From NCBI GenBank assembly GCA_022822325.1, contig JAJEBW010000036.1, forward strand, positions 90,296 through 154,295: 64,000 bases of DNA. The letters are read 5' to 3'. The translations under genes and the position numbers were made by a program. Numbering within the stretch: position 1 is the stretch's first letter; each line of letters begins with the position of its first letter. Below the pieces are notes generated by a model. It saw only the letters and a program-made list of their open reading frames with translations, ran no database searches and had not been told where the DNA came from. The stretch comes from Gemmatimonadota bacterium (GTDB lineage: Bacteria; Gemmatimonadota; Gemmatimonadetes; Longimicrobiales; Gaopeijiaceae). Positions 1 through 64,000 of this stretch are shown here, in pieces.

Positions 1-2588
1 GACCCTTGCGCGGTTCCGGCGGCCGCGCTTCCCGCAGGCTCGACGTTGTCCATGGGGCCGCCGGTCGCGCCGGTTTGGGTGGCCGCGCCGTTGTGGTCGT
101 CCTCTTCCCCCTCCTCCTCCGCCAATGTTGTGGCAAAGGCATCGCGCAGATAGTAGCGGATCGGGGTGCCGCGCGGGGGGTTCGGCGCCGACCAGGTTGC
201 GCCGGTGAAGGGCCAGTCGCCGCGCTCGGCCCACATGATCGTCTCGCGGGCCTGAGGAAAGATGCGCCCCGGTTCGGCGAGGAGCTCGGCCGAGAGATGC
301 TCGAGGGGCGTGACGTCGGCGAGGATGTAGAAGGAGCGGCCATGTGTGCCGACGAGCAGGTCGTTGTCGCGCGGATGCACAAGGATGTCGTCGACGGGAA
401 CGGTGGGCAGATTGTTCTTGAGCTGGACCCACTCCTCGCCGCGATCGATGGAGACGAAGACGCCCACCTCGTTGCCGGCAAAGAGAAGGTTGGGGGCGCG
501 GTGATGCTCGGCGACCACATTGACCGAGGCCCCGTCGGGAAGGCCATTGGCGATGCGGCGCCAGCTCTGCCCGGCGTCCTCGCTGACGTAAACATATGCC
601 GCGTAGTCGGCGTTGCGGTGGCCGTCGAAGCTGGCGTAGACCCGCTCTGCAATGTGGTGCGAAGGCTCGAGACGGCTGACGTAGGTGCGCTCGGGGAGGC
701 CGGGAATGCGGTTGGCGACATTGGTCCAGGTGGCGCCGTCGTCGCGGCTGACCTGAACGTTGCCGTCGTCGGTGCCGACATAGAGAAGCCCGCGCGCAAT
801 GGGAGATTCGGCGAAGGCGGTGATGTTGCCGTAGCTGGAGATTCCGTCGTTGGCCGACAGTTGGGGCTCGGAGCCGGCCACGCCCATGATCTCAAGTTCC
901 TCGCGGTCCATCCCCTTCGTGAGGTCGACGCCGCCGACCTCCTCCCAGCTCATCCCGCGGTCGCGCGAGCGCAGCAGGTAGTTGGCGCCCAGGTACACGG
1001 TGGAAGGATCGTGGGGCGAAAGTTGCAGCGCCGAATTCCAGTTGAAACGGTAGCTCCTGGCGGTGTCGCCGTCGGCCCGGGGTCCGGGAATGGGACGCAT
1101 GGGCGTCTTCTCGCCGGTGTTGAGGTCGTATCGGTTCATGTTGCCGCCCTGCGACTCGGAGTAGACGATGGAGGAGTCGGTGGGATCGACAATGGTGAAG
1201 AAGCCGTCGCCATAGACGGTCTCGTACCAGTCCTGGTGGCGAATGCCGTGAAAGGAGCGGGTGTTGGAGGGACCGCACCAGGCGTCGTTGTCCTGGAGAC
1301 CGCCGCAGACGAAATACGGATCGCGCATGTCGTGGCCGATCGCGTAGAACTGGCCGAGCGGGAGGTTGTCGAACATGCGCCAGTGCGCGGTGCCGTCCCA
1401 GCTTGCCGAGACGCCGCCATCGCTGCCGATGATGAGGTGGTCGGGGTCGTTGGGATTGATCCAGAGGGCGTGATGGTCCACATGAATCTGCTCGGCGCCA
1501 TCGCTGCGGAAGGTGCGGCCGGCGTCGTCGGAGACCATGAGCTGGGTGCCGAGGACGTAAATCCGGTCCGGGTTGGTGGGATCGATGCGAACCTGCGAGT
1601 AGTACATCGGACGGGGATTGGTGTCGGACATCTTCTCCCAACTGTCGCCCCGGTCGAGGGAACGGAAGAGGCCTCCCCGGCGTTCGCGCCGCCCGCCCCC
1701 TCCGCCGAAGCCCTGGCCGGGTGTGCGCGCGTCCGCCTCGACGAGCGCATAGACGACATTGCCGTCCTGGCGAAAGACGTCGACGCCGATTCGTCCCTTG
1801 TCGCCCGCAGGCAGCCCATTGGCGAGCTCGGTCCAGCTCTCGCCGCCGTCGAAGGTGCGGTAGAGGCCGCTGCCGGGCCCGCCCCCGTTGAATCCCCAGC
1901 CGGTCCGCTGGCGCTGGTACATGGCCGCGAAGATGGTGCGGGGGTCGCCCGGGTCCATGGCGAGATCGATCGCGCCGGTGCGTTCGTCGATATGGAGGAC
2001 CTTCTCCCAGCTTTCGCCGCCGTCCATGGTGCGATAGACGCCGCGCTCCTCGCTGGGGCCCCAGAGGTCGCCGACCGCCGCCACATAGACGACGTCGGGG
2101 TTGTGCGGATGAATCAGGATGCGCCCGATGTGCTTTGTCCCGGCCAGCCCCATGTGCCGCCAACTGTTCCCGGCGTCGGTGGATCTGTACACGCCGTTGC
2201 CCCACCCGGACGACTGCCGGTTCTGCGGCTCGCCGGTGCCGACCCAGACCAGATTCGGGTTGGACTGGTCGAGGGTGACGTCGCCGATGGAGCTGACCGG
2301 CTGGTCGTCGAAGAGGGGCGTCCAGGAGGTGCCGTGATTCTCGGTCTTCCAGACGCCGCCGGTGCCGGTCGCGATGTAGAAGATCTGGGGCTTCGACTCG
2401 ACGACGGCGAGATCGGCGATGCGGCCGCCCATCAGCGCCGGGCCGATTCCGCGGTATTGCAGGTGCGAGATCGCGGTCTCGAGGGGGGTCTGGGCGGGGG
2501 CGGGGGAAGGGACGGCGAGGATGGCCACGGTGGCCGCGAGGAAGGGGAGGGCGGTGGGGCGGGGGGAAGCGGTGCGAGGCGATGTCAT
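1..2588 (-). CDS. VPS10/sortilin-like BNR-repeat exported protein (3' end outside window)
   Basis: The gene starts at ATG 2588 and reads off the left edge, so 862 codons are visible and the C terminus is missing. Residues 1-33 form a signal peptide ending APAQ. The body carries repeated BNR/Asp-box motifs of the type GVWKTENHGTSW (about residues 78-89), GVYRSTDAGNSW, GVYRTMDGGESW and GLYRTFDGGESW, the signature of the sortilin/VPS10-like beta-propeller family often labelled glycosyl hydrolase in environmental bacteria. These proteins are exported and presumably bind or process peptides or glycans; no catalytic residues can be assigned, so the substrate is unknown. A long plus-strand ORF (6-3233) over the same DNA is a shadow: its translation is featureless, while the minus frame keeps the motifs without a stop. 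Confidence 0.88.
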   Translation of the reverse strand, partial: MTSPRTASPRPTALPFLAATVAILAVPSPAPAQTPLETAISHLQYRGIGPALMGGRIADLAVVESKPQIFYIATGTGGVWKTENHGTSWTPLFDDQPVSSIGDVTLDQSNPNLVWVGTGEPQNRQSSGWGNGVYRSTDAGNSWRHMGLAGTKHIGRILIHPHNPDVVYVAAVGDLWGPSEERGVYRTMDGGESWEKVLHIDERTGAIDLAMDPGDPRTIFAAMYQRQRTGWGFNGGGPGSGLYRTFDGGESWTELANGLPAGDKGRIGVDVFRQDGNVVYALVEADARTPGQGFGGGGGRRERRGGLFRSLDRGDSWEKMSDTNPRPMYYSQVRIDPTNPDRIYVLGTQLMVSDDAGRTFRSDGAEQIHVDHHALWINPNDPDHLIIGSDGGVSASWDGTAHWRMFDNLPLGQFYAIGHDMRDPYFVCGGLQDNDAWCGPSNTRSFHGIRHQDWYETVYGDGFFTIVDPTDSSIVYSESQGGNMNRYDLNTGEKTPMRPIPGPRADGDTARSYRFNWNSALQLSPHDPSTVYLGANYLLRSRDRGMSWEEVGGVDLTKGMDREELEIMGVAGSEPQLSANDGISSYGNITAFAESPIARGLLYVGTDDGNVQVSRDDGATWTNVANRIPGLPERTYVSRLEPSHHIAERVYASFDGHRNADYAAYVYVSEDAGQSWRRIANGLPDGASVNVVAEHHRAPNLLFAGNEVGVFVSIDRGEEWVQLKNNLPTVPVDDILVHPRDNDLLVGTHGRSFYILADVTPLEHLSAELLAEPGRIFPQARETIMWAERGDWPFTGATWSAPNPPRGTPIRYYLRDAFATTLAEEEGEEDDHNGAATQTGATGGPMDNVEPAGSAAAGTAQG

Positions 2589-2698
2589 GGGGCGGGGTCC
2601 GGTCGGGGGCGCGAGGGTGGCCGAATCGGAGTGTGGGGCGGGGGGGATGGGGGGGCAAGGGAGGGCGGAGTCGTAGCTCCTTCCCTGGAAGCCGAAGG

Positions 2699-3853
2699 TC
2701 AGCGCGGCATCATCGCCTGCACCCCCGCCAGGAAGTCCTCCGGTCCCTCGCAATCCACCACCAGGTCGGCGACCGCGTCGATATCGTTCGTGCTCGCCCC
2801 GGCCAGCAACTCGGCCACCCGGGCCGCCGCCGCGGCCCCGAATCTGCGCTCCACCTGTCGGCCAACGATGGCCCGGCTCCCCTGCTCCACTCCCTCGCGC
2901 CGACCGCGTTCACGGCCCTCCACGAGCCCCTGCCGCACCAGATCGTCCATGCTCCGGCGAAATGTGGCCACCACCTCGTTCATCGTCCTCTCCTCCATGA
3001 GTGCCTGCGGAAAGTCTCTCGATTCTAACATCGCGCGGATCACCCCGGCCAGATGCCGGCCCAGATGCTCGCTGCCGACCCCTTTCAGAGCGCGCCGCAC
3101 CGCCCCCAACTGCTCCGCCAGGTCCGGCGCGGTTCACCTCCGCGCCAGCCCCAGCAGGATCCGCGGCAGATCGAGCGCCTGCGGCTTCGCCTCATGGCCG
3201 GTGCCCCCGATCCAGGCTTCCACCAGTCTGTAGCGGCCCAGGTCCGAGCCGTGCAGCAGCTCCGCGGTCGTCTTCGGCGCCGTCCACCGGCCCGTTCCGT
3301 GGTGCAGCACCAGTGACTCGACCACGAACTCGCGCGGCGCTCGCCCCCGGGCGCGGTCCAGATTGATCAGCTCATGCACCGCCGAGCCCGCGTAATCCAT
3401 CGTGCGCAGCGCCATCAGCCGCTCCGGCCTGTTCTGGAACTCCATGAGCACCACCAGGTCGCGCCGCGAGGAACGGTAGCTCGCCCGCCAGATCAGGTCG
3501 GGGTAGCGGCGGCGGAAGGCTCTGCGGGGTTTGCCTCTGGAATCCTCGCCGATTGCGCCGCCGGGTTCCGGCGTATCCTCGCCCGCCGGCAGGGACGGTT
3601 TGCCGCCCGGTTTCTCGCCGGTTTTCTCACTGGACCTGGCGTCCGGCTTTCCGCCCCGTTTGTCTCCGACTTTCCCGCCGGGATCCCGGCCCGCGTGCGC
3701 CACGGTCCGTTCCCCGATCTGCTCCGTGGGTTCCTTTCGCAGGGTGGCGAAGTCGAGATCCGCCGCACGGGCCGGCAGCACGCCGCGGATCAGGAGCTCG
3801 ACGATACGAGGGTGCGAGAAGGCGGTCTTGAGGAAGGCGTCGTGGTCGTGCAC
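2699..3853 (-). pseudogene. Rpn-family PD-(D/E)XK nuclease/transposase-like gene interrupted by in-frame TGA
   Basis: The N-terminal part (ATG 3853, 239 codons) begins MHDHDAFLKTAFSHP and includes LVVLMEFQNRPERLMALR, typical of the Rpn recombination-promoting nuclease / putative transposase family. It ends at TGA 3136-3134. The same frame continues at once through TAPDLAEQLGAVRRALKG to a natural stop at 2699, giving the family's C-terminal helical part (second half about 144 codons including the 8 before the TTG at 3109). The two halves share one frame, so this looks like a point nonsense mutation rather than two genes. A Gly/Lys-rich insert of about 60 residues (roughly residues 57-117) separates the N-terminal segment from the nuclease core and is not usual for the family. 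Weak reinitiation at TTG 3109 cannot be excluded. Confidence 0.72.
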
Positions 3854-4251
3854 GGGCGTGCGGCTTCTTCGGCAGAATCGGTTCCGGCGAGAACGGCGTC
3901 ATCAGCGGGAAGGCGAGCGGGTTCCCCGACAATTTCGGGATCCCGGGGGGCACATCCATGGCCAGATCGGACAACCGTCCTGCGACGCCTCCGGGCCCAC
4001 CCCGCCGCCGCTCCCCGCCACGCAACTGGCGCCTGGCTCCGCAGCCGTGCAGTTTTCCCGGGGGTTCTTCAAGCGGGTTCGCGCCCTGCGCGCCCGCAAC
4101 GCCCGTTTCCCATGCCGGAGCGCGCCGCCGGTTCCTGTTCGCGGTCGACGCCGCGAAGGCTGCCGCCGTCCTTCTCCCACCCCATTCGATCCTCCCCCGC
4201 TCGACAGGGCCTGACGACCCAGGCCGCCAACCTGGAGGAAATGAGATCACC
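3854..4251. other. Divergent intergenic region, no gene recognised
   Basis: This 398-bp stretch lies between the minus-strand Rpn pseudogene and the plus-strand permease. Open frames cross it in several phases, including an upstream extension of the permease frame to ATG 3958, but their translations are Pro/Arg/Ser-rich and featureless. It presumably holds the promoters of both neighbours; no convincing -35/-10 pair was seen. Confidence 0.5.
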
Positions 4252-5193
4252 GTGTCCGCACTCTCCGACCCCCGCTTCCTCCTCCTCGGCGGCCTCGCCG
4301 TGCTCGTCGTCGTCTTTCTCTTCGCGTGGCGCCGCGCCGCCACCGCCGCCAGCCGCGCCCCCGGAGGCGGAATCGCGGTGGGCCCCGACGCCCGTTCCGA
4401 TGGCTGGACCGGGCCGCCCAACTTCTACGAGAACGCGGTCGGCTTCGTCACCAACTTCTTCGACACCCTGGGGATCGGGTCGTTCGCGCCCACGACCTCG
4501 CTCTTCAAGCTGCGGCAGGTGGTGCCGGACGGGCAGATTCCCGGCACGATGATGATCGGCCACACCCCGCCGGTGGTGATCCAGGCCTTCATCTTCATCG
4601 TCATCATCGCGGTCGATCCGGTCACCCTCTTCACGATGCTCGGCGGAGCGGTGCTCGGCGCGTGGCTCGGCGCGGGGGTGGTGGCCAGGCTTCCCCGCTA
4701 CCGGATTCAGGTGGGGATGGGAATCGCGCTGCTCATCGCGGCGGCGACCTTCGTCCTCTCGATCTTCGAGATCGCCGCCGTGGGGGGCGAGGCGACCGGT
4801 CTCTCCGGCGCGAACCTCGCGATCGCCGCCGCGGTCATGTTTGTGCTGGGCGCGCTCATGACCATCGGGATCGGGATGTACGCCCCGACGATGATCGTGA
4901 TCAGTCTGATGGGGATGAACCCCGCCGTCGCCTTCCCGATCATGATGGGCGCGTCGGCCTTCCTGATGCCGGTGGCGGGGCTGCGGTTTCTGAAGGCCGG
5001 CCGCTACGGCTTGAAGGCGGCGCTGGGGCTCGCGATCGGGGGGATTCCGGCGGTGCTGATCGCGGCCTTCATCGTGTCGTCGTTTCCGCTGAACGTGATG
5101 CGCTGGCTGGTGGTCGCGGTGGTGCTCTACGCGGCGGTGCTGATGCTGCGGTCGGCCGCGCGGGAGCGCCGGGGGGCGGCCGGGGCGGCATGA
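4252..5193 (+). CDS. TauE/SafE (TSUP)-family membrane permease
   Basis: A 313-residue polytopic membrane protein. The first helix is FLLLGGLAVLVVVFLFAW, followed by a periplasmic or loop segment and about seven further hydrophobic segments rich in Gly/Ala/Ile, such as MIGHTPPVVIQAFIFIVIIA and VMFVLGALMTIGIGMYAP. The layout fits the sulfite exporter TauE/SafE family (anion or organosulfur transport in the inner membrane); the substrate cannot be told. GTG 4252 was chosen because GGAGGA sits at 4234-4239 and the first helix starts just after it. The open frame extends upstream to ATG 3958, but that 98-residue extension is Pro/Arg-rich and looks non-coding. A palindromic 61-bp repeat begins 6 bp past the stop. 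Confidence 0.78.
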   Translation: MSALSDPRFLLLGGLAVLVVVFLFAWRRAATAASRAPGGGIAVGPDARSDGWTGPPNFYENAVGFVTNFFDTLGIGSFAPTTSLFKLRQVVPDGQIPGTMMIGHTPPVVIQAFIFIVIIAVDPVTLFTMLGGAVLGAWLGAGVVARLPRYRIQVGMGIALLIAAATFVLSIFEIAAVGGEATGLSGANLAIAAAVMFVLGALMTIGIGMYAPTMIVISLMGMNPAVAFPIMMGASAFLMPVAGLRFLKAGRYGLKAALGLAIGGIPAVLIAAFIVSSFPLNVMRWLVVAVVLYAAVLMLRSAARERRGAAGAA

Positions 5194-5199
5194 CTCAAC

Positions 5200-5260
5200 C
5201 CGGCCCCTGCGCGGGCCGGCCCCAATGGTCGCCGCGGAGACCGGGTGCGCGCGCAACCCC
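5200..5260 (+). repeat. 61-bp palindromic intergenic element, copy 1
   Basis: Starts with CCGGCCCCTGCGCGGGCCGG (5200-5219; 7-bp stem CCGGCCC/GGGCCGG around CTGCGC) and ends with GTGCGCGCGCAACCCC at 5260. It lies between convergent genes, straight after the permease stop. Five more copies with the same 60-61-bp length occur in the window. Confidence 0.8.
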
Positions 5261-5322
5261 ACCTTCCCACCCCGCGGTTTCGGCTTCCACCCGGCTTCGC
5301 ATTCCGCGCTCCGGGCCTCCTG

Positions 5323-6795
5323 CTACTCCCCCACCCGCCGCGAGAAGTTCCCGTGGACGCTGTAGCTCTCGACCCGGCCCGATTCGTCTCTGTGGAAGAT
5401 GTAGGCCTCGCCCAGCTCGCCGTCGTCGCGCACTCGCCGGAAGGTGTCGCCCTCGATGCGCCGCAGCGTGCCCCGCGCCTCCGCCGGATTTCCGCTTGGC
5501 AGACCGAGCGTCGCCAGATCCTCGCCCCAGCGCAGGATGGCGGTCTCGCCCCAGGTCGATTCATAGAGGCCCTCGTACTCCGCCAGCGAGGCGGGCCGCG
5601 CGGCGCCGCCACCCGGGTTGGCCTGAATCGACTCCAGCGCCGCGCCCACCGTCGACATCATCCGCGACCACACGTCGGTCGGGTTGGCATGCGCGCTGAT
5701 CATCGCGATCCCGGCCAGCTTCCTTTCGGGTTGCAACTGAAATGTCGTCCGGAATCCCGGGCAGCTTCCGCCGTGTCCCACCGTCCGCTCGCCACCGCGC
5801 TCCCCGACCGAGAATCCCAGCCCCCACATCGTGTCGAAGTCGGGATCGACCCAGTGCACGCGGTGCATCTCGCGCAGGGTGTTGACATCGAGAATCTCGC
5901 TTCCCCCGTTCTCGAGCAGCCGGAACTGCCACGAGGCCAGCTTCGCCAGATCCTCGACCGTCGATGAAAACCCCGCCGCCGGCGCAATCCCGTGGGCCTG
6001 GAAGAAGGGCGACTCGCTGCGTTCGCCATCGCGCTTGAGCCGTCCATAGCCGGTGGCGAAACGTCCGCCGCGGTGCTCCTCCGGGATGTCGGTGTAGGTG
6101 TCCGCCATGCCGAGCGGCTCGAGAATCCGCGTCCGCACATAGTCGTCGTAGCTCATCCCCGACGCCTCTTCCACGATCTGCCCCGCCAGCGCCATCCCCA
6201 GATTCGAGTACTGGAAGTAGTGCGAGCCCGGGTAGAGCGTCTCCTGCCGCGAGAGGCCGTCGATGATCTCGTCGCGAGTGGGGAAGGGGAAGTCGGGACC
6301 GGTCCAGTAGGGATGCGCCGATTCGCGCGGGAGCCCCGACGAGTGGGTCAGAATCCCCTCGACCGTGACCGGCGGACCCTCGGGGAAGGCCTGCTCCAGA
6401 TTGTACCAGGGAAGCAGCGCCGAGACCCGGTCGTCCAGCCGCAACTTCCCCTCGTCGCGCAACTGCATGACCCCGATCGAGGTGAAGAGCTTCGAGATCG
6501 AACAGATCGAGTACATCGTGGCGGGCGTCGCCGGATCGCCGGACTCGGGATGCGCTTCGCCGTAGCCCCGCGCCCAGACCAGGTTCTGATCGTGAACCAG
6601 TCCGACCGCAACGGAGGGGATCTTCTCGTAGTCCATCTTCGCGTCGAGCCACACCTCGAAGAGTTCGGCGGCCTGCTGGAAACGCGGATCCCGGGTCGGA
6701 TCGGATGCGGACTGCGCGCAGGCGGTCGCCGGGAGGAGGAGGAGGGGGAGGGGGAAGAGGGCGGCGGTGCGGGCGTGGCGGCGGCTCGGGCGCAT
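5323..6795 (-). CDS. Serine hydrolase of the beta-lactamase/class C family, exported
   Basis: A 490-residue exported hydrolase. Start ATG 6795 follows AGGAGG with good spacing and gives a signal peptide ending in TACAQ (about residue 28). The catalytic SxxK is SISK at residues 99-102 (Ser99, Lys102), the Tyr motif is YSN in HYFQYSNLGMALAG, and a C-terminal HGG motif occurs in RTVGHGGSCPG. This set is diagnostic of the class C beta-lactamase/penicillin-binding-protein-like (Pfam Beta-lactamase) fold used by esterases, D-aminopeptidases and related periplasmic hydrolases. A C-terminal domain of about 110 residues follows. The actual substrate is not shown by the sequence; antibiotic resistance should not be assumed. 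An in-frame upstream ATG at 6888 lacks a ribosome-binding site. Confidence 0.88.
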   Translation of the reverse strand: MRPSRRHARTAALFPLPLLLLPATACAQSASDPTRDPRFQQAAELFEVWLDAKMDYEKIPSVAVGLVHDQNLVWARGYGEAHPESGDPATPATMYSICSISKLFTSIGVMQLRDEGKLRLDDRVSALLPWYNLEQAFPEGPPVTVEGILTHSSGLPRESAHPYWTGPDFPFPTRDEIIDGLSRQETLYPGSHYFQYSNLGMALAGQIVEEASGMSYDDYVRTRILEPLGMADTYTDIPEEHRGGRFATGYGRLKRDGERSESPFFQAHGIAPAAGFSSTVEDLAKLASWQFRLLENGGSEILDVNTLREMHRVHWVDPDFDTMWGLGFSVGERGGERTVGHGGSCPGFRTTFQLQPERKLAGIAMISAHANPTDVWSRMMSTVGAALESIQANPGGGAARPASLAEYEGLYESTWGETAILRWGEDLATLGLPSGNPAEARGTLRRIEGDTFRRVRDDGELGEAYIFHRDESGRVESYSVHGNFSRRVGE

Positions 6796-6985
6796 GGGGC
6801 GGCCTCCTGGGGTGCGGGGCGGGGGGGATGGAAGGCGGGGCCTGATCCGTTCCATCCAAGATGAGGGCGCGGGTGGCGTCGTCGTCAAGCGGGCGGGCGG
6901 AGGTTGCGCGCGCGCAAGGAAGCCACCGGCCGGTTCACGCCGTCCGGGACGATCGCGACGAGCCGACCGGGGTCGGCCCTGGTCC

Positions 6986-8287
6986 TCAGTGGTCGCGCGA
7001 AGGAGCGGCCCGGGAGATGCGCCTCACCACCACCGTCTCGACCTCGAACTCGTCGCTCTCGACGAAGGCCGCGAGTCCCCCCGGACCGAACGCGGTCGGC
7101 ATCGGCGTTCCGGCGGGGTAGCTGCCCAGGTAGCGGCCGTCGGGGGTCAGCAGGTCGATTGGGCCCGTCGCGGCCGGATCGGCGCCGTGCCGCTGCACCC
7201 AGATCGTCCCGTCGGGGCTCGTCTGGATGTCGCGGATCACGGGAAGCTCATGGTAGCACTGGGAAAGCTCCACCCTCCCGCGCAGCATGGCCAGCATGCG
7301 GTCGCCCAGGCGGAGCCGGTCGTCGATTCTGCGGAGATCCGCATCCATCTCGGCAAGATTGCGTTCCCGTTCCGCCGCGCAGGCGCGATCGGTCATGGGT
7401 TGGGGGAAGAGCGGCCGCGCGAGGATGCGCTCCACTTCGCCCTGCGCGTCCGCCACGCCGATCCGGTACGCCGACGAATCGGAGAAGACCACGCCGCCGC
7501 CGGGGAGCGCACCGGCCAGCAATGGCGGAACCAGCAACGTTTCGGGACGCATCGCGTTGGGCGTCGGACGGGCCACGGGCTCCAGCTCCGGTTCCCAGGC
7601 CATCGCCAAGGTGTCGGTTTGGACCCGCTCGCCCTTCAGCGACAGGCGCACGACCGGGCGTCCGCTCACCCGGTTTTCGTAGCCGCCCGCCAGCGCCACC
7701 GCGATCGACATCGACATCACCGGACCATTGGGGATCAGCGCGTCGCCCGCCGCGGTCAGGTCGAGATCGTCCGGCATGATGGTGGCATTGCCCGGCAGGG
7801 AAACCGTGCGCTCGAATTCGCCGTCCCCGCCGAAGATGAGAAAGCCGTTGCGAGCCACATCGAAAACCACCACCCGCTCGTCCTCCCTGGCCCCGATCCA
7901 CCGGGCGTCCTGGAATTCGCCGGGGCCCTCGCCCGCGCGGCCGTATTCGCGCAGCAGACCGCCACCCGGATCCACCACGACCACCCGCGACGCCAGCCGG
8001 TCGAGGATGTGCAGATTGCCGGTTCCATCGAAGGCCAGCCCGGCGATCTCCCCGAACTGCTCCCAATCGGCGCCGCTGATCCCTCCGATCCGGACGAGCT
8101 CGGTGAAGTCGGCAGCCAGCCAACGGTCCTCGGCGGGCAGCTCGATCACCTCCTGGGCGGCCGCGGGCCCCGCAGGCGGCAACAGGAGAAGGACGGACAC
8201 GGGCGCCCAGCCCAACAACGCTACCGCAGGAGCCGCGCGCGACGGCCCGGTGCACTCGCGCATGCGAAGACTCGCACTACCGGTCAT
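6986..8287 (-). CDS. 6-bladed beta-propeller exported protein (paralogue 1 of 3)
   Basis: 433 residues from ATG 8287. The signal peptide ends PAAAQ (about residue 48) and is followed by [12 protein letters not shown], a start shared almost exactly by the next two genes. NHL-like blades follow ([28 protein letters not shown]), then the shared markers [25 protein letters not shown] and [11 protein letters not shown]. The family is the 6-bladed beta-propeller group common in Bacteroidota and Gemmatimonadota; the function is unknown, probably ligand binding at the cell surface or periplasm. ATG 8287 overlaps the upstream paralogue's stop by 11 bp, suggesting translational coupling; ATG 8263 is an alternative start. 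No strong ribosome-binding site is visible for either. Confidence 0.85.
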
Positions 8288-9656
8288 GTCGCGGCCGCGA
8301 CTCATCGCTCCGTATCCCCGCAGGGTCCGCATCCCCGGGACTGCCGGTCAACCGCATTCGGCTCACTCGCACCGTGTACTGCCCCAGCTCGCCGGTTTCG
8401 ACAAAGGCCACGAGTCCGCCGGGTCCGAAGGCATCGGGCATGGGCGTGTCGGCCGGAAGGCTGCCCAGGTAGCGGCCATCGGGGGTGAGCACATCGATCG
8501 GTCCGTCGCTGGAAGGTCGATCGCCCCGGCGCCGAACCCAGATCTCGCCCTCCCAGGTGGTGCGCAGATCGAGGACGACCGGCACCTCTTCGGCGGCGGC
8601 CCGCGCTTCGAGGGATGCCCGCTGACTTCTCAGACCGCCCTCGACGATCATTTCGTCCGGGATCAGGCCCTCGATCGGATTGCCCGCTCCATCCACAACC
8701 CTCGATGCCCGGCGGAACGTCGCCACCGCCGTAAGCGCGAACTCATCGAGCCGGCGTTCGATCTCTTCCTCGACAATGCGATCGGTGACGGGCTCCGGGG
8801 CAAAGGGACGGGACAGGATGCGCGCGATTCCGCCGGACGCGTCGGTGACCTTGACGCTGTACGCCGACGAATCCGAAAAGGCGATGCCCCCGCCCGGAAG
8901 CGTGCCCAGGAAAAGACCGGGATCGAAGATGCGGGGAGGTGGCGTCGTCTCGCCGGTGCCGATCGTGCGATTGCCGATGCGAAACTCGATCGGTTCGGGA
9001 GTCGGGGGCGCCCAGGCGTAGGCGAAGGCTTCCTGCGCCAGATCGTCGTCTTCCAGCTTCAGCCGCAGGATGGAGCGCGTGCCCGGCGGATCCTTCGATT
9101 CCTCGGGTTGCATGGGCAGGTATCGGGCCATGTTGGCGGAGGAAAGGATGATCGCGTCGCTGCCGCCCCGGTCGGCGTGGAATGCGCCATGAATGCCCAG
9201 CAGGTCGTTCCCGACGCGGACGCCGCGGTCGAAGGCGCCGTCGCCGTGGAAGATCTGGAAGAAGCGGTGCCGGGGAATGTCCGCGACCACGATGCGACCG
9301 TCCGGCAAGACGGCCAGGTAGCGCGGAAAGTCGAACTCGCCGGGACCGCCTCCGGGGCGGCCGATCCTCCCGGCCAAAGCGCCCTCGCCGTCCACCACCA
9401 GGATGTTTCGCGCGTCGATGTCCAGCAGAAAGAGGTTGCCTTCACCGTCGAAGGCCGAGGATTGGATCTTCCCGAAGTGCTGCCACTCCGGCGCGTCCAG
9501 CGACCCGAGACCGAAGACATTCTCCATCTCGACCGACAGCGGCCGGTCCTCGGCGGGCAGCTCCACGACTTCCTGGGCGGCAGCGGTCGCGGCCAGGACG
9601 GTCAGCGATCCCGCCACTGCCCACCGCGCAATCACGAATCTGCTCATCGGATCCAT
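8277..9656 (-). CDS. 6-bladed beta-propeller exported protein (paralogue 2 of 3)
   Basis: 459 residues from ATG 9656, placed 8 nt after GAGGAG; an in-frame ATG at 9647 preceded by GGAAGGA is nearly as good. The signal peptide ends ATAAAQ and is followed by [12 protein letters not shown], matching its neighbours. Blade-like repeats include [15 protein letters not shown] and [14 protein letters not shown]; near the C terminus are [29 protein letters not shown] and [11 protein letters not shown]. It overlaps the downstream paralogue by 11 bp. The role is unknown. Several hundred residues of co-linear similarity with both flanking genes indicate tandem duplication followed by divergence. Confidence 0.86.
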
Positions 9657-9673
9657 TCCTTCCACTCCTCGTT

Positions 9674-9735
9674 AGTTCAGGTCCATTTAGTTCAGGTTCA
9701 TCAGTTCAGGTCCATCGGTGCAGGTCGTCAGTTCA
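9674..9735. repeat. Short imperfect direct repeats (AGTTCAGGTCCAT type)
   Basis: The 71-bp gap between propeller genes 2 and 3 is mostly made of imperfect copies of AGTTCAGGTCCAT: AGTTCAGGTCCATTT, AGTTCAGGTTCATC, AGTTCAGGTCCATC and a decayed AGGTCGTCAGTTCA. The unit is about 14-15 bp. It sits just upstream of the ribosome-binding site of paralogue 2. Confidence 0.75.
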
Positions 9736-11050
9736 CGCCTTCCGGCAAACGCCGCACCACCACCGTCCGCACCCCCAGCTCGTCCTCTTCGATGAACGCC
9801 GCCAGCCCCTCCGGGCCGAATGCGGCCGGCATCCGGATCGCCCCCGCCCGATAGCTGCCCAGGTACCGTCCCTCCATCGCCAGCAGGTCGATCGGGCCCT
9901 CGTCGTCGCCGGGATCCTCGCCGCGCCGCTGCACCCAGATGCGGCCATTCCAGGTGGTGGCGAGATCGCGCACGATTGAGATCTCGTCGAAGAACTCGAG
10001 GTTGGCGATTCGCTCGCGGGCCCGGGCCGGAACCGATCCGGAGACCACGACCCCATTCACCGTCCTTCGCGGTCCTTCTCCGGAAGACTCTTCCAGCTCC
10101 CGCAACTGGCGATCCTTCTCGTTTGCGATCACGCGATCGGTGACGGGCTCGGGATCGAGGGGCCGCCGGAGGATCCTCCACACGCCCGCGTCCGGCCGCG
10201 CAATCTTGATCGCGTAGGCCGACGAATCCGAGAAGGCGACGCTTCCATCCGGCAACGCGCCGGGAAGCATCTTCGGTCCGAACACCCGCGGCGGCGGAAG
10301 ACGAATCCCCAGCGCCAGCCGGCGGTCCCGCGCGTCCGGCCAATTCCCCTCCTGCGGCAGCCAGCCCTCGGCCACGGTGTCCTTCCTGGCCTCGTCGCCG
10401 GTCAGCAGGATGCGCTCGACGGGGCGCGACATGTGCGGAGCGGGCTCTCCGGCATCGGCGCTTGCGGAAAAGGAGGATGAGAGCAACGGGGCGCCCACCG
10501 CCGAGAAGATCGCCTCGCCGCCTGGGCCGGGCAGAAGATCGGTGATGAACAGGGCCCCCGGTTCAGGCCTCATCCGCACCATGCGTTCGAACTCTCCGTC
10601 GGCGGCAAAGATGTGGTAGGCGCGGTGCCCCCTGTCCGCCAGGACCGCCCGTCCGTCCCGCATGATCGCCAGTCCATCCGCATTGCGAAACTCCCCCGGC
10701 CCCTCGCCCGCTCTGCCGAAGGCGTGCAGGAAGTCGCCCCGGGGTCCCGCCACCGTGACGCGGTCGGCCTGGTTATCGAAGACGAACAACCGGCCCGCGC
10801 CGTCGAACCCGACCAGACGCACCCGTCCGAACTGCTCCCAGTCCGCCCCGTCGATCCCGCCGACGCGGTAGACCTCCTCGAACTCGGGCTCCAGCCAGCG
10901 GTCTTCGCCCGGAAGCTCGACGACTTCCTGGGCCGCGGCGGTTCCCGCGGACGCCAGCGCCAGTCCCGCGATCCCGAGCGCGCCCGCCAGTCCCCCGGCC
11001 AGCGGCGTTCCGCCCAGCCCGGGTCCCCTCCTCATCCAGCGATTCCTCAT
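9728..11050 (-). CDS. 6-bladed beta-propeller exported protein (paralogue 3 of 3)
   Basis: 440 residues from ATG 11050, preceded by GGAGG with 7-nt spacing; the open frame runs 121 codons further upstream but that part is Arg-rich and non-coding in appearance. The signal peptide ends GTAAAQ and is followed by [12 protein letters not shown]. Blades include [15 protein letters not shown] and [14 protein letters not shown], with [29 protein letters not shown] and [25 protein letters not shown] at the C terminus. It is the most upstream of three co-oriented paralogues, so this promoter region probably drives the set. Function unknown; likely exported ligand-binding propeller. Confidence 0.86.
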
Positions 11051-11219
11051 TCTCCGACCTCCGTGGTTGCGCCGCGCCATGATCCGTGATTCATGCGCGG
11101 CCTCCGTTGATTCCGCCGTTGTCGGCGTCCGACCCGACCGCCCTCTGCAATCTGTTCGCGACCCCCGACTTGGGGCCACTTCCCGCAGGGTCCGCCGCCA
11201 ACCCCGTTTGGACTCCCGA

Positions 11220-12800
11220 TCACGCCTCCGGGTTGCCCGCTCCCGCCACCGCCGCTCCGCCTCTGTCCGGCTCCTGAAGCGCTTTGCCCCGGCCCCACCG
11301 TCCATACAAAGCGCCCAGCCCCCACCCCACCGCCAGCACGATCGCCGCCAGCGCGACCCAACGCATCGCCAGCGCACCGGCCGCGGTCCCCGTCGCCGGC
11401 CAGCGGAAGTCATAGGCCGAGAAGACCGTCCACCGCTCCGCCATCCAGTGCCAGCTCGTGTGTGCCACCAGCGCTGAAGCCAGAATCCCCGCCACCCGCG
11501 GCCGCGGCGCCTTCGCCAGGATCAGCGCCAGCGCCGGGACCATGATCAGCAGCGCGAAGAGTTGCCCGAGTTCCACTCCCACATTGAAGCCGAGCAGCGA
11601 TGACCAGAGGTGCGATCCCGCGAATTGGAGCGATTCGCGCAGAAGGAATGAGAAGCCGAAGCCATGCACAAGGCCGAAGCCGAAGGCCCAGATCCACCGC
11701 CGCTGCACCGTGCGCCCGACGATGTTCTCGAGCGCCATGAAGACGATCGAGGCCGCGATCAGCATCTCGATCAGGGGAGGAAACCAGAGCGCGTTCGGCG
11801 CCAGCCCCATCACCGACGCCCCCAGAGTGATCGAGTGCGCCGCCGTGAAGGCCGTCACGACCTTGACAAGCGGAATGACCCGCCGCAGCGGAATCACCAG
11901 GCAGAGCAGGAAGAGGAGGTGGTCGATTCCGTCCAGGATATGCGCGAATCCCAGCGCCACAAAGCGCAGAAAGGCCTGATGCCAGCGCGGATCCAGGCGC
12001 ACGCGACCCGGATTGCCGGTGTACTGGAAGACCCGTTCGGCGCCGTCGGGGGTGACAAATCGCAGCACCGTTGTTGTCCGAAGCCCCAGATGCGCCCAGC
12101 GCGGATCAATCGAGAAGCGCGCGTCCTCCGACGAAACCGGCGTGGTCAGCGTCACATCCAGCATCGCCTGTTCGAGCACCAGATCGATTCCATCGGCCAG
12201 CGGGGGAGCGCTCATGTGGGCCAGCGCGCGCTCGTAGTCCGCAAAGGAGGGGTCCGAGGGCAGCGAGATCCGCGTGGCCGTTACCGCCGGAGCGGGCAAT
12301 GCAATATCCGAATTGACCGAACTCCCAGCCCCCGCGCCCTCCTCGAAGAGCGTCACATATCCCGCAATCCAGAGCTGCGCCAGATCGGGCAGCATCTCGG
12401 TGGCCTCGGCGATCTCGACATATCCGGGCCCGCGCACCGGAAAGTCCACATCGCGCATCGAGGTCAGCGGCACCCGCAGGATCAGGCGCAGCACCCCCTC
12501 CTCGGCCTTCGCAAAGGCCCGCACTACCACATCGGCGGGGATGTCGTGCGGAGCGGGTTCGGCGTTCGCGGCGAAAGGCGCGCCGGGCGCGAGATCCATG
12601 CCGGGGACAGGCAGCTCGCCGGGAGACCAACCCACGGAAAACAGGGGATGGGGGAGCCGCGTGGTTTCCGCCATCGACGGCGCGGCCAGGGTGGCAAGCC
12701 CCACGCTCAGAGCGACCGCTCCCGCGCGGCCAGGTCGGCCCGGCCCCCTCCATCGCCGCATCCGGCCGCCCCCCGGATCCGGCCACCGGAACCCCGTCAT
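11220..12800 (-). CDS. HupE/UreJ-family membrane protein with exported N-terminal domain
   Basis: 526 residues. Start ATG 12800 follows GGAGG with 6-nt spacing and precedes an Arg-rich n-region and a signal peptide ending PSMAE. Residues about 45-300 form a soluble extracytoplasmic domain; the C-terminal third is a HupE/UreJ_2 membrane domain with [19 protein letters not shown] and [19 protein letters not shown], whose paired His/Asp motifs suggest metal handling. HupE/UreJ proteins are linked to nickel or other metal transport, but this two-domain form is generally uncharacterised. It precedes the three propeller genes on the same strand with a 169-bp gap. An alternative in-frame ATG at 12926 has GGAGG at 11 nt. 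Confidence 0.82.
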
Positions 12801-13218
12801 CCGGCGCCTCCGGCCATTGCTTCGCCCGCCAGGCGGTCGCATTCCATCGTCCGGCACGCATTCAGCCGACTCCGTGCGGAGAGTCCGGCCGCCACTCCCC
12901 TTGCCATTCATTCCGCTTCCGTTCATGCCGCTCTTCCCTCCGTCGATTCCTTGTCCAGCGCGCTTTCGCTCGCAAACGCGGGCGGCCTCGCAAATCCGGG
13001 CGACCAGGCCGCCGAAATCCCCCGCCGACCGGAGTCGGTTCGGCATTTCACCGCACGCCCGGCCCCGGACCGGCCCCTCGTCCACCGCCAATCTCGCCGC
13101 CCCCCTTGCGGCCGCCGCTCTTTCATCATCGGCCTGGGCGCCCTACTTTGCCCGTCTGGAAAATCCAGGCGCCCATTCGCAAACGGCAAGAAGCCGAGAT
13201 CACATGGAGAAAGGTCAG
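12801..13218. other. Divergent intergenic region with an operator-like palindrome
   Basis: A 418-bp region between the minus HupE-like gene and the plus NHL gene. No convincing gene. TGGGCGCC at 13135-13142 is repeated inverted as GGCGCCCA at 13168-13175 (25-bp spacer), with a smaller palindrome CTGGAAAATCCAG inside the spacer. Its place about 40 bp upstream of the NHL gene start suggests a regulatory or mRNA-leader structure. Confidence 0.5.
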
Positions 13219-14445
13219 ATGGAGAACGGACCAATGAACCACAAACCAGCGCAGCACAGACCAGCCAGGCGCGGCGCCCTCGTCGCCGCCGCCCTCATCG
13301 TCGCGGTCATCGCCGCCTGCGAGGCCCAGGACCGGATGGCCGAGGCCAACGGCCAGGATGCGGACGCCGTCATGGCCCCGGCCTTCGAGGTCGATCCCTT
13401 CTGGCCCAGGCCGCTTCCGGACCACATGGTGCTCGGTTCCGCGATCGGGGTCGGGGTCGATTCGCGCGACCACGTCTTCATCGTGCACCGCGGCAACCTC
13501 ACCGAGCGCACCGAGGGGGGCGCCGACGCGGATCCGCCGATCGGGGAGTGCTGCCGCGCCGCGCCGCCGGTCCTCGAGTTCGATCCGGAGGGCAATCTCG
13601 TGAATGCCTGGGGCGGTCCATCGGACGAATATGTGTGGCCGGCTTCCAATCACGGCATCACCGTCGACCACATGGACAACATCTGGATCGGGGGCAACGG
13701 GCCGAACGACACCCACATCCTCAAGTTCTCGCGCGATGGGCAGTTCCTGGCGTCCTACGGCGAACCCGAGGCCGGACCCGTGGACAGCCACAGCACCACG
13801 CGCTTCAACCGGGTCGCCAAGCTCGCCTTCGACGCCGAGGCCAACGAAGCCTATCTGGCCGACGGCTACGGGGGGCGCCGCGTGGCCGTCCTCGACGCCT
13901 CCACCGGCGAGTTCAAGCGCTACTGGGGCGCCTACGGCAACGAGCCCGACGATGCCCGCACCCCGCCCTACGACCCCGACGCGCCGCTCATCCAGCAGTT
14001 CCGGACACCCGTCCACTGCGCCGATCCCTCGCGCGACGGTCACGTTTACGTATGCGACCGTCCCAACAACCGCATTCAGGTCTTCCGCACCGACGGCACC
14101 TTCGTGGACGAGGTGCAGTTGGCGCCGCGCACCCTGGGCGACGGTTCGACCTGGGATGTGGCCTTCTCGCGCGACCCGGAGCAGAAGTACATGTACGTGG
14201 CCGACGGCAAGAACATGCGCGTCTATGTGCTGGACCGGCTGAACCTGGACGTTCTGACCAGCTTCGGCGACGGCGGACGCCAGCCGGGCCTTTTCTTCGC
14301 CGTCCACTCGATCGCGACCGATTCCCAGGGGAACATCTACACGACCGAAACCTACGAAGGGAAGCGCGTCCAGAAGTTCATCCACAAGGGACTCGCTCCG
14401 GTGACGGCCATGCACCAGGGCGCGCCCTGGCCGTCGGCGAACTGA
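13219..14445 (+). CDS. NHL-repeat/6-bladed propeller lipoprotein
   Basis: 408 residues from ATG 13219, preceded by GAAAGG; ATG 13204 in the same frame is possible but lacks a site. The signal peptide ends VIAACEAQ, a lipobox with acylated Cys. NHL-type repeats cover the rest: VDSRDHVFIVHRGNL, NHGITVDHMDNIWIGG, VYVCDRPNNRIQVFRTDG, KYMYVADGKNMRVYVLDR, IATDSQGNIYTTETYEGKRVQKF. Each repeat makes a propeller blade. Proteins of this kind are surface or periplasmic scaffolds, and some have lyase-like activity; nothing here fixes a reaction. It starts a plus-strand run with the lectin-like and creatininase-like lipoproteins (64-bp gap, then 1-bp overlap). Confidence 0.87.
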   Translation: MENGPMNHKPAQHRPARRGALVAAALIVAVIAACEAQDRMAEANGQDADAVMAPAFEVDPFWPRPLPDHMVLGSAIGVGVDSRDHVFIVHRGNLTERTEGGADADPPIGECCRAAPPVLEFDPEGNLVNAWGGPSDEYVWPASNHGITVDHMDNIWIGGNGPNDTHILKFSRDGQFLASYGEPEAGPVDSHSTTRFNRVAKLAFDAEANEAYLADGYGGRRVAVLDASTGEFKRYWGAYGNEPDDARTPPYDPDAPLIQQFRTPVHCADPSRDGHVYVCDRPNNRIQVFRTDGTFVDEVQLAPRTLGDGSTWDVAFSRDPEQKYMYVADGKNMRVYVLDRLNLDVLTSFGDGGRQPGLFFAVHSIATDSQGNIYTTETYEGKRVQKFIHKGLAPVTAMHQGAPWPSAN

Positions 14446-14509
14446 TGGGGGCAAACATGGTGAACCCATAACGGGAACCATCGTACACCCGCACGAAAGG
14501 AACCAGACC

Positions 14510-15238
14510 ATGCCCCACATTCTCAATTGCCGATTCGATGCTCGCCGCTCCGCCCACGGCCGCTTTGCCATCGGGGCCGCTATCGTGGCTGTTGCCGCCG
14601 CCGGTTGCACCCAGGGGAATGGGGAAGCCGAGGCCGAGAACGAGATGGCCGCGCAGTCCCCGATGACCTTCTTCATCACCAGCGCGGGGCCGGGCGATGG
14701 CGCCAATCTGGGTGGCCTGGAAGGGGCCGACGCCCACTGCGAGACGCTGGCGGCAGCGGTCGGGGCGGGGGCACGGGGGTGGGCGGCCTACCTCAGCACG
14801 ATCAACGAAGACGGAACCGCGGCGGTGCACGCGCGCGACCGGATTGGGGCGGGGCCGTGGCACAACCAGGCTGGGGCGCTGATCGCCAACAGTGTGGACG
14901 AGCTCCACTCCGAGGCCGCCAATCTCACAAAGGAGTCGATCCTGACCGAGATGGGCGAGATGGTGAACGGGCGCGGCGACGACCCCAACATGCACGACAT
15001 CCTGACCGGATCGCAGATGGACGGCACCGCCTTCACCGGCGAGGGCTACGACAACTGCATGAACTGGACAAGCAACGACGACGAGGGCAGCGCGGCCGTG
15101 GGTCACCACGATCGCATCGGCGGCGGCCAGAATCCGACCTCCTGGAACTCGGCCCACGGATCGCGCGGATGCGGCCAGACGAACCTCCAGGCGACCGGCG
15201 GCAACGGCTTCTACTACTGCTTCGCGGCGGGCAACTGA
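14510..15238 (+). CDS. Lectin-like / DUF1554-like lipoprotein
   Basis: 242 residues from ATG 14510 with AAAGGA 9 nt upstream. The N terminus has a lipoprotein signal ending AVAAAGCTQ. The mature part opens with the pattern NLGGLEGADAHCETLAAA, followed by ARGWAAYLST and HARDRIGAGPW, characteristic of the DUF1554/lectin-like family of exported proteins with a C-type-lectin-related fold. Cysteines later in the chain (CMNW, RGCGQ, YYCFAAGN) could form disulfides. Carbohydrate binding is a family-level guess. The stop codon overlaps the start of the next gene (TGATG), so the two are almost certainly co-translated. Confidence 0.8.
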   Translation: MPHILNCRFDARRSAHGRFAIGAAIVAVAAAGCTQGNGEAEAENEMAAQSPMTFFITSAGPGDGANLGGLEGADAHCETLAAAVGAGARGWAAYLSTINEDGTAAVHARDRIGAGPWHNQAGALIANSVDELHSEAANLTKESILTEMGEMVNGRGDDPNMHDILTGSQMDGTAFTGEGYDNCMNWTSNDDEGSAAVGHHDRIGGGQNPTSWNSAHGSRGCGQTNLQATGGNGFYYCFAAGN

Positions 15239-16119
15239 TGCGCCGAAGCGTCCTTCCGATCCTGCCCGCGCTCCTGGTTGCGGCCGCCTCGCTCGCAGCC
15301 TGCGGCGGCAACGGACCCAATGGCGCCGACGAATCCCCTGCCAACGAATCCACCGCCCCCAACGCCACCGCCAGTCAATCCCGGCCCCCACCCAACACCG
15401 TCTTCATCGAAGAGCTGACCTGGACCGAGATCCGCGACGCCCTCGCGGCCGGCGCCACGACCGTCATCATTCCCACGGCGGGCACCGAGCAGAACGGCCC
15501 CCACATGGTGATGGGCAAGCACCGCTACATCATCGAGGCCGCCAGCGACCGGATCGCCCGCGAGCTCGGCAACGCCCTCGTCGCGCCCACCGTCACCTAT
15601 GTGCCCGAAGGCGATATCGATCCACCCTCCGGCCACATGCGCTACCCCGGCTCGATCACCCTGCCGAACGAGTTCTTCGTCAAGCTGCTCGAATACGCGG
15701 CCCGCAGCTTCCGCGTCCACGGCTTCACCGACATCGTTCTCATCGGCGACTCGGGCGGCAACCAGGCGGGAATGGAAGAAGTGGCGGCCGCGCTCAACGA
15801 GGAGTGGGGCGGCGAAGGCGCGATCGTGCACTTCATCGGTGACTACTACGCCAACAACGGCTACCGCGAGTGGCTCATGGAGCAGGGCGAAAGCGCGGAA
15901 GCGATCGGACGCCACGCCGGAATCACCGACACCTCGCTCCTCCTCCATGTCGAACCGCGCCATATCCGGCTGGACCAGCGCGCCCCCGGCGGCGGCTTCG
16001 AGGGCAGCGGCGTCTCCGGCGACCCGACCCGCGCCAACGCGGAATACGGCCGCATGGGAATGGATCTCCGGGTGAACGCCGCCCTCCGCCAGATCCGCGC
16101 GGCGATGGGCGCAAGCTGA
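15238..16119 (+). CDS. Creatininase-family amidohydrolase, lipoprotein
   Basis: 293 residues from ATG 15238, overlapping the previous stop by one base. A lipobox (SLAACGGN) is followed by a Pro/Asn/Thr-rich linker. The catalytic domain has the creatininase-family features: TVIIPTAGTEQNGPHMVMGKH with the metal-binding Glu/His, GHMRYPGSITLP, and VLIGDSGGNQ, which replaces the usual NGHGGN stretch. Creatininase-fold enzymes are Zn/Mn amidohydrolases acting on creatinine, formamides or small lactams. Being lipid-anchored outside the cytoplasm is unusual for the textbook family, though common for this environmental branch. The DSGGN variation weakens any exact substrate claim. It is the last gene before the low-GC restriction island. 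Confidence 0.8.
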   Translation: MRRSVLPILPALLVAAASLAACGGNGPNGADESPANESTAPNATASQSRPPPNTVFIEELTWTEIRDALAAGATTVIIPTAGTEQNGPHMVMGKHRYIIEAASDRIARELGNALVAPTVTYVPEGDIDPPSGHMRYPGSITLPNEFFVKLLEYAARSFRVHGFTDIVLIGDSGGNQAGMEEVAAALNEEWGGEGAIVHFIGDYYANNGYREWLMEQGESAEAIGRHAGITDTSLLLHVEPRHIRLDQRAPGGGFEGSGVSGDPTRANAEYGRMGMDLRVNAALRQIRAAMGAS

Positions 16120-16167
16120 CCGAGGGGAGCGACCGCGATGGCGGGCTACGGCAATCACGGCCGTAAA

Positions 16168-16196
16168 TTGACATGACAGCCGGAATCGCCTACTAT
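16168..16196 (+). promoter_or_regulatory. Sigma70-like promoter of the restriction-modification pair
   Basis: A consensus -35 box TTGACA (16168-16173), a 17-bp spacer and a -10 box TACTAT (16191-16196). Transcription would begin near 16203, downstream of the first in-frame ATG (16199), so it supports the later methyltransferase start at 16259. Such a clear promoter is unusual in this GC-rich window. Confidence 0.7.
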
Positions 16197-16258
16197 GAAT
16201 GCTTGCCGACCGATGCCGGTCACTTGCTAGGATGGTCGAAAATGCGAGGGTGCATGTG

Positions 16259-17191
16259 ATGCGTGAAATGTTTTTGGAAGAGCGTAACGAGAGTTGGAAG
16301 AACCACCCCTTGGTGCCTTCCTGGGTTGATCCGAGAGAAGTAGGAGTAGATGCTTTCTACACTCGGCCGGAGATCGCACGTCAATGCCACGATCTCCTGC
16401 TCGGGCACATGAGGGATGACGGTGCGCAACATGAGATGTATCGCTTCATAGAACCCGCTGCTGGCACTGGCTCATTCTACGACTTATTGCCGATAGACCG
16501 CCGAATCGGTATAGATATTGTGCCGCACCGTCTCGAGTTTGTTATCGGAGACTTTCTGTCCTGGGATCCCCCGACCAACGGACGACCGAATGTGATCGTA
16601 GGCAATCCTCCGTTTGGATACCGCGGCTGGCTTGCGCTTGCCTTCATGAACAGGGCGGCTGAGTTTGCGGATTATGTCGGCCTGATTCTCCCGATGTCGT
16701 TCCAGAGCGAAGGAAAGGGCAGTCCCAAACTGCGTGTGCGCGGCCTTCGTCATGTCCTCACGGAATATCTTCCGCCGAACGCTTTTACGGACGATCAGGA
16801 AAGACCGGTGAAGATCAATGCTCTCTTCCAGGTATGGCAGCGCGGCGTCAACAATCTTGGGACGGCACCTTCCTGCGACTCGTGGCTGGACTTGTTCACC
16901 GTGGACTCGAGGAAGGAACGGTTGTGTGGACAGAAACGCCTGGCGGAAGCCGACTTTTTTCTGCAACGCACTTTTTTTAACGACCCTCCCAACTTGGTGC
17001 GATCGTTTTCTGATGTGCGCTACGTGTGCGGGTACGGATTAGTTCTAAAGCGAGACAAGGAAGCGGTTGAGGCGGTTCTCCGGAGTGCTGACTGGCGACG
17101 ATACAGCAATCTTGCCGCGCACAGTGCTCGGCACATCAGCATGTATCACATTCGGAGAGCTCTAACTGACGCTGGGTATTGCGATGACTGA
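16259..17191 (+). CDS. Type II DNA adenine-N6 methyltransferase
   Basis: 310 residues from ATG 16259, which has GAGGG 8 nt upstream and lies about 55 nt after the predicted transcription start. Motif X-like FYTRPEIA (residues 33-40), SAM-binding motif I FIEPAAGTGSF (63-73) and catalytic motif IV NPPFG (116-120) appear in the order of gamma-class N6-adenine methyltransferases; a C-terminal target-recognition region follows. It protects host DNA at the site cut by its partner. The gene overlaps the endonuclease by 8 bp. Base composition is visibly lower in GC than the flanks: for example 31 of 60 bases in 16261-16320 against about 47 of 60 in 15961-16020, which suggests horizontal transfer. The recognition sequence cannot be inferred. 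Confidence 0.87.
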   Translation: MREMFLEERNESWKNHPLVPSWVDPREVGVDAFYTRPEIARQCHDLLLGHMRDDGAQHEMYRFIEPAAGTGSFYDLLPIDRRIGIDIVPHRLEFVIGDFLSWDPPTNGRPNVIVGNPPFGYRGWLALAFMNRAAEFADYVGLILPMSFQSEGKGSPKLRVRGLRHVLTEYLPPNAFTDDQERPVKINALFQVWQRGVNNLGTAPSCDSWLDLFTVDSRKERLCGQKRLAEADFFLQRTFFNDPPNLVRSFSDVRYVCGYGLVLKRDKEAVEAVLRSADWRRYSNLAAHSARHISMYHIRRALTDAGYCDD

Positions 17192-17717
17192 TGGCGTTCA
17201 GAGGTTGCTGGTATCAATCATTGAGGCCCACAGCAGCTTGCCGAGCAAATGGCGTGGTGCGCCTTTTTTCGGTATCAAACACGTAGCCAATACAAAAGTC
17301 GGGCAAGTAGGACAGGAATTCGTTGAGACACTCTGCGGAATCTGTGACTTTGAAACGGAAGTGCCCCGGAAGCCGGATGGGACAAGGACACCGACATCGC
17401 CATGGGACATCAAGATTGCGGGGGTGGCCTATGAGATCAAGACCGCCAGCGAGGACGTCAGCGGGAGTTTTCAGTTCAATCATATTCGTCTCCACCGTCC
17501 GTACGATGCGGTGCTGTGTTTGGGTATCGGGCCCGGAGACGTCTTGTTCAATGCATGGTCCAAAGCCGACATTGCGACCAGTAAGGCAGGCCACCTGGTG
17601 ACGATGGACAAGGGGTCGTCGGCGACGTTCAAGCTGACCAAGAGGCGGGATGCTTTGCGGCCGATCGACGAATTTGAAGATTGCATTCTGGAGTTGACCA
17701 GTGACTTGTTGTCGTAA
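17184..17717 (+). CDS. Putative type II restriction endonuclease (PD-(D/E)XK)
   Basis: 177 residues from ATG 17184, inside the methyltransferase's last codons. The segment PWDIKIAGVAYEIKTASED contains Asp75, Glu84 and Lys86, the D-x(n)-ExK pattern of PD-(D/E)XK nucleases. SFQFNHIRLHRPYDAVLCLGI just after it resembles the core strand and helix of such enzymes. Position, overlap and composition shared with the methyltransferase identify it as the cognate endonuclease; no specific named enzyme is recognised. The methyltransferase-first order, with coupling through overlap, fits the need to express protection before cutting. No controller (C) protein gene is present. Confidence 0.72.
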   Translation: MTDGVQRLLVSIIEAHSSLPSKWRGAPFFGIKHVANTKVGQVGQEFVETLCGICDFETEVPRKPDGTRTPTSPWDIKIAGVAYEIKTASEDVSGSFQFNHIRLHRPYDAVLCLGIGPGDVLFNAWSKADIATSKAGHLVTMDKGSSATFKLTKRRDALRPIDEFEDCILELTSDLLS

Positions 17718-18561
17718 TCGTGGCGAATACCGGTCGACGCCGGCTGAACGGCGCGCGAGAGGGAAATCCAGGTCGTGGCGCATCCGGGACATTCGGCGAC
17801 CGCGGGCATCGCGCATCTCGTTCCTCGTCCTCGCCCTCGCTCTCCCCCCCATCCCCGCCACCCCCCAGGACACCCTCCCGCCCCCCACCTTCACCCTCGC
17901 CGGCCAGGTCGTCGACGCACTCAGCGGCGCCCCCGTCGTCTCGGCGGTCATCAAGGTCCCCGACCTTCGGCGCTACGTCTTCGCCGACCTGAACGGACGC
18001 TTCCGCCTCCCCGATTTTCCGGCCGGCACCTGGGAGATCGTCGTCGAGATGCTCGGCTATCACACCATCGACGGCGCCGTCACGGTGACCGAAGGCAATG
18101 GGCTCGTCCTGCAGATGCGCCCCGATCCCGTCGCCCTCGAAGCGCTGGTCGTCCGCACCCGCGCCGACCGCCTCCTCCAGGATCGCCGCCGCCGCTTCCC
18201 GCTCCGCGTCACCACGATTGGCGCGCCCGAGATCAACGGCGCAATCAACCCCGATCCGGTCGCGATCTTCAAGAAGAACGTCACCTCCATCGTCGTCGGT
18301 TGCGAAGACAGCTTCGGCAGTTGGGCCTACGGCGGCTGCTACTGGGACGGACGCAAGGGCAAGGTGCCCGTCACCGTCTATCTCAACGAAAACCGTCTGC
18401 TTGGCGGCGTCAACGAGCTGTCCGCGGTGCCCGCCTACCAGATCCACTCGATGGACTGGGTGCATGCAACCGGCCAACTGCGCGTCTACACCTACTGGTT
18501 CATCAACCGGCTGAACGAAACGCGGCTCGGTCTGGAGCCGTGGATGGTGCCGATGGGGTAG
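17701..18561 (+). CDS. Carboxypeptidase-regulatory-domain exported protein
   Basis: 286 codons if read from GTG 17701, which lies inside the last codons of the endonuclease gene. A signal-peptide-like stretch (ISFLVLALALPPIPATPQ) begins about 39 residues in, then FTLAGQVVDALSGAPVVSAVIKV, a carboxypeptidase-regulatory-like (CarboxypepD_reg) beta-sandwich, then a C-terminal part with four Cys-like positions (VVGCEDSF, GGCYWDG) and VPVTVYLNENRLLGG. The protein is probably exported and surface-associated, of unknown role. No ATG, GTG or TTG in frame was found between the restriction island and the hydrophobic core, so the native start may have been lost when the island arrived; translation may now depend on GTG 17701. 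Confidence 0.68.
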   Translation: MTCCRNRGEYRSTPAERRARGKSRSWRIRDIRRPRASRISFLVLALALPPIPATPQDTLPPPTFTLAGQVVDALSGAPVVSAVIKVPDLRRYVFADLNGRFRLPDFPAGTWEIVVEMLGYHTIDGAVTVTEGNGLVLQMRPDPVALEALVVRTRADRLLQDRRRRFPLRVTTIGAPEINGAINPDPVAIFKKNVTSIVVGCEDSFGSWAYGGCYWDGRKGKVPVTVYLNENRLLGGVNELSAVPAYQIHSMDWVHATGQLRVYTYWFINRLNETRLGLEPWMVPMG

Positions 18562-18833
18562 GGTCCATTTCCTCAAATCGCCCGCGCGCGCAATCCATCG
18601 GGACGGCAAGGACGCGGGCAAGATCGGTTGGGGGGAACGAGCGCGACCCGCCCCGCCCGGCCGCCATCTTCGCGCCACCGGCCCCCACCCTTGCACGGAA
18701 CGCCTGCACGGCTGCGCCCGCGGCCTCTCGCGCGCTCCACATGGCCCCATTTCTTGCCCCCGGCCCCGGGCAACGCCGACCCCGCCCCGCTCCCCCGGCA
18801 CCCGGCACCCTGTCCCGCGGCGGCTCGCGGAAG

Positions 18834-20051
18834 ATGGCCCTGACCGCCTTTCCGTGGCGGCGTGCAGTCCCGCGCGCGCCCTGCCTTTCTGTTTTGCCGC
18901 CGCTGTTCTGCCTTCTCCTTGCGGCCGCCGCCTGCACCCCCACCCTCCCGGATGCGGCCGCCACCGGCGATCCCCTGCCCGGCCTGACCCAACGCGAGCT
19001 CGCCCGCTTCGAGTCCGGCCGCGCCCTCTTCGACCGCGTCTTCACCATCCCGGAAGGAACCGGCCCGCTCTTCAACGAGAACCAGTGCAGCGCCTGCCAC
19101 ACCTTCCCGGCCACCGGCGGCACCGGCGAACAGCTCGTCATCAAGGCCACGAGGCGGCGCGCGGACGGCAGTTGCGACATCCTGGCCGACGAGGGCGGCG
19201 AGAATCTGCGGCGACAGGCGATTCCCTCCCTGGCCCGGCTCGGCGTCCTGCGCGACACGATTCCCTCGGCGACGGCCACGGTCGCCACCTTCGCGGTTCC
19301 CTTTCTCTTTGGGCTGGGCGCGGCCGATCTGGTTCCCGAGCGCGCTCTCCTCGCGGCCGCCGATCCCGACGACCTCGACGGCGACGGCATCTCGGGGCGG
19401 GTGGGGCGCACCCCGGACGGCCGCGCGGGGCGCTTCGGGCGCAAAGCCGACGTGGCCTCGCTGCATGACTTCACCCACCTGGCGCTCTTCAACGAGATGG
19501 GGATCACCACCTCGGCGCACCCCCGCGAACGCGGCTCGAACGGCGCACCTTTGCCGCCCGGCGCCGACCCCGTCCCCGACCCCGAGCTCGGCGACGATTC
19601 CGCCCAACTCATCACCGACTTCGTGCGGATGCTCGCCCCGCCCCCCCGCCGCTCCCCCGAACCCGCCGCGGCCTCCGCCATCGCGCACGGCGAGTCGCTC
19701 TTCGCGGCCATCGGCTGCGCGGCCTGCCACACGCCCTACATCGTCACCGGACCGTCGCGGCTCGCCCCCCTCGACCGCGTCCGCGCTCCCCTCTATTCGG
19801 ACCTCCTCCTCCACGATCTCGGTCCGGCGCTGGCCAGCACCTGCGCACCCGGCGCCACCGAAACCGAATACCGCACCTCGCCGCTGCTCGGTCTTGGGGC
19901 GCGGCGCCGCTACCTGCACGATCTGCGGGCCTTCACCCTCGAACGCGCGATCGAGCTGCACGGTGGCGAGGCCCGGTCCGCCCGCGACGCCTTCGCCGCC
20001 CTTCCGGTCGCCGACCGCCAGGCGCTGCTCCGCTTCCTGCGCTCGCTGTAG
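18834..20051 (+). CDS. Di-heme oxidoreductase / DUF1111-like c-type cytochrome lipoprotein
   Basis: 405 residues from ATG 18834. A lipobox places acylated Cys at residue 34 (LLLAAAAC). Two heme-c sites are present: CSACH (residues 85-89) and CAACH (295-299). The order and spacing, plus LFNENQCSACHTFPATGG, FGRKADVASLHDFTHLALFNEMGI and GESLFAAIGCAACHTPYI, match the DUF1111 putative di-heme thiol oxidoreductase family, distant relatives of MauG/CcpA peroxidases. It would act in the periplasm, attached to a membrane, in electron transfer or oxidation of a thiol or organic substrate. Genes encoding imelysin-like iron proteins often accompany this family, but none is next to it here. Confidence 0.85.
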   Translation: MALTAFPWRRAVPRAPCLSVLPPLFCLLLAAAACTPTLPDAAATGDPLPGLTQRELARFESGRALFDRVFTIPEGTGPLFNENQCSACHTFPATGGTGEQLVIKATRRRADGSCDILADEGGENLRRQAIPSLARLGVLRDTIPSATATVATFAVPFLFGLGAADLVPERALLAAADPDDLDGDGISGRVGRTPDGRAGRFGRKADVASLHDFTHLALFNEMGITTSAHPRERGSNGAPLPPGADPVPDPELGDDSAQLITDFVRMLAPPPRRSPEPAAASAIAHGESLFAAIGCAACHTPYIVTGPSRLAPLDRVRAPLYSDLLLHDLGPALASTCAPGATETEYRTSPLLGLGARRRYLHDLRAFTLERAIELHGGEARSARDAFAALPVADRQALLRFLRSL

Positions 20052-20160
20052 TCCGCATTTTTCGCGCCACCCGCCCCCGCAATCGCGACCGCTTCCCACC
20101 GCGTGCGGGCCTGTAATTCCACCGCCTGCGCACCTGCGGGGCCAAATACGGGATGGAAGA

Positions 20161-21471
20161 CTACCGCTCCCGCTCCGCCCGAAACAATCGGTCCGTCAGC
20201 GTCGCCACGAGCGGCACCGCCAGGGTGAGCGTCACCAGGCCGACCTCTTCCGCGATGCCGGTGTCGTCGCGCTGTCCGGCAATCCCCAATGCATAGCCCG
20301 GTACCAGCGTCACCACCGCTCCGATCAGCGCGGCGCCCAGCGTCCCCCTTGACCGGTCGGTCTCGCCGGCGAAGCGCGCCCCCAGCGCCGCTCCCAGCGC
20401 GGGCAATCCCACCGCCGCCACGCCCGCGGCCATCGTCGTCGTGGCGTCGCAATCCGAGACGACCGCATCTCTGTCGGTCCCCCGAAACCCGACGCAGCGG
20501 CTGGCCAACGCCACGCCCGCGGCCAGACCTAGCGCATTGCCCGCCGCCGATCCCAGAAAGACCCGGCCGGTTCGGTGCGGCGCGGCCTCCAGCGACCAGT
20601 CGTGCCGCCGCGGCCCGAGCATCCGCAATCCGCCTCGCTCTCCGGGGGCGACTCCCGGCCGGCGCGTCTCGATGATCAGCGCGCCCCACATCGACCCGGT
20701 TCCGAAGCGCGCTCCCGCCTCCGACGGCTGGACCACCTCGATGCTCTCGACCATCTCGATCGGCAGGGTGGCGTAGAGAGTCGAGGGATTGGTGACGAGC
20801 ACCCCGTCAAGATAGACCTCCGGCGAGTTGCAGCCGGGATCGGTGCTGCCCAGTCCGCGAATGAAGTTGCCGGTCCGCGCGCCGCGAAACTCGAGGCAGG
20901 TCGGCCTTCCCACGACGCCGCTCCGGGTGATGTGGACGCCCGGGACCTGCGCGGTCAGCAGCTCGACGAGGGTGACGGCGGTGTTCTCGTAGCGAGCGAT
21001 CTCCTCGCGCGAGATGCGGTTCAGTTGACGGCCCGCGCCGCGGCGCGCCTCCTCCCTGCGGGTCGGCGCCTCCACCAACAGCGGAGCCAGGCGGATCTCC
21101 TCGCGCGCGATCTCGATGGTCAGCCGCCGCGCCTCGCTTCCGACGGCGATCTCGCGCCGGTGCGTTCCGTAGGCTAGATGGCGCACCGTCAGGATCCAGT
21201 CCCCCGGCGGCACCTCGGCGAACTCGAAGAACCCCTGGGCATCGGTCGCGCGCACCCCGAAATCGCCCAGCTCCACCCCCACGTCGGCGACCGCGGCGCC
21301 GGTGTCCCGGTCCACCACCCGACCGGAGACCGAGCCGGTTCCCTGGGCGGTGGCGGCGGAAGGGAACGCGCACAGAAACGCCAGCAGCGCGGGGACCGAA
21401 GTCGCCCGGTTCCGCCGTCCGCGCCGCCTCGCCTTCATCCCCAGCGCCCTCGTCTTCGCTCTCCTCGTCAT
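20161..21471 (-). CDS. TonB plug-domain protein lacking a barrel, with C-terminal hydrophobic segments
   Basis: 436 residues from ATG 21471 (GGGAGG, 8-nt spacing). A signal peptide ends SAATAQ; a CarboxypepD_reg domain follows (GSVSGRVVDRDTGAAVADVGVEL), then a TonB-receptor plug-like region (LVELLTAQVPGVHITRSG, GCNSPEVYLDGVLV, IEMVESIEVVQPSEAGARFGTGSMWGALIIETRR). Where a 22-strand barrel would normally start, the protein instead ends with about four hydrophobic segments (GNALGLAAGVALA, AAGVAAVGLPALGAALGA, LGAALIGAVVTLVPGYALGIA, VGLVTLTLAVPLVATL). It may act as a membrane-tethered plug or adaptor rather than a transporter. It is divergent from the susC gene. Confidence 0.8.
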   Translation of the reverse strand: MTRRAKTRALGMKARRRGRRNRATSVPALLAFLCAFPSAATAQGTGSVSGRVVDRDTGAAVADVGVELGDFGVRATDAQGFFEFAEVPPGDWILTVRHLAYGTHRREIAVGSEARRLTIEIAREEIRLAPLLVEAPTRREEARRGAGRQLNRISREEIARYENTAVTLVELLTAQVPGVHITRSGVVGRPTCLEFRGARTGNFIRGLGSTDPGCNSPEVYLDGVLVTNPSTLYATLPIEMVESIEVVQPSEAGARFGTGSMWGALIIETRRPGVAPGERGGLRMLGPRRHDWSLEAAPHRTGRVFLGSAAGNALGLAAGVALASRCVGFRGTDRDAVVSDCDATTTMAAGVAAVGLPALGAALGARFAGETDRSRGTLGAALIGAVVTLVPGYALGIAGQRDDTGIAEEVGLVTLTLAVPLVATLTDRLFRAERER

Positions 21472-21623
21472 CGTCTTCGCCTCCCGCGTCATTTGCCGCA
21501 CGCCCCTCCGGCGCACTAACATGTCCGTCGACAATGTCCATCGCATTGTAGGGGAGAGACCGTCCGGGACGCATCTTCGCTCCCTCTCTCCCCGCTTTCA
21601 CCCCGGGTCCCAAGGAGGACGCC

Positions 21624-24600
21624 ATGGAACGAAGAACGGGTCAGAAGCCACGCTGGGGAGGAATCGTCGCGCTCGCGGCGCTTGCCCTGGCGCTCCCCGC
21701 CGCCCTCGAAGCCCAGACGGGTTCGATTCGAGGCGAGGTGGTGGATGCAATCACGCAAAGGCCGATCGCGGGAGCCCAGGTCGAGATCGTCAATTCCCGC
21801 CTCGGCGGCCTCACCACGACCGCAGGGCAGTACCTCGTCCTCAATGTGCCGGTCGGCGAGCACGAGGTGCGGATTCAGTACATCGGGTTCGCGACGGCGA
21901 CGCAGACGGTGTCGGTGACGAGCGGCCAGGCGGCGACCGCCAACTTCGAGCTCGCCCAGGCGGCGCTGCAGCTCGACCAGATCGTGGTCACGGGAACGGC
22001 GCAAGAGACCGAGGCGCGGTCGGTCGGGAACACGGTCTCCACCATCGACGCGGCCGCGATCGCCGAGATCGCGCCGATCAGCACGGTGCAGCAGCTCCTC
22101 ACCGCGCGCACGCCGGGGCTTACGCTGACCGCCAACTCCGGCCAGGCGGGTTCGAGCTCCAAGCTGCGGATTCGCGGAGCCGGTTCGCTGGCGGCCGGGC
22201 TGGCGCCGGTGGTGTACGTCGATGGCGTGCGGATGAAGTCGGGCACGCAGGGCGGACTCGATGTGGGCTGGGGCGGCGCGCAGGGCACCGACGCCCTCGA
22301 CTTCCTGAACCCGAACGACATCGAGTCGATCGAGACGATCAAGGGACCGGCGGCCTCCACCCTCTACGGCGCCGATGCGGCCGGCGGAGTGATCCAGATC
22401 ATCACCAAGAAGGGCCGCGCCGGATCCGGCCTGGTCTGGAACGCATCCTTCGAGATGGGCTACAACGAGTGGGCGCTCGACACGCCGACCAACTACTGGC
22501 GCTGCACCTCGTCCAACATCGCCAACCCCTCGGTCTATCCGGGGTGCGCGGGCGTCGCCGAGAACACGGTGCTCATGGACGATCCGGTCAAGCGTCATCC
22601 GATGGCGCTGCGGCAGAACGAGGGCGGTCCGGAGAGCTACGCCGACCTCAGCACCTTCAACCTCTCGGCTCGCGGCGGCGGCGAGGCCTTCAACTACTAC
22701 CTCTCCTTCGAGACGGGGGGCGAAGAGGGCGTCTACTACAACAACTTCCGCAACCGCACCTCCGGCCGCGCAAACTTCGGCTTCACCCCGACCGAGCGGT
22801 TCTCGACCACGGTCAATGTGGGATACGCGCGCACGCATGTGCAGATGCCCTTCGCGAACAACTCTTCCAACTCGATCCTGCGGAACGGATTCCGCGGGCG
22901 GCCCGGTTCTTCGGCGCCATGGGAAGAGGGATTCCGGGGCTTCGGACCCAATCTTTCCAATCAGTACGACAACCAGACCGAGGCCGAACGCACGACCATC
23001 GGCATGACCGTCAACTACCAGCCGTGGGACTGGTTCACCAACCGCCTCACCCTGGGAATGGACAAGCAGGACCGGGTCAACAGCGAAGTCTACGAGATCG
23101 ACACGACCGGGGCCCAGCCCTGGGGATCGCTGGCCGCCAATGGACGGGTGCAGCGCGAACTGCCGGTCGATCACTACTGGACGCTCGACTACGCCGGCAC
23201 GATGTCCACCGACGTCACCGCCGACATCGGCTCGTCGCTCTCCTTCGGGATGCAACTCGTGCGCGAACAGTACTCGTCGCACTACGTCGAGGGACAGGGA
23301 TTCGTGGCCAACAACCTCAACCTCATCGGGACCGCCGCAACGACGCTGGCTTCGCAGGGATTCGTGGAGCAGACCTCGCTGGGCGTGTACTTCCAGGAAC
23401 AGTTGGCCTGGCGGGATCGGCTCTACGGCCAGGTTGCGGTGCGCGTGGACGACAACTCGGCCTTCGGCAGCGACTTCTCGCTCGTCGTCTATCCGAAGGC
23501 GTCGATCTCCTACATCATCTCGGACGAGGATTTCTTCGACCTTCCCTATCTGGACGAGCTGAAGTTGCGGACGGCCTGGGGACAGGCAGGCAAGGCGCCC
23601 GATCCCTTTACCGCCGACCGGGCCTACGCGCCCGATGTGACCGTGGTCGGCGATGCGGCCGTGAACCAGCTCTCGACCGCTTCCTACGGCAACCCCGACC
23701 TCAAGGCCGAGACCGGATCGGAGCTGGAGATCGGCTTCGACGCTTCCTTCCTGAACGGTCGCGCGGCGCTGGAAGCCACCTACTACAATCAGCGCACCAC
23801 CGACGCACTGATTCAGGTTCCCGATCCGCCCTCCAGCGGGTTCAGCGGCAGCCACTTCGTGAATATCGGCGAGATCGCCAACAGCGGTTTCGAATTCCTG
23901 CTCACCGGTTCGCCGATCTATTCGCGCAACCTTGCATGGGACGCCACCCTCTCCCTCTACACCAACTCGAACGAACTGGTCTCCTTCGGGGGAGCGCTCG
24001 ACGAGATCGCCTTCGGCGCCTTCGCCCAGGTCCACAAGCACATCGAAGGCTATCCCCTCGGCGGGTACTGGTATGTGGATGTGCAGCGCGACGGCAGCGG
24101 CAATCCCGTTCTGAACGCCAGCGGCGGCGCCATTGTCGATTACGACAACGAGGTCTACCTGGGGCCGCAACTGCCCACGCGCGAGATCGCCTTCTCCAAC
24201 ACCGTCACCCTTCTGGGCAACCTGCGCATCTTCGCCCAGATGGACTACAAGGGCGGCAACTACCAGTGGTGCGCCATCTGCTCCATTCGCAACCGCATCG
24301 ACCGCAACTCCTGGGAGGTCAACAACCCCGATGCGAGTCCTGCGGAGGTCGCGGTCTGGCGCAGCCGTCAGACGAAGACGCACCTCTTCCCGGCCGACCT
24401 CATCAAGCTTCGCGAGGTGGCGCTGAGCTACACGCTGCCCACGCAGATGAGCACCGCCTTCCGCGCGGACCGGGCCACCCTGACGGTTTCGGGAAGGAAC
24501 CTCTGGATGTGGACGAAATACGGGGGCACGGCCGATCCGGAGGTCACCTTCTACAGCACGCGCGAGTTCAACGAGCTCGACTACGCTTCCACGCCGATGA

Positions 24601-24638
24601 GCCGCAGGTTGGCGGCGTCGCTCGCCCTGCAGTTCTAG
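21624..24638 (+). CDS. SusC/RagA-family TonB-linked outer-membrane receptor
   Basis: 1004 residues from ATG 21624 (AAGGAGG upstream). Signal peptide to about residue 30 (LEAQ), CarboxypepD_reg domain (GSIRGEVVDAITQRPIAGAQVEIVNSR), plug domain (QLLTARTPGLTLTANSGQAGSSSKLRIRG, VVYVDGVRM, IESIETIKGPAASTLYGADAAGGVIQIITKKG), then a long beta-barrel ending LAASLALQF with the C-terminal Phe expected of outer-membrane barrels. SusC-type proteins import glycans or peptides together with a SusD lid. The SusD partner starts 15 bp downstream, so the pair forms one uptake operon. Substrate unknown; no glycoside hydrolase lies directly in the operon. Confidence 0.93.
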   Translation: MERRTGQKPRWGGIVALAALALALPAALEAQTGSIRGEVVDAITQRPIAGAQVEIVNSRLGGLTTTAGQYLVLNVPVGEHEVRIQYIGFATATQTVSVTSGQAATANFELAQAALQLDQIVVTGTAQETEARSVGNTVSTIDAAAIAEIAPISTVQQLLTARTPGLTLTANSGQAGSSSKLRIRGAGSLAAGLAPVVYVDGVRMKSGTQGGLDVGWGGAQGTDALDFLNPNDIESIETIKGPAASTLYGADAAGGVIQIITKKGRAGSGLVWNASFEMGYNEWALDTPTNYWRCTSSNIANPSVYPGCAGVAENTVLMDDPVKRHPMALRQNEGGPESYADLSTFNLSARGGGEAFNYYLSFETGGEEGVYYNNFRNRTSGRANFGFTPTERFSTTVNVGYARTHVQMPFANNSSNSILRNGFRGRPGSSAPWEEGFRGFGPNLSNQYDNQTEAERTTIGMTVNYQPWDWFTNRLTLGMDKQDRVNSEVYEIDTTGAQPWGSLAANGRVQRELPVDHYWTLDYAGTMSTDVTADIGSSLSFGMQLVREQYSSHYVEGQGFVANNLNLIGTAATTLASQGFVEQTSLGVYFQEQLAWRDRLYGQVAVRVDDNSAFGSDFSLVVYPKASISYIISDEDFFDLPYLDELKLRTAWGQAGKAPDPFTADRAYAPDVTVVGDAAVNQLSTASYGNPDLKAETGSELEIGFDASFLNGRAALEATYYNQRTTDALIQVPDPPSSGFSGSHFVNIGEIANSGFEFLLTGSPIYSRNLAWDATLSLYTNSNELVSFGGALDEIAFGAFAQVHKHIEGYPLGGYWYVDVQRDGSGNPVLNASGGAIVDYDNEVYLGPQLPTREIAFSNTVTLLGNLRIFAQMDYKGGNYQWCAICSIRNRIDRNSWEVNNPDASPAEVAVWRSRQTKTHLFPADLIKLREVALSYTLPTQMSTAFRADRATLTVSGRNLWMWTKYGGTADPEVTFYSTREFNELDYASTPMSRRLAASLALQF

Positions 24639-24653
24639 GAGAGGAGGAACAAG

Positions 24654-26069
24654 ATGATCTCTCGACCCGGCAAGACTCGACACAACCACAATCGACACAA
24701 CCACAATCGGACAGCGACACCTGGCGCGACCGGCAAGGCGCTGCGAATCGTCGGCGCGCTTGCGTTGCTCGCGGCCATTCCGGCCTGCGACACCCTCGAC
24801 GAGCTCCTGGTGGCGAACAACCCCGAGCGAATCTCGGAGGACGCCCTCAACGACGAGTTGCTGGTCGATGTGCTGACCAACAGCGTGATCGGCGAGTTCT
24901 CCGGAATGTACGACGACCCGTACATCTGGCGGGGAAGCATGTTCACCGACGAACAGATCACCGGCATCAACTGGGAATCGACCGCACGGCTCAGCCAGCG
25001 TCTGGTTCGCTACGACGAGGGCGATCCCGACTACATGTTCTCGGCGACCAGCGCCGCGCGCGCCATGGCGGACAGCGTCGCGGGGAGGTTCCGCACCCTG
25101 CTCGACAATCCCACCGCCGACGATCGGATGGCCACCGCGCTGATCTACGCCGGCTATTCCCACATTGTGATGGGCGACGTCATGTGCGAAGCCGTCTTCG
25201 ATGTGGGCGAATCCATCGTCTCGCAGGCGCAGATCTACGAGCGTGGGCTGTCGCGCCTTGAAGAGGGAATGCAGGTGGCGGCGGCCGCAGGACGCGGTGA
25301 TCTGGTGAATCTGGCGCGCGTCGGGTTGGCCCGTTCCCACCTCAACCTGGGCAACCACAGCCAGGTCGTTCAGTATGCGTCCGAGGTCCCCGAGGACTTC
25401 GTGCACTGGGTGGAATACGAGCAAACCTCCGACGGCGGCACCGATCTGGTGCTCTGGGGCAGGATCAATGGCGGGAATCACTCGCTGGGCGTGCACCCGA
25501 ACTTCCTGAATGGCGAGTTCGGCACACAGGACATCGTGGCGAGCCAAACCGATCCGCGGGTCCAGCACACGACAAGCTGGTCGCTGGGCCACAACCGGCT
25601 CACGCGGCTCTACAAGCCGTACCAGTCGCTTCCCTACAGCGGCTTCAATGGCGAAGCGATCGCCGATGGCGGGACGCCGCCCTTCTACGACCGCGGCACC
25701 GATATCAGTATGGCTTCGGGGCTGGAGGCGCTTCACCACCTCTACGAAGCGGCGGGCCCGAGTGGAATGGGTCCGGCGGGGTCCACGCTCGACTTCGTGA
25801 ATGCGCGGCGAGCCTTCGGCAACCAGGATCCGGTCGATCTTTCCGGCGCGGCGCTGATGGCCGAACTGCGCGAACAGCGCGGACGCGATCTGTACATGGG
25901 CGGCTTCCGGCTGGGCGATCTGCGCCGCTGGCGGAACCAGGGCGCGGGGGATTTCTTCCCCTCCGGGACCCACCCGACCACCGAGTGGGGATCATATGGC
26001 GACGCGACCTGCTTCCCGCTCCCGCTCGAGGAGTATGAAGGCAATCCCAACCTGACCAAGCCCTCCTGA
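24654..26069 (+). CDS. SusD/RagB-like substrate-binding lipoprotein
   Basis: 471 residues from ATG 24654 (GAGGAGGAAC upstream). The n-region contains a duplicated peptide NHNRHNHNR, then a lipoprotein signal ending LLAAIPAC. The mature chain is helical with TPR-like features (GLSRLEEGMQVAAAAGRGDLVNLARVGLARSHLNLGN) and ends with the SusD signature region ALMAELREQRGRDLYMGGFRLGDLRRWRNQGAGDFFP. It would sit on the outer leaflet of the outer membrane as a lid on the SusC-like barrel encoded just upstream. The distance from canonical Bacteroidota SusD suggests the Gemmatimonadota-type branch. Confidence 0.88.
   Translation: MISRPGKTRHNHNRHNHNRTATPGATGKALRIVGALALLAAIPACDTLDELLVANNPERISEDALNDELLVDVLTNSVIGEFSGMYDDPYIWRGSMFTDEQITGINWESTARLSQRLVRYDEGDPDYMFSATSAARAMADSVAGRFRTLLDNPTADDRMATALIYAGYSHIVMGDVMCEAVFDVGESIVSQAQIYERGLSRLEEGMQVAAAAGRGDLVNLARVGLARSHLNLGNHSQVVQYASEVPEDFVHWVEYEQTSDGGTDLVLWGRINGGNHSLGVHPNFLNGEFGTQDIVASQTDPRVQHTTSWSLGHNRLTRLYKPYQSLPYSGFNGEAIADGGTPPFYDRGTDISMASGLEALHHLYEAAGPSGMGPAGSTLDFVNARRAFGNQDPVDLSGAALMAELREQRGRDLYMGGFRLGDLRRWRNQGAGDFFPSGTHPTTEWGSYGDATCFPLPLEEYEGNPNLTKPS
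24678..24707 (+). repeat. Perfect 15-bp tandem duplication in the SusD-like gene
   Basis: CGACACAACCACAAT occurs twice back to back (24678-24692, 24693-24707). It duplicates five codons of the n-region (the HNHNR stretch), upstream of the hydrophobic signal core. It keeps the frame and is probably neutral slippage. Confidence 0.85.
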
Positions 26070-26089
26070 CGCTGGACAGCGAAGACGGC

Positions 26090-26605
26090 GTGACCACGCG
26101 TTCAGGCAATGGGGGTGCGGCGGCCGGCAAGGTCGTCGCGCCCCCTCGCGTCTTCACGGCTGCGGGGCCGGCGCGCCCGTCTTTGACCCTGGGGATTGCG
26201 CGGATGGCGGGGGTGACGGCGATCGCGGCGGCGGTTGCCTCCTGCGGCCTCCTCGACGACGACCAGGCGCTCCCGGAGGTTGCCCGGGTGGAGATTGCGG
26301 GCACGGCGCCGGTGCCGCTCGAGGTGATCGTTTCGGACGACTTTGTGCGGGTGAACGACTTCAACCAGGGCATTCGCTACACCACCCTGACGAGCGCCGA
26401 CACCCTGCTTGTGCAGCCGGACTTCGTGCGCGACTACGACATCAGCGTCACGCGCCGCTTCCTGGTGCGGGTGGCCAATCACGCGGCGGAGGCGGCTTCG
26501 ATCACTCTCGTGGTCAGCTTTGACGGCGTGGAGGAATACCGGCAGGGAGCGACGCTCGCGGAGGGTGGATCGCTCGAGTTCAGCGAGGTCTTCTTCGGAA
26601 CCTGA
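26090..26605 (+). CDS. Small exported lipoprotein of unknown function, last gene of the SusC/D operon
   Basis: 171 residues from GTG 26090; ATG 26204 is a plausible shorter start placing a compact lipoprotein signal (MAGVTAIAAAVASC) at the N terminus, giving 133 residues. The mature part is beta-rich (VARVEIAGTAPVPLEVIVSDDFVRVND, RRFLVRVANHAAEAASITLVVSFDGVEEYRQGATL), reminiscent of an Ig-like sandwich, with no recognised family. It follows susD by 20 bp and likely assists or decorates the uptake complex. Its 3' end overlaps the convergent PepSY gene by 26 bp. Confidence 0.65.
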   Translation: MTTRSGNGGAAAGKVVAPPRVFTAAGPARPSLTLGIARMAGVTAIAAAVASCGLLDDDQALPEVARVEIAGTAPVPLEVIVSDDFVRVNDFNQGIRYTTLTSADTLLVQPDFVRDYDISVTRRFLVRVANHAAEAASITLVVSFDGVEEYRQGATLAEGGSLEFSEVFFGT

Positions 26606-27983
26606 GTCTTCGGGACCTGAGTCCCACGAAGCGAACCGCGCGCCGCGCCGCCAGCGACAGACCGGTCCACACCATGAGCGCGGCCGCCGCCGAAAAGAGT
26701 CCCGCCAGCACCCCGCCCCACCACCCCCAGTACTCGCCGGTATGCGCGTACCGGAGAAACTGCTGTCCTCGCCGACCCGGTGTCTCGTCGGCAAAGGTCC
26801 GCCACCCCCGCACGGCCGCGTTCCGCGCATCGATCGTCAGGTGGCCGGTCCGGTGCGGCTGTCCCTCCGCGCCGCCGCGCACCTCGACCCGCACCACCTC
26901 GTCGCGCGGTCGCGGCAGCGTCAGCACGAGCGTCTTCCACCCCGGCGCCCATGACATTGCCGTGGCGAGCACGCCGGAAAGCTGCGCGCCGCCCCGCTCC
27001 TCGCCGACAACCCCGGCCGCCTCCGGCCACCCCCCGCCCCCCACACCCCTTCCCACCACCGGATTCACCCGGTCGCCCACGCCCGGATAGGAGGTCGCGA
27101 TCCCCGTCGCGACGATGATCGCAAGGGGCGCCGCCGACCAGATTCCCACCACCTGGTGCCAATCGAGATCCCGCAGCGCGCCCCGCGTCCCCCGCCGCAA
27201 CCGCAGCGCCCGGCCCAGCGAGCTGCGCGACGGCGCCCGCGGCCACCACAGCACCGGTCCGGTCAGAAGCAGCGCCAGAAGCGCCAGGTTGGCCGCGCCG
27301 GTCACCGCGCGGGCCCGCCGCACCGATCCACCCGAAACATTGAACCAGCGATGCCAGCCCTCGACCGCCTCGAAGAAGCGCTCCGCACGGCCCGGGCCCA
27401 CGGCGAGAACGGCGCCCGTCCAGGGATCGAGGTCGGCGTGGCGACCGCGTCCCGCGAAGACGCGCACCGGGGCCCGGGGATCGGACCGATAGCGCAGGGA
27501 GGTGGCCGTGAAGGGGGTTCCGCCGTTGACTGCCGCCGCGTCTCCGTCTCCCGAGAGCGCGCCCTCCGCCGCCGCCACGATCTCGGCGGGGGTCAGCCGC
27601 GCCGCCCGGTCGTCCGCTTCCGGCTGCGGCAGGGCGCCTTCCACGGTCAAAGCGCCTTCCCCAACCCAGGTCCCTCCCCCAACCAAAGCGTCCCTCTCGA
27701 CCAGAGCCCCGGCCTCAGCCAGGGCCCCGGCCTCGACCGCAGTCCCTTCCTCCACCAAATCCGCGAAGTGCCGACGCTCAGCCAACGCCAGCACCGGAGC
27801 CCGAAGCGAGAGCAGCGCGCCGGTGAGAGACATCATCAGAATGACCGCGGCGGCCCCGACAGCCACCGAGAGATGAATCCGGAAAACGACCCGCCGGATC
27901 ACGACGGCCGCATCCCGCCGGATACCGCCCCCGCCCGGCTCCGCGTCAAACCGCTTGGCGACATCCCGCCCCGACAACCCCAT
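26580..27983 (-). CDS. PepSY-associated TM-helix protein (PiuB-like, iron-linked)
   Basis: 467 residues from 27983. An N-terminal membrane helix (LSVAVGAAAVILMMSLTGALLSL) is followed by a low-complexity Ala/Gly/Val-rich repeat (about residues 80-120, GAL-x(n) units), a PepSY-like domain (LTPAEIVAAAEGAL ... ASLRYRSDPRAPVRVF), then three more helices (NLALLALLLTGPVLWW, IWSAAPLAIIVATGIA, GGVLAGLFSAAAALMVWTGLSL) with HRWFNVSGG and FLRYAHTGEYWG between. This matches the PepSY_TM / PiuB family, often Fur-controlled and linked to ferric siderophore reduction in the inner membrane. It lies 65 bp downstream of the helix-hairpin-helix lipoprotein and probably shares its Fur-like site. Confidence 0.83.
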   Translation of the reverse strand: MGLSGRDVAKRFDAEPGGGGIRRDAAVVIRRVVFRIHLSVAVGAAAVILMMSLTGALLSLRAPVLALAERRHFADLVEEGTAVEAGALAEAGALVERDALVGGGTWVGEGALTVEGALPQPEADDRAARLTPAEIVAAAEGALSGDGDAAAVNGGTPFTATSLRYRSDPRAPVRVFAGRGRHADLDPWTGAVLAVGPGRAERFFEAVEGWHRWFNVSGGSVRRARAVTGAANLALLALLLTGPVLWWPRAPSRSSLGRALRLRRGTRGALRDLDWHQVVGIWSAAPLAIIVATGIATSYPGVGDRVNPVVGRGVGGGGWPEAAGVVGEERGGAQLSGVLATAMSWAPGWKTLVLTLPRPRDEVVRVEVRGGAEGQPHRTGHLTIDARNAAVRGWRTFADETPGRRGQQFLRYAHTGEYWGWWGGVLAGLFSAAAALMVWTGLSLAARRAVRFVGLRSRRLRFRRRPR

Positions 27984-28048
27984 CCGCCACGGCCACTCTC
28001 CGGGCCCGGCGTCACCCGCTTCAGCCCTCCGACCCGGCTCGGCGCCAC

Positions 28049-28768
28049 TCAGTTCAGCGTCACGTACCGCTCGAAGCGCGCGACCTCGTTCTCGTCCACA
28101 TACTTCCCGATCTCGCGCCGAAACTGCTCCAGATCGGCATAGGGCCGGTACTCCTCGAACTCGTGCGCCATTCGGTCGGTCATTCCCGGCACCGCCATGA
28201 TCTCGTCGCGCGTCGCGGCGTTCAGATCGATCGGCACAAAGACGTATCCCGCCAGCCGCTCGACCTCGGCCTCGTCGACGTACTTCCCGATCTCGCGCCG
28301 AAACTCGGCCATGTCCTCGTAGGGCCGGTATTCCTCGAACTCGTGCGCCATCCGGTCGCCGACCCCGGGGATCAGCAGGATCTCGTCGTTCGTCACGTCG
28401 TTCAGATTGATCGGCAGCCAGAGCGACTCATAGGCCGCCAGCGCCGCCTCCTCGCCGACCGCGCCCGCCAACGCCCCGTGCAGATCAGCCGCGCGCAGCC
28501 AGGGCCGGCCTTCGACCACCGCATTCACGGCATCGTCGCTCATTCCCGCCAGCGCCATCAGCTCCTCCGCAGAGGCCAGATTGGGGTTGACGAGGGTCGC
28601 CGAGGGAGTATCGGCGCCGCCCGCGTCCGTCGTGGCGACGACCTCCGCGGCTTCCGGCTCGGATTCGGGCGCGTCGGCGCCGCCACCGCAACCGGAGACG
28701 AGCAGTGGGATCAGGACGACGGCGAGGGCTGCGGATGGGTTGACGGGGATGCATTTCATGCTGAACAT
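28049..28768 (-). CDS. Helix-hairpin-helix repeat lipoprotein (ComEA-like)
   Basis: 239 residues from ATG 28768, with CAGGAGA 5 nt upstream. A lipobox (LIPLLVSGC) is followed by a Glu/Ala-rich linker and three ComEA-like helix-hairpin-helix units: one diverged (LVNPNLASAEELMALAGM) and two nearly identical of about 58 residues (INLNDVTNDEILLIPGVGDR and IDLNAATRDEIMAVPGMTDR, each followed by MAHEFEEYRPY and FRREIGKYVDE). The two good repeats are also close at DNA level, so the duplication is fairly recent. ComEA binds DNA in uptake, but HhH lipoproteins next to PepSY genes are recurrent in iron loci, and the Fur-like box upstream favours an iron-related role here. Confidence 0.82.
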   Translation of the reverse strand: MFSMKCIPVNPSAALAVVLIPLLVSGCGGGADAPESEPEAAEVVATTDAGGADTPSATLVNPNLASAEELMALAGMSDDAVNAVVEGRPWLRAADLHGALAGAVGEEAALAAYESLWLPINLNDVTNDEILLIPGVGDRMAHEFEEYRPYEDMAEFRREIGKYVDEAEVERLAGYVFVPIDLNAATRDEIMAVPGMTDRMAHEFEEYRPYADLEQFRREIGKYVDENEVARFERYVTLN

Positions 28769-28791
28769 GGGATTCTCCTGTGTCGTGGAAA

Positions 28792-28806
28792 TGAGACTCA
28801 TTCTCA
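28792..28806. promoter_or_regulatory. Fur-box-like palindrome upstream of the HhH-PepSY operon
   Basis: TGAGACTCATTCTCA lies 24 bp before ATG 28768. Compared with the 7-1-7 Fur consensus TGATAATNATTATCA it matches 11 of 14 fixed positions and has inverted half-sites TGAGA/TCTCA. Iron-repressed expression is inferred from this and the PepSY gene. Confidence 0.6.
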
Positions 28807-29024
28807 AACGCCTGGATCTGCGCATCGGATAGTACATGCTGCGGAGTTCCGGTCAAGCGCGCAACCGGATTTCCCGCCATCCGCCACCCGCCGCTACACT
28901 TCCCCGTCCCGCCGTTCTCCAGAGAAACGCGCCGCGCAGGAGCAACGGGCGGCTTTTCGCCAACAAACGCCGCAGCGCGGGTGTCTTGACTGGGAACCCA
29001 GCCTTCCGACCAACGAGCAAGCGA

Positions 29025-31340
29025 ATGACACGAAGACTCATCCCGGCGCCGGGCCCCTCCGCACCGACGCCGTTCCAATTTGCCGCTGCGACGGCCCTCG
29101 TCGCCCTTGCCTCCACCGGCGCCGACGCCCAGTCCGGCAACGGCGCCAACGGCAATGTCCCCGTCCTCGAGGCCGCCGCCCTTCCCCCCGCCGCCAACAT
29201 CGATCTCGACGGCCGCCTGATCGAGGAGATCTGGCGCACCGCGGTCCCGATCACCGACTTCACCCAGCAGGAACCGGTCGAGGGCGGCACCCCCTCCGAA
29301 GAGACCGAGATCCGCGTGGTCTTCGACGCGGACAACCTCTATATCGGCGCGGTCTTCTACGGCGATCCCGCCCACATTCTCGCCTACCAGCGCCAGCGCG
29401 ACGCCAGCCTCGGCACCGACGACCGCTTCATGTGGATCCTGGACACCTTCCAGGACGGGCGCACCGGGTACTTCTTCGAGATCAATCCCGCCGGGCTGAT
29501 GGGCGACGGGTTGCTGACGGGGGGCGGCGGCGGAGGCGGCGGGTTCGGGCGCGGCGGCGGCAAGGCGTGGGACGGAATCTGGGAAGCGCGCACCGCCGAA
29601 CGCGACGACGGCTGGTCGGCCGAGATCCGCATTCCCTTTCGAACGCTGAACTTCAACCCCGAACTGGATAGCTGGGGAATCAACTTTCAGCGCACCATTC
29701 GCCACCGCAACGAAGAGATTCTCTGGCGCGGGTACCGCCGCAACGAGGGCCTCTTTCGACCGATCAACGCCGGACGGCTGACGGGGCTCGGGAATCTCTC
29801 GCAGGGGCTCGGGCTGGAGGCGAGGCCGTCGGGGGTCACGACCTGGAAGAACGTTCCCGGCAACGCCGACCCGACCACCTTCCCCAGCGACATCAGCCTG
29901 GATGTGAACTACAGCGTCACCTCGAGTCTGCGCGCGTCGGCGAGCGTCAACACCGACTTCGCCGAGGTCGAGAGCGATCAGCGGCGCGTCAACCTCACCC
30001 GCTTTCCGCAGCGCTTCCCCGAACGGCGCGACTTCTTCCTGGAAGGCTCGGGGGTCTTCTCCTTCGCGCCCCGCAGCGGCCCCTCGCCCTTCTTCTCGCG
30101 GCGCATCGGTCTCCGCTCCGGCCAGCAAATCCCCATTCGGTACGGCACCCGCCTCACCGGACAGGCGGGCCGCTACGAGTTGGGATTCTACCAGGTCGGC
30201 ACTGCCGAGCACGCCTTTTTCGACGAGAGCTCGCTGACCGATCTGAGCGTGCCGAGCGAGATCTTCACCGTGGCCCGCGCCAAGCGCACGATCTTCGAGC
30301 AGTCCACCATCGGAGCGATCTACACGCGGCGCTCAAGCGCTGCGGGCGCGGATGGCATCGCGACGCCCGACGGCCACACCATGGGGATCGACGCCCAACT
30401 CAACACGCGCCACTTCCTTGGCGACAAGCGGCTCGAGATGGAGGCCTTCGTCGTCTGGAACTCCAACCCCGATCCGGCGATCGACCGCTCCCTCAACGAT
30501 CTCACCGCGCGCGGGCTGCGCCTCAACTATCCCAACGACATCTGGACCGCGCACATCTCCTACCGCGAGTTCGGCGGCGACTACCGTCCCTCGCTCGGAT
30601 TCGTCACCCGCAACGGCTTTCGGCGCGTCGAACCCCGCATCGGTTGGGCGCCCCGCCCCGCGAGCGTCGGCTGGATCCGGCAGCTGGACTTCTCCGTCCA
30701 GTTTCGCAATCTGACCAACCTCTACAGCGGCGTCCTGGAGGAGCGCGAGTGGCGCTTCAACCTCTTCGGAATCGACTTCGAGAGCGGCGACAACATCGAA
30801 ATCCAGGCCACCCGCACCCGGGAATTCCTCGACTACAGCTACGAGGTCAGCGACGGAATCGACATCCTGGCGGGCGACTACACCACCGTCAATTGGCAGC
30901 TTCAGGCGCGCACCACCGGCCGGCGCCGCATCTCGGGCTTCGGACAGCTCAGCCGCGGGGGCTTCTGGGACGGCGACCGCACCCGCTTCGGCGCCCGCAT
31001 CTCCTTCCGTCCCAACCCGGGCGTGAGCCTGTCCACCAACTTCGAGCACAACAGCGTCACCCTGCCGCGCGGCGACTTCACCGCCGACGTGTACGAGATC
31101 GAGGGACAGTGGAACGCCAACCAGTGGATCAGCGTGACCAACCAGCTCCGCTACGACAACGACAGCGACATCGTCGGCCTCTTCGCCCGGCTGCGCTGGA
31201 TCGTCAAGCCCGGCAACGACATCTTCCTCGTCTACACCCACAACTGGCGCAACCTCGGGCTCGACATCCTCGACGACCGCGATCTGATCACCCTCTCGCG
31301 CGGCGGCGCCGTCAAGGCCAACTACACCTACCGCTTCTAA
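29025..31340 (+). CDS. DUF5916 outer-membrane protein with CBM9-like N-terminal domain
   Basis: 771 residues from ATG 29025; the open frame extends 63 codons upstream without features. Signal peptide ends GADAQ. An N-terminal CBM9-like sandwich (NIDLDGRLIEEIWRTAVPI, RVVFDADNLYIGAVFYGD, GTDDRFMWILDTFQDGRTGYFFEINPAG) is followed by a Gly-rich stretch and a DUF5916 beta-barrel (FPQRFPERRDFFLEGSGVFSF, PFFSRRIGL) ending TYRF with C-terminal Phe. The family is common in Bacteroidota and Gemmatimonadota; its function is unknown, possibly outer-membrane export or binding of glycans. It is divergent from the HhH lipoprotein gene, with about 256 bp between starts. Confidence 0.87.
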   Translation: MTRRLIPAPGPSAPTPFQFAAATALVALASTGADAQSGNGANGNVPVLEAAALPPAANIDLDGRLIEEIWRTAVPITDFTQQEPVEGGTPSEETEIRVVFDADNLYIGAVFYGDPAHILAYQRQRDASLGTDDRFMWILDTFQDGRTGYFFEINPAGLMGDGLLTGGGGGGGGFGRGGGKAWDGIWEARTAERDDGWSAEIRIPFRTLNFNPELDSWGINFQRTIRHRNEEILWRGYRRNEGLFRPINAGRLTGLGNLSQGLGLEARPSGVTTWKNVPGNADPTTFPSDISLDVNYSVTSSLRASASVNTDFAEVESDQRRVNLTRFPQRFPERRDFFLEGSGVFSFAPRSGPSPFFSRRIGLRSGQQIPIRYGTRLTGQAGRYELGFYQVGTAEHAFFDESSLTDLSVPSEIFTVARAKRTIFEQSTIGAIYTRRSSAAGADGIATPDGHTMGIDAQLNTRHFLGDKRLEMEAFVVWNSNPDPAIDRSLNDLTARGLRLNYPNDIWTAHISYREFGGDYRPSLGFVTRNGFRRVEPRIGWAPRPASVGWIRQLDFSVQFRNLTNLYSGVLEEREWRFNLFGIDFESGDNIEIQATRTREFLDYSYEVSDGIDILAGDYTTVNWQLQARTTGRRRISGFGQLSRGGFWDGDRTRFGARISFRPNPGVSLSTNFEHNSVTLPRGDFTADVYEIEGQWNANQWISVTNQLRYDNDSDIVGLFARLRWIVKPGNDIFLVYTHNWRNLGLDILDDRDLITLSRGGAVKANYTYRF

Positions 31341-31441
31341 CCGCCGGACAGGCCGAACCGCACGACGCAACGGACGAACCACAGGCTGCGGGCAACGTCT
31401 TTCACGCGACGGCCAGCGTCGCCCGGCCAGCGAAATGCGAA

Positions 31442-31502
31442 GGGGTTGCGCGCGCGCCATCGTCGCCCGGCCAGCGCCCGGGCCGGCCCGCGCAGGGGCC
31501 GG
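31442..31502 (-). repeat. 61-bp palindromic intergenic element, copy 2
   Basis: Minus-oriented copy: palindrome at 31483-31502, tail (GGGGTTGCGCGCGC on plus) at 31442-31455. It lies between the DUF5916 gene and tRNA-Ala, in the tRNA's transcription direction. Like copies 3 and 4 it is preceded, in its own orientation, by a GGACGG..CTTT flank. Confidence 0.78.
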
Positions 31503-31586
31503 AAAGAGCCGTCCAGGCCGCGGCGCCCGGGAGAGTGTCGCGCAGGGCGGTCGCGGGCATCGGGCAAATGGATCCGGCCCGCGAAG

Positions 31587-31659
31587 TGGAGCCAACCGGG
31601 ATCGAACCGGTGACCTCTGGCTTGCAAAGCCAGCGCTCTCCCAGCTGAGCTATGGCCCC
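31587..31659 (-). tRNA. tRNA-Ala (TGC)
   Basis: 73-nt cloverleaf. The acceptor GGGGCCA pairs with TGGCTCC (one G-T), anticodon loop TTTGCAA, discriminator A. CCA is not encoded. Confidence 0.95.
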
Positions 31660-31919
31660 ATGGGGGTCGGCCCTGGGCCGACGTCCGCGCACCCAAGATA
31701 GCCCGCGTCGCCCGTGGCCGGAAGCCGTGCGGCAACGCAGGCGGATTGGCTCGTGCCCGTTCTCGGTCGGTCGGGCGCTGGGCGCTCTCTTGCGGGTGCT
31801 GACCAGCGCATTGCGCGATTCCCTCGCAATCACCACGCTACCGGCCAAACCGCTTATAACCACGGCCCCGGTGATCGCTACTACGGCCGCCGGGTTGATG
31901 GAAGCTGCTCCGGGAGATT

Positions 31920-32591
31920 TCATCGCGGGAGGTCCGATTCCGATTCGATGCGGAACCGCGCGGCACACCACAATCTGCCGTTCAGTTCAGGGATCCAACC
32001 CTCTGGAACGAGGTCGGTCCCGCGGTGCATCTTCGGCGCTTTCTTCGTTGTCTCTGTCCAAAGGAGCATTCCACACGTATGCCGCCACGGCTGCGAGACA
32101 CCCGAGAATGACAACGGGCACGAGGACGGGCCAAAGCCCAATCGCTCGACGACTTCCGTCATCTCAAGTTCCATCGACCACTCGTCAAGTAGATCAAGAT
32201 AGGATTGCGCTTGAGCTGCGGGGCCGCCACCAGATGCCGCGGCACCCGGTTCAATGGATTCTGTGCGCCTGCAGGCGATCAGATCAATCCCTCTGGTATA
32301 GGCCTCAAAGCAGAATCCACCGGCTATTCCGATTGCCCCCATTGCTATCCTCTTCCACGTTCGTACACGCTGGCCAGCGATGATCTTGGCGGCGCCACGG
32401 GCTGCCCTGTAGGTCTTGACTGCGCCACGCCAAACACCCACAGCGTAACCGGCCGGAGTGGCAGAGGCCGCACACCCGGCCAGGGTAAGCAGGAAGGCCG
32501 TATTCTCCCCCTCGCACCCGGTGGCGACCGCTCTCGTCAAAGGACCGCGTACGAAACATTCGGTCGGCCACGCGGTAAGTGGAAGGTCCAT
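31920..32591 (-). CDS. Hypothetical membrane protein, possibly frameshifted
   Basis: 223 residues from ATG 32591 (TTG 32597 overlaps the previous stop). It contains two hydrophobic stretches (AFLLTLAGCAASATPAGYAVGVW and IAMGAIGIAGGFCFEA) separated by a basic segment. No family recognised. After about codon 150 the translation becomes unconvincing, while another frame of the same strand, ending at 31987, encodes a clean helix (LWPVLVPVVILGCLAAVAAYVW) plus an acidic/Arg tail. A frameshift near 32140-32150 is therefore likely, and the original product may have ended at 31987. GC is lower than in the surrounding core genes. Confidence 0.35.
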   Translation of the reverse strand: MDLPLTAWPTECFVRGPLTRAVATGCEGENTAFLLTLAGCAASATPAGYAVGVWRGAVKTYRAARGAAKIIAGQRVRTWKRIAMGAIGIAGGFCFEAYTRGIDLIACRRTESIEPGAAASGGGPAAQAQSYLDLLDEWSMELEMTEVVERLGFGPSSCPLSFSGVSQPWRHTCGMLLWTETTKKAPKMHRGTDLVPEGWIPELNGRLWCAARFRIESESDLPR

Positions 32592-32593
32592 GC

Positions 32594-32785
32594 TCAACCC
32601 AGCCCATCCAGAGTTGAGGCTGGCATCCCGCGGAAGGTGGGAACCCGGGTTTCGAGAACGTCCGTTCGTCGTGGACTCCCGACAAGATCCTCGTCGGCCA
32701 CGGGGACGCGGTTGTCAACCGTCTCGGCGGTCGGAACCGCGAAGACGGGCGACGGGGCCGCCACCACCATGCCGAGCGCCAGCAC
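32594..32785 (-). CDS. Short exported leader-type ORF (copy A of a duplicated signal peptide)
   Basis: 63 codons from GTG 32785: LALGMVVAAPSPVFA then VPTAETVDNRVPVADEDLV and a short unrelated tail. The first ~35 codons and the upstream DNA are duplicated in front of the Cys-rich gene at 34388-34990. The AGGAGG found before copy B reads AGGATGG here, so translation may be weaker. Its stop overlaps the TTG start region of the next ORF. It could be a remnant of a copy B-like gene. Confidence 0.35.
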   Translation of the reverse strand: MLALGMVVAAPSPVFAVPTAETVDNRVPVADEDLVGSPRRTDVLETRVPTFRGMPASTLDGLG

Positions 32786-33153
32786 GCACACACCATCCTG
32801 GGTGAGAAGTGATTCCCCCCGGGAGGCGGTTTCCCCCCGGGAGAATGTGAAAATGATCAACGCCTTTTGGGGTCGGTGTCAAGTCCGAAGCGTTCCGGGC
32901 CCCCGGAAACCCGTGCCCCACATCCATATGCGCTACCGGGCCCGTCCATTTCGGGACCGGGCCGGAGGAACGCGAGAGCGTTCGCGTCAGTTCACGTTGG
33001 TTGGACGCCCCATTTGGGCGCAATGGCGCGGACGGCCCTTTCCGGCCCCTGCGCGGGCCGGCCCGGGCGCTCACCGGATGAAGATGGTGCGCGCGCAACC
33101 CCACTCGCGCTTTTCGTTGGTCCGCGGTGCGCCCCGCTCGTCGATTCCGGTCG
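32687..33153. repeat. 467-bp direct repeat, copy A
   Basis: Matches 34892-35358 over its full length with about 21 differences by hand count (roughly 95% identity), including two compensating 1-bp indels. On the minus strand it carries, in order, a 61-bp palindromic element, an untranslated region and the start and signal peptide of the short ORF at 32594-32785. Confidence 0.92.
33042..33102 (+). repeat. 61-bp palindromic intergenic element, copy 3
   Basis: Palindrome 33042-33061, tail GTGCGCGCGCAACCCC ending 33102. Part of direct repeat A. Confidence 0.82.
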
Positions 33154-33174
33154 ATGGAATGCGGGAGCCCGGAT

Positions 33175-34395
33175 TCAGCTTGCCGGAATGATCTCCCGGG
33201 CTTCCACGAAATTAACGTCCAAGGCATCATACGCAACGCCCCACAAGAGATGCCCTCGATACGCCAGCGGGAAGAAGTAGTCGGGCAACAACACGCCGCT
33301 CAGAGTATCGTCCTGATCGCTTCCCCGCATGACGGGATACCAGACGCGCACGGTGTCCGTCTCCTCGTTCCCGGCAGTCCTCAACCAAACCTCGCCATTC
33401 CCGGTTGCAGAGATGACATCCACCGCAGGGTAATGCTCCGGCACGAAGAGTGCTTCCTGCAAACTGCGCCGGGCGCGATCCAGCGATACGTCAGGCCATG
33501 TGGCCGCAACTTCTCGCGATTCCGCGTCCAGGAATCTCCTGACGGCGGCGGGTTCAATGCGAACCGGAGGAAACTGGACATTGCGCGTCCACACCGTGTC
33601 GCCGTCGATCGACACCTCTGTGAGGTAAACCTGTCCCGGAGCGAGCCCTCTTCTCCTCGCAATCACCACGCTACCGGTCTCGGGGTCGAAGACTGTCAGG
33701 TCCGAATCCCCGTAGGGCTGGACAGAATGGTATCCGCCCACATCTCCTTCGTAGGGCCGGATGCTCAGTCCCCCGTTCCGATCGTCGACTTGCAACAGCG
33801 TCCGCACATCCCAGCCGGAATCCGTCTCGGTCACGATCAATAGTGGGTACTCCCATGTTGGATCATCGCCATGCCAACCGGCTGTGACACTGGCGGGTGT
33901 CTGCGGAAACGCCACGATCTCTCCCTGGCGGGTCCGGCCCATGGGCACCAACCGAAAGCCTCGGTAGCTTGTGGCGGCGGGCAACTGATGGACACCGGTT
34001 ACTTCCCCTGCCGACGAGAACGAGGTGAATCTCGAACCGTCCATCACTTGGAAGCCGTCGTCCAATGGAACCACTGCTCCGGGATCGCGGAAGTCCCCCG
34101 GACCGTCGCCCCGTCGGCCAACCGTGTTGAGCAACGTGCCCTCCGGTGTCCATATCGTAATCTCAGCGTTCAGCCGGTCAATCACGTAAATGCGCTTTCC
34201 GTCCCGGGACACGGCGACGTTCGCAATCCAGCCGAATGGCGTCTGGCCCTCCGCTTGATCGCCGATTCTGTGCTCGACTGCCGTGACGAGGTAGTCTTGT
34301 CCGTATTCCGGCCCGTATTCCCGCGCGTCGCAGGCCGCCAGGATGGACCCGCAGCACAGCGAAAGAAGAAGGGTCGCTCGCGGAAGACTAGCCAC
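33175..34395 (-). CDS. 6-bladed beta-propeller lipoprotein
   Basis: 406 residues from ATG 34395, overlapping the upstream Cys-rich gene's stop by 8 bp. Lipobox SILAAC. NHL-like blades: GWIANVAVSRDGKRIYVIDRLNAEITIWTPEG, LLNTVGRRGDGPGDFRDPGAVVPL, and a C-terminal LLWGVAYDALDVNFVEARE. It belongs to the same broad family as the trio at 7-11 kb but is a lipoprotein with little direct similarity. Translational coupling to the Cys-rich secreted protein suggests they act together at the envelope. GC is lower than in the window's core genes. Confidence 0.83.
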   Translation of the reverse strand: MASLPRATLLLSLCCGSILAACDAREYGPEYGQDYLVTAVEHRIGDQAEGQTPFGWIANVAVSRDGKRIYVIDRLNAEITIWTPEGTLLNTVGRRGDGPGDFRDPGAVVPLDDGFQVMDGSRFTSFSSAGEVTGVHQLPAATSYRGFRLVPMGRTRQGEIVAFPQTPASVTAGWHGDDPTWEYPLLIVTETDSGWDVRTLLQVDDRNGGLSIRPYEGDVGGYHSVQPYGDSDLTVFDPETGSVVIARRRGLAPGQVYLTEVSIDGDTVWTRNVQFPPVRIEPAAVRRFLDAESREVAATWPDVSLDRARRSLQEALFVPEHYPAVDVISATGNGEVWLRTAGNEETDTVRVWYPVMRGSDQDDTLSGVLLPDYFFPLAYRGHLLWGVAYDALDVNFVEAREIIPAS

Positions 34396-34990
34396 CAGCC
34401 AGAATCACTCTTGATCGGTGGCCGACGTTGGCGGTTGCCAAACGAGCGACCGCTGCGCCACCGCACTTCTGCCTCAAGACCAACTCATTCCCGGCGACCC
34501 CGATGTAATAGCGGCCGTCGCTCGGGAGCATCTCGCCGCTTGCGAATGCGTCCAGGGCTGCATCGGTCTCGTCGATGCTCGCGAAAGTCTCCTCGCAAAG
34601 TTCCCCTCGGTCGATGCAGCGTCCGCAGGGGCGGCCCTTCCTGTACCCGCCCTGACGGCAGTTCGATGACCCCACTTCGGTGGCAGCGCATGTCCTGTAC
34701 TCACCCCCAATGTGGCACTTGGCCCGTGCGCACCCCCAGCATTCATCTTCCTCTTGCGGCAAGGGCACTCGGACCGTCACCGCCCCATCCGGTCCCGCAG
34801 CGGTTCCGGACACTGCACTGCGTGTACTCGGGGAGGCGAATGCGCGAACCCCGAGATCCAGAAAGGGAGGTCGCGCGAGACTCCTGACGGCATCCTCGCC
34901 GGCCACGGGGACGGGGTTGTCAACCGTCTCGGCGGTCGGAACCGCGAAGACCGGCGACGGGGCCGCCACCACCATGCCGAGCGCCAGCAC
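34388..34990 (-). CDS. Cysteine-rich secreted protein of unknown function
   Basis: 200 residues from GTG 34990, with AGGAGG exactly 8 nt upstream. Signal peptide LALGMVVAAPSPVFA, then VPTAETVDN. The mature part holds a Cys-rich core (about residues 105-155) with patterns ECWGCARAKC, YRTC, SSNCRQGG, RPCGRC, GELCE, and a final QKCGG, about ten cysteines. This suggests a disulfide-bonded or metal-binding exported domain; no family recognised. The start is supported by comparison with copy A of the repeat: a 1-bp indel upstream breaks any longer frame while codons after this GTG stay aligned. The gene overlaps the propeller lipoprotein by 8 bp. Confidence 0.65.
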   Translation of the reverse strand: MLALGMVVAAPSPVFAVPTAETVDNPVPVAGEDAVRSLARPPFLDLGVRAFASPSTRSAVSGTAAGPDGAVTVRVPLPQEEDECWGCARAKCHIGGEYRTCAATEVGSSNCRQGGYRKGRPCGRCIDRGELCEETFASIDETDAALDAFASGEMLPSDGRYYIGVAGNELVLRQKCGGAAVARLATANVGHRSRVILAGG

Positions 34991-35358
34991 GCACACACCC
35001 TCCTGGGTGAGAAGTGAATCCCCCGGGAGGCGGTTTCCCCCCGGGAGAATGTGAAAATGATCAACGCCTTTTGGGGTCGGTGTCAAGTCCGAAGCGTTCC
35101 AGGGCCCCGGAAACCCGTTCCCCCACATCCATTTCGGCTACAGGGTCCGTCCATTTCGGGACCAGGCCGGAGGAATTCGAGAGCGTTCGCGTCAGTTCAC
35201 GTTGGTTGGACGCCCCATTTGGGCGCAATGGCGCGGACGGCCCTTTCCGGCCCCTGCGCGGGCCGGCCCAGGCGCTCGCCGGATGAAGATGGTGCGCGCG
35301 CAACCCCACTCGCGCTTCTCGTTGGTCCGCGGTGCGCCCCGCTCGTCGATTCCGGTCG
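34892..35358. repeat. 467-bp direct repeat, copy B
   Basis: Second copy of 32687-33153, offset 2205 bp. It spans the leader and signal peptide of the Cys-rich gene, its 5' region and a 61-bp element, and stops about 80 bp before the divergent glycoside-hydrolase-like gene. Confidence 0.92.
35247..35307 (+). repeat. 61-bp palindromic intergenic element, copy 4
   Basis: Palindrome 35247-35266, tail ending CAACCCC at 35307. Part of direct repeat B. Confidence 0.82.
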
Positions 35359-35438
35359 CCGCAAGAATGGCCGGTTGGCCCGGGGTCGCGAAAGCGCGTC
35401 CCTGGAGATTGCGCCTCCCGCCGGTTAGATTGGCCGTC

Positions 35439-36920
35439 ATGAATGGTCCCCTCCGGTGCTGGTGCGCCATCGTGCTCCTGGTGGCTTGCACAGCCGATTC
35501 GGGCTCCCGGGACGGAACCGAATCCTCCCCTTCCGCCGAACCCGCGCCTTCCGCTGCGCCTCCCGCCGCGGTCGCTCCCGATTCGTCGCCGACTCCCGAT
35601 TCCGCCGCGTCGATCGCCGGCTCCGCGTCCACCGTGGATTCCGTGGCCCCCGCCCCCGCCCCTCCCACTCCCGAGGAGATCGCGCGGGAGCTGGATCGCT
35701 CCTTCCACTTCGCCCGCCCCGATGCGGTGCGCGGTCTCTACCTGAACGCCTGGTCGGCGGGGTCGCGCAGGCGGATCGCGGCGCTCTCCGAGCTTGCCCG
35801 GCGGACCGAAGTCAATGCCTTCGTGGTGGACATCAAGGATGCGACCGGCTACCTGAGTCATCCCAGCGAGATCCCCCTGGCGCGCGATATCGGCGCCACC
35901 GGCGAGATCCGAGTCCCCAATCTGCGGCTTCTGCTGGCCCGGCTGGAGGAGGCCGGCGTCTATCCGATCGCCCGCATCGTGATCGTGAAGGATCCGCTGC
36001 TTGCGGCGGCGCGGCCCGATCTGGCGGTTCAGGACACCGCGGGGGGGGCCTGGATCGACGACCAGGGAATGGTCTGGCTGAACGCCTACCACCGCGACGT
36101 CTGGGACTACCACATCGCGATCGCGCGCGAGGTTGCCGAGATCGGCTTTCCCGAGATCCAGTGGGACTACGTTCGCTTTCCCGATGCGCCCCGCTCCGCC
36201 ATGCGTCGCGCCTGGTTTCCGGGCGGCGTGGGCCGGCCGCGCCAGGACGCCATCCGCGAATTCCTGGCCTACAGCCGCGAGCGGCTCGACGATCTGAATG
36301 TGCAGGTCACCGCCGACGTCTTTGGCGTCACCACCTCCGCTTCCGGCGACGTCGGGATCGGGCAGGTGTGGGAATCGTTCATCGACGTGGTGGATGTGGC
36401 GCTGCCGATGGTCTATCCGAGCCACTACTGGCGGGGAAGCTTCGGCTACGAGGAGCCCAATGCGCACCCCTACGAGATCGTGCGCGAGGCGCTGGAGCAC
36501 GGATTGCGACGTTCGGCCCGGGTGCCGAATGCGGGCGCGACGAGGCCCTGGCTTCAGGACTTTACCCTGGGGCCGCCCCGCTACGAGGCGCCGGAGGTGC
36601 GCGCGCAGATTCAGGCCACCTACGATGTGGGGATCGACGAGTGGATTCTGTGGAATCCGGGGAGCCGCTACACGGAGGAGGCGCTGGAGCCGGTGGGAGG
36701 ATTCGCGGAGGAACCGATGGTGCGGATCGCCGATCAGGTGATTCCCGTTTCGCGGCGCTTCGAGCTCTACGACACGACCGCGGCGGTGGTCGAACCGGAA
36801 GCGGTTGGCGATTCGATCGCGGGCGATTCGATCGCGGGGGATTCGGTCCCGGGGGACTCGATCCGGACCGATACGATTCCCGGGCGCGCCGTCAGGTCGC
36901 GGAAGCCTCCGTCGGCCTGA
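35439..36920 (+). CDS. Putative glycoside hydrolase (DUF4015-type) lipoprotein
   Basis: 493 residues from ATG 35439. Lipobox VLLVACTADS, then a Pro/Ala/Ser-rich linker to about residue 75. The catalytic-type domain runs PDAVRGLYLNAWSAGSRRRIAAL, TEVNAFVVDIKDATGYLSHPS, IDDQGMVWLNAYHRDVWDYHIAIAREVAEIGFPEIQWDYVRFPD, VTADVFGVTTS, ALPMVYPSHY, matching the putative glycosyl hydrolase domain DUF4015, a TIM-barrel group. WDYVRFPD carries the likely acidic active-site residues. The C terminus has four GDSIA/GDSVP-type pentapeptide repeats, visible as repeated DNA. The 3' end overlaps the convergent methyltransferase gene by 29 bp. Confidence 0.85.
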   Translation: MNGPLRCWCAIVLLVACTADSGSRDGTESSPSAEPAPSAAPPAAVAPDSSPTPDSAASIAGSASTVDSVAPAPAPPTPEEIARELDRSFHFARPDAVRGLYLNAWSAGSRRRIAALSELARRTEVNAFVVDIKDATGYLSHPSEIPLARDIGATGEIRVPNLRLLLARLEEAGVYPIARIVIVKDPLLAAARPDLAVQDTAGGAWIDDQGMVWLNAYHRDVWDYHIAIAREVAEIGFPEIQWDYVRFPDAPRSAMRRAWFPGGVGRPRQDAIREFLAYSRERLDDLNVQVTADVFGVTTSASGDVGIGQVWESFIDVVDVALPMVYPSHYWRGSFGYEEPNAHPYEIVREALEHGLRRSARVPNAGATRPWLQDFTLGPPRYEAPEVRAQIQATYDVGIDEWILWNPGSRYTEEALEPVGGFAEEPMVRIADQVIPVSRRFELYDTTAAVVEPEAVGDSIAGDSIAGDSVPGDSIRTDTIPGRAVRSRKPPSA

Positions 36921-37653
36921 CAGCCACCACCGCGATTCGCCGCCGCAGCAACGGAACCCAGCGCTGCAAGGCCCTCTCGACCGTCCGCAACCCCGGCAGA
37001 TGCGATTCCGCGTAACCGGCCCGGGCGATGCGGAAACCGGCGCGGCCCAGAATCCCCGTCAGGCGCGGCAGTGACTTGTAGTCCACATGACTCTCGTCGC
37101 GCCTGAGGACGATGTTGCGGTTCTTCAGCACCTCGAGGATGTGGCTGCGGCAGGGAGTCCACACCGCGAAACGGCCGCCGGGCCTCAGCAGGCGAAGGGC
37201 CTCCGCCGCCACCGCCTCGGAGTCTTCCGGGTAGAGGTGCTCGAAGAGGTCGGCCGCCACCACGAGATCGAAGGAGGCCGGTGCGAGCCCGGTTCCGGTC
37301 GCGTCGCCCACGCGGAAGGAAAGGTTGGCCGGACGCCGGTCGCTCCCCGGGTCGGTCCCGTCGCCGATGGCGTCGAGCCGGTCATTGCAGCTTGCCACCG
37401 CGCGTTCGGCAAAGTCCAGTCCCACCACCTCGCGCACATGGGAGGCAAGCGCGAAGCTGATCGTTCCCCAGCCGCAACCCAGGTCCAGGGCGCGGTCGGT
37501 CGGCAAGGGATCGCAGAGCTCGAGCACCTTTGCGGTCCGGTAGCGCTGAAAGGTGCTGTCGAAGTCGCGCAGATGCGCGGGAGCGTCGAAGTAGGCGGAG
37601 CGATCGTACCAGTCGCTGTCGATCCGCTCCGGAGGGGACGGTTTCGCCGGCAA
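36892..37653 (-). CDS. Class I SAM-dependent methyltransferase
   Basis: 253 residues from ATG 37653. Motif I ALDLGCGWGTISFALA, an acidic end of strand 2 VVGLDFAERAV, motif II-like FRVGDATGTGLAPASFDLVVAADLFEHL, and motif III LRLLRPGGRFAVWTP. This is the Methyltransf_11/25 fold used for small molecules, lipids or quinones; the substrate cannot be told. Cytoplasmic, no signal peptide. It lies upstream of no obvious partner; the S14 gene starts on the same strand further upstream. Confidence 0.87.
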   Translation of the reverse strand: MPAKPSPPERIDSDWYDRSAYFDAPAHLRDFDSTFQRYRTAKVLELCDPLPTDRALDLGCGWGTISFALASHVREVVGLDFAERAVASCNDRLDAIGDGTDPGSDRRPANLSFRVGDATGTGLAPASFDLVVAADLFEHLYPEDSEAVAAEALRLLRPGGRFAVWTPCRSHILEVLKNRNIVLRRDESHVDYKSLPRLTGILGRAGFRIARAGYAESHLPGLRTVERALQRWVPLLRRRIAVVAVRPTEASAT

Positions 37654-37705
37654 GGGAGGTCGGCGACGAAGGGGTCGCGGCGAGGAGGCCGCTAACCGCA
37701 GGCCA

Positions 37706-38011
37706 CTACCAGGAGGACTTGCGCACCCCCGGGATCAGGCCATGCAGCGCCATCTCGCGCAGAGCGATCCGGGAGAGCCCGAACTTTCGGATAAAGGCGC
37801 GCGGACGCCCGGTCATCTGGCAGCGGTTGCGGTACCGAACCGCCGCCGAATCGCGCGGCAACGCCTGAAGCTGCGCCATCGCCTCGGCCTTCTCCATCGG
37901 TCCGGCATCGGCGCTCTTCACGATCGCAACCAGCTTCGCGCGCTTCTCGGCGTACTTCGCGATCAGCTTCGCGCGCCGGTCGTTCTTCTCCAGCTTGCCC
38001 TTCTTGGCCAT
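37706..38011 (-). CDS. rpsN: 30S ribosomal protein S14, zinc-independent long form
   Basis: 101 residues from ATG 38011: begins [17 protein letters not shown] and ends with the S14 signature [38 protein letters not shown]. The long form lacks the paired CxxC zinc ribbon of the ~61-residue type, so it is the C-minus version. It binds 16S rRNA in the head of the small subunit. It stands alone, outside any ribosomal-protein operon, which is typical of S14 paralogues used when zinc is scarce; no Zur-like box was found upstream. Confidence 0.96.
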
Positions 38012-38281
38012 GCGGCGGTCTCTCGGTGTCGGTGTTGCTCGGTCCGGGTACTGCTCGGTCGGGAAAAATCAGGCCGTGAATGATTGCAGGAAGGGGCGGG
38101 GAAATCAAGGGGGTGGATTTTCGGCTGGCCGCACCCGAGGGACGCCAACCGCTGTCGACGTCGGGGCTGGATCCGAGTCCGATGTGGCGACCGGAGAGCC
38201 CGCGCGGACCAGGCGGACCCCCCGGCGTGGGATTGGCTGTGCCTACCTGTCGTCCTGTTCGGAACCGGATTCAGCGGCGAC

Positions 38282-38341
38282 GCCCTCGTCCAGAAGCGTC
38301 GCGTACACTTCCGCCGGCGCGCGGTCGGCGAAGCGCGGCGA
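38282..38341 (-). pseudogene. IS3-family transposase (OrfB) fragment
   Basis: The minus frame reads SPRFADRAPAEVYATLLDEG, which closely resembles the start of IS3-group OrfB catalytic proteins (family consensus RFVDKAPREVYATLLDEGxYLCS). Similarity ends at once on both sides, so only about 20 codons survive. Recognition is from memory of the family; no inverted repeats remain. Confidence 0.45.
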
Positions 38342-38441
38342 GCACGGCACGCGGAAGACCTCCGCACGCTCCGCCGCGTTCCAGGGCCCGGACAGGAGCC
38401 GGCCGGGGTTGCCTCTGCTCGGGTTCTCCAAACGCACCCCC

Positions 38442-38502
38442 CCGGCCCCTGCGCGGGCCGGCCCGGGTGGCGGCCGTCATGAGGCGGCGCGCGCGCAACC
38501 CC
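38442..38502 (+). repeat. 61-bp palindromic intergenic element, copy 5
   Basis: Palindrome 38442-38461, tail GCGCGCGCGCAACCCC ending 38502, between rpsN and the outer-membrane protein gene. Confidence 0.8.
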
Positions 38503-38571
38503 CCTTCTGTTCAGCGGTTGTTCCTGTCCCTCGGCAGCAGGTCCGTCGTGGAAGACCGGCTGGCTGCCCCT

Positions 38572-39399
38572 CTATCCCACCCCCACCGTCACCCCGATCC
38601 TGACCGTCACCAGGTTGCCGTCGCTCACGATCGGGTCGGTGCGCCAATGACCGTCGCGCCACCGTTGGTTGCTGCGGCCCCGTCTCGGGTCGATCCGCAG
38701 CGGGGCGTGGTCCGAGGTGAGGTATTCGGTCAGGCCGTTGTACTGGTAGGAGGCGGACACGTCGATGTGGAGCGGGTTGTTGGATTGGTGCACGAGGACG
38801 GTGATTCCGCCGCCGCCGCCCATGGCGAGGTTGGTGTGACTGAAGTTGATGGACGATGCGAAGGGCTCCGACTGGCGCTCGCCGGTCGCGCTGGTCTCGG
38901 TGAAGAAGTAGGAGAAGCCGACGGTGCCGAAGACGTAGGGGCGCACGGAGCCGGTGGCCAGGTAGATCTGGGGACCGAATCCGGCGGACAGGATGGAGTT
39001 GTTGGTCTGGACCTCGACGTCGACGGGGATGGTGGGGCTGAGGCGGGTCCAGTATTCGTCGACGCCGTAGATCACCAGGGTGCCCTCGGCGCGCAGCGCG
39101 ACCCAGGGTTGGTCGCCGACGAAGAATGCGCCGCCCAGGCCGAATCCGCCCCCCCAGTCGACGTGGGTGTGGAACTCGCCGACCGGAAGCGCGACCTCGC
39201 CGAATGCGAAGAACTCGCCCTTGGGGTCGGGGCCGCCGATCTCTCCGAACTGGGCGGCTGCCCCGGCTGGAGCGAAGAGCGTTCCCAGCGCCAACGCCGC
39301 CGCGAGGAATCCGAGGCCTTCGCCGCTCCCGCCGCCGGCCCGCCCGCGATGATCCCGCCCGCATGCCGCCCGTCTGCCTGTCGCTGTCGCCCGTCTCAT
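38572..39399 (-). CDS. Outer-membrane beta-barrel protein
   Basis: 275 residues from ATG 39399, with GGGGAGGAG upstream. Signal peptide ends GAAAQF. The mature chain alternates hydrophobic and polar residues in strand-like segments (VDWGGGFGLGGAFFVGDQPWVALRAEG, ILSAGFGPQIYLATGSVRPYVFGTVGFSYFF, NLAMGGGGGITVLVHQSNNPLHIDVSASYQY, LVTVRIGVTVGVG), as in OmpA/OprF-like or outer-membrane protein beta-barrel families of 8 strands. The start overlaps the stop of the D-aminoacylase gene by 4 bp (ATGA), so the two are co-translated. Function unknown. Confidence 0.82.
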   Translation of the reverse strand: MRRATATGRRAACGRDHRGRAGGGSGEGLGFLAAALALGTLFAPAGAAAQFGEIGGPDPKGEFFAFGEVALPVGEFHTHVDWGGGFGLGGAFFVGDQPWVALRAEGTLVIYGVDEYWTRLSPTIPVDVEVQTNNSILSAGFGPQIYLATGSVRPYVFGTVGFSYFFTETSATGERQSEPFASSINFSHTNLAMGGGGGITVLVHQSNNPLHIDVSASYQYNGLTEYLTSDHAPLRIDPRRGRSNQRWRDGHWRTDPIVSDGNLVTVRIGVTVGVG

Positions 39400-41189
39400 T
39401 CGCTTACGCTCCTCCCCTGGTCGCGTTGCCGCCGGTCCAGAACTTCGCCGGGCAGGGCGCCCGTCGGCTGGCCGCCGTCCACCGTGAAGCGACCGTTCAC
39501 GATGACATATTCGATACCAGTGGGATACAGGTCTGGTTCCATGATCGTCGCCGGCGACGTGATTCCGTCGTAGTCGAAGACGACCAGATCGGCGGCGTAG
39601 CCCTCGCGCAGGAGACCGCGGTCGTCGAACCCGATGATCTGCCCAGGGAGCCCCGTGGACGACCGAATCGCGAAGGGCAGCGAGATTGCGCCGCGTTCCT
39701 TGACATAGTGGGAAATCTTGCGCACGAAGGCGCCGTAGGAGCGCGGATGCTGCCCCGGCCGCGTCTGGAGCGAGACCGAACCGTCGGTCGAGGTCGCGGT
39801 GAACTCCTGCCTCATGTAGTTCTCGACGTCGAAGCGGTGGCCGGCGACGGGACGGAAGCGCACGCCCGCAGGCCCGAGCCGGGTCGATTCCAGCGCAAAG
39901 TGCACGAGTTGCTCGAAGGGCGACCGCTCCGCCCCGGCCGCGATCTCGGCCAGGCTGCGCCCCACCGTCTCGGGGAAGTCGGGGGCGGAGACGACGATGT
40001 GCCGGTCCGCGCCCCCCTGGAGGCGCAGAATGTACTCGGTGTCGCGCCGGAGCTCGCGCGCGACGGCGGGATCGGCCAGGTTGGCGCGCAGGTTGCTCTT
40101 CGGGTCGCCCATCAGATCGCGGTCGCGCCACAGCGGCGAATCGAGGCCGCCGGAGCGATCGGCGCCGGGCGGCGCATAGCCCCAGTCGGGGATCACGTCG
40201 ACCGGACCGCCGCCGAACGTCTCGTACGGATACTGGTCGAGATAGACGTCCACCCCCTCGCGCCGCGCCGCCTCGATCATCAGGATGTCGGTCGTGGAAT
40301 GACCCCAGGTGTCGGTTCCCTTCGCCTTGATGTGGGTTCCGACCACGCGAATCCCCGCCGCGCGCCCGATCTCGATCGTCTCGCGCATGCCATCGGCGCC
40401 GGTCAGCGGCTGGCTGTCCACAATCGATGGAACCTGCCAGAGCGGAAGCGGCGACTGGCTGCGCTGGTGCGCATAGTAGAAGCCGTCGAATGGCGCAACC
40501 TTCTTCGCCAGCGCGATCAGCTCCTCCGTCGTGCTGAAGCGTCCGGGCCGGTATTCGGGACCGGCGCCGAGTCCCCATGCTCCGGCCTCCATTCCGGCGC
40601 GCACGAGTTCGGCCATCTCCCGGATCTCGGCGTCCGTGGCGGGACGTTCGTAGTCGCTTCCCATCACCAGCCCCCGCACCGTCCCATGACCCACCATCGG
40701 CACCACATTCGTCGCCACGCCGGGCTCTCGGTAGGCCGCCATCTCGTCGCCCATCGGCCAGAGCGGGTTGCGGCCATCGGGGCCGAAGACCGAGGTCGTG
40801 ATCCCCTGCATGACCAGGTTGTGCGCGCGGCGCGCGTCGATGTTCTCGGACGAGAAGGCGCGGTCGGCGTGGGAGTGCATGTCGATGAAACCGGGAACGA
40901 CGTGCTTGCCGGTGGCGTCGATGATGCGGTCGGCGGTGGCGCCGGGGAGCTTGCCGATTCGGACGATCCGGTCGCCGTCGATGCCGACGTCGGCGCTGAA
41001 GGCGGGGCTGCCGGAGCCGTCCAGAACGCGGCCGCCCCGAATGAGGAGGTCGAAGTGCTGGGCGGAGGCGGGGTTGGGGAAGAGCGCGGCGGCGAGGAGA
41101 AGGAGGGCCGGGGCCAGGGCCGGAAGGGAAGCGATCGGGGCGTTGCGGCGGGCGGACGCGAAGGAATCGCGGGGGATCGTCGGGCGCAT
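39396..41189 (-). CDS. N-acyl-D-amino-acid deacylase (D-aminoacylase) family amidohydrolase, exported
   Basis: 597 residues from ATG 41189. Signal peptide ends NPASAQ. Amidohydrolase metal motif HVVPGFIDMHSHAD, then the D-aminoacylase arrangement GLGAGPEYRPGRFSTTEELIALAK, HIKAKG, DQYPYETFGG, and the C-terminal TGLPGQIIGFDDRGLLREGYAADLVVFD. The enzyme removes acyl groups from N-acyl-D-amino acids, here outside the cytoplasm, fitting peptide or peptidoglycan scavenging. The upstream DNA is a dead VapC gene whose lost stop makes its frame run straight into this gene's 5' region. The stop overlaps the outer-membrane protein gene by 4 bp. Confidence 0.88.
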   Translation of the reverse strand: MRPTIPRDSFASARRNAPIASLPALAPALLLLAAALFPNPASAQHFDLLIRGGRVLDGSGSPAFSADVGIDGDRIVRIGKLPGATADRIIDATGKHVVPGFIDMHSHADRAFSSENIDARRAHNLVMQGITTSVFGPDGRNPLWPMGDEMAAYREPGVATNVVPMVGHGTVRGLVMGSDYERPATDAEIREMAELVRAGMEAGAWGLGAGPEYRPGRFSTTEELIALAKKVAPFDGFYYAHQRSQSPLPLWQVPSIVDSQPLTGADGMRETIEIGRAAGIRVVGTHIKAKGTDTWGHSTTDILMIEAARREGVDVYLDQYPYETFGGGPVDVIPDWGYAPPGADRSGGLDSPLWRDRDLMGDPKSNLRANLADPAVARELRRDTEYILRLQGGADRHIVVSAPDFPETVGRSLAEIAAGAERSPFEQLVHFALESTRLGPAGVRFRPVAGHRFDVENYMRQEFTATSTDGSVSLQTRPGQHPRSYGAFVRKISHYVKERGAISLPFAIRSSTGLPGQIIGFDDRGLLREGYAADLVVFDYDGITSPATIMEPDLYPTGIEYVIVNGRFTVDGGQPTGALPGEVLDRRQRDQGRSVSE

Positions 41190-41199
41190 GGCGGTCCTG

Positions 41200-41583
41200 C
41201 CAGAGCACGGGTGCGGGATAGCGGGCGATGGTTTCGTCCGGCGTTACGATTGTGAGGCCCTTCAGTATGGCTTGGCAAACCAGCCCGCGGTCGAAGGGAT
41301 CGCTGTGCAACGGGGGGAGCAGCGCGTCGTGCACCGCGTCCCGCTCGTCGAAGGGCAGCGGCTTAGGACGAAGCCAGCGGGGGCGGGCATCGACGTAGCG
41401 AACCGGCGGCATCGGCAGGGACAATCGGCCGATCCGGTGCTTGACTGCAATCTCTCATGCCGAGAGCGCGCTCAGGTAGACGGTGTTCCCGGGATCGCGG
41501 CGGGAGGCGATGGCCGCCGGCGAGAGCCGGGAATCGGTCGCGGCCAGCCAGAGAAAGGTGCAGGTGTCGAGAAGCAGCTTCAC
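41200..41583 (-). pseudogene. VapC-like PIN-domain toxin, inactivated by TGG to TGA and loss of stop
   Basis: Reading from GTG 41583: KLLLDTCTFLWLAATDSRLS, the PIN N-terminal strand with catalytic Asp, then NTVYLSALSA, a TGA at 41457-41455, then EIAVKHRIGRLSLP and finally LHSDPFDRGLVCQAILKGLTIVTPDETIARYPAPVLW. The family consensus LSAxSAWEIAxK shows that the TGA replaces the conserved Trp codon TGG. The end is also damaged: after VLW, where VapC proteins normally stop, the frame continues into the deacylase leader. Upstream, a short frame ending with TGA overlapping the GTG (YDPLVPFATAGSEARA...) may be the tail of a vanished antitoxin. Confidence 0.82.
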
Positions 41584-41673
41584 CTGTCGGACTCGTCGCC
41601 CGCAGGATCGGCATCGGGATTGGAATCGTGCGCGCGAGCCTCGGAACCCGCTGTCGCAAACGGAACCAGGGGA

Positions 41674-42918
41674 TCATATGCCCGACTCGTCAAGGGTTGC
41701 GGCCCCGTCGGGCTCCGGCGCACGCGGGCTCGGGGCGCCACCGGTCCCCACCCGATCCAGCGCCCACCGCGCGTGTTCCCGCACCAGCTCCGAATGGTCG
41801 CGGGCGGCGCGTTCCAGCACCGGGGCCGCTTCGGCCGATCCCCAGTTCCCCAGCGCCACGCAGACGTTGCGGAGAAGTCCGTTGCGGCGGGCGCGCGACA
41901 CCGGCGAATCCCGGAACTCGCGCTGGAATCCCTTCCCCGAGATCGCGAGCAGCCGGGTGGCCAGGTCGATCAGCGAGGCGCCCTCCAGACCTGGGCGGGG
42001 CGCGTACGCGGACTCGGTGGCGGGTACGGCGAACTTCTCGTTCCAGGGGCAGACCTCCTGGCAGATGTCGCAGCCGAAGACGCGATTGCCGATCGCGGGT
42101 CGCAGCTCGCGCGGAATCGCCCCCTTGAGCTCGATCGTCAGATACGAAATGCACCGTGTGGCGTCCATGACGGGGGCGCCGTTCTCGTCGCGGCCCAGGA
42201 GCGCGCCGGTCGGGCAGGCATCCAGACAGCGCCGGCAGTTCCCGCAGTGGTCCGTGGCGAAGGGGTTCGAGGGCGACAGCGGCAGATCGGTGAGGAGCGC
42301 ACCCAGAAAGAAGTACGAACCGCGGCGCGGATGGATGAGCATGGTGTTCTTGCCGAACCAGCCCAGACCCGCGCGCATGGCCAACTCCCGTTCCAGGATC
42401 GGGCCCGTGTCGACGTAGGCGCGGGAGCGGAAGGGGCGTCCCGCGAGACTCTCCAGGCGGCGCGCGAGCTCTTCCAGCCGGTCGCGGAGGACGTGGTGGT
42501 AATCGCGGCCGCGGGCGTAGCGGGCGAAGATGGCGCGGGAAGGGTGGCCGGGTGGGGTGGCGGGTTGTCCGTCGCCGTAGGATTGCGCCACCACGAGCGC
42601 GCTGTGGAAGCCGGGAAGGGTGCGGCCCAGATCTTCGCGCCGGCTGATCGCGTCGGGGCGCGCGAGGTAGGCCATCTCGCCGTGGAGCCGGGCCTTAAGC
42701 CAGCGCCGAAAGTGGGGCATGTGGCCGCTCGCGCCGGCGGTGACCACTCCGGCCATCGTCAGGCCGAGCTCGCGGGCGGCGGCCAGGGCACGGTCGGTGA
42801 GGTTGGGATCATTCGGGGCGGACCCTGCAGGAATCTCTCGCGATGCGGGCAAGTCCCGGCCATGCGGCGTCGTTGCAGCCAACGGCAAGGCCACGCGCTG
42901 CGACGCTACCGCCGCCAC
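41674..42918 (-). CDS. queG: Epoxyqueuosine reductase QueG
   Basis: 414 residues from GTG 42918, which overlaps the LRR gene's stop by 13 bp; a later start is possible because the conserved domain begins near residue 40 (LTDRALAAARELGLTMAGVV). Catalytic Asp170 sits in YVDTGPILERELA. Two [4Fe-4S] clusters are supplied by Cys225, 228, 231, 235 (CGNCRRCLDACP) and Cys256, 283, 286, 290 (GCDICQEVCPWN). A HEAT-like C terminus (RNVCVALGNWGSAEAAPVLERAA) follows. QueG reduces epoxyqueuosine to queuosine in tRNA with a cobalamin cofactor. The coding sequence ends with TGA, showing that TGA is a normal stop in this genome. Confidence 0.95.
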   Translation of the reverse strand: MAAVASQRVALPLAATTPHGRDLPASREIPAGSAPNDPNLTDRALAAARELGLTMAGVVTAGASGHMPHFRRWLKARLHGEMAYLARPDAISRREDLGRTLPGFHSALVVAQSYGDGQPATPPGHPSRAIFARYARGRDYHHVLRDRLEELARRLESLAGRPFRSRAYVDTGPILERELAMRAGLGWFGKNTMLIHPRRGSYFFLGALLTDLPLSPSNPFATDHCGNCRRCLDACPTGALLGRDENGAPVMDATRCISYLTIELKGAIPRELRPAIGNRVFGCDICQEVCPWNEKFAVPATESAYAPRPGLEGASLIDLATRLLAISGKGFQREFRDSPVSRARRNGLLRNVCVALGNWGSAEAAPVLERAARDHSELVREHARWALDRVGTGGAPSPRAPEPDGAATLDESGI

Positions 42919-45900
42919 GCCGCCGCGTCGGGGACGCCGCGACTGAAGAGGATCTCCAGGCTTGGCCGGTCGGAGCCGCCGGGCAACGCATCCGCCTGAA
43001 TCCGGGGATCGCCCGCCAGCCCCCGCAGAATGCCGCGAACCTGTCCGTTGCGGGAAGCGAGGAGGATCGCCGCCGCATCATCTCCGTTCTCGCTCACTGT
43101 GGCCGACCCGCCCGGACCGGAGAGCCGGATCGTGGCGAGCGCGCCTTCCCACTCCGGCTGCACCGGAAGGACGAAGGCAAACGACCCGACCCCCTCCCCA
43201 TCCGCCACCGCCGCGATTTCGAAGGTCAGCGAAAAGAGCGCCCTTCCCGCCGCGTCCAGTCCTTCGAGACGGTAATCGACGCCCGCGGGAGGCAGTCGCG
43301 GCGGCGCGTTCACAACGAAGGCCGACTCCAGGAATGGTGCGCCATCGGTGTCGACGCCGCCCCACAGCAGCAAAGACTTCGCGGGACGCGCCAACGCCAT
43401 ATCGGGGCCCTCGGTTCGCAACCTGTAGTGCAATGCCGTCGAGAACCCGTATTCGCTGATCCAGTGCGGATCGCAGTAGGACATCAGATCCGAGGTGAAG
43501 GCGTCCACCAGCGCACCGCCGTCGCGGAAGTCGTAGCCGGGCGCGCCGATGCTTCCGTCGATCTGCGGGAATTCGGGATCGATGGCGTTCGGACTGCCGC
43601 AGGGGGCATGACCCAGGTTCATGTTGTGTCCGAGTTCGTGAACGATTACCGATGCGTCCGGTCTGGAAAAGCTCACTCTGCCTGGTTGGTACCCGAGCCC
43701 CGCAACGCCGGTGCCCTCTCCCGCCATCATTCCCATGTAGTGCCCGTTGGCGCCTTCCAGCGCGCGGATCGCCTCGGTCTGGTAGAAGAGTCGCCAAGCG
43801 TTGTTGGTGGAGCTCAGTACCGGTTCGTGGGCGGTCACCCCGAGCTCCTTCACCGGCAGGAGCGTCCGGGCGTCCCACAGCAGTTCGTGACCTTCCGGAT
43901 CCGCGGCCATCGCGCGCACAATGCCGATGATCGTGGAGTCGGGATCCTCGGTCCAGAGGAAGGGAACCAGGGTGAGGTCCAGGGTCGGCATCTCCACCAC
44001 CTCCGCGGCGAGACTGCCTGTCATCGGGATGCGCCGGCCCACCCCCAGCGACGGATCCAGCGTTCCCTCCGGGTCCACCTCGATCGCCATTTCCAGACCG
44101 GGCTGAATCACGCTTCCGGGGATCGCCGCGTTGACCGAGTTTTCCAGCGACGACTCCTCGACTCGGGTCGGGATCGGCCCGCTGCGACCGGCGATCTCCG
44201 CGCTGTACACTTCGCGCCCGTCCACGAAGAAGGTTGCCCTCACCGGCGGCAAGCGCTCGCGATTCACCTTCCACGCCGTCGGGAAGACGCGCAGCAACGC
44301 CTCCTCCCCGGCAACCAGGGGAACGGGAAACTGTCGCGACTGCACCGCCTGGGTGAGGTAGGCCCTGGCGCGTCCGTCGCAGAGCGCGATCCGTCCACCG
44401 TCGCCGATCCGATTGAGCCACCTCCTCATTTCAGGTTGGTCGGCCATGCAAAACCCGGTGCCCGCCACGTCCAGCTCCCGGAGATCTCGAAGTTGGGTCA
44501 GGGAAGGGGGAAGCGGTCCGCCGAGGCCGCCGTTCAGCGACAGGTCGAGGGTCCTCAGGTCGGCAAGATCGCCGACTTCCGGGGGCAGGGAACCGGTCAG
44601 TTCGTTGTCGTCGAGCCTGAGGCGCCGAAGGGTTCCGAGTGTCCACGTCTCCACCGGAATCGGTCCGGCCAGTCTGTTTTCGCTCAGCAGGAGGGTTTGC
44701 AGTTTGGGGAGCGCTCCAAGTTCCGGCGGAATGGGCCCGGCGAGGGCGTTGCGGCCGGCGTCCAGGTACGTCAGGTTGGCGAGCCCCGTCAACTCCGGCG
44801 GGATCGGCCCCGTCAGGCCGTTTTCCGCAAGCGTGATCAGATCGAGATTCGCGAGGCGCCCCAGCTCCGGCGGAATCGATCCGGTCAGACGGTTTCTGTA
44901 GAGCTGGAGGGAAATCAGTGCACCCAGCTTCCCCAACTCAGGCGGGATCGGCCCATCCAGCCGGTTGTCGGCAAGATCCAGGTCTTGCAAGACGGAAAGG
45001 TCTCCGAGAGCCGCGGGGATGCGGCCGGCGAGTCTGTTTCCGGCGAGGGTCAGGTAGTTGAGCGCGCCAAGGCCGCCGAGGTCCAGGGGAATGGATCCCG
45101 ACAAGTCATTCACTGACAGGTCCAGGCGCCTCAGGGCGGCCAGAAGGCCGAGCTGGCGAGGGATCTGCCCGGTCAGCTTGTTTGAGCCGAGATTCAGCGT
45201 CGCGAGCGATTCGAGCGACCCGAGTTGCGGAGGGATCGTGCCGGTGATCCGGTTGTCGTTGAGATCCAGGCGCTCGAGTTCCGCAAGATTGCCGAGTCCC
45301 GGCGGAATGGCGCCCGTCAGGCGATTCGACCCCAACACGAGCCGCTCCAGTGTGGACAGTTCGCCGAGCTCCGGGGGGAGCGCCCCCGAGAGTCCGTTGT
45401 CGGGCAGGTTGATTTGCGTAACCCGGCCCTCCCCGTCGACCGATACTCCGAACCAGTCGTCCAGCGGCGCATCCGTCAGCCAGTTCTCCCTGCTTGTCCA
45501 ATTCTCTCCGTCGGTGGCCTCGTGCAGCGCGACCAGAATGTCCCGATCCGACAAAGCCGGACAATCGTTTCGATCTCCCGTGCGCATGGGAATGGCGTCC
45601 AGCCATGCACTGAAGGATTCGCCGCGGGGTACGCACAAGTCCGTGTCGGCGTATTCGAGCTCTTCAAGCTGAAGGCCGGCCAGGGATCGCGGAATGGGCC
45701 CCGACAAGTCGTTCTCGCCGATCCGCAACACGGTCAGGCGGTCGAGCGACAAACCGAGACCGGACGGCAGGCTGCCGGCGAGTGCGTTGTCGCGCAGGTC
45801 GATCTGCAACACCTTCCCCACCGAATCCGCAACGACGCCGTGCCACCCTTCCAGCGCCGGGCCCGCGAGCCATCCCCGGCGATCGGTCCAGTCGCGCCCA

Positions 45901-47519
45901 TTGGCGGATTCAAACAACGCCGTCAGGCCCGCCACGTCGGTTTCGTTGCAGAGCGGATGGTCCGTGTGGGTCTCCATCCAGGCGGCGAAGGCCGCGACGC
46001 CCGGTACGCAGATCCCATCGGTACCTTCAATGTACACGGTGCTCAACCGGTTCAGTCGCGTCAGGCTTTGCGGCAAGGGACCGCTGAGCGAAGTTTCGGA
46101 CAGGGACAGGTACGACAGCTTCCGGAGTTGGCCGAAGGTCGCGGGAACCTGCCCTGTCAAGAGATTGTTGTGGACCCAAAGGACATCGAGATTGCGAAGG
46201 CGACCGAGTTCGGGCGGAAGCGGCCCCGTCAGGAGATTGTGATCAAGAAACAGCGTCTCCAGCCTGACCATATTGCCAAGCTCCGGCGGGATGGCGCCCG
46301 TCAGTTTGTTGCTCCGAAGGTCCAGCATCCGCGCGTTGCGCAGTCGTCCCAACTCCGGCGGAATCGAATCGGCAAGGTTGTTGCCACCGAGTTCAAGGTA
46401 GTCCAGCCTGCGAAGCTGGCCGAGTTGCGAAGGGATTGCGCCCTCCAGACGATTCCGGCTCAGATTGAGGCTCACCAGGTTGCGCAGTCGCCCCAGCGCG
46501 GACGGGATTGATCCAGCAAGGTTGTTGCGGTCGAGCCAAAGCGTCTTCAGGTTGGCCAGACGGCCGAGCTCGGGCGGAAGCGAACCCGTCAGGGCGTTGT
46601 TGGCGAGCAGCAGGATTTCCAGCTTCGACAGGTTGCCGAGTTCCGGCGGAATGGCTCCCGTCAGGGCGTTGTCTGCGAGATCGAGCACCGTCAGCTCGGC
46701 GAGCCCGCCGAGTTCCGGTGGAATGGCTCCGGTAAGGCTGTTGCGCTGGAGGTACAGCTCCTCCAGGCCGACAAGTTGTCCCAGCTCCGGCGGGACCGCG
46801 CCCCTGAGGTTGTTTGCAAACAGATTCAGTTCGGTGAGTCTGGTGAGCCAGACGAGTTCGGGTGGGATGCGCCCCACGAGGTTGTTTGTCGGAAGAACGA
46901 GACGGGTGACGCGCCCGTCGCGATCGGTCGAGACGCCCTCCCAGGAGCGCAGCGGAGCGCCGCCGAGCCAGTTCTTGCGGTCAACCCAATTTGGTCCGTC
47001 CGTTGCCTCGTATAGCGCAATCAGCGCTTCCCTCTCGGGGTTGGCCGGAACCGTGACGACGAAACTTTGGGAGGTGGAAAGATCGCCCGGATCCTGTGCG
47101 ACGATCGTGATTTCGGCTTTGCCCGTCCCGGAAACCGCGATCGCGGCCATGGCGCCGGAGATGGAGGCCGAGGCGACGGCGTCGTCGGAGCTGTACGCCG
47201 CGAAGCCCAGAGAGTCGCCGTCCGGGTCGCGAAAGTGGTCCAGCAAATCGATGGAGATGGACTGGTCGAGCAGCAGCGGTTGTCGTGGGATCGGCCTGAT
47301 GACCACCGGTTGGCGGTTCGGCGCGACAGCCGCGTATCCCGCCCGGGCCGGAACCGGGAGTTGACCTTCGGGCTCCAGGGTGGGCTGCACGGCGTCTTCC
47401 GCGCAGGCGGCCGGCCAAAACGCCAGGAGCGCCGCCGCGGCAACCAGCCAACCGATCGACCAGGGCTGTTCCCTTGCCGGGCCGGCGATTCCGGATCGAG
47501 ACAGACGATTCCATTGCAT
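42906..47519 (-). CDS. Giant LRR lipoprotein with C-terminal metzincin-type metalloprotease
   Basis: 1537 residues from ATG 47519 (an open frame extends 59 codons upstream without features). Lipoprotein signal LLAFWPAAC. A cadherin/Ig-like domain (about residues 60-165: LLDHFRDPDGDSLGFAAYSSDD) precedes three LRR blocks. Each block opens with a cap of the form ALYEATDGPNW...NWL..APL..W.GV and contains plant-type repeats GAIPPELGxLxxLxxLxLxxN. Cys-containing segments separate the blocks. The C-terminal third holds HELGHNMNLGH at about residues 1293-1303, the HExxHxxGxxH zinc motif of metzincins, in a domain resembling M66-like peptidases. It is probably a surface-anchored protease with a large recognition arm. 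queG overlaps the 3' end. Confidence 0.88.
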   Translation of the reverse strand: MQWNRLSRSGIAGPAREQPWSIGWLVAAAALLAFWPAACAEDAVQPTLEPEGQLPVPARAGYAAVAPNRQPVVIRPIPRQPLLLDQSISIDLLDHFRDPDGDSLGFAAYSSDDAVASASISGAMAAIAVSGTGKAEITIVAQDPGDLSTSQSFVVTVPANPEREALIALYEATDGPNWVDRKNWLGGAPLRSWEGVSTDRDGRVTRLVLPTNNLVGRIPPELVWLTRLTELNLFANNLRGAVPPELGQLVGLEELYLQRNSLTGAIPPELGGLAELTVLDLADNALTGAIPPELGNLSKLEILLLANNALTGSLPPELGRLANLKTLWLDRNNLAGSIPSALGRLRNLVSLNLSRNRLEGAIPSQLGQLRRLDYLELGGNNLADSIPPELGRLRNARMLDLRSNKLTGAIPPELGNMVRLETLFLDHNLLTGPLPPELGRLRNLDVLWVHNNLLTGQVPATFGQLRKLSYLSLSETSLSGPLPQSLTRLNRLSTVYIEGTDGICVPGVAAFAAWMETHTDHPLCNETDVAGLTALFESANGRDWTDRRGWLAGPALEGWHGVVADSVGKVLQIDLRDNALAGSLPSGLGLSLDRLTVLRIGENDLSGPIPRSLAGLQLEELEYADTDLCVPRGESFSAWLDAIPMRTGDRNDCPALSDRDILVALHEATDGENWTSRENWLTDAPLDDWFGVSVDGEGRVTQINLPDNGLSGALPPELGELSTLERLVLGSNRLTGAIPPGLGNLAELERLDLNDNRITGTIPPQLGSLESLATLNLGSNKLTGQIPRQLGLLAALRRLDLSVNDLSGSIPLDLGGLGALNYLTLAGNRLAGRIPAALGDLSVLQDLDLADNRLDGPIPPELGKLGALISLQLYRNRLTGSIPPELGRLANLDLITLAENGLTGPIPPELTGLANLTYLDAGRNALAGPIPPELGALPKLQTLLLSENRLAGPIPVETWTLGTLRRLRLDDNELTGSLPPEVGDLADLRTLDLSLNGGLGGPLPPSLTQLRDLRELDVAGTGFCMADQPEMRRWLNRIGDGGRIALCDGRARAYLTQAVQSRQFPVPLVAGEEALLRVFPTAWKVNRERLPPVRATFFVDGREVYSAEIAGRSGPIPTRVEESSLENSVNAAIPGSVIQPGLEMAIEVDPEGTLDPSLGVGRRIPMTGSLAAEVVEMPTLDLTLVPFLWTEDPDSTIIGIVRAMAADPEGHELLWDARTLLPVKELGVTAHEPVLSSTNNAWRLFYQTEAIRALEGANGHYMGMMAGEGTGVAGLGYQPGRVSFSRPDASVIVHELGHNMNLGHAPCGSPNAIDPEFPQIDGSIGAPGYDFRDGGALVDAFTSDLMSYCDPHWISEYGFSTALHYRLRTEGPDMALARPAKSLLLWGGVDTDGAPFLESAFVVNAPPRLPPAGVDYRLEGLDAAGRALFSLTFEIAAVADGEGVGSFAFVLPVQPEWEGALATIRLSGPGGSATVSENGDDAAAILLASRNGQVRGILRGLAGDPRIQADALPGGSDRPSLEILFSRGVPDAAAWRR

Positions 47520-47810
47520 TGGTCGGTGATCTTCCGCTGCCAGTTGTGAAATCGACTGTCCCGGGCCGCTGCGCGTCGGCAACTCCGCCATCCGGCATTC
47601 AGGGATTCGGCAGGCCCAAGTATGTCTTCCCGCATTTGGGCGCGCAACCGCGAAACCCGTGGGAAATGGCCGCCCCGCGTTTCCGACAACCGGCAATCGC
47701 CGGCAAAACCCGCGCTACCGGTGCCCGCTCCATTCCGCCGGACGAAAAACAAATGTTTGCGCCGCCGTTTCCGGGTGACCGTCACGCGCGACCGGGTTAT
47801 CCTTTATCGC

Positions 47811-48995
47811 ATGACCCTCGCTCACGCCACCCCCGCCTTCCACCCGCACGGTGCGCCGTCCCGCCTCGAGCGCACCCTCGCTCACGCCCGCAGCGCCTTC
47901 CCCATCCTCGCGCGCCGCAACTACCTCAACTCCTGCTCGCTCGGGGCGCTCTCCAACCGGGCGGAGGAACGGCTGGGCGACTTCACCGCGCTCTGGCACG
48001 AACTTGGCGCGGCGGCGTGGTACGAGCACTGGTGGGCATCGCTCAGCGATCTGCGCTGCCGCATCGAGGCGCTCTTCGCGGCCCCGGACGGCACGGTCGC
48101 GCTCATGCCCTCGACCTCCGCCTGCCTGGCCAGCGTCACCTCCAGCCTGGACTGGAAGCGGCGCAACCGCATCGTCACGACCGAGCTGGACTTCCCCACT
48201 CTTCTCTACCAGTGGAAGGTCCGCCCCGACGTTGAGATGGTCGTCCTGGAGAGCCCCGACGGCGTTCACATCGATCCGCAGCAGTTTGCGGACGCGGTGG
48301 ACGAGCGCACCCTCGCAATCGCGACGAGCCATGTCTTCTTCACCACCGGCGCGATTCAGGATCTGGCGGCCATTGCCGGGATCGCGCGGCGGGCGGGCGC
48401 CTACAGCCTGATCGACGGCTATCAGGGGGCGGGCCAGGTACCGGTCGATCTTCCCGCGACCGGCGTCGATTTCTACACCTCGGGACCGCTCAAGTGGCTC
48501 TGCGGAGGACCCGGTCTCGCCTACCTCTATGTCCGCGACGAGCTGATCCCCCAACTGGAACCGACCGTCACGAGCTGGTTCGCCACCGAGGACCAGTTTC
48601 ACTTCAACCCCGGCGAGTTTCGCTACCACCGCGACGCGCGCCGTTTCGAGCTGGGGACGCCGGCGCTGGCGACCGTTCACACGGCGATTGGCGGGCAGGA
48701 GATCGTGGACGAGGTGGGGATGGCGGCAATTCGGGCGCAGAATGCGGCGCTGACCGAGCGGCTGGTCGGCCGGTTGGGGATGGCGGGATTTTCGCTGCGC
48801 GTGAGCGACCGGCCCGAGACGCGTTCGGCGATCGTCCTGGTGCGTCACGAGAGTCCGGGGGACGCGGTGGCGAGCCTGGCGGAACGCGGAATCATCGTCG
48901 ACAGTCGGCCCGGCGTGGTGCGCGTCAGTCCACACTTCTACAATACCCTGGACGAGGTGGACGAGACGGTGGAAGCGCTGGCGGCAACGGTCTGA
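47811..48995 (+). CDS. Class V aminotransferase / cysteine desulfurase-like PLP enzyme
   Basis: 394 residues from ATG 47811; the frame is open for 63 codons upstream but featureless. Fold-type I landmarks: NYLNSCSLGALSNRAEERL, VALMPSTSACLASV, ATSHVFFTTGAIQDLAAI, LIDGYQGAGQVPVDLPATGVDFYTSGPLKWLCGGPGLAYLYV with the Schiff-base Lys in PLKW, and RFELGTPALATV. The best family fit is the class V group with kynureninase-like features; exact substrate unknown. Cytoplasmic. It is divergent from the LRR-protease gene across a 291-bp gap in which no gene was seen. Confidence 0.87.
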   Translation: MTLAHATPAFHPHGAPSRLERTLAHARSAFPILARRNYLNSCSLGALSNRAEERLGDFTALWHELGAAAWYEHWWASLSDLRCRIEALFAAPDGTVALMPSTSACLASVTSSLDWKRRNRIVTTELDFPTLLYQWKVRPDVEMVVLESPDGVHIDPQQFADAVDERTLAIATSHVFFTTGAIQDLAAIAGIARRAGAYSLIDGYQGAGQVPVDLPATGVDFYTSGPLKWLCGGPGLAYLYVRDELIPQLEPTVTSWFATEDQFHFNPGEFRYHRDARRFELGTPALATVHTAIGGQEIVDEVGMAAIRAQNAALTERLVGRLGMAGFSLRVSDRPETRSAIVLVRHESPGDAVASLAERGIIVDSRPGVVRVSPHFYNTLDEVDETVEALAATV

Positions 48996-49118
48996 GCCCC
49001 GTGGGGCAACCCGCAGACAAGACGCCGCACGGCATCTGATCCACGAACGGCAGGTTGCGCCGGTTTCACGGAGCCCCTGCGTCATTTCCGGGGCGATGGA
49101 TCCTTTCAGCGGTGGCTC

Positions 49119-49178
49119 CCGGCCCCTGCGCGGGCCGGCCCGGATGGCGGCAGCGCGGGGAAGGTGCGCGCGCAACCC
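49119..49178 (+). repeat. 61-bp palindromic intergenic element, copy 6
   Basis: Palindrome 49119-49138, tail GTGCGCGCGCAACCC ending 49178; 60 bp, one base shorter than the other five. It lies between the aminotransferase and M14 peptidase genes, about 80 bp before the latter's start. Confidence 0.8.
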
Positions 49179-49256
49179 ACCTTCGGTCTTAAGTTCAAGT
49201 CCATCGCTTCGACTCCGTTGCTTCCCGTCCCCTCGATCCGTTCCGGAGGATGTCCC

Positions 49257-51947
49257 TTGATTCGCGCCCCCGCACTCGCCGCGCCGCCGCTTGCCGCGCC
49301 GATCCTCGTCACGCTGATCCTCGCCGCACCGGTTCCGCTCCCCGCCCAGACGCCGGAGCTTGTCCCGGGAACCCGCTACGATCCATCGATCCCCACCCTG
49401 GAGGAGGTCGCGGGACACGATTTCGGCGAGGTCGTCACGCCCGTCGCCGATGTGATTCGCTACATCGAGGCGCTGGCGGAGGCGGACCCGGATCGCACCC
49501 GGCTCCTTGAGTACGCGCGGAGCTGGGAAGGCCGGCCGCTCGTGGCGCTGGTGATTGGATCGCCGGATAGGATGGCGCGGCTCGACGAACTGAAGGCCGA
49601 GATTGCCCGCTTTGCCGATCCCCGCGGACTGACCGAGGCGGAGACGGAAGCGCTGATCGCGCGGCTGCCGGTCGTGACGGCGCTGATGCACGGAATTCAC
49701 GGCAACGAGATCAGCGGAAGCGGAGCGGCGATGGCCGAGGCGTATCACCTGCTCGCGGCGCGGGGCAACGCCGACGTCGATCTGATCCTGGCGGAGTCGC
49801 TCGTTCTGATCGACCCGATGGAGAACCCCGACGGGCGCAACCGTTTCGTTTACCAGAACGAGTTCGCGCAGTCCCGCTGGCCCGACGAGGCTTCCTGGTC
49901 CGCCGAGCACGACGAGCCCTGGCCGGGAGGGCGCGGCAATCACTACCTCTTCGACCTGAACCGCGATCTCTTCATCCAGAGCCAACCCGAGACGCGCGGC
50001 AAAATCGATCTCTTCCTCGAGTTCCGGCCGCAGATCGTGGCGGACCTGCATGAGATGGGGGGCGACGCGACCTACTTCTTCCCCCCCACCGCCCCTCCCA
50101 CCAACCCCTGGTTCGGCGACCGGCAGGTGGCGCAGATGGAGCTCTTCGGCGCGGCGATCGCAAAGCGGTTCGACGAACGCGGCTTCGCCTACTTCAACCG
50201 CGACGTCTACGACGCCTTCTATCCCGGCTATGTGGACATGTGGCCGATGGGACAGGGCGCGCTCGGCATGACCTTCGAACAGGCCAGCGCCCGGGCGCTC
50301 AGGCTGCGGCAGTCGGACGGCGATCTGTTGACCTACGGCGACGGCGTGCTGCACCACTTCACGGCGGCGATCGAGACGGCGCTCACGGCGGCGCGCAACC
50401 GCGAGTCGATCCTGCGGGACTACCTGGCCTTCCGGCGCGAGGGCGTGGAGAGGGGACGGCGCGGTCCGGCAGAGATCGTTCTGCATTCGGCTCACGATCC
50501 GGGGATGGCGGAGCGGCTGGCGATGATGCTCGCGGAGAATGGGGTCGAGGTCTTTCGCGCGTCCGGGCCGGTGACGGTGGATGGGCGCACCCTGGCGGCG
50601 CGGTCCAGCTTCGTCGTTCCCCTGGACCAGCCCATGCACAACTTCATTCGCAATCTGCTGGACGACCATGTGCCGATGCCGGAAGACTTTGTGCGACGGC
50701 AGATCGAGCGGCGCGCGAACCGGCAGTCGGACGAGATCTACGACCTGACCGCGTGGAGCCAGTCGCTGCTCTGGGATGTGGAGGCGATCGAGGTGGACGC
50801 GACCGGGGCGCGGGGGGAGGCGGTGGCGGGTCTGGCTGCCCTGGGGACCGAGCTGGCGGGGGATGGGATGGCGGAGGCGGCGGACCGCTTTTCACCCCTG
50901 CCCGAAGCGCGGGTGGGCTACCTGATCCCATGGGGCATCAGTGCAGCCGCGGCGGTGACCGAGGCGTTGCGGGAAGGGATCCGGGTGCGGGCGGCGGGCG
51001 CGGAGTTCGCCCTGGGCGGACGCGACTACGGGGTGGGGACGGCGATTGTGCGGGTGGCCGAAAACGGGCCCGATCTGCGTCGGCGACTGGGCGAGATTGC
51101 GGGTCGGCACGGCGCCGAGGTCGTGCCCATCGACGATGCCTTCGTCCGCGAGGGAATGTCGCTGGGAAGCAGCGACGTGCGCGGGCTGCGCGAGCCGCGG
51201 GTGCTGCTGGTGTACGACTCGCCGGGGCAGAGCTACTCCGTGGGGTGGGCGCGCTATGTGCTGGAACGCCGCTACGGTCAGCGCACGACGGTGGTACGGG
51301 CGTCGAGTCTGGGGCGCGCGCGGCTGGCGGACTACGATGTGGTCGTCTTCCCGAGCGGCAACTTCGGGTCGGCGGTGGGGAGCGGGCTCCAGGACCGGCT
51401 GGAGGGATGGATCCGCGACGGGGGCACGATGATCACGATGGCCGAGTCCTCGCGGTGGGCGGCGCGGGCGGGATTGCTGAACACGGGGACGGAGCGGCGG
51501 GGGGGCCGGACCGAGGGCGACGATCCTCCGGGCGACGACACCCCGGACCAGCCCATCGAGTATCTCGACGCGATCGTTCCCCCCGATGAATCCCCGGAGG
51601 GCGTGCCCGGCGCGATCCTGCGCACGGTCCTCGACACCGAGCACTGGCTGGCCGCCGGCACCGACGGCGAGATCGGCGTCCTCGTGGAGGGTTCGCGCAT
51701 CTTCCGCCCCATCACCCTGGACCGGGGAACGAATGTCGCCCGTTACGCCGAACTCGACGACCTCGTCCTCGGCGGCATCGTCTGGGAGGAATCGCGGCCC
51801 CAACTCGCCAGCAAGGCCTACCTGATCCACCAGCCGATGGGCCGCGGCCAGCTTGTCGCCTTCGCGGAAGACCCAAACTACCGCGCCTACGCCGAAGCCA
51901 CGCAGTTGCTGTTCATGAACGCGGTTCTGCTGGGGCCGGGGCGGTAG
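49257..51947 (+). CDS. M14-family zinc carboxypeptidase, exported
   Basis: 896 residues from TTG 49257, chosen because GGAGG lies 7 nt upstream and it gives a signal peptide IRAPALAAPPLAAPILVTLILAAPVPLPAQ. Upstream in-frame codons up to 49164 run into a palindromic repeat. The M14 domain has HxxE in TALMHGIHGNEISGSGAAMAE, DPMENPDGRNRFVYQNE, and LHEMGGDATYFFPPTAPP. A long C-terminal half contains a class I glutamine-amidotransferase-like fold (RVLLVYDSPGQSYSVGWARYVLE, YDVVVFPSGNFGSAVG). Such large M14 proteins are exported peptidases of marine and soil bacteria, probably in peptide scavenging. Confidence 0.88.
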   Translation: MIRAPALAAPPLAAPILVTLILAAPVPLPAQTPELVPGTRYDPSIPTLEEVAGHDFGEVVTPVADVIRYIEALAEADPDRTRLLEYARSWEGRPLVALVIGSPDRMARLDELKAEIARFADPRGLTEAETEALIARLPVVTALMHGIHGNEISGSGAAMAEAYHLLAARGNADVDLILAESLVLIDPMENPDGRNRFVYQNEFAQSRWPDEASWSAEHDEPWPGGRGNHYLFDLNRDLFIQSQPETRGKIDLFLEFRPQIVADLHEMGGDATYFFPPTAPPTNPWFGDRQVAQMELFGAAIAKRFDERGFAYFNRDVYDAFYPGYVDMWPMGQGALGMTFEQASARALRLRQSDGDLLTYGDGVLHHFTAAIETALTAARNRESILRDYLAFRREGVERGRRGPAEIVLHSAHDPGMAERLAMMLAENGVEVFRASGPVTVDGRTLAARSSFVVPLDQPMHNFIRNLLDDHVPMPEDFVRRQIERRANRQSDEIYDLTAWSQSLLWDVEAIEVDATGARGEAVAGLAALGTELAGDGMAEAADRFSPLPEARVGYLIPWGISAAAAVTEALREGIRVRAAGAEFALGGRDYGVGTAIVRVAENGPDLRRRLGEIAGRHGAEVVPIDDAFVREGMSLGSSDVRGLREPRVLLVYDSPGQSYSVGWARYVLERRYGQRTTVVRASSLGRARLADYDVVVFPSGNFGSAVGSGLQDRLEGWIRDGGTMITMAESSRWAARAGLLNTGTERRGGRTEGDDPPGDDTPDQPIEYLDAIVPPDESPEGVPGAILRTVLDTEHWLAAGTDGEIGVLVEGSRIFRPITLDRGTNVARYAELDDLVLGGIVWEESRPQLASKAYLIHQPMGRGQLVAFAEDPNYRAYAEATQLLFMNAVLLGPGR

Positions 51948-52053
51948 GGGGACGCAGCGATCGCGCACCTTTCCGCAAGCCGGGCGAAGCGCCGTATCCC
52001 GCGAGGGAACCTGCCGGGCTTGAGCCTCGTTGTCAGAAGATCGGCGGCGCCCG

Positions 52054-54519
52054 TCAACTCACCGGTCGCACCCTCTTCTTCAGCACGAACAGCCCTTCCT
52101 GCATGCTTGTGACGATCACCGTGCCGCTCGGGAAATAGGGGTAGTTGCTCCAGGCGCCGCCGAAGCCGGGGCCGTCCTGATAGGGAGAGGTGTCGAAGGC
52201 GCCGACCTCGCGCGGGTTTTCGGGATCGGAGATGTCGAGGATGTGCAGGCCGTAGCGGTAGTTGGCCTGGTAGACAAGGTCGCCCAGGATGTAGAGATTG
52301 TGGGCGCTGGCGGGCATCGATCCCATGAACTCCCTGGCCAACACCGGGTCTTCGAGATCGGCGAGGTCCCAGATCAGGGTCCGCGTCGTCTCCACATTGC
52401 CGGCCGCCACATCGGATTCGTCGTCCTGGTAGAAGTAGCGGTGGTCGGGGGTCAGCCAGCCCTGGTGGATGTAGGCCGGGTTCGGCGACGAGGCGGTGGC
52501 CACCTGAACCGTGTTTTCCTTGTCGGTCACGTCGGTGATCTCGAAGAGAGGGCCATTCGAGTTGAAGCAGAGTTCGCGGTCGCGGTAGCGCGCGTCCGGT
52601 CCCTGGTAGATGACGCACTGCGAGTCGTGAATGCCGTCGGACGATCCGCAACCCACGAAGACGGGATTCTTCGGATTCTGGACGTTGATCATGTGCAGGC
52701 CGCCGCCGCAGCCCTCCCCGCCGCCGCCGCTCCCCACCGCGTAGGCGAACCCGGTCTCCTCGTTGATGACGATGTTGTGCGAGCTGGCAATCTCCGTGTA
52801 GTGCACGTCGGGTTCGAAGAGCGCCGGCATGTCGCCGGGAGCGACGTCGCGCAGGCGGGCAAGATCGAAGACCTGCATGCCGTGATTGCCCGCGCCGTCC
52901 GCCACGATGAAGGCGTGGTCGCGGTAGGTCTTGATGTCGCGCCAGAGTTGGGACGGCGGGGTGTCCGGAGTCTTGGGGAGGTCGCCGACGAGCACGGGAT
53001 TGGTCGGGTCGGTGATGTCGATGAAGGAGGTGCCGTCGTTGCGGCCCACGAGCGCGTACTCGCGGCCGGTCTGCGGATCGGTCCAGCCCCAGTTGTCGTT
53101 GGCGCGCACCCCGCGGGTCTGTCCCTCGGCCCGCAGCAGAGACGGGGGAATGTAGGCCAGCAGTTCGACCTCGTCGCAGTCGAAGGGACCGACGCGGCCC
53201 TCGGTGCAACGCCGTTCCTCGCCGACCATCGCGCCGAGCACGTCGGGTGCGCTCACCAGCATCTGGCCGCTCTCGCTCCAGCCGCCGCTGCCGCGACCGA
53301 AGAGGTGCACCGATCCCGCCTGGTGGTGCATTCCGGGGGCTCCGATCGCCACGGTCTCGCCATCCCCGGCGACCAGGCCACCGAAGCGATCCAGCTCTAC
53401 GGTCTCTTCGCGGGGAAGCCGAATCCGGCGTGGCGAGGGAGGCAGCGAGCCGTCGTCCTGCGCCTCGTAGAGGAAGACCGAGCCGCGCTCGAAGCCGCGT
53501 GCGGTGGGCGCGCCTACCCAGATGTCGTCGCCCGCAAAGGCCAGGGCCGCGCCGAAGCGGTCGCCCTCCTCCGCGTCGGCAAAGGCGAGTGGTTCGCCGT
53601 CGGGAGTCCATTGCGCCCCACCCTCGTCCCAGGAGAACGCGTAGACCGCGCCGCGGCTTCCGTCGCTTCCGGGGGCGCCAACGAGAATCCTGTCCCCCGC
53701 CGCCGCGATGGCCGCCCCGAAGTTCGCGCTCGGCGAGGGGGCCGCTTCGAGGACGCCGCCCTCTTCCCATGCCCCATCCACAAGCCGGAAGCGATGGACG
53801 CGGCCGGCGTCTTCGCCGTCCTCGTCGCCGGAATCCCACCTGGGCGCCCCGATCAGCGCACCGCCGGGCGTGAAGACGATTGTGGAGCCGAATCCGTCGC
53901 CAGTCGCGCCGTCAGCGGGTGCAAGCTCCGCGCGCCTCACCCAGTGTCCGCCGCTCGACTGTTGGTAGGCGTACACCCTTCCCGGAGAGCCGCTTGCGTC
54001 TTCCGCGGCTTGCCCGCGCGGCCCCGACTCCGCGCCGGGAACGCCGACGAAGAGCCAGTCGCCGGCCGCCGCCAGCGTCAGCCCGAAATCGGTGCCGCAA
54101 TAGCCGTCAAAACGACACTCCGGAGCGAATCCCTCCACCTCGGCGTCCGCGATGGCCCCTGCCGAACGCCACTCGCCGGCATCGCGCTGGAAGACGTGGA
54201 TGGGGCCGCCGCGCTGCCCGACGAAGAGGGTGTTGCCGGTCTTGGCCAGGAGCGTCCCGAAGCCGTCGGCGCGCTCGGAACCGGGGGCGCGCAGAATGCC
54301 GGCATCGCGCCAGCCGACCGCCGACCGCTCGTAGATGTACACCGCGCCCGGACGGAAGTTGGGTGTGGGCTCGGCCACGAGAAGCTCGTCGCCGTCGATG
54401 AGGACCGCGTGGCCGAAAGAGGGGGACTGGGCGGTGAGGGGGGCGGTGGTCGGAACCGCGTTGGCGGCGCCGATGAGGGCGAGTCCCGCGAGAAGGCGGG
54501 CGGCAGGTGCGCGCATCAT
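52054..54519 (-). CDS. Choice-of-anchor B / FG-GAP repeat exported protein
   Basis: 821 residues from ATG 54519 (GGAGA 10 nt upstream). Signal peptide ends LTAQS. Residues about 30-400 carry FG-GAP/integrin-like repeats (FGHAVLIDGDELLVAEP, FGLTLAAAGDWLFVGVPG, FGSTIVFTPGGALIGAP, FGAAIAAAGDRILVGAPG, FGAALAFAGDDIWVGAP). The C-terminal half is the choice-of-anchor B domain with LVIP-type repeats (YALVGRNDGTSFIDITDPTNPVLVGDL, DHAFIVADGAGNHGMQVFDL, YRYGLHILDISDPENPREVG). Both parts fold as propellers. Likely surface or secreted adhesion or scaffold protein; no enzymatic residues recognised. The long upstream extension of the frame crosses the esterase gene and is not coding. Confidence 0.87.
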   Translation of the reverse strand: MMRAPAARLLAGLALIGAANAVPTTAPLTAQSPSFGHAVLIDGDELLVAEPTPNFRPGAVYIYERSAVGWRDAGILRAPGSERADGFGTLLAKTGNTLFVGQRGGPIHVFQRDAGEWRSAGAIADAEVEGFAPECRFDGYCGTDFGLTLAAAGDWLFVGVPGAESGPRGQAAEDASGSPGRVYAYQQSSGGHWVRRAELAPADGATGDGFGSTIVFTPGGALIGAPRWDSGDEDGEDAGRVHRFRLVDGAWEEGGVLEAAPSPSANFGAAIAAAGDRILVGAPGSDGSRGAVYAFSWDEGGAQWTPDGEPLAFADAEEGDRFGAALAFAGDDIWVGAPTARGFERGSVFLYEAQDDGSLPPSPRRIRLPREETVELDRFGGLVAGDGETVAIGAPGMHHQAGSVHLFGRGSGGWSESGQMLVSAPDVLGAMVGEERRCTEGRVGPFDCDEVELLAYIPPSLLRAEGQTRGVRANDNWGWTDPQTGREYALVGRNDGTSFIDITDPTNPVLVGDLPKTPDTPPSQLWRDIKTYRDHAFIVADGAGNHGMQVFDLARLRDVAPGDMPALFEPDVHYTEIASSHNIVINEETGFAYAVGSGGGGEGCGGGLHMINVQNPKNPVFVGCGSSDGIHDSQCVIYQGPDARYRDRELCFNSNGPLFEITDVTDKENTVQVATASSPNPAYIHQGWLTPDHRYFYQDDESDVAAGNVETTRTLIWDLADLEDPVLAREFMGSMPASAHNLYILGDLVYQANYRYGLHILDISDPENPREVGAFDTSPYQDGPGFGGAWSNYPYFPSGTVIVTSMQEGLFVLKKRVRPVS

Positions 54520-54548
54520 GATGTGGGTTCTCCAGAGGGGGCGTTTGC

Positions 54549-55502
54549 TTAGCGTGCGAGGATCCGGGCCGCTCGGGGAGCCATGAGGGCGTTGCTGTGA
54601 CCTGCGCCGGGAACGGTGTCCAGAGCCCATCCGAATGGAACCCCCAGCGACTCGGCGGCCGACCGCGCGACCGTATGGAAAGTATGGCCACGGGCGAAAC
54701 GATGCGGCCCTTGAAGCATCGCCTCCGGAGTGCGGCGGAGGCTGCCGGCGGTTGTTGCGGTGTCGGCGTCGCCCAGGAGCACCGTCAGGGGGAGCTGGAG
54801 CATCCCGGCGAGTCCGGCGACCTCGAATCCGGATTGGGCAAGTCCGTAGGGCCACGCCGCACCGTCGTCGGGCAACGTGTACCATCCGGCGTTGGCCAAC
54901 ACCGCCCGTTCGACCGATGCATCCGGGCGGGTCATGAGGAAGCGGTGAACGAACTGGCTGCCCGCCGAGTGACCGAAGATGCGGAAGGTGGTCCGGGAGC
55001 TGCCCGCAGCGGTGCGGATGGCGTCGAAGAGGTGCTCGATCGCGGTAAAGGTCCAGGCCGACTCGGGGTTGCGGGACGCCGTGGCGGCGGTGGCGGCCGC
55101 GTTCGGATCGGGAAAGACATTTCCCAGGTTGTACCACCGGCTGCCCGGGTAGCTCTCGGAGTCGAACTCGGGAACGACGAGCAGGAAGCCATGGGCGATG
55201 GCGTGCGCTTCCCAGTCGTCGAAATACCGCTCGCCGGTCCGGGAGGCGCCGTGCATCACGAAGACGATCGGCGTGTCGGGCTCGTATCGCGCCGGCATGT
55301 GGTAGCGAACCGTGATCGGACGGTCGGCGTTGCCGCGGGCGTCGTGGAAGGTGAATTCGCCGGAGCCCGGTTGAAGCGTGGGGGAGCCGGGCGCCACTTC
55401 GGCGTCCGAATCCGCGACCCGGCCATCGCTTTCGCCGCATCCGCCGCAGGCCGCGACCAGGGCAATCGTCGCCGGAAGCGCCAGACATCGCGACTCTCGC
55501 AT
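54549..55502 (-). CDS. Alpha/beta hydrolase (PHB-depolymerase/esterase type) lipoprotein
   Basis: 317 residues from ATG 55502, with AGGAGA 7 nt upstream. Lipobox IALVAACGG. Hydrolase landmarks: oxyanion segment IVFVMHGASRTGERYFDDW, nucleophile elbow GHSAGS (FRIFGHSAGSQFVHRFL), a probable acid in LLGDADTATT and catalytic His in PGAGHSNALM. Closest to the esterase/poly(3-hydroxybutyrate) depolymerase-like family. It would act on esters outside the cytoplasm. It ends 29 bp before the choice-of-anchor gene starts, both minus, so possibly one transcript. Confidence 0.82.
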   Translation of the reverse strand: MRESRCLALPATIALVAACGGCGESDGRVADSDAEVAPGSPTLQPGSGEFTFHDARGNADRPITVRYHMPARYEPDTPIVFVMHGASRTGERYFDDWEAHAIAHGFLLVVPEFDSESYPGSRWYNLGNVFPDPNAAATAATASRNPESAWTFTAIEHLFDAIRTAAGSSRTTFRIFGHSAGSQFVHRFLMTRPDASVERAVLANAGWYTLPDDGAAWPYGLAQSGFEVAGLAGMLQLPLTVLLGDADTATTAGSLRRTPEAMLQGPHRFARGHTFHTVARSAAESLGVPFGWALDTVPGAGHSNALMAPRAARILAR

Positions 55503-55637
55503 CCTGCGGTCTCCTCGGTTTGGGTCGCTCGTGTTCCGACATCGGGTCGTTGGCCAACGCGTTGTCGCTGGACGACCCGGTGGCGGGATTCCCGTCCACA
55601 ATAGCGAGCGGCGGCGCGACAGGCCACCGGAAGAGAG

Positions 55638-55710
55638 CTCCCGCGGCAGGACTCGAACCTGCGACCCGACGGTTAACAGCCGTCTGCTCTACCAGCTGAG
55701 CTACGCGGGA
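55638..55710 (-). tRNA. tRNA-Asn (GTT)
   Basis: 73-nt cloverleaf: acceptor TCCCGCG/CGCGGGA, anticodon stem GACGG/CCGTC with loop CTGTTAA, discriminator G, no encoded CCA. Confidence 0.95.
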
Positions 55711-55751
55711 ATGGGTCGGACGGGGTGGCCGTGCGCGGGCGGACCCCTCAC

Positions 55752-55827
55752 CCGAAGAGGATCCCATTACCGAAGAGATTCCCCTTTCCGAAAAGATCCC
55801 CTTTCCGAAAAGTCAGTATCGCCGAAG
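55752..55827. repeat. Imperfect tandem repeat of 17-18 bp upstream of tRNA-Asn
   Basis: Units starting CCGAAG or CCGAAA at 55752, 55770, 55788, 55805 and 55822 (spacing 18, 18, 17, 17). Units 2-3 read CCGAAGAGATTCCCCTTT and CCGAAAAGATCCCCTTT. The block is poorer in GC than its surroundings and lies just upstream of the tRNA in its transcription direction. Confidence 0.8.
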
Positions 55828-55925
55828 TGCGCGCGGAAGTCAATGGCGTTGCCCCGGGAGCCGGGCAGCCCCGTTTTCGACGCGCCCGCTCGCGCATTCC
55901 AGGGCGGCCGCACGACCGCGACGGC

Positions 55926-56465
55926 TCAACGAGCTGACATGCGCAGAGCCTTGCGTCGGGCGATGACGCGATCCAGATGGTCGATGGAATCGTGGAGATC
56001 CCCTGTTCCCGTCTCCAGCAGTTGCTCCGGGTTGGTGGTGTAGCCGCGCAGCAGATGGTCCTGGAGGAGCCTCGTGGCCCAGGCGCGGAAGAGGGCGCCG
56101 GGCCGGGATCGAATCCGGAATCCCACCGCCATGATCGCGTCGAGGTTGTAGTGGAATACGCCCCGGGTGACCGTCCGTCCCCCCTCGTCCCGAAGCTGTG
56201 CGAACTTTATGCGAGTGGTCTCCGGATCGAGTTCGCCGTCGCGGTAGGCAAAGTTCAGATGCTTGGTGACGAGCGCCCGGGGTCGTCCGAAGAGATCGGC
56301 GATCTGCTGCTGCGAGAGCCACATGGAGCCGTCCGACAACCAGACATCCATCCGCGCATCGCCTGGAGCCGCCTCGTAGATGTCGACGCGCCCCCCGGGG
56401 CGACGGCCTCCCTCGCCTTCGCCGCCCGGTGCGGGTTCCGGCGAACGATCCGCTTTCTCAGACAT
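55926..56465 (-). CDS. RhuM-like protein, shorter than usual
   Basis: 179 residues from ATG 56465, overlapping the YchF-like gene's stop by 8 bp. After a Pro/Gly-rich N terminus, VWLSDGSMWLSQQQIADLFGRPRALVTKHL, GELDPETTRIKFAQL, VFHYNLDAIMAVGFRIRSRPGALFRAWATRLLQDHLLRGY follow the RhuM family closely (KilA-N/Bro-type DNA-binding-like proteins first noted on a Salmonella pathogenicity island). RhuM proteins usually exceed 300 residues; this one stops after the conserved region, with a short DRVIARRKALRMSAR tail. Function unknown in the family; often carried in defence or mobile islands. Confidence 0.78.
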   Translation of the reverse strand: MSEKADRSPEPAPGGEGEGGRRPGGRVDIYEAAPGDARMDVWLSDGSMWLSQQQIADLFGRPRALVTKHLNFAYRDGELDPETTRIKFAQLRDEGGRTVTRGVFHYNLDAIMAVGFRIRSRPGALFRAWATRLLQDHLLRGYTTNPEQLLETGTGDLHDSIDHLDRVIARRKALRMSAR

Positions 56466-57498
56466 TGAAGCGAACATGCATGATATCTCCATCGGCAACG
56501 ATGTAATCCTTCCCTTCCACCCTCATCCTCCCCACCTCCTTCACCGCCTGCTCCGAACCGTACTCGGCGAAGAGCTCGTACGGGATGATCTCGGCCCGGA
56601 TGAATCCCCGTTCCATGTCGCTGTGGACGCGCCCGGCGGCTGTCCGCGCAACCGTGCCGCGACGGATCGTCCAGGCGCGCACCTCATCCGGTCCTACCGT
56701 CAGGAATGAAATGAGGTCCATCAGCTCGTACGCCGCACGGATGAAGCGGGCCAGCGTCGGTTCGGCAAGCCCCATGTCTTCCAGGAACTCGGCCTGATCT
56801 TCCTCGTCCAGCGCCGCCACCTCCGCCTCCACCCGCGCCGACAACACCATCCCCGCCCCTCCCATCTCCCCGATCGCCCGGCAGAGTTCCGGCGCCAGCG
56901 GTTCACTCACCTGCGCTTCGTCGACATTCACGGCCGCCAGGAGGGGCATGTCGGTCAGGAGTCCATAGCCCCTGAGGAACCTGCGGTCCAGCTCGGTGGT
57001 CGGCACCAGGCGCAGCGCGCGTCCGTCCTCCAGCGCCTTCACCATCGTCTCAAAGGCGTCGATCTCGCGCCCGTCGGCCCGTTCCTTGCGTGCGCGGTCG
57101 AGCCTTCGCTCCACGATCCCCAGGTCGTCCAGAACGCATTCGTCGTGGAAGGAGCGCAGATCGCCCAGCGGATCGGGAGGAGCGTCCAGCGCGGGATTCA
57201 CGAAGTCGCGAAGCACCAGACACATCGCCTCCTGGTCGCGGATTTGCGCCAGCGCCGAGCTCGAGAGAACCCGGGAGGAAGCCCCGTATTCCCCGGGGAC
57301 GTCGCGCAGACTGATGGTCGCCCAGGTCGTCTTCCGGGGCGAATGGACGCGGGACAGGTAATCCACGCGTGGATCGGGAACGCGAACCGTCCCCACCCGG
57401 ACCTCGCCTCCGTATCCGACCGGCACCTCGAGGCCGGTCATGGCATTGAAGAGGGTGGTCTTCCCCGACCCCGCAAATCCTGCCAGGACGAATTTCAT
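56458..57498 (-). CDS. YchF/OLA1-like GTPase
   Basis: 346 residues from ATG 57498. P-loop GFAGSGKTTL (residues 7-16), switch-II DVPGE in place of DxxG, nucleotide-specificity motif NVDE as in ATP-preferring YchF, then GMVLSARVEAEVAALDEEDQAEFLEDMGL and a C-terminal TGS domain DEVRAWTIRRGTVARTAAGRVHSDMERGFIRAEIIPYEL ending DIMHVRFNV. Canonical YchF has GLPNVGKST and DIAGLV, so this is a diverged paralogue. YchF binds ribosomes and affects stress responses. It overlaps the RhuM-like gene by 8 bp, an unusual partner. Confidence 0.85.
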   Translation of the reverse strand: MKFVLAGFAGSGKTTLFNAMTGLEVPVGYGGEVRVGTVRVPDPRVDYLSRVHSPRKTTWATISLRDVPGEYGASSRVLSSSALAQIRDQEAMCLVLRDFVNPALDAPPDPLGDLRSFHDECVLDDLGIVERRLDRARKERADGREIDAFETMVKALEDGRALRLVPTTELDRRFLRGYGLLTDMPLLAAVNVDEAQVSEPLAPELCRAIGEMGGAGMVLSARVEAEVAALDEEDQAEFLEDMGLAEPTLARFIRAAYELMDLISFLTVGPDEVRAWTIRRGTVARTAAGRVHSDMERGFIRAEIIPYELFAEYGSEQAVKEVGRMRVEGKDYIVADGDIMHVRFNV

Positions 57499-57732
57499 CT
57501 CCGCGCCGCTTCCGCTTTTCGGGTCCGCATCGATCGGCGGCCCGGTCGGCTCGGCTGGGACGATCCACATCCGCGAGCCCGCGCCGCATTCCTCAGGGCC
57601 GCACCAAAGCGTGGATAAGCTCCATTGGAAGTCGATCTCGATCAAGCGCGAGGCATCAGGAAACGATCAGCGCCGCCACCCGGGGGAATCGGGCGACGGC
57701 GCCGAAAGGGCCAGTGGGACCAGGCGACGAGG

Positions 57733-58599
57733 TCAGTCGCCCCGGCCACGCTTGCGAGCAGGCGGCAGATCGACCGTGCCCCGAACGTCGGTGTAGCGGA
57801 TGCGCTCGCGGCGACCATCGGTCACGATCAGATCGCCGGCTACATTCCTCACCGAGATGCCACCCGAACCCACTTCGTCGATGCGGACGCTGCCGCCGAT
57901 CTCTTCCACCGCGATGCTCCCGGAACCGTCGCGAATGACGACCTCGCCGCCGACCGCGCGGATCGCCAGGCTGCCGGAACCGTCCTCGACCTCCACATCG
58001 CCGGCCACATCGCCGATCCGCATGCTGCCGGAACCGTCGCGGAGCAGAACCGATCCCACATTCTCGATCGCAATGCTGCCGGAGCCATCCTCGAGATCGA
58101 CCGATTCCACACCGGAGATGGCGAGCGACCCCGAACCGTCCTCCACCTCGAGATGGGTGGCGGCGGGCAGAGCAACCTCCATGTCGATGCGCGCGTACCG
58201 GCGTCCCCAACCACCCCGGTTGCGCGGATAGCTCGTCTCCAGCCGATCGTCTTCGAGCGTCACGCGGAGCTGGTCCAGTCGCTCTTCGTCCGAGGCGCAG
58301 AGGGTGGCGGTCACCCGGACATCATCGTTCGCCGCGTCGCCCCTGATCGTGAGCCGGCCCGCTCCCGCCTCGACCCGCAGCGCTCCACGCGCGACGTTCT
58401 GCAGGTTGACATCCTTGCGGAATTCGCAGTCCTGGTCACCGTGCGCCGCAGCCGACAAGCCGCCGCACGCCGCGAGAGTCGTTGCCAACGCGAGCGCCGC
58501 GCCCGTCGTGGGAGCCTTGCTCATTCGCGAAGCCCTGGCCGCAGGTGAAGTCGCTTCCACCGAGGTTGTCCTTGCCACTGAAGTTGTTCCTGCCATCGT
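57733..58599 (-). CDS. DUF4097-like exported beta-repeat protein
   Basis: 288 residues from ATG 58599 (AGGGA 9 nt upstream); ATG 58527 is an alternative closer to the signal core. Lipobox LATTLAACGG. After an N-terminal region, six to seven units of about 18-19 residues repeat the pattern (V/L)EDGSGSLAI.(G/N)V: HLEVEDGSGSLAI, DLEDGSGSIAI, LLRDGSGSMRI, EVEDGSGSLAI, VIRDGSGSIAV, RIDEVGSGGISV. This is typical of the right-handed beta-helix in DUF4097 / putative adhesin proteins. Surface-anchored; function unknown. A Thr/Ser/Val-rich repeat (TTSVARTTSVEATS) precedes the signal. Confidence 0.8.
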   Translation of the reverse strand, partial: TMAGTTSVARTTSVEATSPAARASRMSKAPTTGAALALATTLAACGGLSAAAHGDQDCEFRKDVNLQNVARGALRVEAGAGRLTIRGDAANDDVRVTATLCASDEERLDQLRVTLEDDRLETSYPRNRGGWGRRYARIDMEVALPAATHLEVEDGSGSLAISGVESVDLEDGSGSIAIENVGSVLLRDGSGSMRIGDVAGDVEVEDGSGSLAIRAVGGEVVIRDGSGSIAVEEIGGSVRIDEVGSGGISVRNVAGDLIVTDGRRERIRYTDVRGTVDLPPARKRGRGD

Positions 58600-58952
58600 C
58601 GTCGTCCCTTGCCTATGAGGTGATCCCGGGATTTTTCGATTGAGTTCCGGAGAATCGCAGTTCCGGAGACGAGTGCACTCTCCAAAGAGCGGATGGCGGT
58701 CGCGGCCGGGCCCGCGAAACCGCATGGCGAGGAATGACGACACAGGGAAGGGGATGGTTTCAGTCGCGGAGCACGACTCCCCTTCAGCCTCCAGCAGAAT
58801 CCACAACCGGGAAAACGAATCCGGTGACCAGTGCGGGAGGAAGCCGAGCCGGAGGCAGGGTCGTTCATGCCACCTGGACTTCCAAGAACTCAATCATGGC
58901 CCGCGTCCCGCGGGAAGCAGCTTCCCCCGAGCCCCGTGGCCCCCGCCTCTTG
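58600..58952. other. Intergenic region between two minus-strand genes
   Basis: 353 bp with no convincing gene. An 11-bp direct repeat AGTTCCGGAGA occurs at 58643-58653 and 58659-58669, 16 bp apart, upstream of the DUF4097-like gene, and may be an operator. The rest shows nothing recognisable. Confidence 0.5.
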
Positions 58953-61900
58953 TCAACGCCCCATCCGGTACGTCAGCGAGAGCTTGATCCGCCGGCCCTT
59001 GGGGCTGTGCGTGAAGCCATCGTAGGATGCTTCCCACCTGACCAGTGGAGGATCGGCGTTCAGCGCGTTCAGCACCGACAGGCCCATGTCGAGCTTCCCG
59101 GGCGTGCGCCTGAGCAGACTGACATCCCATGTCACCCAGCGGTCGATGTCCTCGTACCGGGTGCCCACAAAGGCCTCGTTGGTGTAGCCCGAGACCGCGT
59201 TGAGGTGATTGACCACGCTGTAGTCGCCCACGTGGTATCCGGCGGAGAAACTCGATTTCCATTGGGGCAGCGGAGGGGCGATGGGATTGGCCCAGTTCAG
59301 CTTCCCCGCGGCGTCATGTGCCCCGAGCACCTCAACCCCGTCCACATCCAGCGCCCGGACCGTGAACTCCCTGCCGTAGGTGCCGTCCAGTTCGAGCGAC
59401 ATGATCGCCTCCCCGCGGGGGATGCGGGTGCTGGCGTGAAAATCGATGCCCGACATCCGGACGCCCGGCCAATTGACGAAGCGTACCTCGATCCGCTCCA
59501 CCGACTGGATGTCGCAGGTGCCGGTGCCCTTGCCGTCGGGACAGGTCACGAAACTCCTCACCGCCTCCCGCCGGCTTCCGCCCATGGCGTAGAGGCTGGC
59601 GATACCCTCGTAGGGCAGGACGTCGATGACGTTCTCGAAGTCGTAGTCCCAGTAGTCGACCGAAGCGCGAAAACGCGGCAGTTGGAAGGTGGCGCCCACA
59701 TTGTAGGTGAAGGCCCGCTCGGGGACCAGGTCCTTGTCGCCGTAGGTGTCGATCCCCTTGTAGACCCCGGCGGCGCTCAGATACTCCAACGCCGTGTTCA
59801 ACTCTTCGTTGAGGTCGTCGACGGAAGGGGTCCGGAAGGTGGTCTGGACCGAGCCGCGCAGGGCAATCGCCTCCGCGAGCTCGACGCGGAGCGCGACCTT
59901 GGGGTCGAAGCTCCTGACCGAGCCGTGAAACTCGTAGTTGGCGGCGATCTGCCCGTGTATCCGGTGCCCGAGTTCAAGGCGGGACTCCGCAAAGAACCGA
60001 TGTACGGTCTGGGCGTCTTCGTAGGGGAAGAAGCCGCCGGTCAAGTGGAAGGGGCCGAACCGGTCCGGGCAGCCGTGGTCCCCCGGGACGGGGCACGGCG
60101 TCACCTCGAGGTTCCCGGGATCGTTGGGCTCGGCCCCCACGCCCAGCCTGCGAAACTGGTAGCCGGCAGCGTATTCCGCCTGCTCCGACAGGGCGCCCTT
60201 CAGGAGCGCGTCCACGACGAACAGGTCGGCTTTGTTGTCCAGATTGACTTCGTCGTTGATCCAGTCGATCAGCTCCCGGGGGTTCTCCAGGCCCGGGGTG
60301 TAGTCGGGATTGGCCTGGTTGCGATAGCGCGCTCCCGGCTGCACCGAATGTTGATGGGCGGTGCTGAACGGGTTGTAGTACATGCAGTCGCCCTGCCCGG
60401 CCACCTTGCCGCCCAGGGGCCCCAGCGCCATGCCGGACGGGCTCGATCGGTCCACGACCACGCCGACCCCGCAGTCCGGCCCTCCGAAGCCCCGGAACGC
60501 CAGGAACTTGCGGTGGAGATACTCGCCGGGGAGGTTGGCGTTGCCCGTCGACCGGGCGAAGCTGGCGGCCAGTTCGAGGGCCGCCCCCCTTCCCCCGAAG
60601 ACTTCGAGTTCCCGTTCGATGGAGCCGGCGATCCGCCGGGTGCGCGAATCGCGGCGCAGCGTCCGCGGGGGACCGGAGTTGCCGACCATGCGGCCGAAGA
60701 AATACCAGTTGTCCTCCAGGCACGCCTCCGTGCCGGAGAACCCGGCATGTTGTCCGTAGCTGCGGCAGAACACCTGCCGACCGGGATGCCCGGGCTCGAC
60801 CAACTGGGTTCCATCGTAGAGCGAGATGGGCAGGTAGGAGGGTGTGGTGCGCCAGTTGGGCGTGCTGGCCTCCGCCCAGAGGGCTTCCAGATGGTAGCTG
60901 GTCCCGTCGCCGATACCGCCGTTCAATTCGGCGAAGGCCCGGACCTGGCGGGAAGCCTCAGCCAGATTGTCGAAGGGCCCGTAGTCGAAACGGCAGGTCT
61001 CGTCCGGCTCCAGGAAGCCCCCGAACCCCTCGCACAGCGGGTCGACGAAGACGCCTCCCCAGCCGCCGTAGTGCGCGTCGGTCAGGGCCGCAACGAACTC
61101 CTCGGCCGTCTCGTTCCCCGTCAGTCTGGGGAAGAGGAAGGCACCCGGATTGCCAATGTACGACCACCCGCCACCGCCCGGAACGAACCCGCCCAGCGTC
61201 CAGTGCCGCTCTTCGACCGTGAGTTCCCGAGTGACGAACGCCTCGGCGGACACGACCGCGTGCGCACGCTCGCCCAACTCCGAACCCCAGATGGCACCGA
61301 CGTTCGTTTCTCCCGCTCCCGAGAAATACTCGTGGGAGCCGGAGATCTCGAAGCCCTCGAAGTCGTCGCGGGTCAGAAAGTTGACCACCCCCGTCACCGC
61401 GTCGGACCCGTAGACCGCCGACGCTCCCTCCCTGACCACCTCGATCCGGTCCAGGGCAATCGACGGGAAGGCGTTGACATCGACGAAACGGCCTCCGGCG
61501 AGGCGAAGCGGGATGTACACCTGGCGGCGTCCGTTCAGGAGCACGAGGGTCCGCGAAGCCCCCAGCCCCCGAAGATTGACGGACGCCACGGTCTCCGATA
61601 CGAGGCCGGGCGGCCGCGCGCTGTACCATCCCTGGCGGGCACCGAGAATGCCGTGCATGGCAGTGAGGTTCCGGAAGAAGTCGAACGCCTGCGGCGAGCC
61701 CTGTTCGGCGAGCGTCCGGCGGCCCGCGACCGAGACCGCGTAGGGGAGTTCGACGGGCGACTCCTCGAAGGCCGTGCCGGTCACCACCAGTTCGTGCAGG
61801 CGCAACGCCTCGGGCTCCATCCGCAGTTCCAAGACGACGGCATCGCCCGCAGTCACGGTCACGGACCGAGAGAGGGTCACGTACCCAAGCATCTCGACCT

Positions 61901-62147
61901 GAATCCGATGGGTGCCCGCCGGAACGTCCGCCATGACGAAGCGGCCCCCCTCCCGGGACAGGACCACCCTTCCGAGCGCGGCCAGTTCGATGCGTACGCC
62001 CGCCAACGGACGGGACGTAGCGGCGTCGAGCACCGCGCCCGCAAGAGTGCCGGTCTCCTGTGCGGCGAGATTCCCCGGAAGTGAGCCGCCAGCCAGAAGT
62101 CCAAAGACGAAAACGGCAACGGCAAAAGAGTGGAGCCATCGTCGCAT
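58953..62147 (-). CDS. TonB-dependent outer-membrane receptor
   Basis: 1064 residues from ATG 62147, with GAAGGG 8 nt upstream. Signal peptide ends GNLAAQE. CarboxypepD_reg domain (GTLAGAVLDAATSRPLAGVRIEL), plug domain (ESPVELPYAVSVAGRRTLAEQ, ASVNLRGLGASRTLVLLNGRRQVYIPL, ALDRIEVVREGASAVYGSDAVTGVVNFLTR), then a large barrel ending KLSLTYRMGR. Cys pairs in extracellular loops (CEGFGG...CRFD, CPVPGDHGCP, CPDGKGTGTC) suggest disulfide-stabilised loops. The plug and barrel type matches siderophore/vitamin/oligopeptide receptors; no substrate can be named. The end lacks the classical C-terminal Phe (ends MGR). No TonB/ExbBD genes are nearby. Confidence 0.9.
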   Translation of the reverse strand: MRRWLHSFAVAVFVFGLLAGGSLPGNLAAQETGTLAGAVLDAATSRPLAGVRIELAALGRVVLSREGGRFVMADVPAGTHRIQVEMLGYVTLSRSVTVTAGDAVVLELRMEPEALRLHELVVTGTAFEESPVELPYAVSVAGRRTLAEQGSPQAFDFFRNLTAMHGILGARQGWYSARPPGLVSETVASVNLRGLGASRTLVLLNGRRQVYIPLRLAGGRFVDVNAFPSIALDRIEVVREGASAVYGSDAVTGVVNFLTRDDFEGFEISGSHEYFSGAGETNVGAIWGSELGERAHAVVSAEAFVTRELTVEERHWTLGGFVPGGGGWSYIGNPGAFLFPRLTGNETAEEFVAALTDAHYGGWGGVFVDPLCEGFGGFLEPDETCRFDYGPFDNLAEASRQVRAFAELNGGIGDGTSYHLEALWAEASTPNWRTTPSYLPISLYDGTQLVEPGHPGRQVFCRSYGQHAGFSGTEACLEDNWYFFGRMVGNSGPPRTLRRDSRTRRIAGSIERELEVFGGRGAALELAASFARSTGNANLPGEYLHRKFLAFRGFGGPDCGVGVVVDRSSPSGMALGPLGGKVAGQGDCMYYNPFSTAHQHSVQPGARYRNQANPDYTPGLENPRELIDWINDEVNLDNKADLFVVDALLKGALSEQAEYAAGYQFRRLGVGAEPNDPGNLEVTPCPVPGDHGCPDRFGPFHLTGGFFPYEDAQTVHRFFAESRLELGHRIHGQIAANYEFHGSVRSFDPKVALRVELAEAIALRGSVQTTFRTPSVDDLNEELNTALEYLSAAGVYKGIDTYGDKDLVPERAFTYNVGATFQLPRFRASVDYWDYDFENVIDVLPYEGIASLYAMGGSRREAVRSFVTCPDGKGTGTCDIQSVERIEVRFVNWPGVRMSGIDFHASTRIPRGEAIMSLELDGTYGREFTVRALDVDGVEVLGAHDAAGKLNWANPIAPPLPQWKSSFSAGYHVGDYSVVNHLNAVSGYTNEAFVGTRYEDIDRWVTWDVSLLRRTPGKLDMGLSVLNALNADPPLVRWEASYDGFTHSPKGRRIKLSLTYRMGR

Positions 62148-62197
62148 CGAAGTCGCCCTTCCTTCAAGAGGGTGCGCGTGGCAGTCGGACGGCCCGA

Positions 62198-62341
62198 ATG
62201 CGGCCGGACCCGCGCGCGAAGCTGGTGAGACGTACACAGAAGCTGAATTGGCTTGCCCGCGAGCGCGAGATGGGCTACGCGGAGTGGCGTGAAGACCCGA
62301 TGGTGTTTCTGAAGCGCGCGCGCCTATGGGACGGCGGCTGA
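62198..62341 (+). CDS. Small hypothetical ORF
   Basis: 47 residues from ATG 62198: MRPDPRAKLVRRTQKLNWLA then REREMGYAEWREDPMVFLKRARLWDGG. Codon choice is plausible and the sequence is compact and charged, but no family is recognised and no ribosome-binding site is clear. It lies between the divergent TonB-receptor start and the tRNA array. Confidence 0.3.
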   Translation: MRPDPRAKLVRRTQKLNWLAREREMGYAEWREDPMVFLKRARLWDGG

Positions 62342-62400
62342 CGCGGCAGTGGCCGGTGTGCAGCGGCCAGCGGGCGTGCCCGTACGCTCGCTCACGCTCA

Positions 62401-62546
62401 CGGACGGGGTGGGATTGACCTCCGGGCGGCTCCGCCGTCCTCGGTCGTCTCCGACCCTCGGACCTCACGGCCCGAGCGTCTCCGGCTCGACGCAGTTCCG
62501 TATCCCCTCCCGTACGTTCGCTCACGCTCACGGACGGGGTGGGATT
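62401..62546 (-). repeat. tRNA-Ser-linked cassette 1 with 16-bp tRNA-end duplication
   Basis: CGGACGGGGTGGGATT (the 3' end of tRNA-Ser(GGA) on the minus strand) occurs at 62531-62546 within the tRNA and again at 62401-62416. Between them is a 114-bp sequence nearly identical to the one in cassette 2. Further left, 62379-62400 repeats the cassette's last ~20 bp, so a second, truncated unit is present. Confidence 0.88.
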
Positions 62547-62615
62547 CGAACCCACGCGGGCAAGATGCCCACACGATTTCCAGTCGTGCGCCTTAAGCCA
62601 CTCGGCCACCCGTCC
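62531..62615 (-). tRNA. tRNA-Ser (GGA)
   Basis: 85-nt class II tRNA: acceptor GGACGGG/CCCGTCC, anticodon loop CTGGAAA, long variable arm, discriminator G. Confidence 0.95.
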
Positions 62616-62633
62616 TTCTCTGAATCCGGCTAA

Positions 62634-62707
62634 TCGGGGCGCCCGGATTCGAACCGGGGACCTCTGCGACCCGAACGCAGCGCTCTACCGGACTGAGCCA
62701 CGCCCCG
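62634..62707 (-). tRNA. tRNA-Pro (CGG)
   Basis: 74-nt cloverleaf: acceptor CGGGGCG/CGCCCCG, anticodon loop TTCGGGT, discriminator A. The unpaired-looking C1-G72 start is typical of tRNA-Pro. Confidence 0.95.
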
Positions 62708-62768
62708 TTGGAACTGAGTCTCCCATGCCGCATGGATTCACCAAACCGGCCGACAGAGGTGTTCCGAG

Positions 62769-62853
62769 CGGAGGCGGAGGGACTCGAACCCCCAAGTGCT
62801 CGACGCACGCCGCATTTCGAGTGCGGTGCCTTACCAATTAGGACTACGCCTCC
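62769..62853 (-). tRNA. tRNA-Ser (CGA)
   Basis: 85-nt class II tRNA: acceptor GGAGGCG/CGCCTCC, anticodon loop CTCGAAA, long variable arm. It lacks the downstream cassette found after the two other serine tRNAs. Confidence 0.94.
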
Positions 62854-62947
62854 AGTATCTGAATCCGATTGTGGGACGTGACAGGGGTTTACACATCCCC
62901 AAAAAATGCAAGATGTTGTGTGACAATATATTGCAATCATCAATGAG

Positions 62948-63094
62948 CGGAGGGAGTGGGATTGACCTCCGGGCGGCTCCGCCGTCCTCGGTCGTCTCCG
63001 ACCCTCGGACCTGACGGCCCGAGCGTCTCCGGCTCGACGCAGTTCCGTATCCCCTTCCCACGCGTTCGCTTACGCTCACGGAGGGAGTGGGATT
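62948..63094 (-). repeat. tRNA-Ser-linked cassette 2 with 16-bp tRNA-end duplication
   Basis: CGGAGGGAGTGGGATT (3' end of tRNA-Ser(GCT)) at 63079-63094 and again at 62948-62963, around a 115-bp sequence that matches cassette 1 with about seven differences. Just left of it is an AT-rich stretch (62880-62945) with hairpin GGGGTTTACACATCCCC and an A run. Confidence 0.88.
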
Positions 63095-63163
63095 CGAACC
63101 CACGTGGTCCTTTGGACCAACGCCTTAGCAGGGCGCCGCTTTTAGCCGCTCAGCCATCCCTCC
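63079..63163 (-). tRNA. tRNA-Ser (GCT)
   Basis: 85-nt class II tRNA: acceptor GGAGGGA/TCCCTCC, anticodon loop CTGCTAA, long variable arm. Confidence 0.95.
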
Positions 63164-63164
63164 A

Positions 63165-63239
63165 GTAGCCCCGCCTGGGCTCGAACCAGGACTCTTCTGA
63201 TCCAGAGTCAGACGTGTTGCCAATTACACCACGGGGCTA
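63165..63239 (-). tRNA. tRNA-Gln (CTG)
   Basis: 75-nt cloverleaf: acceptor TAGCCCC/GGGGCTA, anticodon stem TCTGA/TCAGA with loop CTCTGGA. The discriminator would be C, so the 3' end is accurate only to a base. Confidence 0.9.
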
Positions 63240-63300
63240 ATGCTGCTCTACTGTGCTGTTGTCCTGTCCTCCGCGACCGCTTGATGGCACGCCGGGGCAG

Positions 63301-63373
63301 AGCCACCGGTCGGACTCGAACCGACGACCCCGTCATTACGAGTGACGTGCTCTACCAACTGAGCTACGGTGGC
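63301..63373 (-). tRNA. tRNA-Thr (CGT)
   Basis: 73-nt cloverleaf: acceptor GCCACCG/CGGTGGC, anticodon loop CTCGTAA. Confidence 0.94.
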
Positions 63374-63418
63374 GATCATTCGCGGGCGCCGCAATCCCCC
63401 CGGGACCGCGGCCGGAAA

Positions 63419-63491
63419 TGGAGCCGAGGGGATTCGAACCCCTGACCTCAGCGTTGCGAACGCTGCGCTCTCCCAACTGAGCTACGGCCCC
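63419..63491 (-). tRNA. tRNA-Ala (CGC)
   Basis: 73-nt cloverleaf: acceptor GGGGCCG/CGGCTCC (one G-T), anticodon loop TTCGCAA. Its body is close to the tRNA-Ala(TGC) at 31587. Confidence 0.95.
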
Positions 63492-63526
63492 GGTGCATCG
63501 CGACCCGCGCGACGGCGGGCCGACAA

Positions 63527-63600
63527 TGGGCGCGACAGGACTCGAACCTGTGACCTCCACGATGTCAACGTGGCACTCTAACCAGCTGAGCTACGCGCCC
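63527..63600 (-). tRNA. tRNA-Val (GAC)
   Basis: 74-nt cloverleaf: acceptor GGGCGCG/CGCGCCC, anticodon loop TTGACAT, discriminator A. Confidence 0.95.
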
Positions 63601-63723
63601 TCTGCCCGGCAACGCCCGGTGACGAGCTCGCAGTCTTCGCCCACGCGCGTGCTTGATTTGTCGCCACTGCCAAATCCCGGCTGCGACAAGAAATTGGCTG
63701 CGACGGAATTCGGTTGCGACCAG

Positions 63724-63797
63724 TGCGCCCGGGAGGACTCGAACCCCCAACCCCCTGATCCGTAGTCAGGTACTCTATCCAATTGAGCTACGGGCGC
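63724..63797 (-). tRNA. tRNA-Arg (ACG)
   Basis: 74-nt cloverleaf: acceptor GCGCCCG/CGGGCGC, anticodon loop CTACGGA; the A34 is expected to be edited to inosine by TadA. Confidence 0.95.
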
Positions 63798-63825
63798 TCT
63801 GCGAGCCTCGGCCCGCCCAGAACAG

Positions 63826-63909
63826 TGCCCACGACAGGACTCGAACCTGTACGTCCTTTCGAACACTGGTCCCTCAAACCAGCCTGTCTACCAATTCCAG
63901 CACGTGGGC
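63826..63909 (-). tRNA. tRNA-Leu (GAG)
   Basis: 84-nt class II tRNA: acceptor GCCCACG/CGTGGGC, anticodon stem CTGGT/ACCAG with loop TTGAGGG, long variable arm. Confidence 0.93.
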
Positions 63910-63968
63910 GACCAGCTCCTGCAACAGCGGCAGTCCGTGGATGACGCGATGCATCCACGGACTGCCAG

Positions 63969-64000
63969 TGCTCGGGGAGGGACTCGAACCCTCACGGGGT
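63969..64000 (-). tRNA. Partial tRNA (3' part only)
   Basis: The last 32 bases show a T-arm (AGGGTTCGAGTCCCT on minus) and acceptor end CCCCGAGCA. The anticodon is outside the window, so the amino acid cannot be given; the variable region looks long (Leu, Ser or Tyr class). Confidence 0.75.

Follow-up and report, generated by a model that had tools for sequence, protein, structure and literature searches.

The window, by which we mean the whole 64,000-nucleotide stretch of DNA analysed here, lies at a contig end in a 3.48-Mb draft genome. A run of tRNA genes on its minus strand holds tRNA-Ser(GGA) and tRNA-Ser(GCT), each with a unit behind it (Table 1). The original prediction, that each of the two genes is followed by a shared cassette and a repeat of its own last 16 bp, was borne out by the annotation: the final 16 bp of the units, AATCCCACCCCGTCCG or AATCCCACTCCCTCCG, are the end of their own tRNA. 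A truncated third unit does lie left of the first cassette, and tRNA-Ser(CGA) lacks a cassette, as had also been claimed; of the 23 genomes of the host genus, 16 yielded a Ser(CGA) end, and none of these 16 ends carried an own-tail copy or the core motif. When the whole draft genome was searched for the cassette and its tRNA neighbours were recorded, as had been proposed, 4/4 complete units lay directly behind a tRNA-Ser gene and on the same strand (GGA, GCT and a tandem pair at TGA, the latter on a different contig from the window). This placement, together with the covarying stems described below, rules out a plain spacer.

Table 1. Features of the tRNA-Ser locus in the window.
Feature	Position	Strand	Remarks
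Further truncated unit	62379..62400	-	first 22 bp of a unit
Unit 1	62401..62530	-	s1 + A* + core + A', 130 bp
A' of unit 1	62401..62416	-	direct 16-bp copy of the tRNA-Ser(GGA) 3' end
Core of unit 1	62417..62494	-	hairpins P2, P3, P4
A* of unit 1	62495..62516	-	degenerate inverted copy of the tRNA-Ser(GGA) 3' end
Spacer s1 of unit 1	62517..62530	-	TGAGCGTGAGCGAA
tRNA-Ser(GGA)	62531..62615	-	ARAGORN, Rfam; 3' end (A) = GGTTCGAATCCCACCCCGTCCG
tRNA-Ser(CGA)	62768..62853	-	without unit
Unit 2	62948..63078	-	131 bp
A' of unit 2	62948..62963	-	direct 16-bp copy of the tRNA-Ser(GCT) 3' end
Core of unit 2	62964..63041	-	99% identical to the core of unit 1
A* of unit 2	63042..63064	-	
tRNA-Ser(GCT)	63079..63163 (Rfam); 63078-63164 (ARAGORN)	-	

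Behind the tRNA, a unit consists of a spacer s1 (TGAGCGTNAGCGA), the segment A*, a core of ~75 nt and the segment A'. A' is a direct copy of the local tRNA 3' end, and A* is the reverse complement of that end from the T-loop to the acceptor. This inverted local copy between tRNA and core, absent from the earlier description of the locus, was recognised through relatives. Units 1 and 2 are 94% identical overall, and their A* segments are 82% identical. To compare units across genomes we collected 33 complete ones and aligned 31 of them (alignment A1), leaving out L057_gga, which has the same sequence as L028_gga, and the internally deleted L078_gga; alignment A2, of 28 units, also leaves out L063, L082 and L094.

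In the consensus structure, A* pairs with A or A' and the core hairpins covary. A* has two potential partners: A', on the far side of the core, and the end of the tRNA itself, on the far side of s1. With the structure closed by A*:A', changes on both sides were counted in 58 cells, compared with 17.2 in shuffles (0/500), these counts not being independent because the sequences are related. The covariation fits A*:A as well as A*:A' and so does not choose between the two pairings. The off-pairs in P1', P2, P3, P3b and P4 comprised 44 G.U and 3 A.C, and those in the pairing of A* with the tRNA 23 G.U and 0 A.C. A strand-neutral process would yield G.U and A.C alike; being G.U (44) rather than A.C (3), the off-pairs point to folding on the tRNA-sense strand, with an excess of G.U that could partly come from a transcription-linked C-to-T bias. 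Within the core, a conserved C-G pair stands beside G.A and A.G oppositions (28 of 31 units), which recall the tandem GA motif reported for RtT RNA (PMC7657543).

The ends of a unit follow its tRNA, and the cores follow the genome. At both isoacceptor-variable acceptor positions A' matched the local tRNA in all 31 aligned units, and A* complemented both positions in 24 of them. Over 14 bases A' was exact in 21/31, and the other 10 differed in the last four bases only. Core identity between different tRNA loci within a genome averaged 0.858 (17 pairs), as against 0.761 with permuted genome labels, and none of 5000 permutations reached the observed value.

Using a covariance model, we found units in 37 of the 146 genomes of the host order, all 37 in the host family; 19 of the 23 genomes of the host genus bore them. 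Under stricter filters the model gave no unit outside the host family among these 146 genomes, BLAST matches outside the family were weak (E 0.003-0.009), and the named contigs bearing a unit belonged to Gemmatimonadota / Longimicrobiales MAGs. In other genera of the family the core lies behind tRNA-Cys, tRNA-Pro(CGG), tRNA-Arg(CCG), tRNA-Ser(CGA) and the other Ser genes. When 24 units were scored, the tail copy agreed best with the closest upstream tRNA in 23, of which 20 matched at all 13 bases; this is a weak test for the several pieces that hold one or two tRNA genes only. Of the 29 model matches, 5, with no upstream tRNA in the piece, were left unscored (L233, L240 twice, L244 and L249).

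A census of the 53 Ser(GGA/GCT/TGA) ends in the 23 genus genomes revealed a core with A' at 31, a core without a readable A' at 5 (contig end, garbled or truncated), A' only at 2, an s1 scar only at 4 and nothing at 11. Because the unit is absent at these 11 sites, it is dispensable. In G022 and G010, tRNA-Ser(GCT) is followed by s1 and then by the next tRNA. That same next tRNA also stands after A' and s1 at the end of a GCT-type unit in G008; the tRNA-Ser(GCT) of G008 was not seen because its contig begins inside the unit. Window positions 62007-62700, with the Ser(GGA) unit and its surroundings, share 97% identity over 694 bp with the relative G006 (L057), and the Ser(GCT) units of the two genomes are strongly different (74% to the GGA query).

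The original prediction had likened the arrangement to the rtT repeats of the E. coli tyrT operon, and this likeness holds, since the E. coli units behind tRNA-Tyr and tRNA-Pro are built from the same succession of parts, among them an inverted T-arm. E. coli K-12 follows the plan at tRNA-Tyr, where the CCA of A' is exactly the end point of the annotated rttR RNA; in strain CKJ_1000_3.1 the A* and A' of the RtT unit behind tRNA-Pro are of Pro type. RtT matches were present in 4695 of 5426 E. coli genomes, at 1 to 14 places each, and strain C10 has six tandem units after its second tRNA-Tyr. The proK core of E. coli starts by repeating the 5' half of the T-arm and can be read as an insertion into the T-loop of a second T-arm. 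Between tRNA and unit at proK, and likewise at some other loci, we noticed by eye a terminator-like hairpin, which makes read-through there doubtful. A Salmonella comparison lists rtT RNA among variable-number repeats, with lengths of 175 or 122 bp (PMC2658671), and another study describes the E. coli rtT RNA as released from the tRNA transcript and linked to the stringent response (PMC4986893).

Gemmatimonadota units and RtT (RF00391) have in common tandem units of varying number behind a tRNA gene, an inverted T-arm, a hairpin core and a final copy of the tRNA's 3' end. By contrast, the window units lie behind tRNA-Ser instead of tRNA-Tyr or -Pro, lack an encoded CCA and have an A* that reaches the acceptor strand too. 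RF00391 gave no match in the window, remaining below its gathering threshold, and in 150 genomes of the phylum it gave none above the cut-off and three sub-threshold matches; in L250, where a sub-threshold match lies, no tRNA was recognised in the first 400 bases. No known Rfam RNA matched inside the units of the window. The window units are RtT-like by anatomy and not a member of RF00391 by model.

We also scanned the named genomes for an inverted T-arm located behind the T-arm of a tRNA, a pattern blind to units that have no inverted T-arm, and obtained 92 stretches that reduced to 80 loci. Among loci not of the Gemmatimonadota type that had enough sequence, 29 of 44 carried an exact 14-base copy of their own tRNA end 60-270 nt downstream and 15 did not. 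These 44 had been chosen solely by the inverted T-arm downstream of the tRNA T-arm. Considering that such copies were found in 0/41 upstream controls and in 1/748 comparisons with another locus's tRNA end, they are not due to chance. The Gemmatimonadota-type loci in the scan had an exact tail copy in 13 of 24 cases, and decayed, garbled or cut tails explain many of the others. The plan was present in Verrucomicrobia, Planctomycetota, Desulfosporosinus and other Clostridia, Cohnella and Chromatiales, and also at tRNA-His of Gastranaerophilales and tRNA-Arg of haloarchaea. The tail copies start in the T-loop, and in Clostridia A* covers the T-arm only. A convergent tRNA gene as the source of the inverted T-arm was rejected, since no opposite-strand tRNA overlaps the 74 tRNA-anchored matches; a few other pattern matches that overlap only an opposite-strand tRNA were left out. 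Two gammaproteobacterial units scored below threshold with Rfam RtT at the expected position (29.8 and 26.4 bits, E 0.069 and 0.46). In the literature surveyed (including PMC8092127, PMC4986893, PMC7657543 and PMC2658671), which was available in part and covered subscription journals thinly, rtT appears in gammaproteobacteria only and we found no description of the plan outside RtT.

To account for these observations, we favor, at a rough probability of 0.55, the reading that the units are tRNA trailers of rtT anatomy that are transcribed, fold on themselves and change by recombination between copies of the tRNA end. Each would be a hairpin core closed by the inverted (A*) and direct (A') copies of the local tRNA 3' end and is probably transcribed together with its tRNA. 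Pairing of A* with A' would close the RNA into a mimic of the acceptor/T-stem and would keep A* off the tRNA's own 3' end. It may also give a tRNA-like 3' terminus, in agreement with the annotated end of E. coli rttR at the CCA of A'; the mismatch between the last four bases of A' and the tRNA in 10/31 units speaks against tRNA-like 3' processing there. Exchange between direct repeats would keep A' tRNA-like, and A* would follow either through selection for pairing or through template switching. Finally, recombination between the copies of the tRNA end would multiply, trim and delete units. The tandem arrays and the variation in unit number support unequal duplication of such a unit, one of the two origins offered in the original prediction.

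Behind the window units there is possibly a much wider class of tRNA-tail elements that has been little noticed so far. We put forward only tentatively, as an idea that may well prove wrong, that rtT, the Gemmatimonadota units and the look-alikes in Verrucomicrobia, Planctomycetota, Clostridia, Patescibacteria and haloarchaea form one tRNA-parasitic class, which would spread between tRNA genes and take on the end of each host tRNA as it does so. Its members would have a structured core in the T-loop of a duplicated tRNA tail, and the preceding inverted T-arm would be complementary to the uninterrupted site. If true, this class would represent a novel kind of genetic element, one that copies ends. 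If the anatomy recurs across bacteria and archaea with local ends, a general class of element or RNA resides in tRNA trailers, and E. coli K-12, which already carries rtT, would allow its spread, processing and cost to be tested. For annotation, a repeat of a tRNA end found behind the gene is not necessarily the mark of a genomic island.

The other origin offered in the original prediction, integration into a tRNA 3' end, is not supported in the form of ordinary site-specific integration, because two 99%-identical cores have different, locally matching ends on both sides; single-crossover integration of a circle with an att core of its own would not result in local ends around a shared core. 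We regard as rather unlikely a modified version in which the units are mobile DNA: spacer, A* and core would be inserted by a recombinase or transposase at the 3' terminus of the tRNA, with a target-site duplication comprising 16-20 bp of its end, and RNA folding would be secondary. Such mobility is in keeping with a core common to tRNA-Ser, -Cys, -Pro and -Arg that carries local tail copies, with empty sites and spacer scars, with tail copies that begin in the T-loop and with the terminator-like hairpins ahead of some units. However, a target duplication accounts for A' and not for the local inverted A*, and the wobble asymmetry of the sense strand would need single-stranded DNA of that strand. 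Moreover, none of the integrase places listed came within 20 kb of an occupied site. G021 has a trio of adjacent tyrosine recombinase genes (contig 1, 834.6-837.0 kb) downstream of an empty tRNA-Ser(GGA), at a distance of ~4.5-7 kb, and this trio has an equal-scoring copy at 3116.6-3119.0 kb. Casposons and other elements duplicate the tRNA 3' end on insertion, and the units share with casposon-type insertions a direct repeat of that end; they differ in being 130 bp long without coding capacity and in having an inverted local copy. Cas1 was detected in only 4 of the 23 genus genomes and not found in 19, and units are present without it, for example in G001, G006 and G015. On this count Cas1-type insertion was rejected, and Cas1 seems not to be required. 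We also dropped the idea that A* is a tRNA primer-binding site for reverse transcription, as A* lacks a CCA complement and, in Clostridia, covers nothing but the T-arm.

A neutral repeat, with neither function nor mobility, would arise if template switching at the T-arm palindrome produced the inverted copy, slippage the tandem copies and gene conversion the alike ends and cores. Such a process would be expected to give tandem arrays, decayed distal pieces and cores that resemble one another within a genome, but the core covaries, the plan recurs in distant phyla, and 44 G.U against 3 A.C off-pairs is not the equality that a strand-neutral process should give; we therefore consider it improbable. 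More improbable still, to the point of being a very long shot, is an integron-like cassette site, in which single-stranded DNA folded by A* and A' would serve as a recombination site, with genes captured between units. Integron attC arrays are made of imperfect palindromes of roughly 60-140 bp, and in this respect, as palindromes in arrays, the units are alike. In L067 (relative G015), moreover, a 347-codon ORF (842-1885) nearly fills the gap between the end of a unit at 825 and the start of a second unit piece at 1890, and L078 has a further unit ~7 kb downstream. Against this, A* is missing from the second piece in L067, most of the units seen have no second unit with an ORF between, and, in contrast to attC, the units are anchored on tRNA and have ORFs between them at one locus family only; no attC boxes were recognised in the units by eye. 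The reading as transcribed, self-folding trailers remains the one that we prefer.

Several minor observations were made at unit-bearing loci. Unit-type hairpins can garble assemblies: in L084, L085, L151 and L200, units pass into long stretches of G or C or into N, as if assembly or sequencing had failed at the hairpins. L128 and L130, from a record titled Deltaproteobacteria (RHO3_bin_65), have Gemmatimonadota-type units behind tRNA-Ser, reflecting either misbinning or transfer. In L234 (1054-1578, minus strand) and L236 (1-391, plus strand), tRNA-Arg(CCG) with its trailer unit is immediately preceded by an RNase P RNA gene. In the window, an inverted repeat, GCAGTCCGTGGAT...ATCCACGGACTGC, occupies positions 63930-63966 within a tRNA spacer, and similar pieces occur in tRNA spacers of L064 and L082. 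In L078, the distant unit (8068-8198) is nearly complete, has a GGA-type end and lies on the same strand as tRNA-Ser(GGA), with several ORFs in between, one of them transposase-like by eye. The ORF of L067 starts 16 bp past the unit and ends 4 bp before the unit fragment, in the manner of a cargo gene, and the same start is found in L079 (G002).
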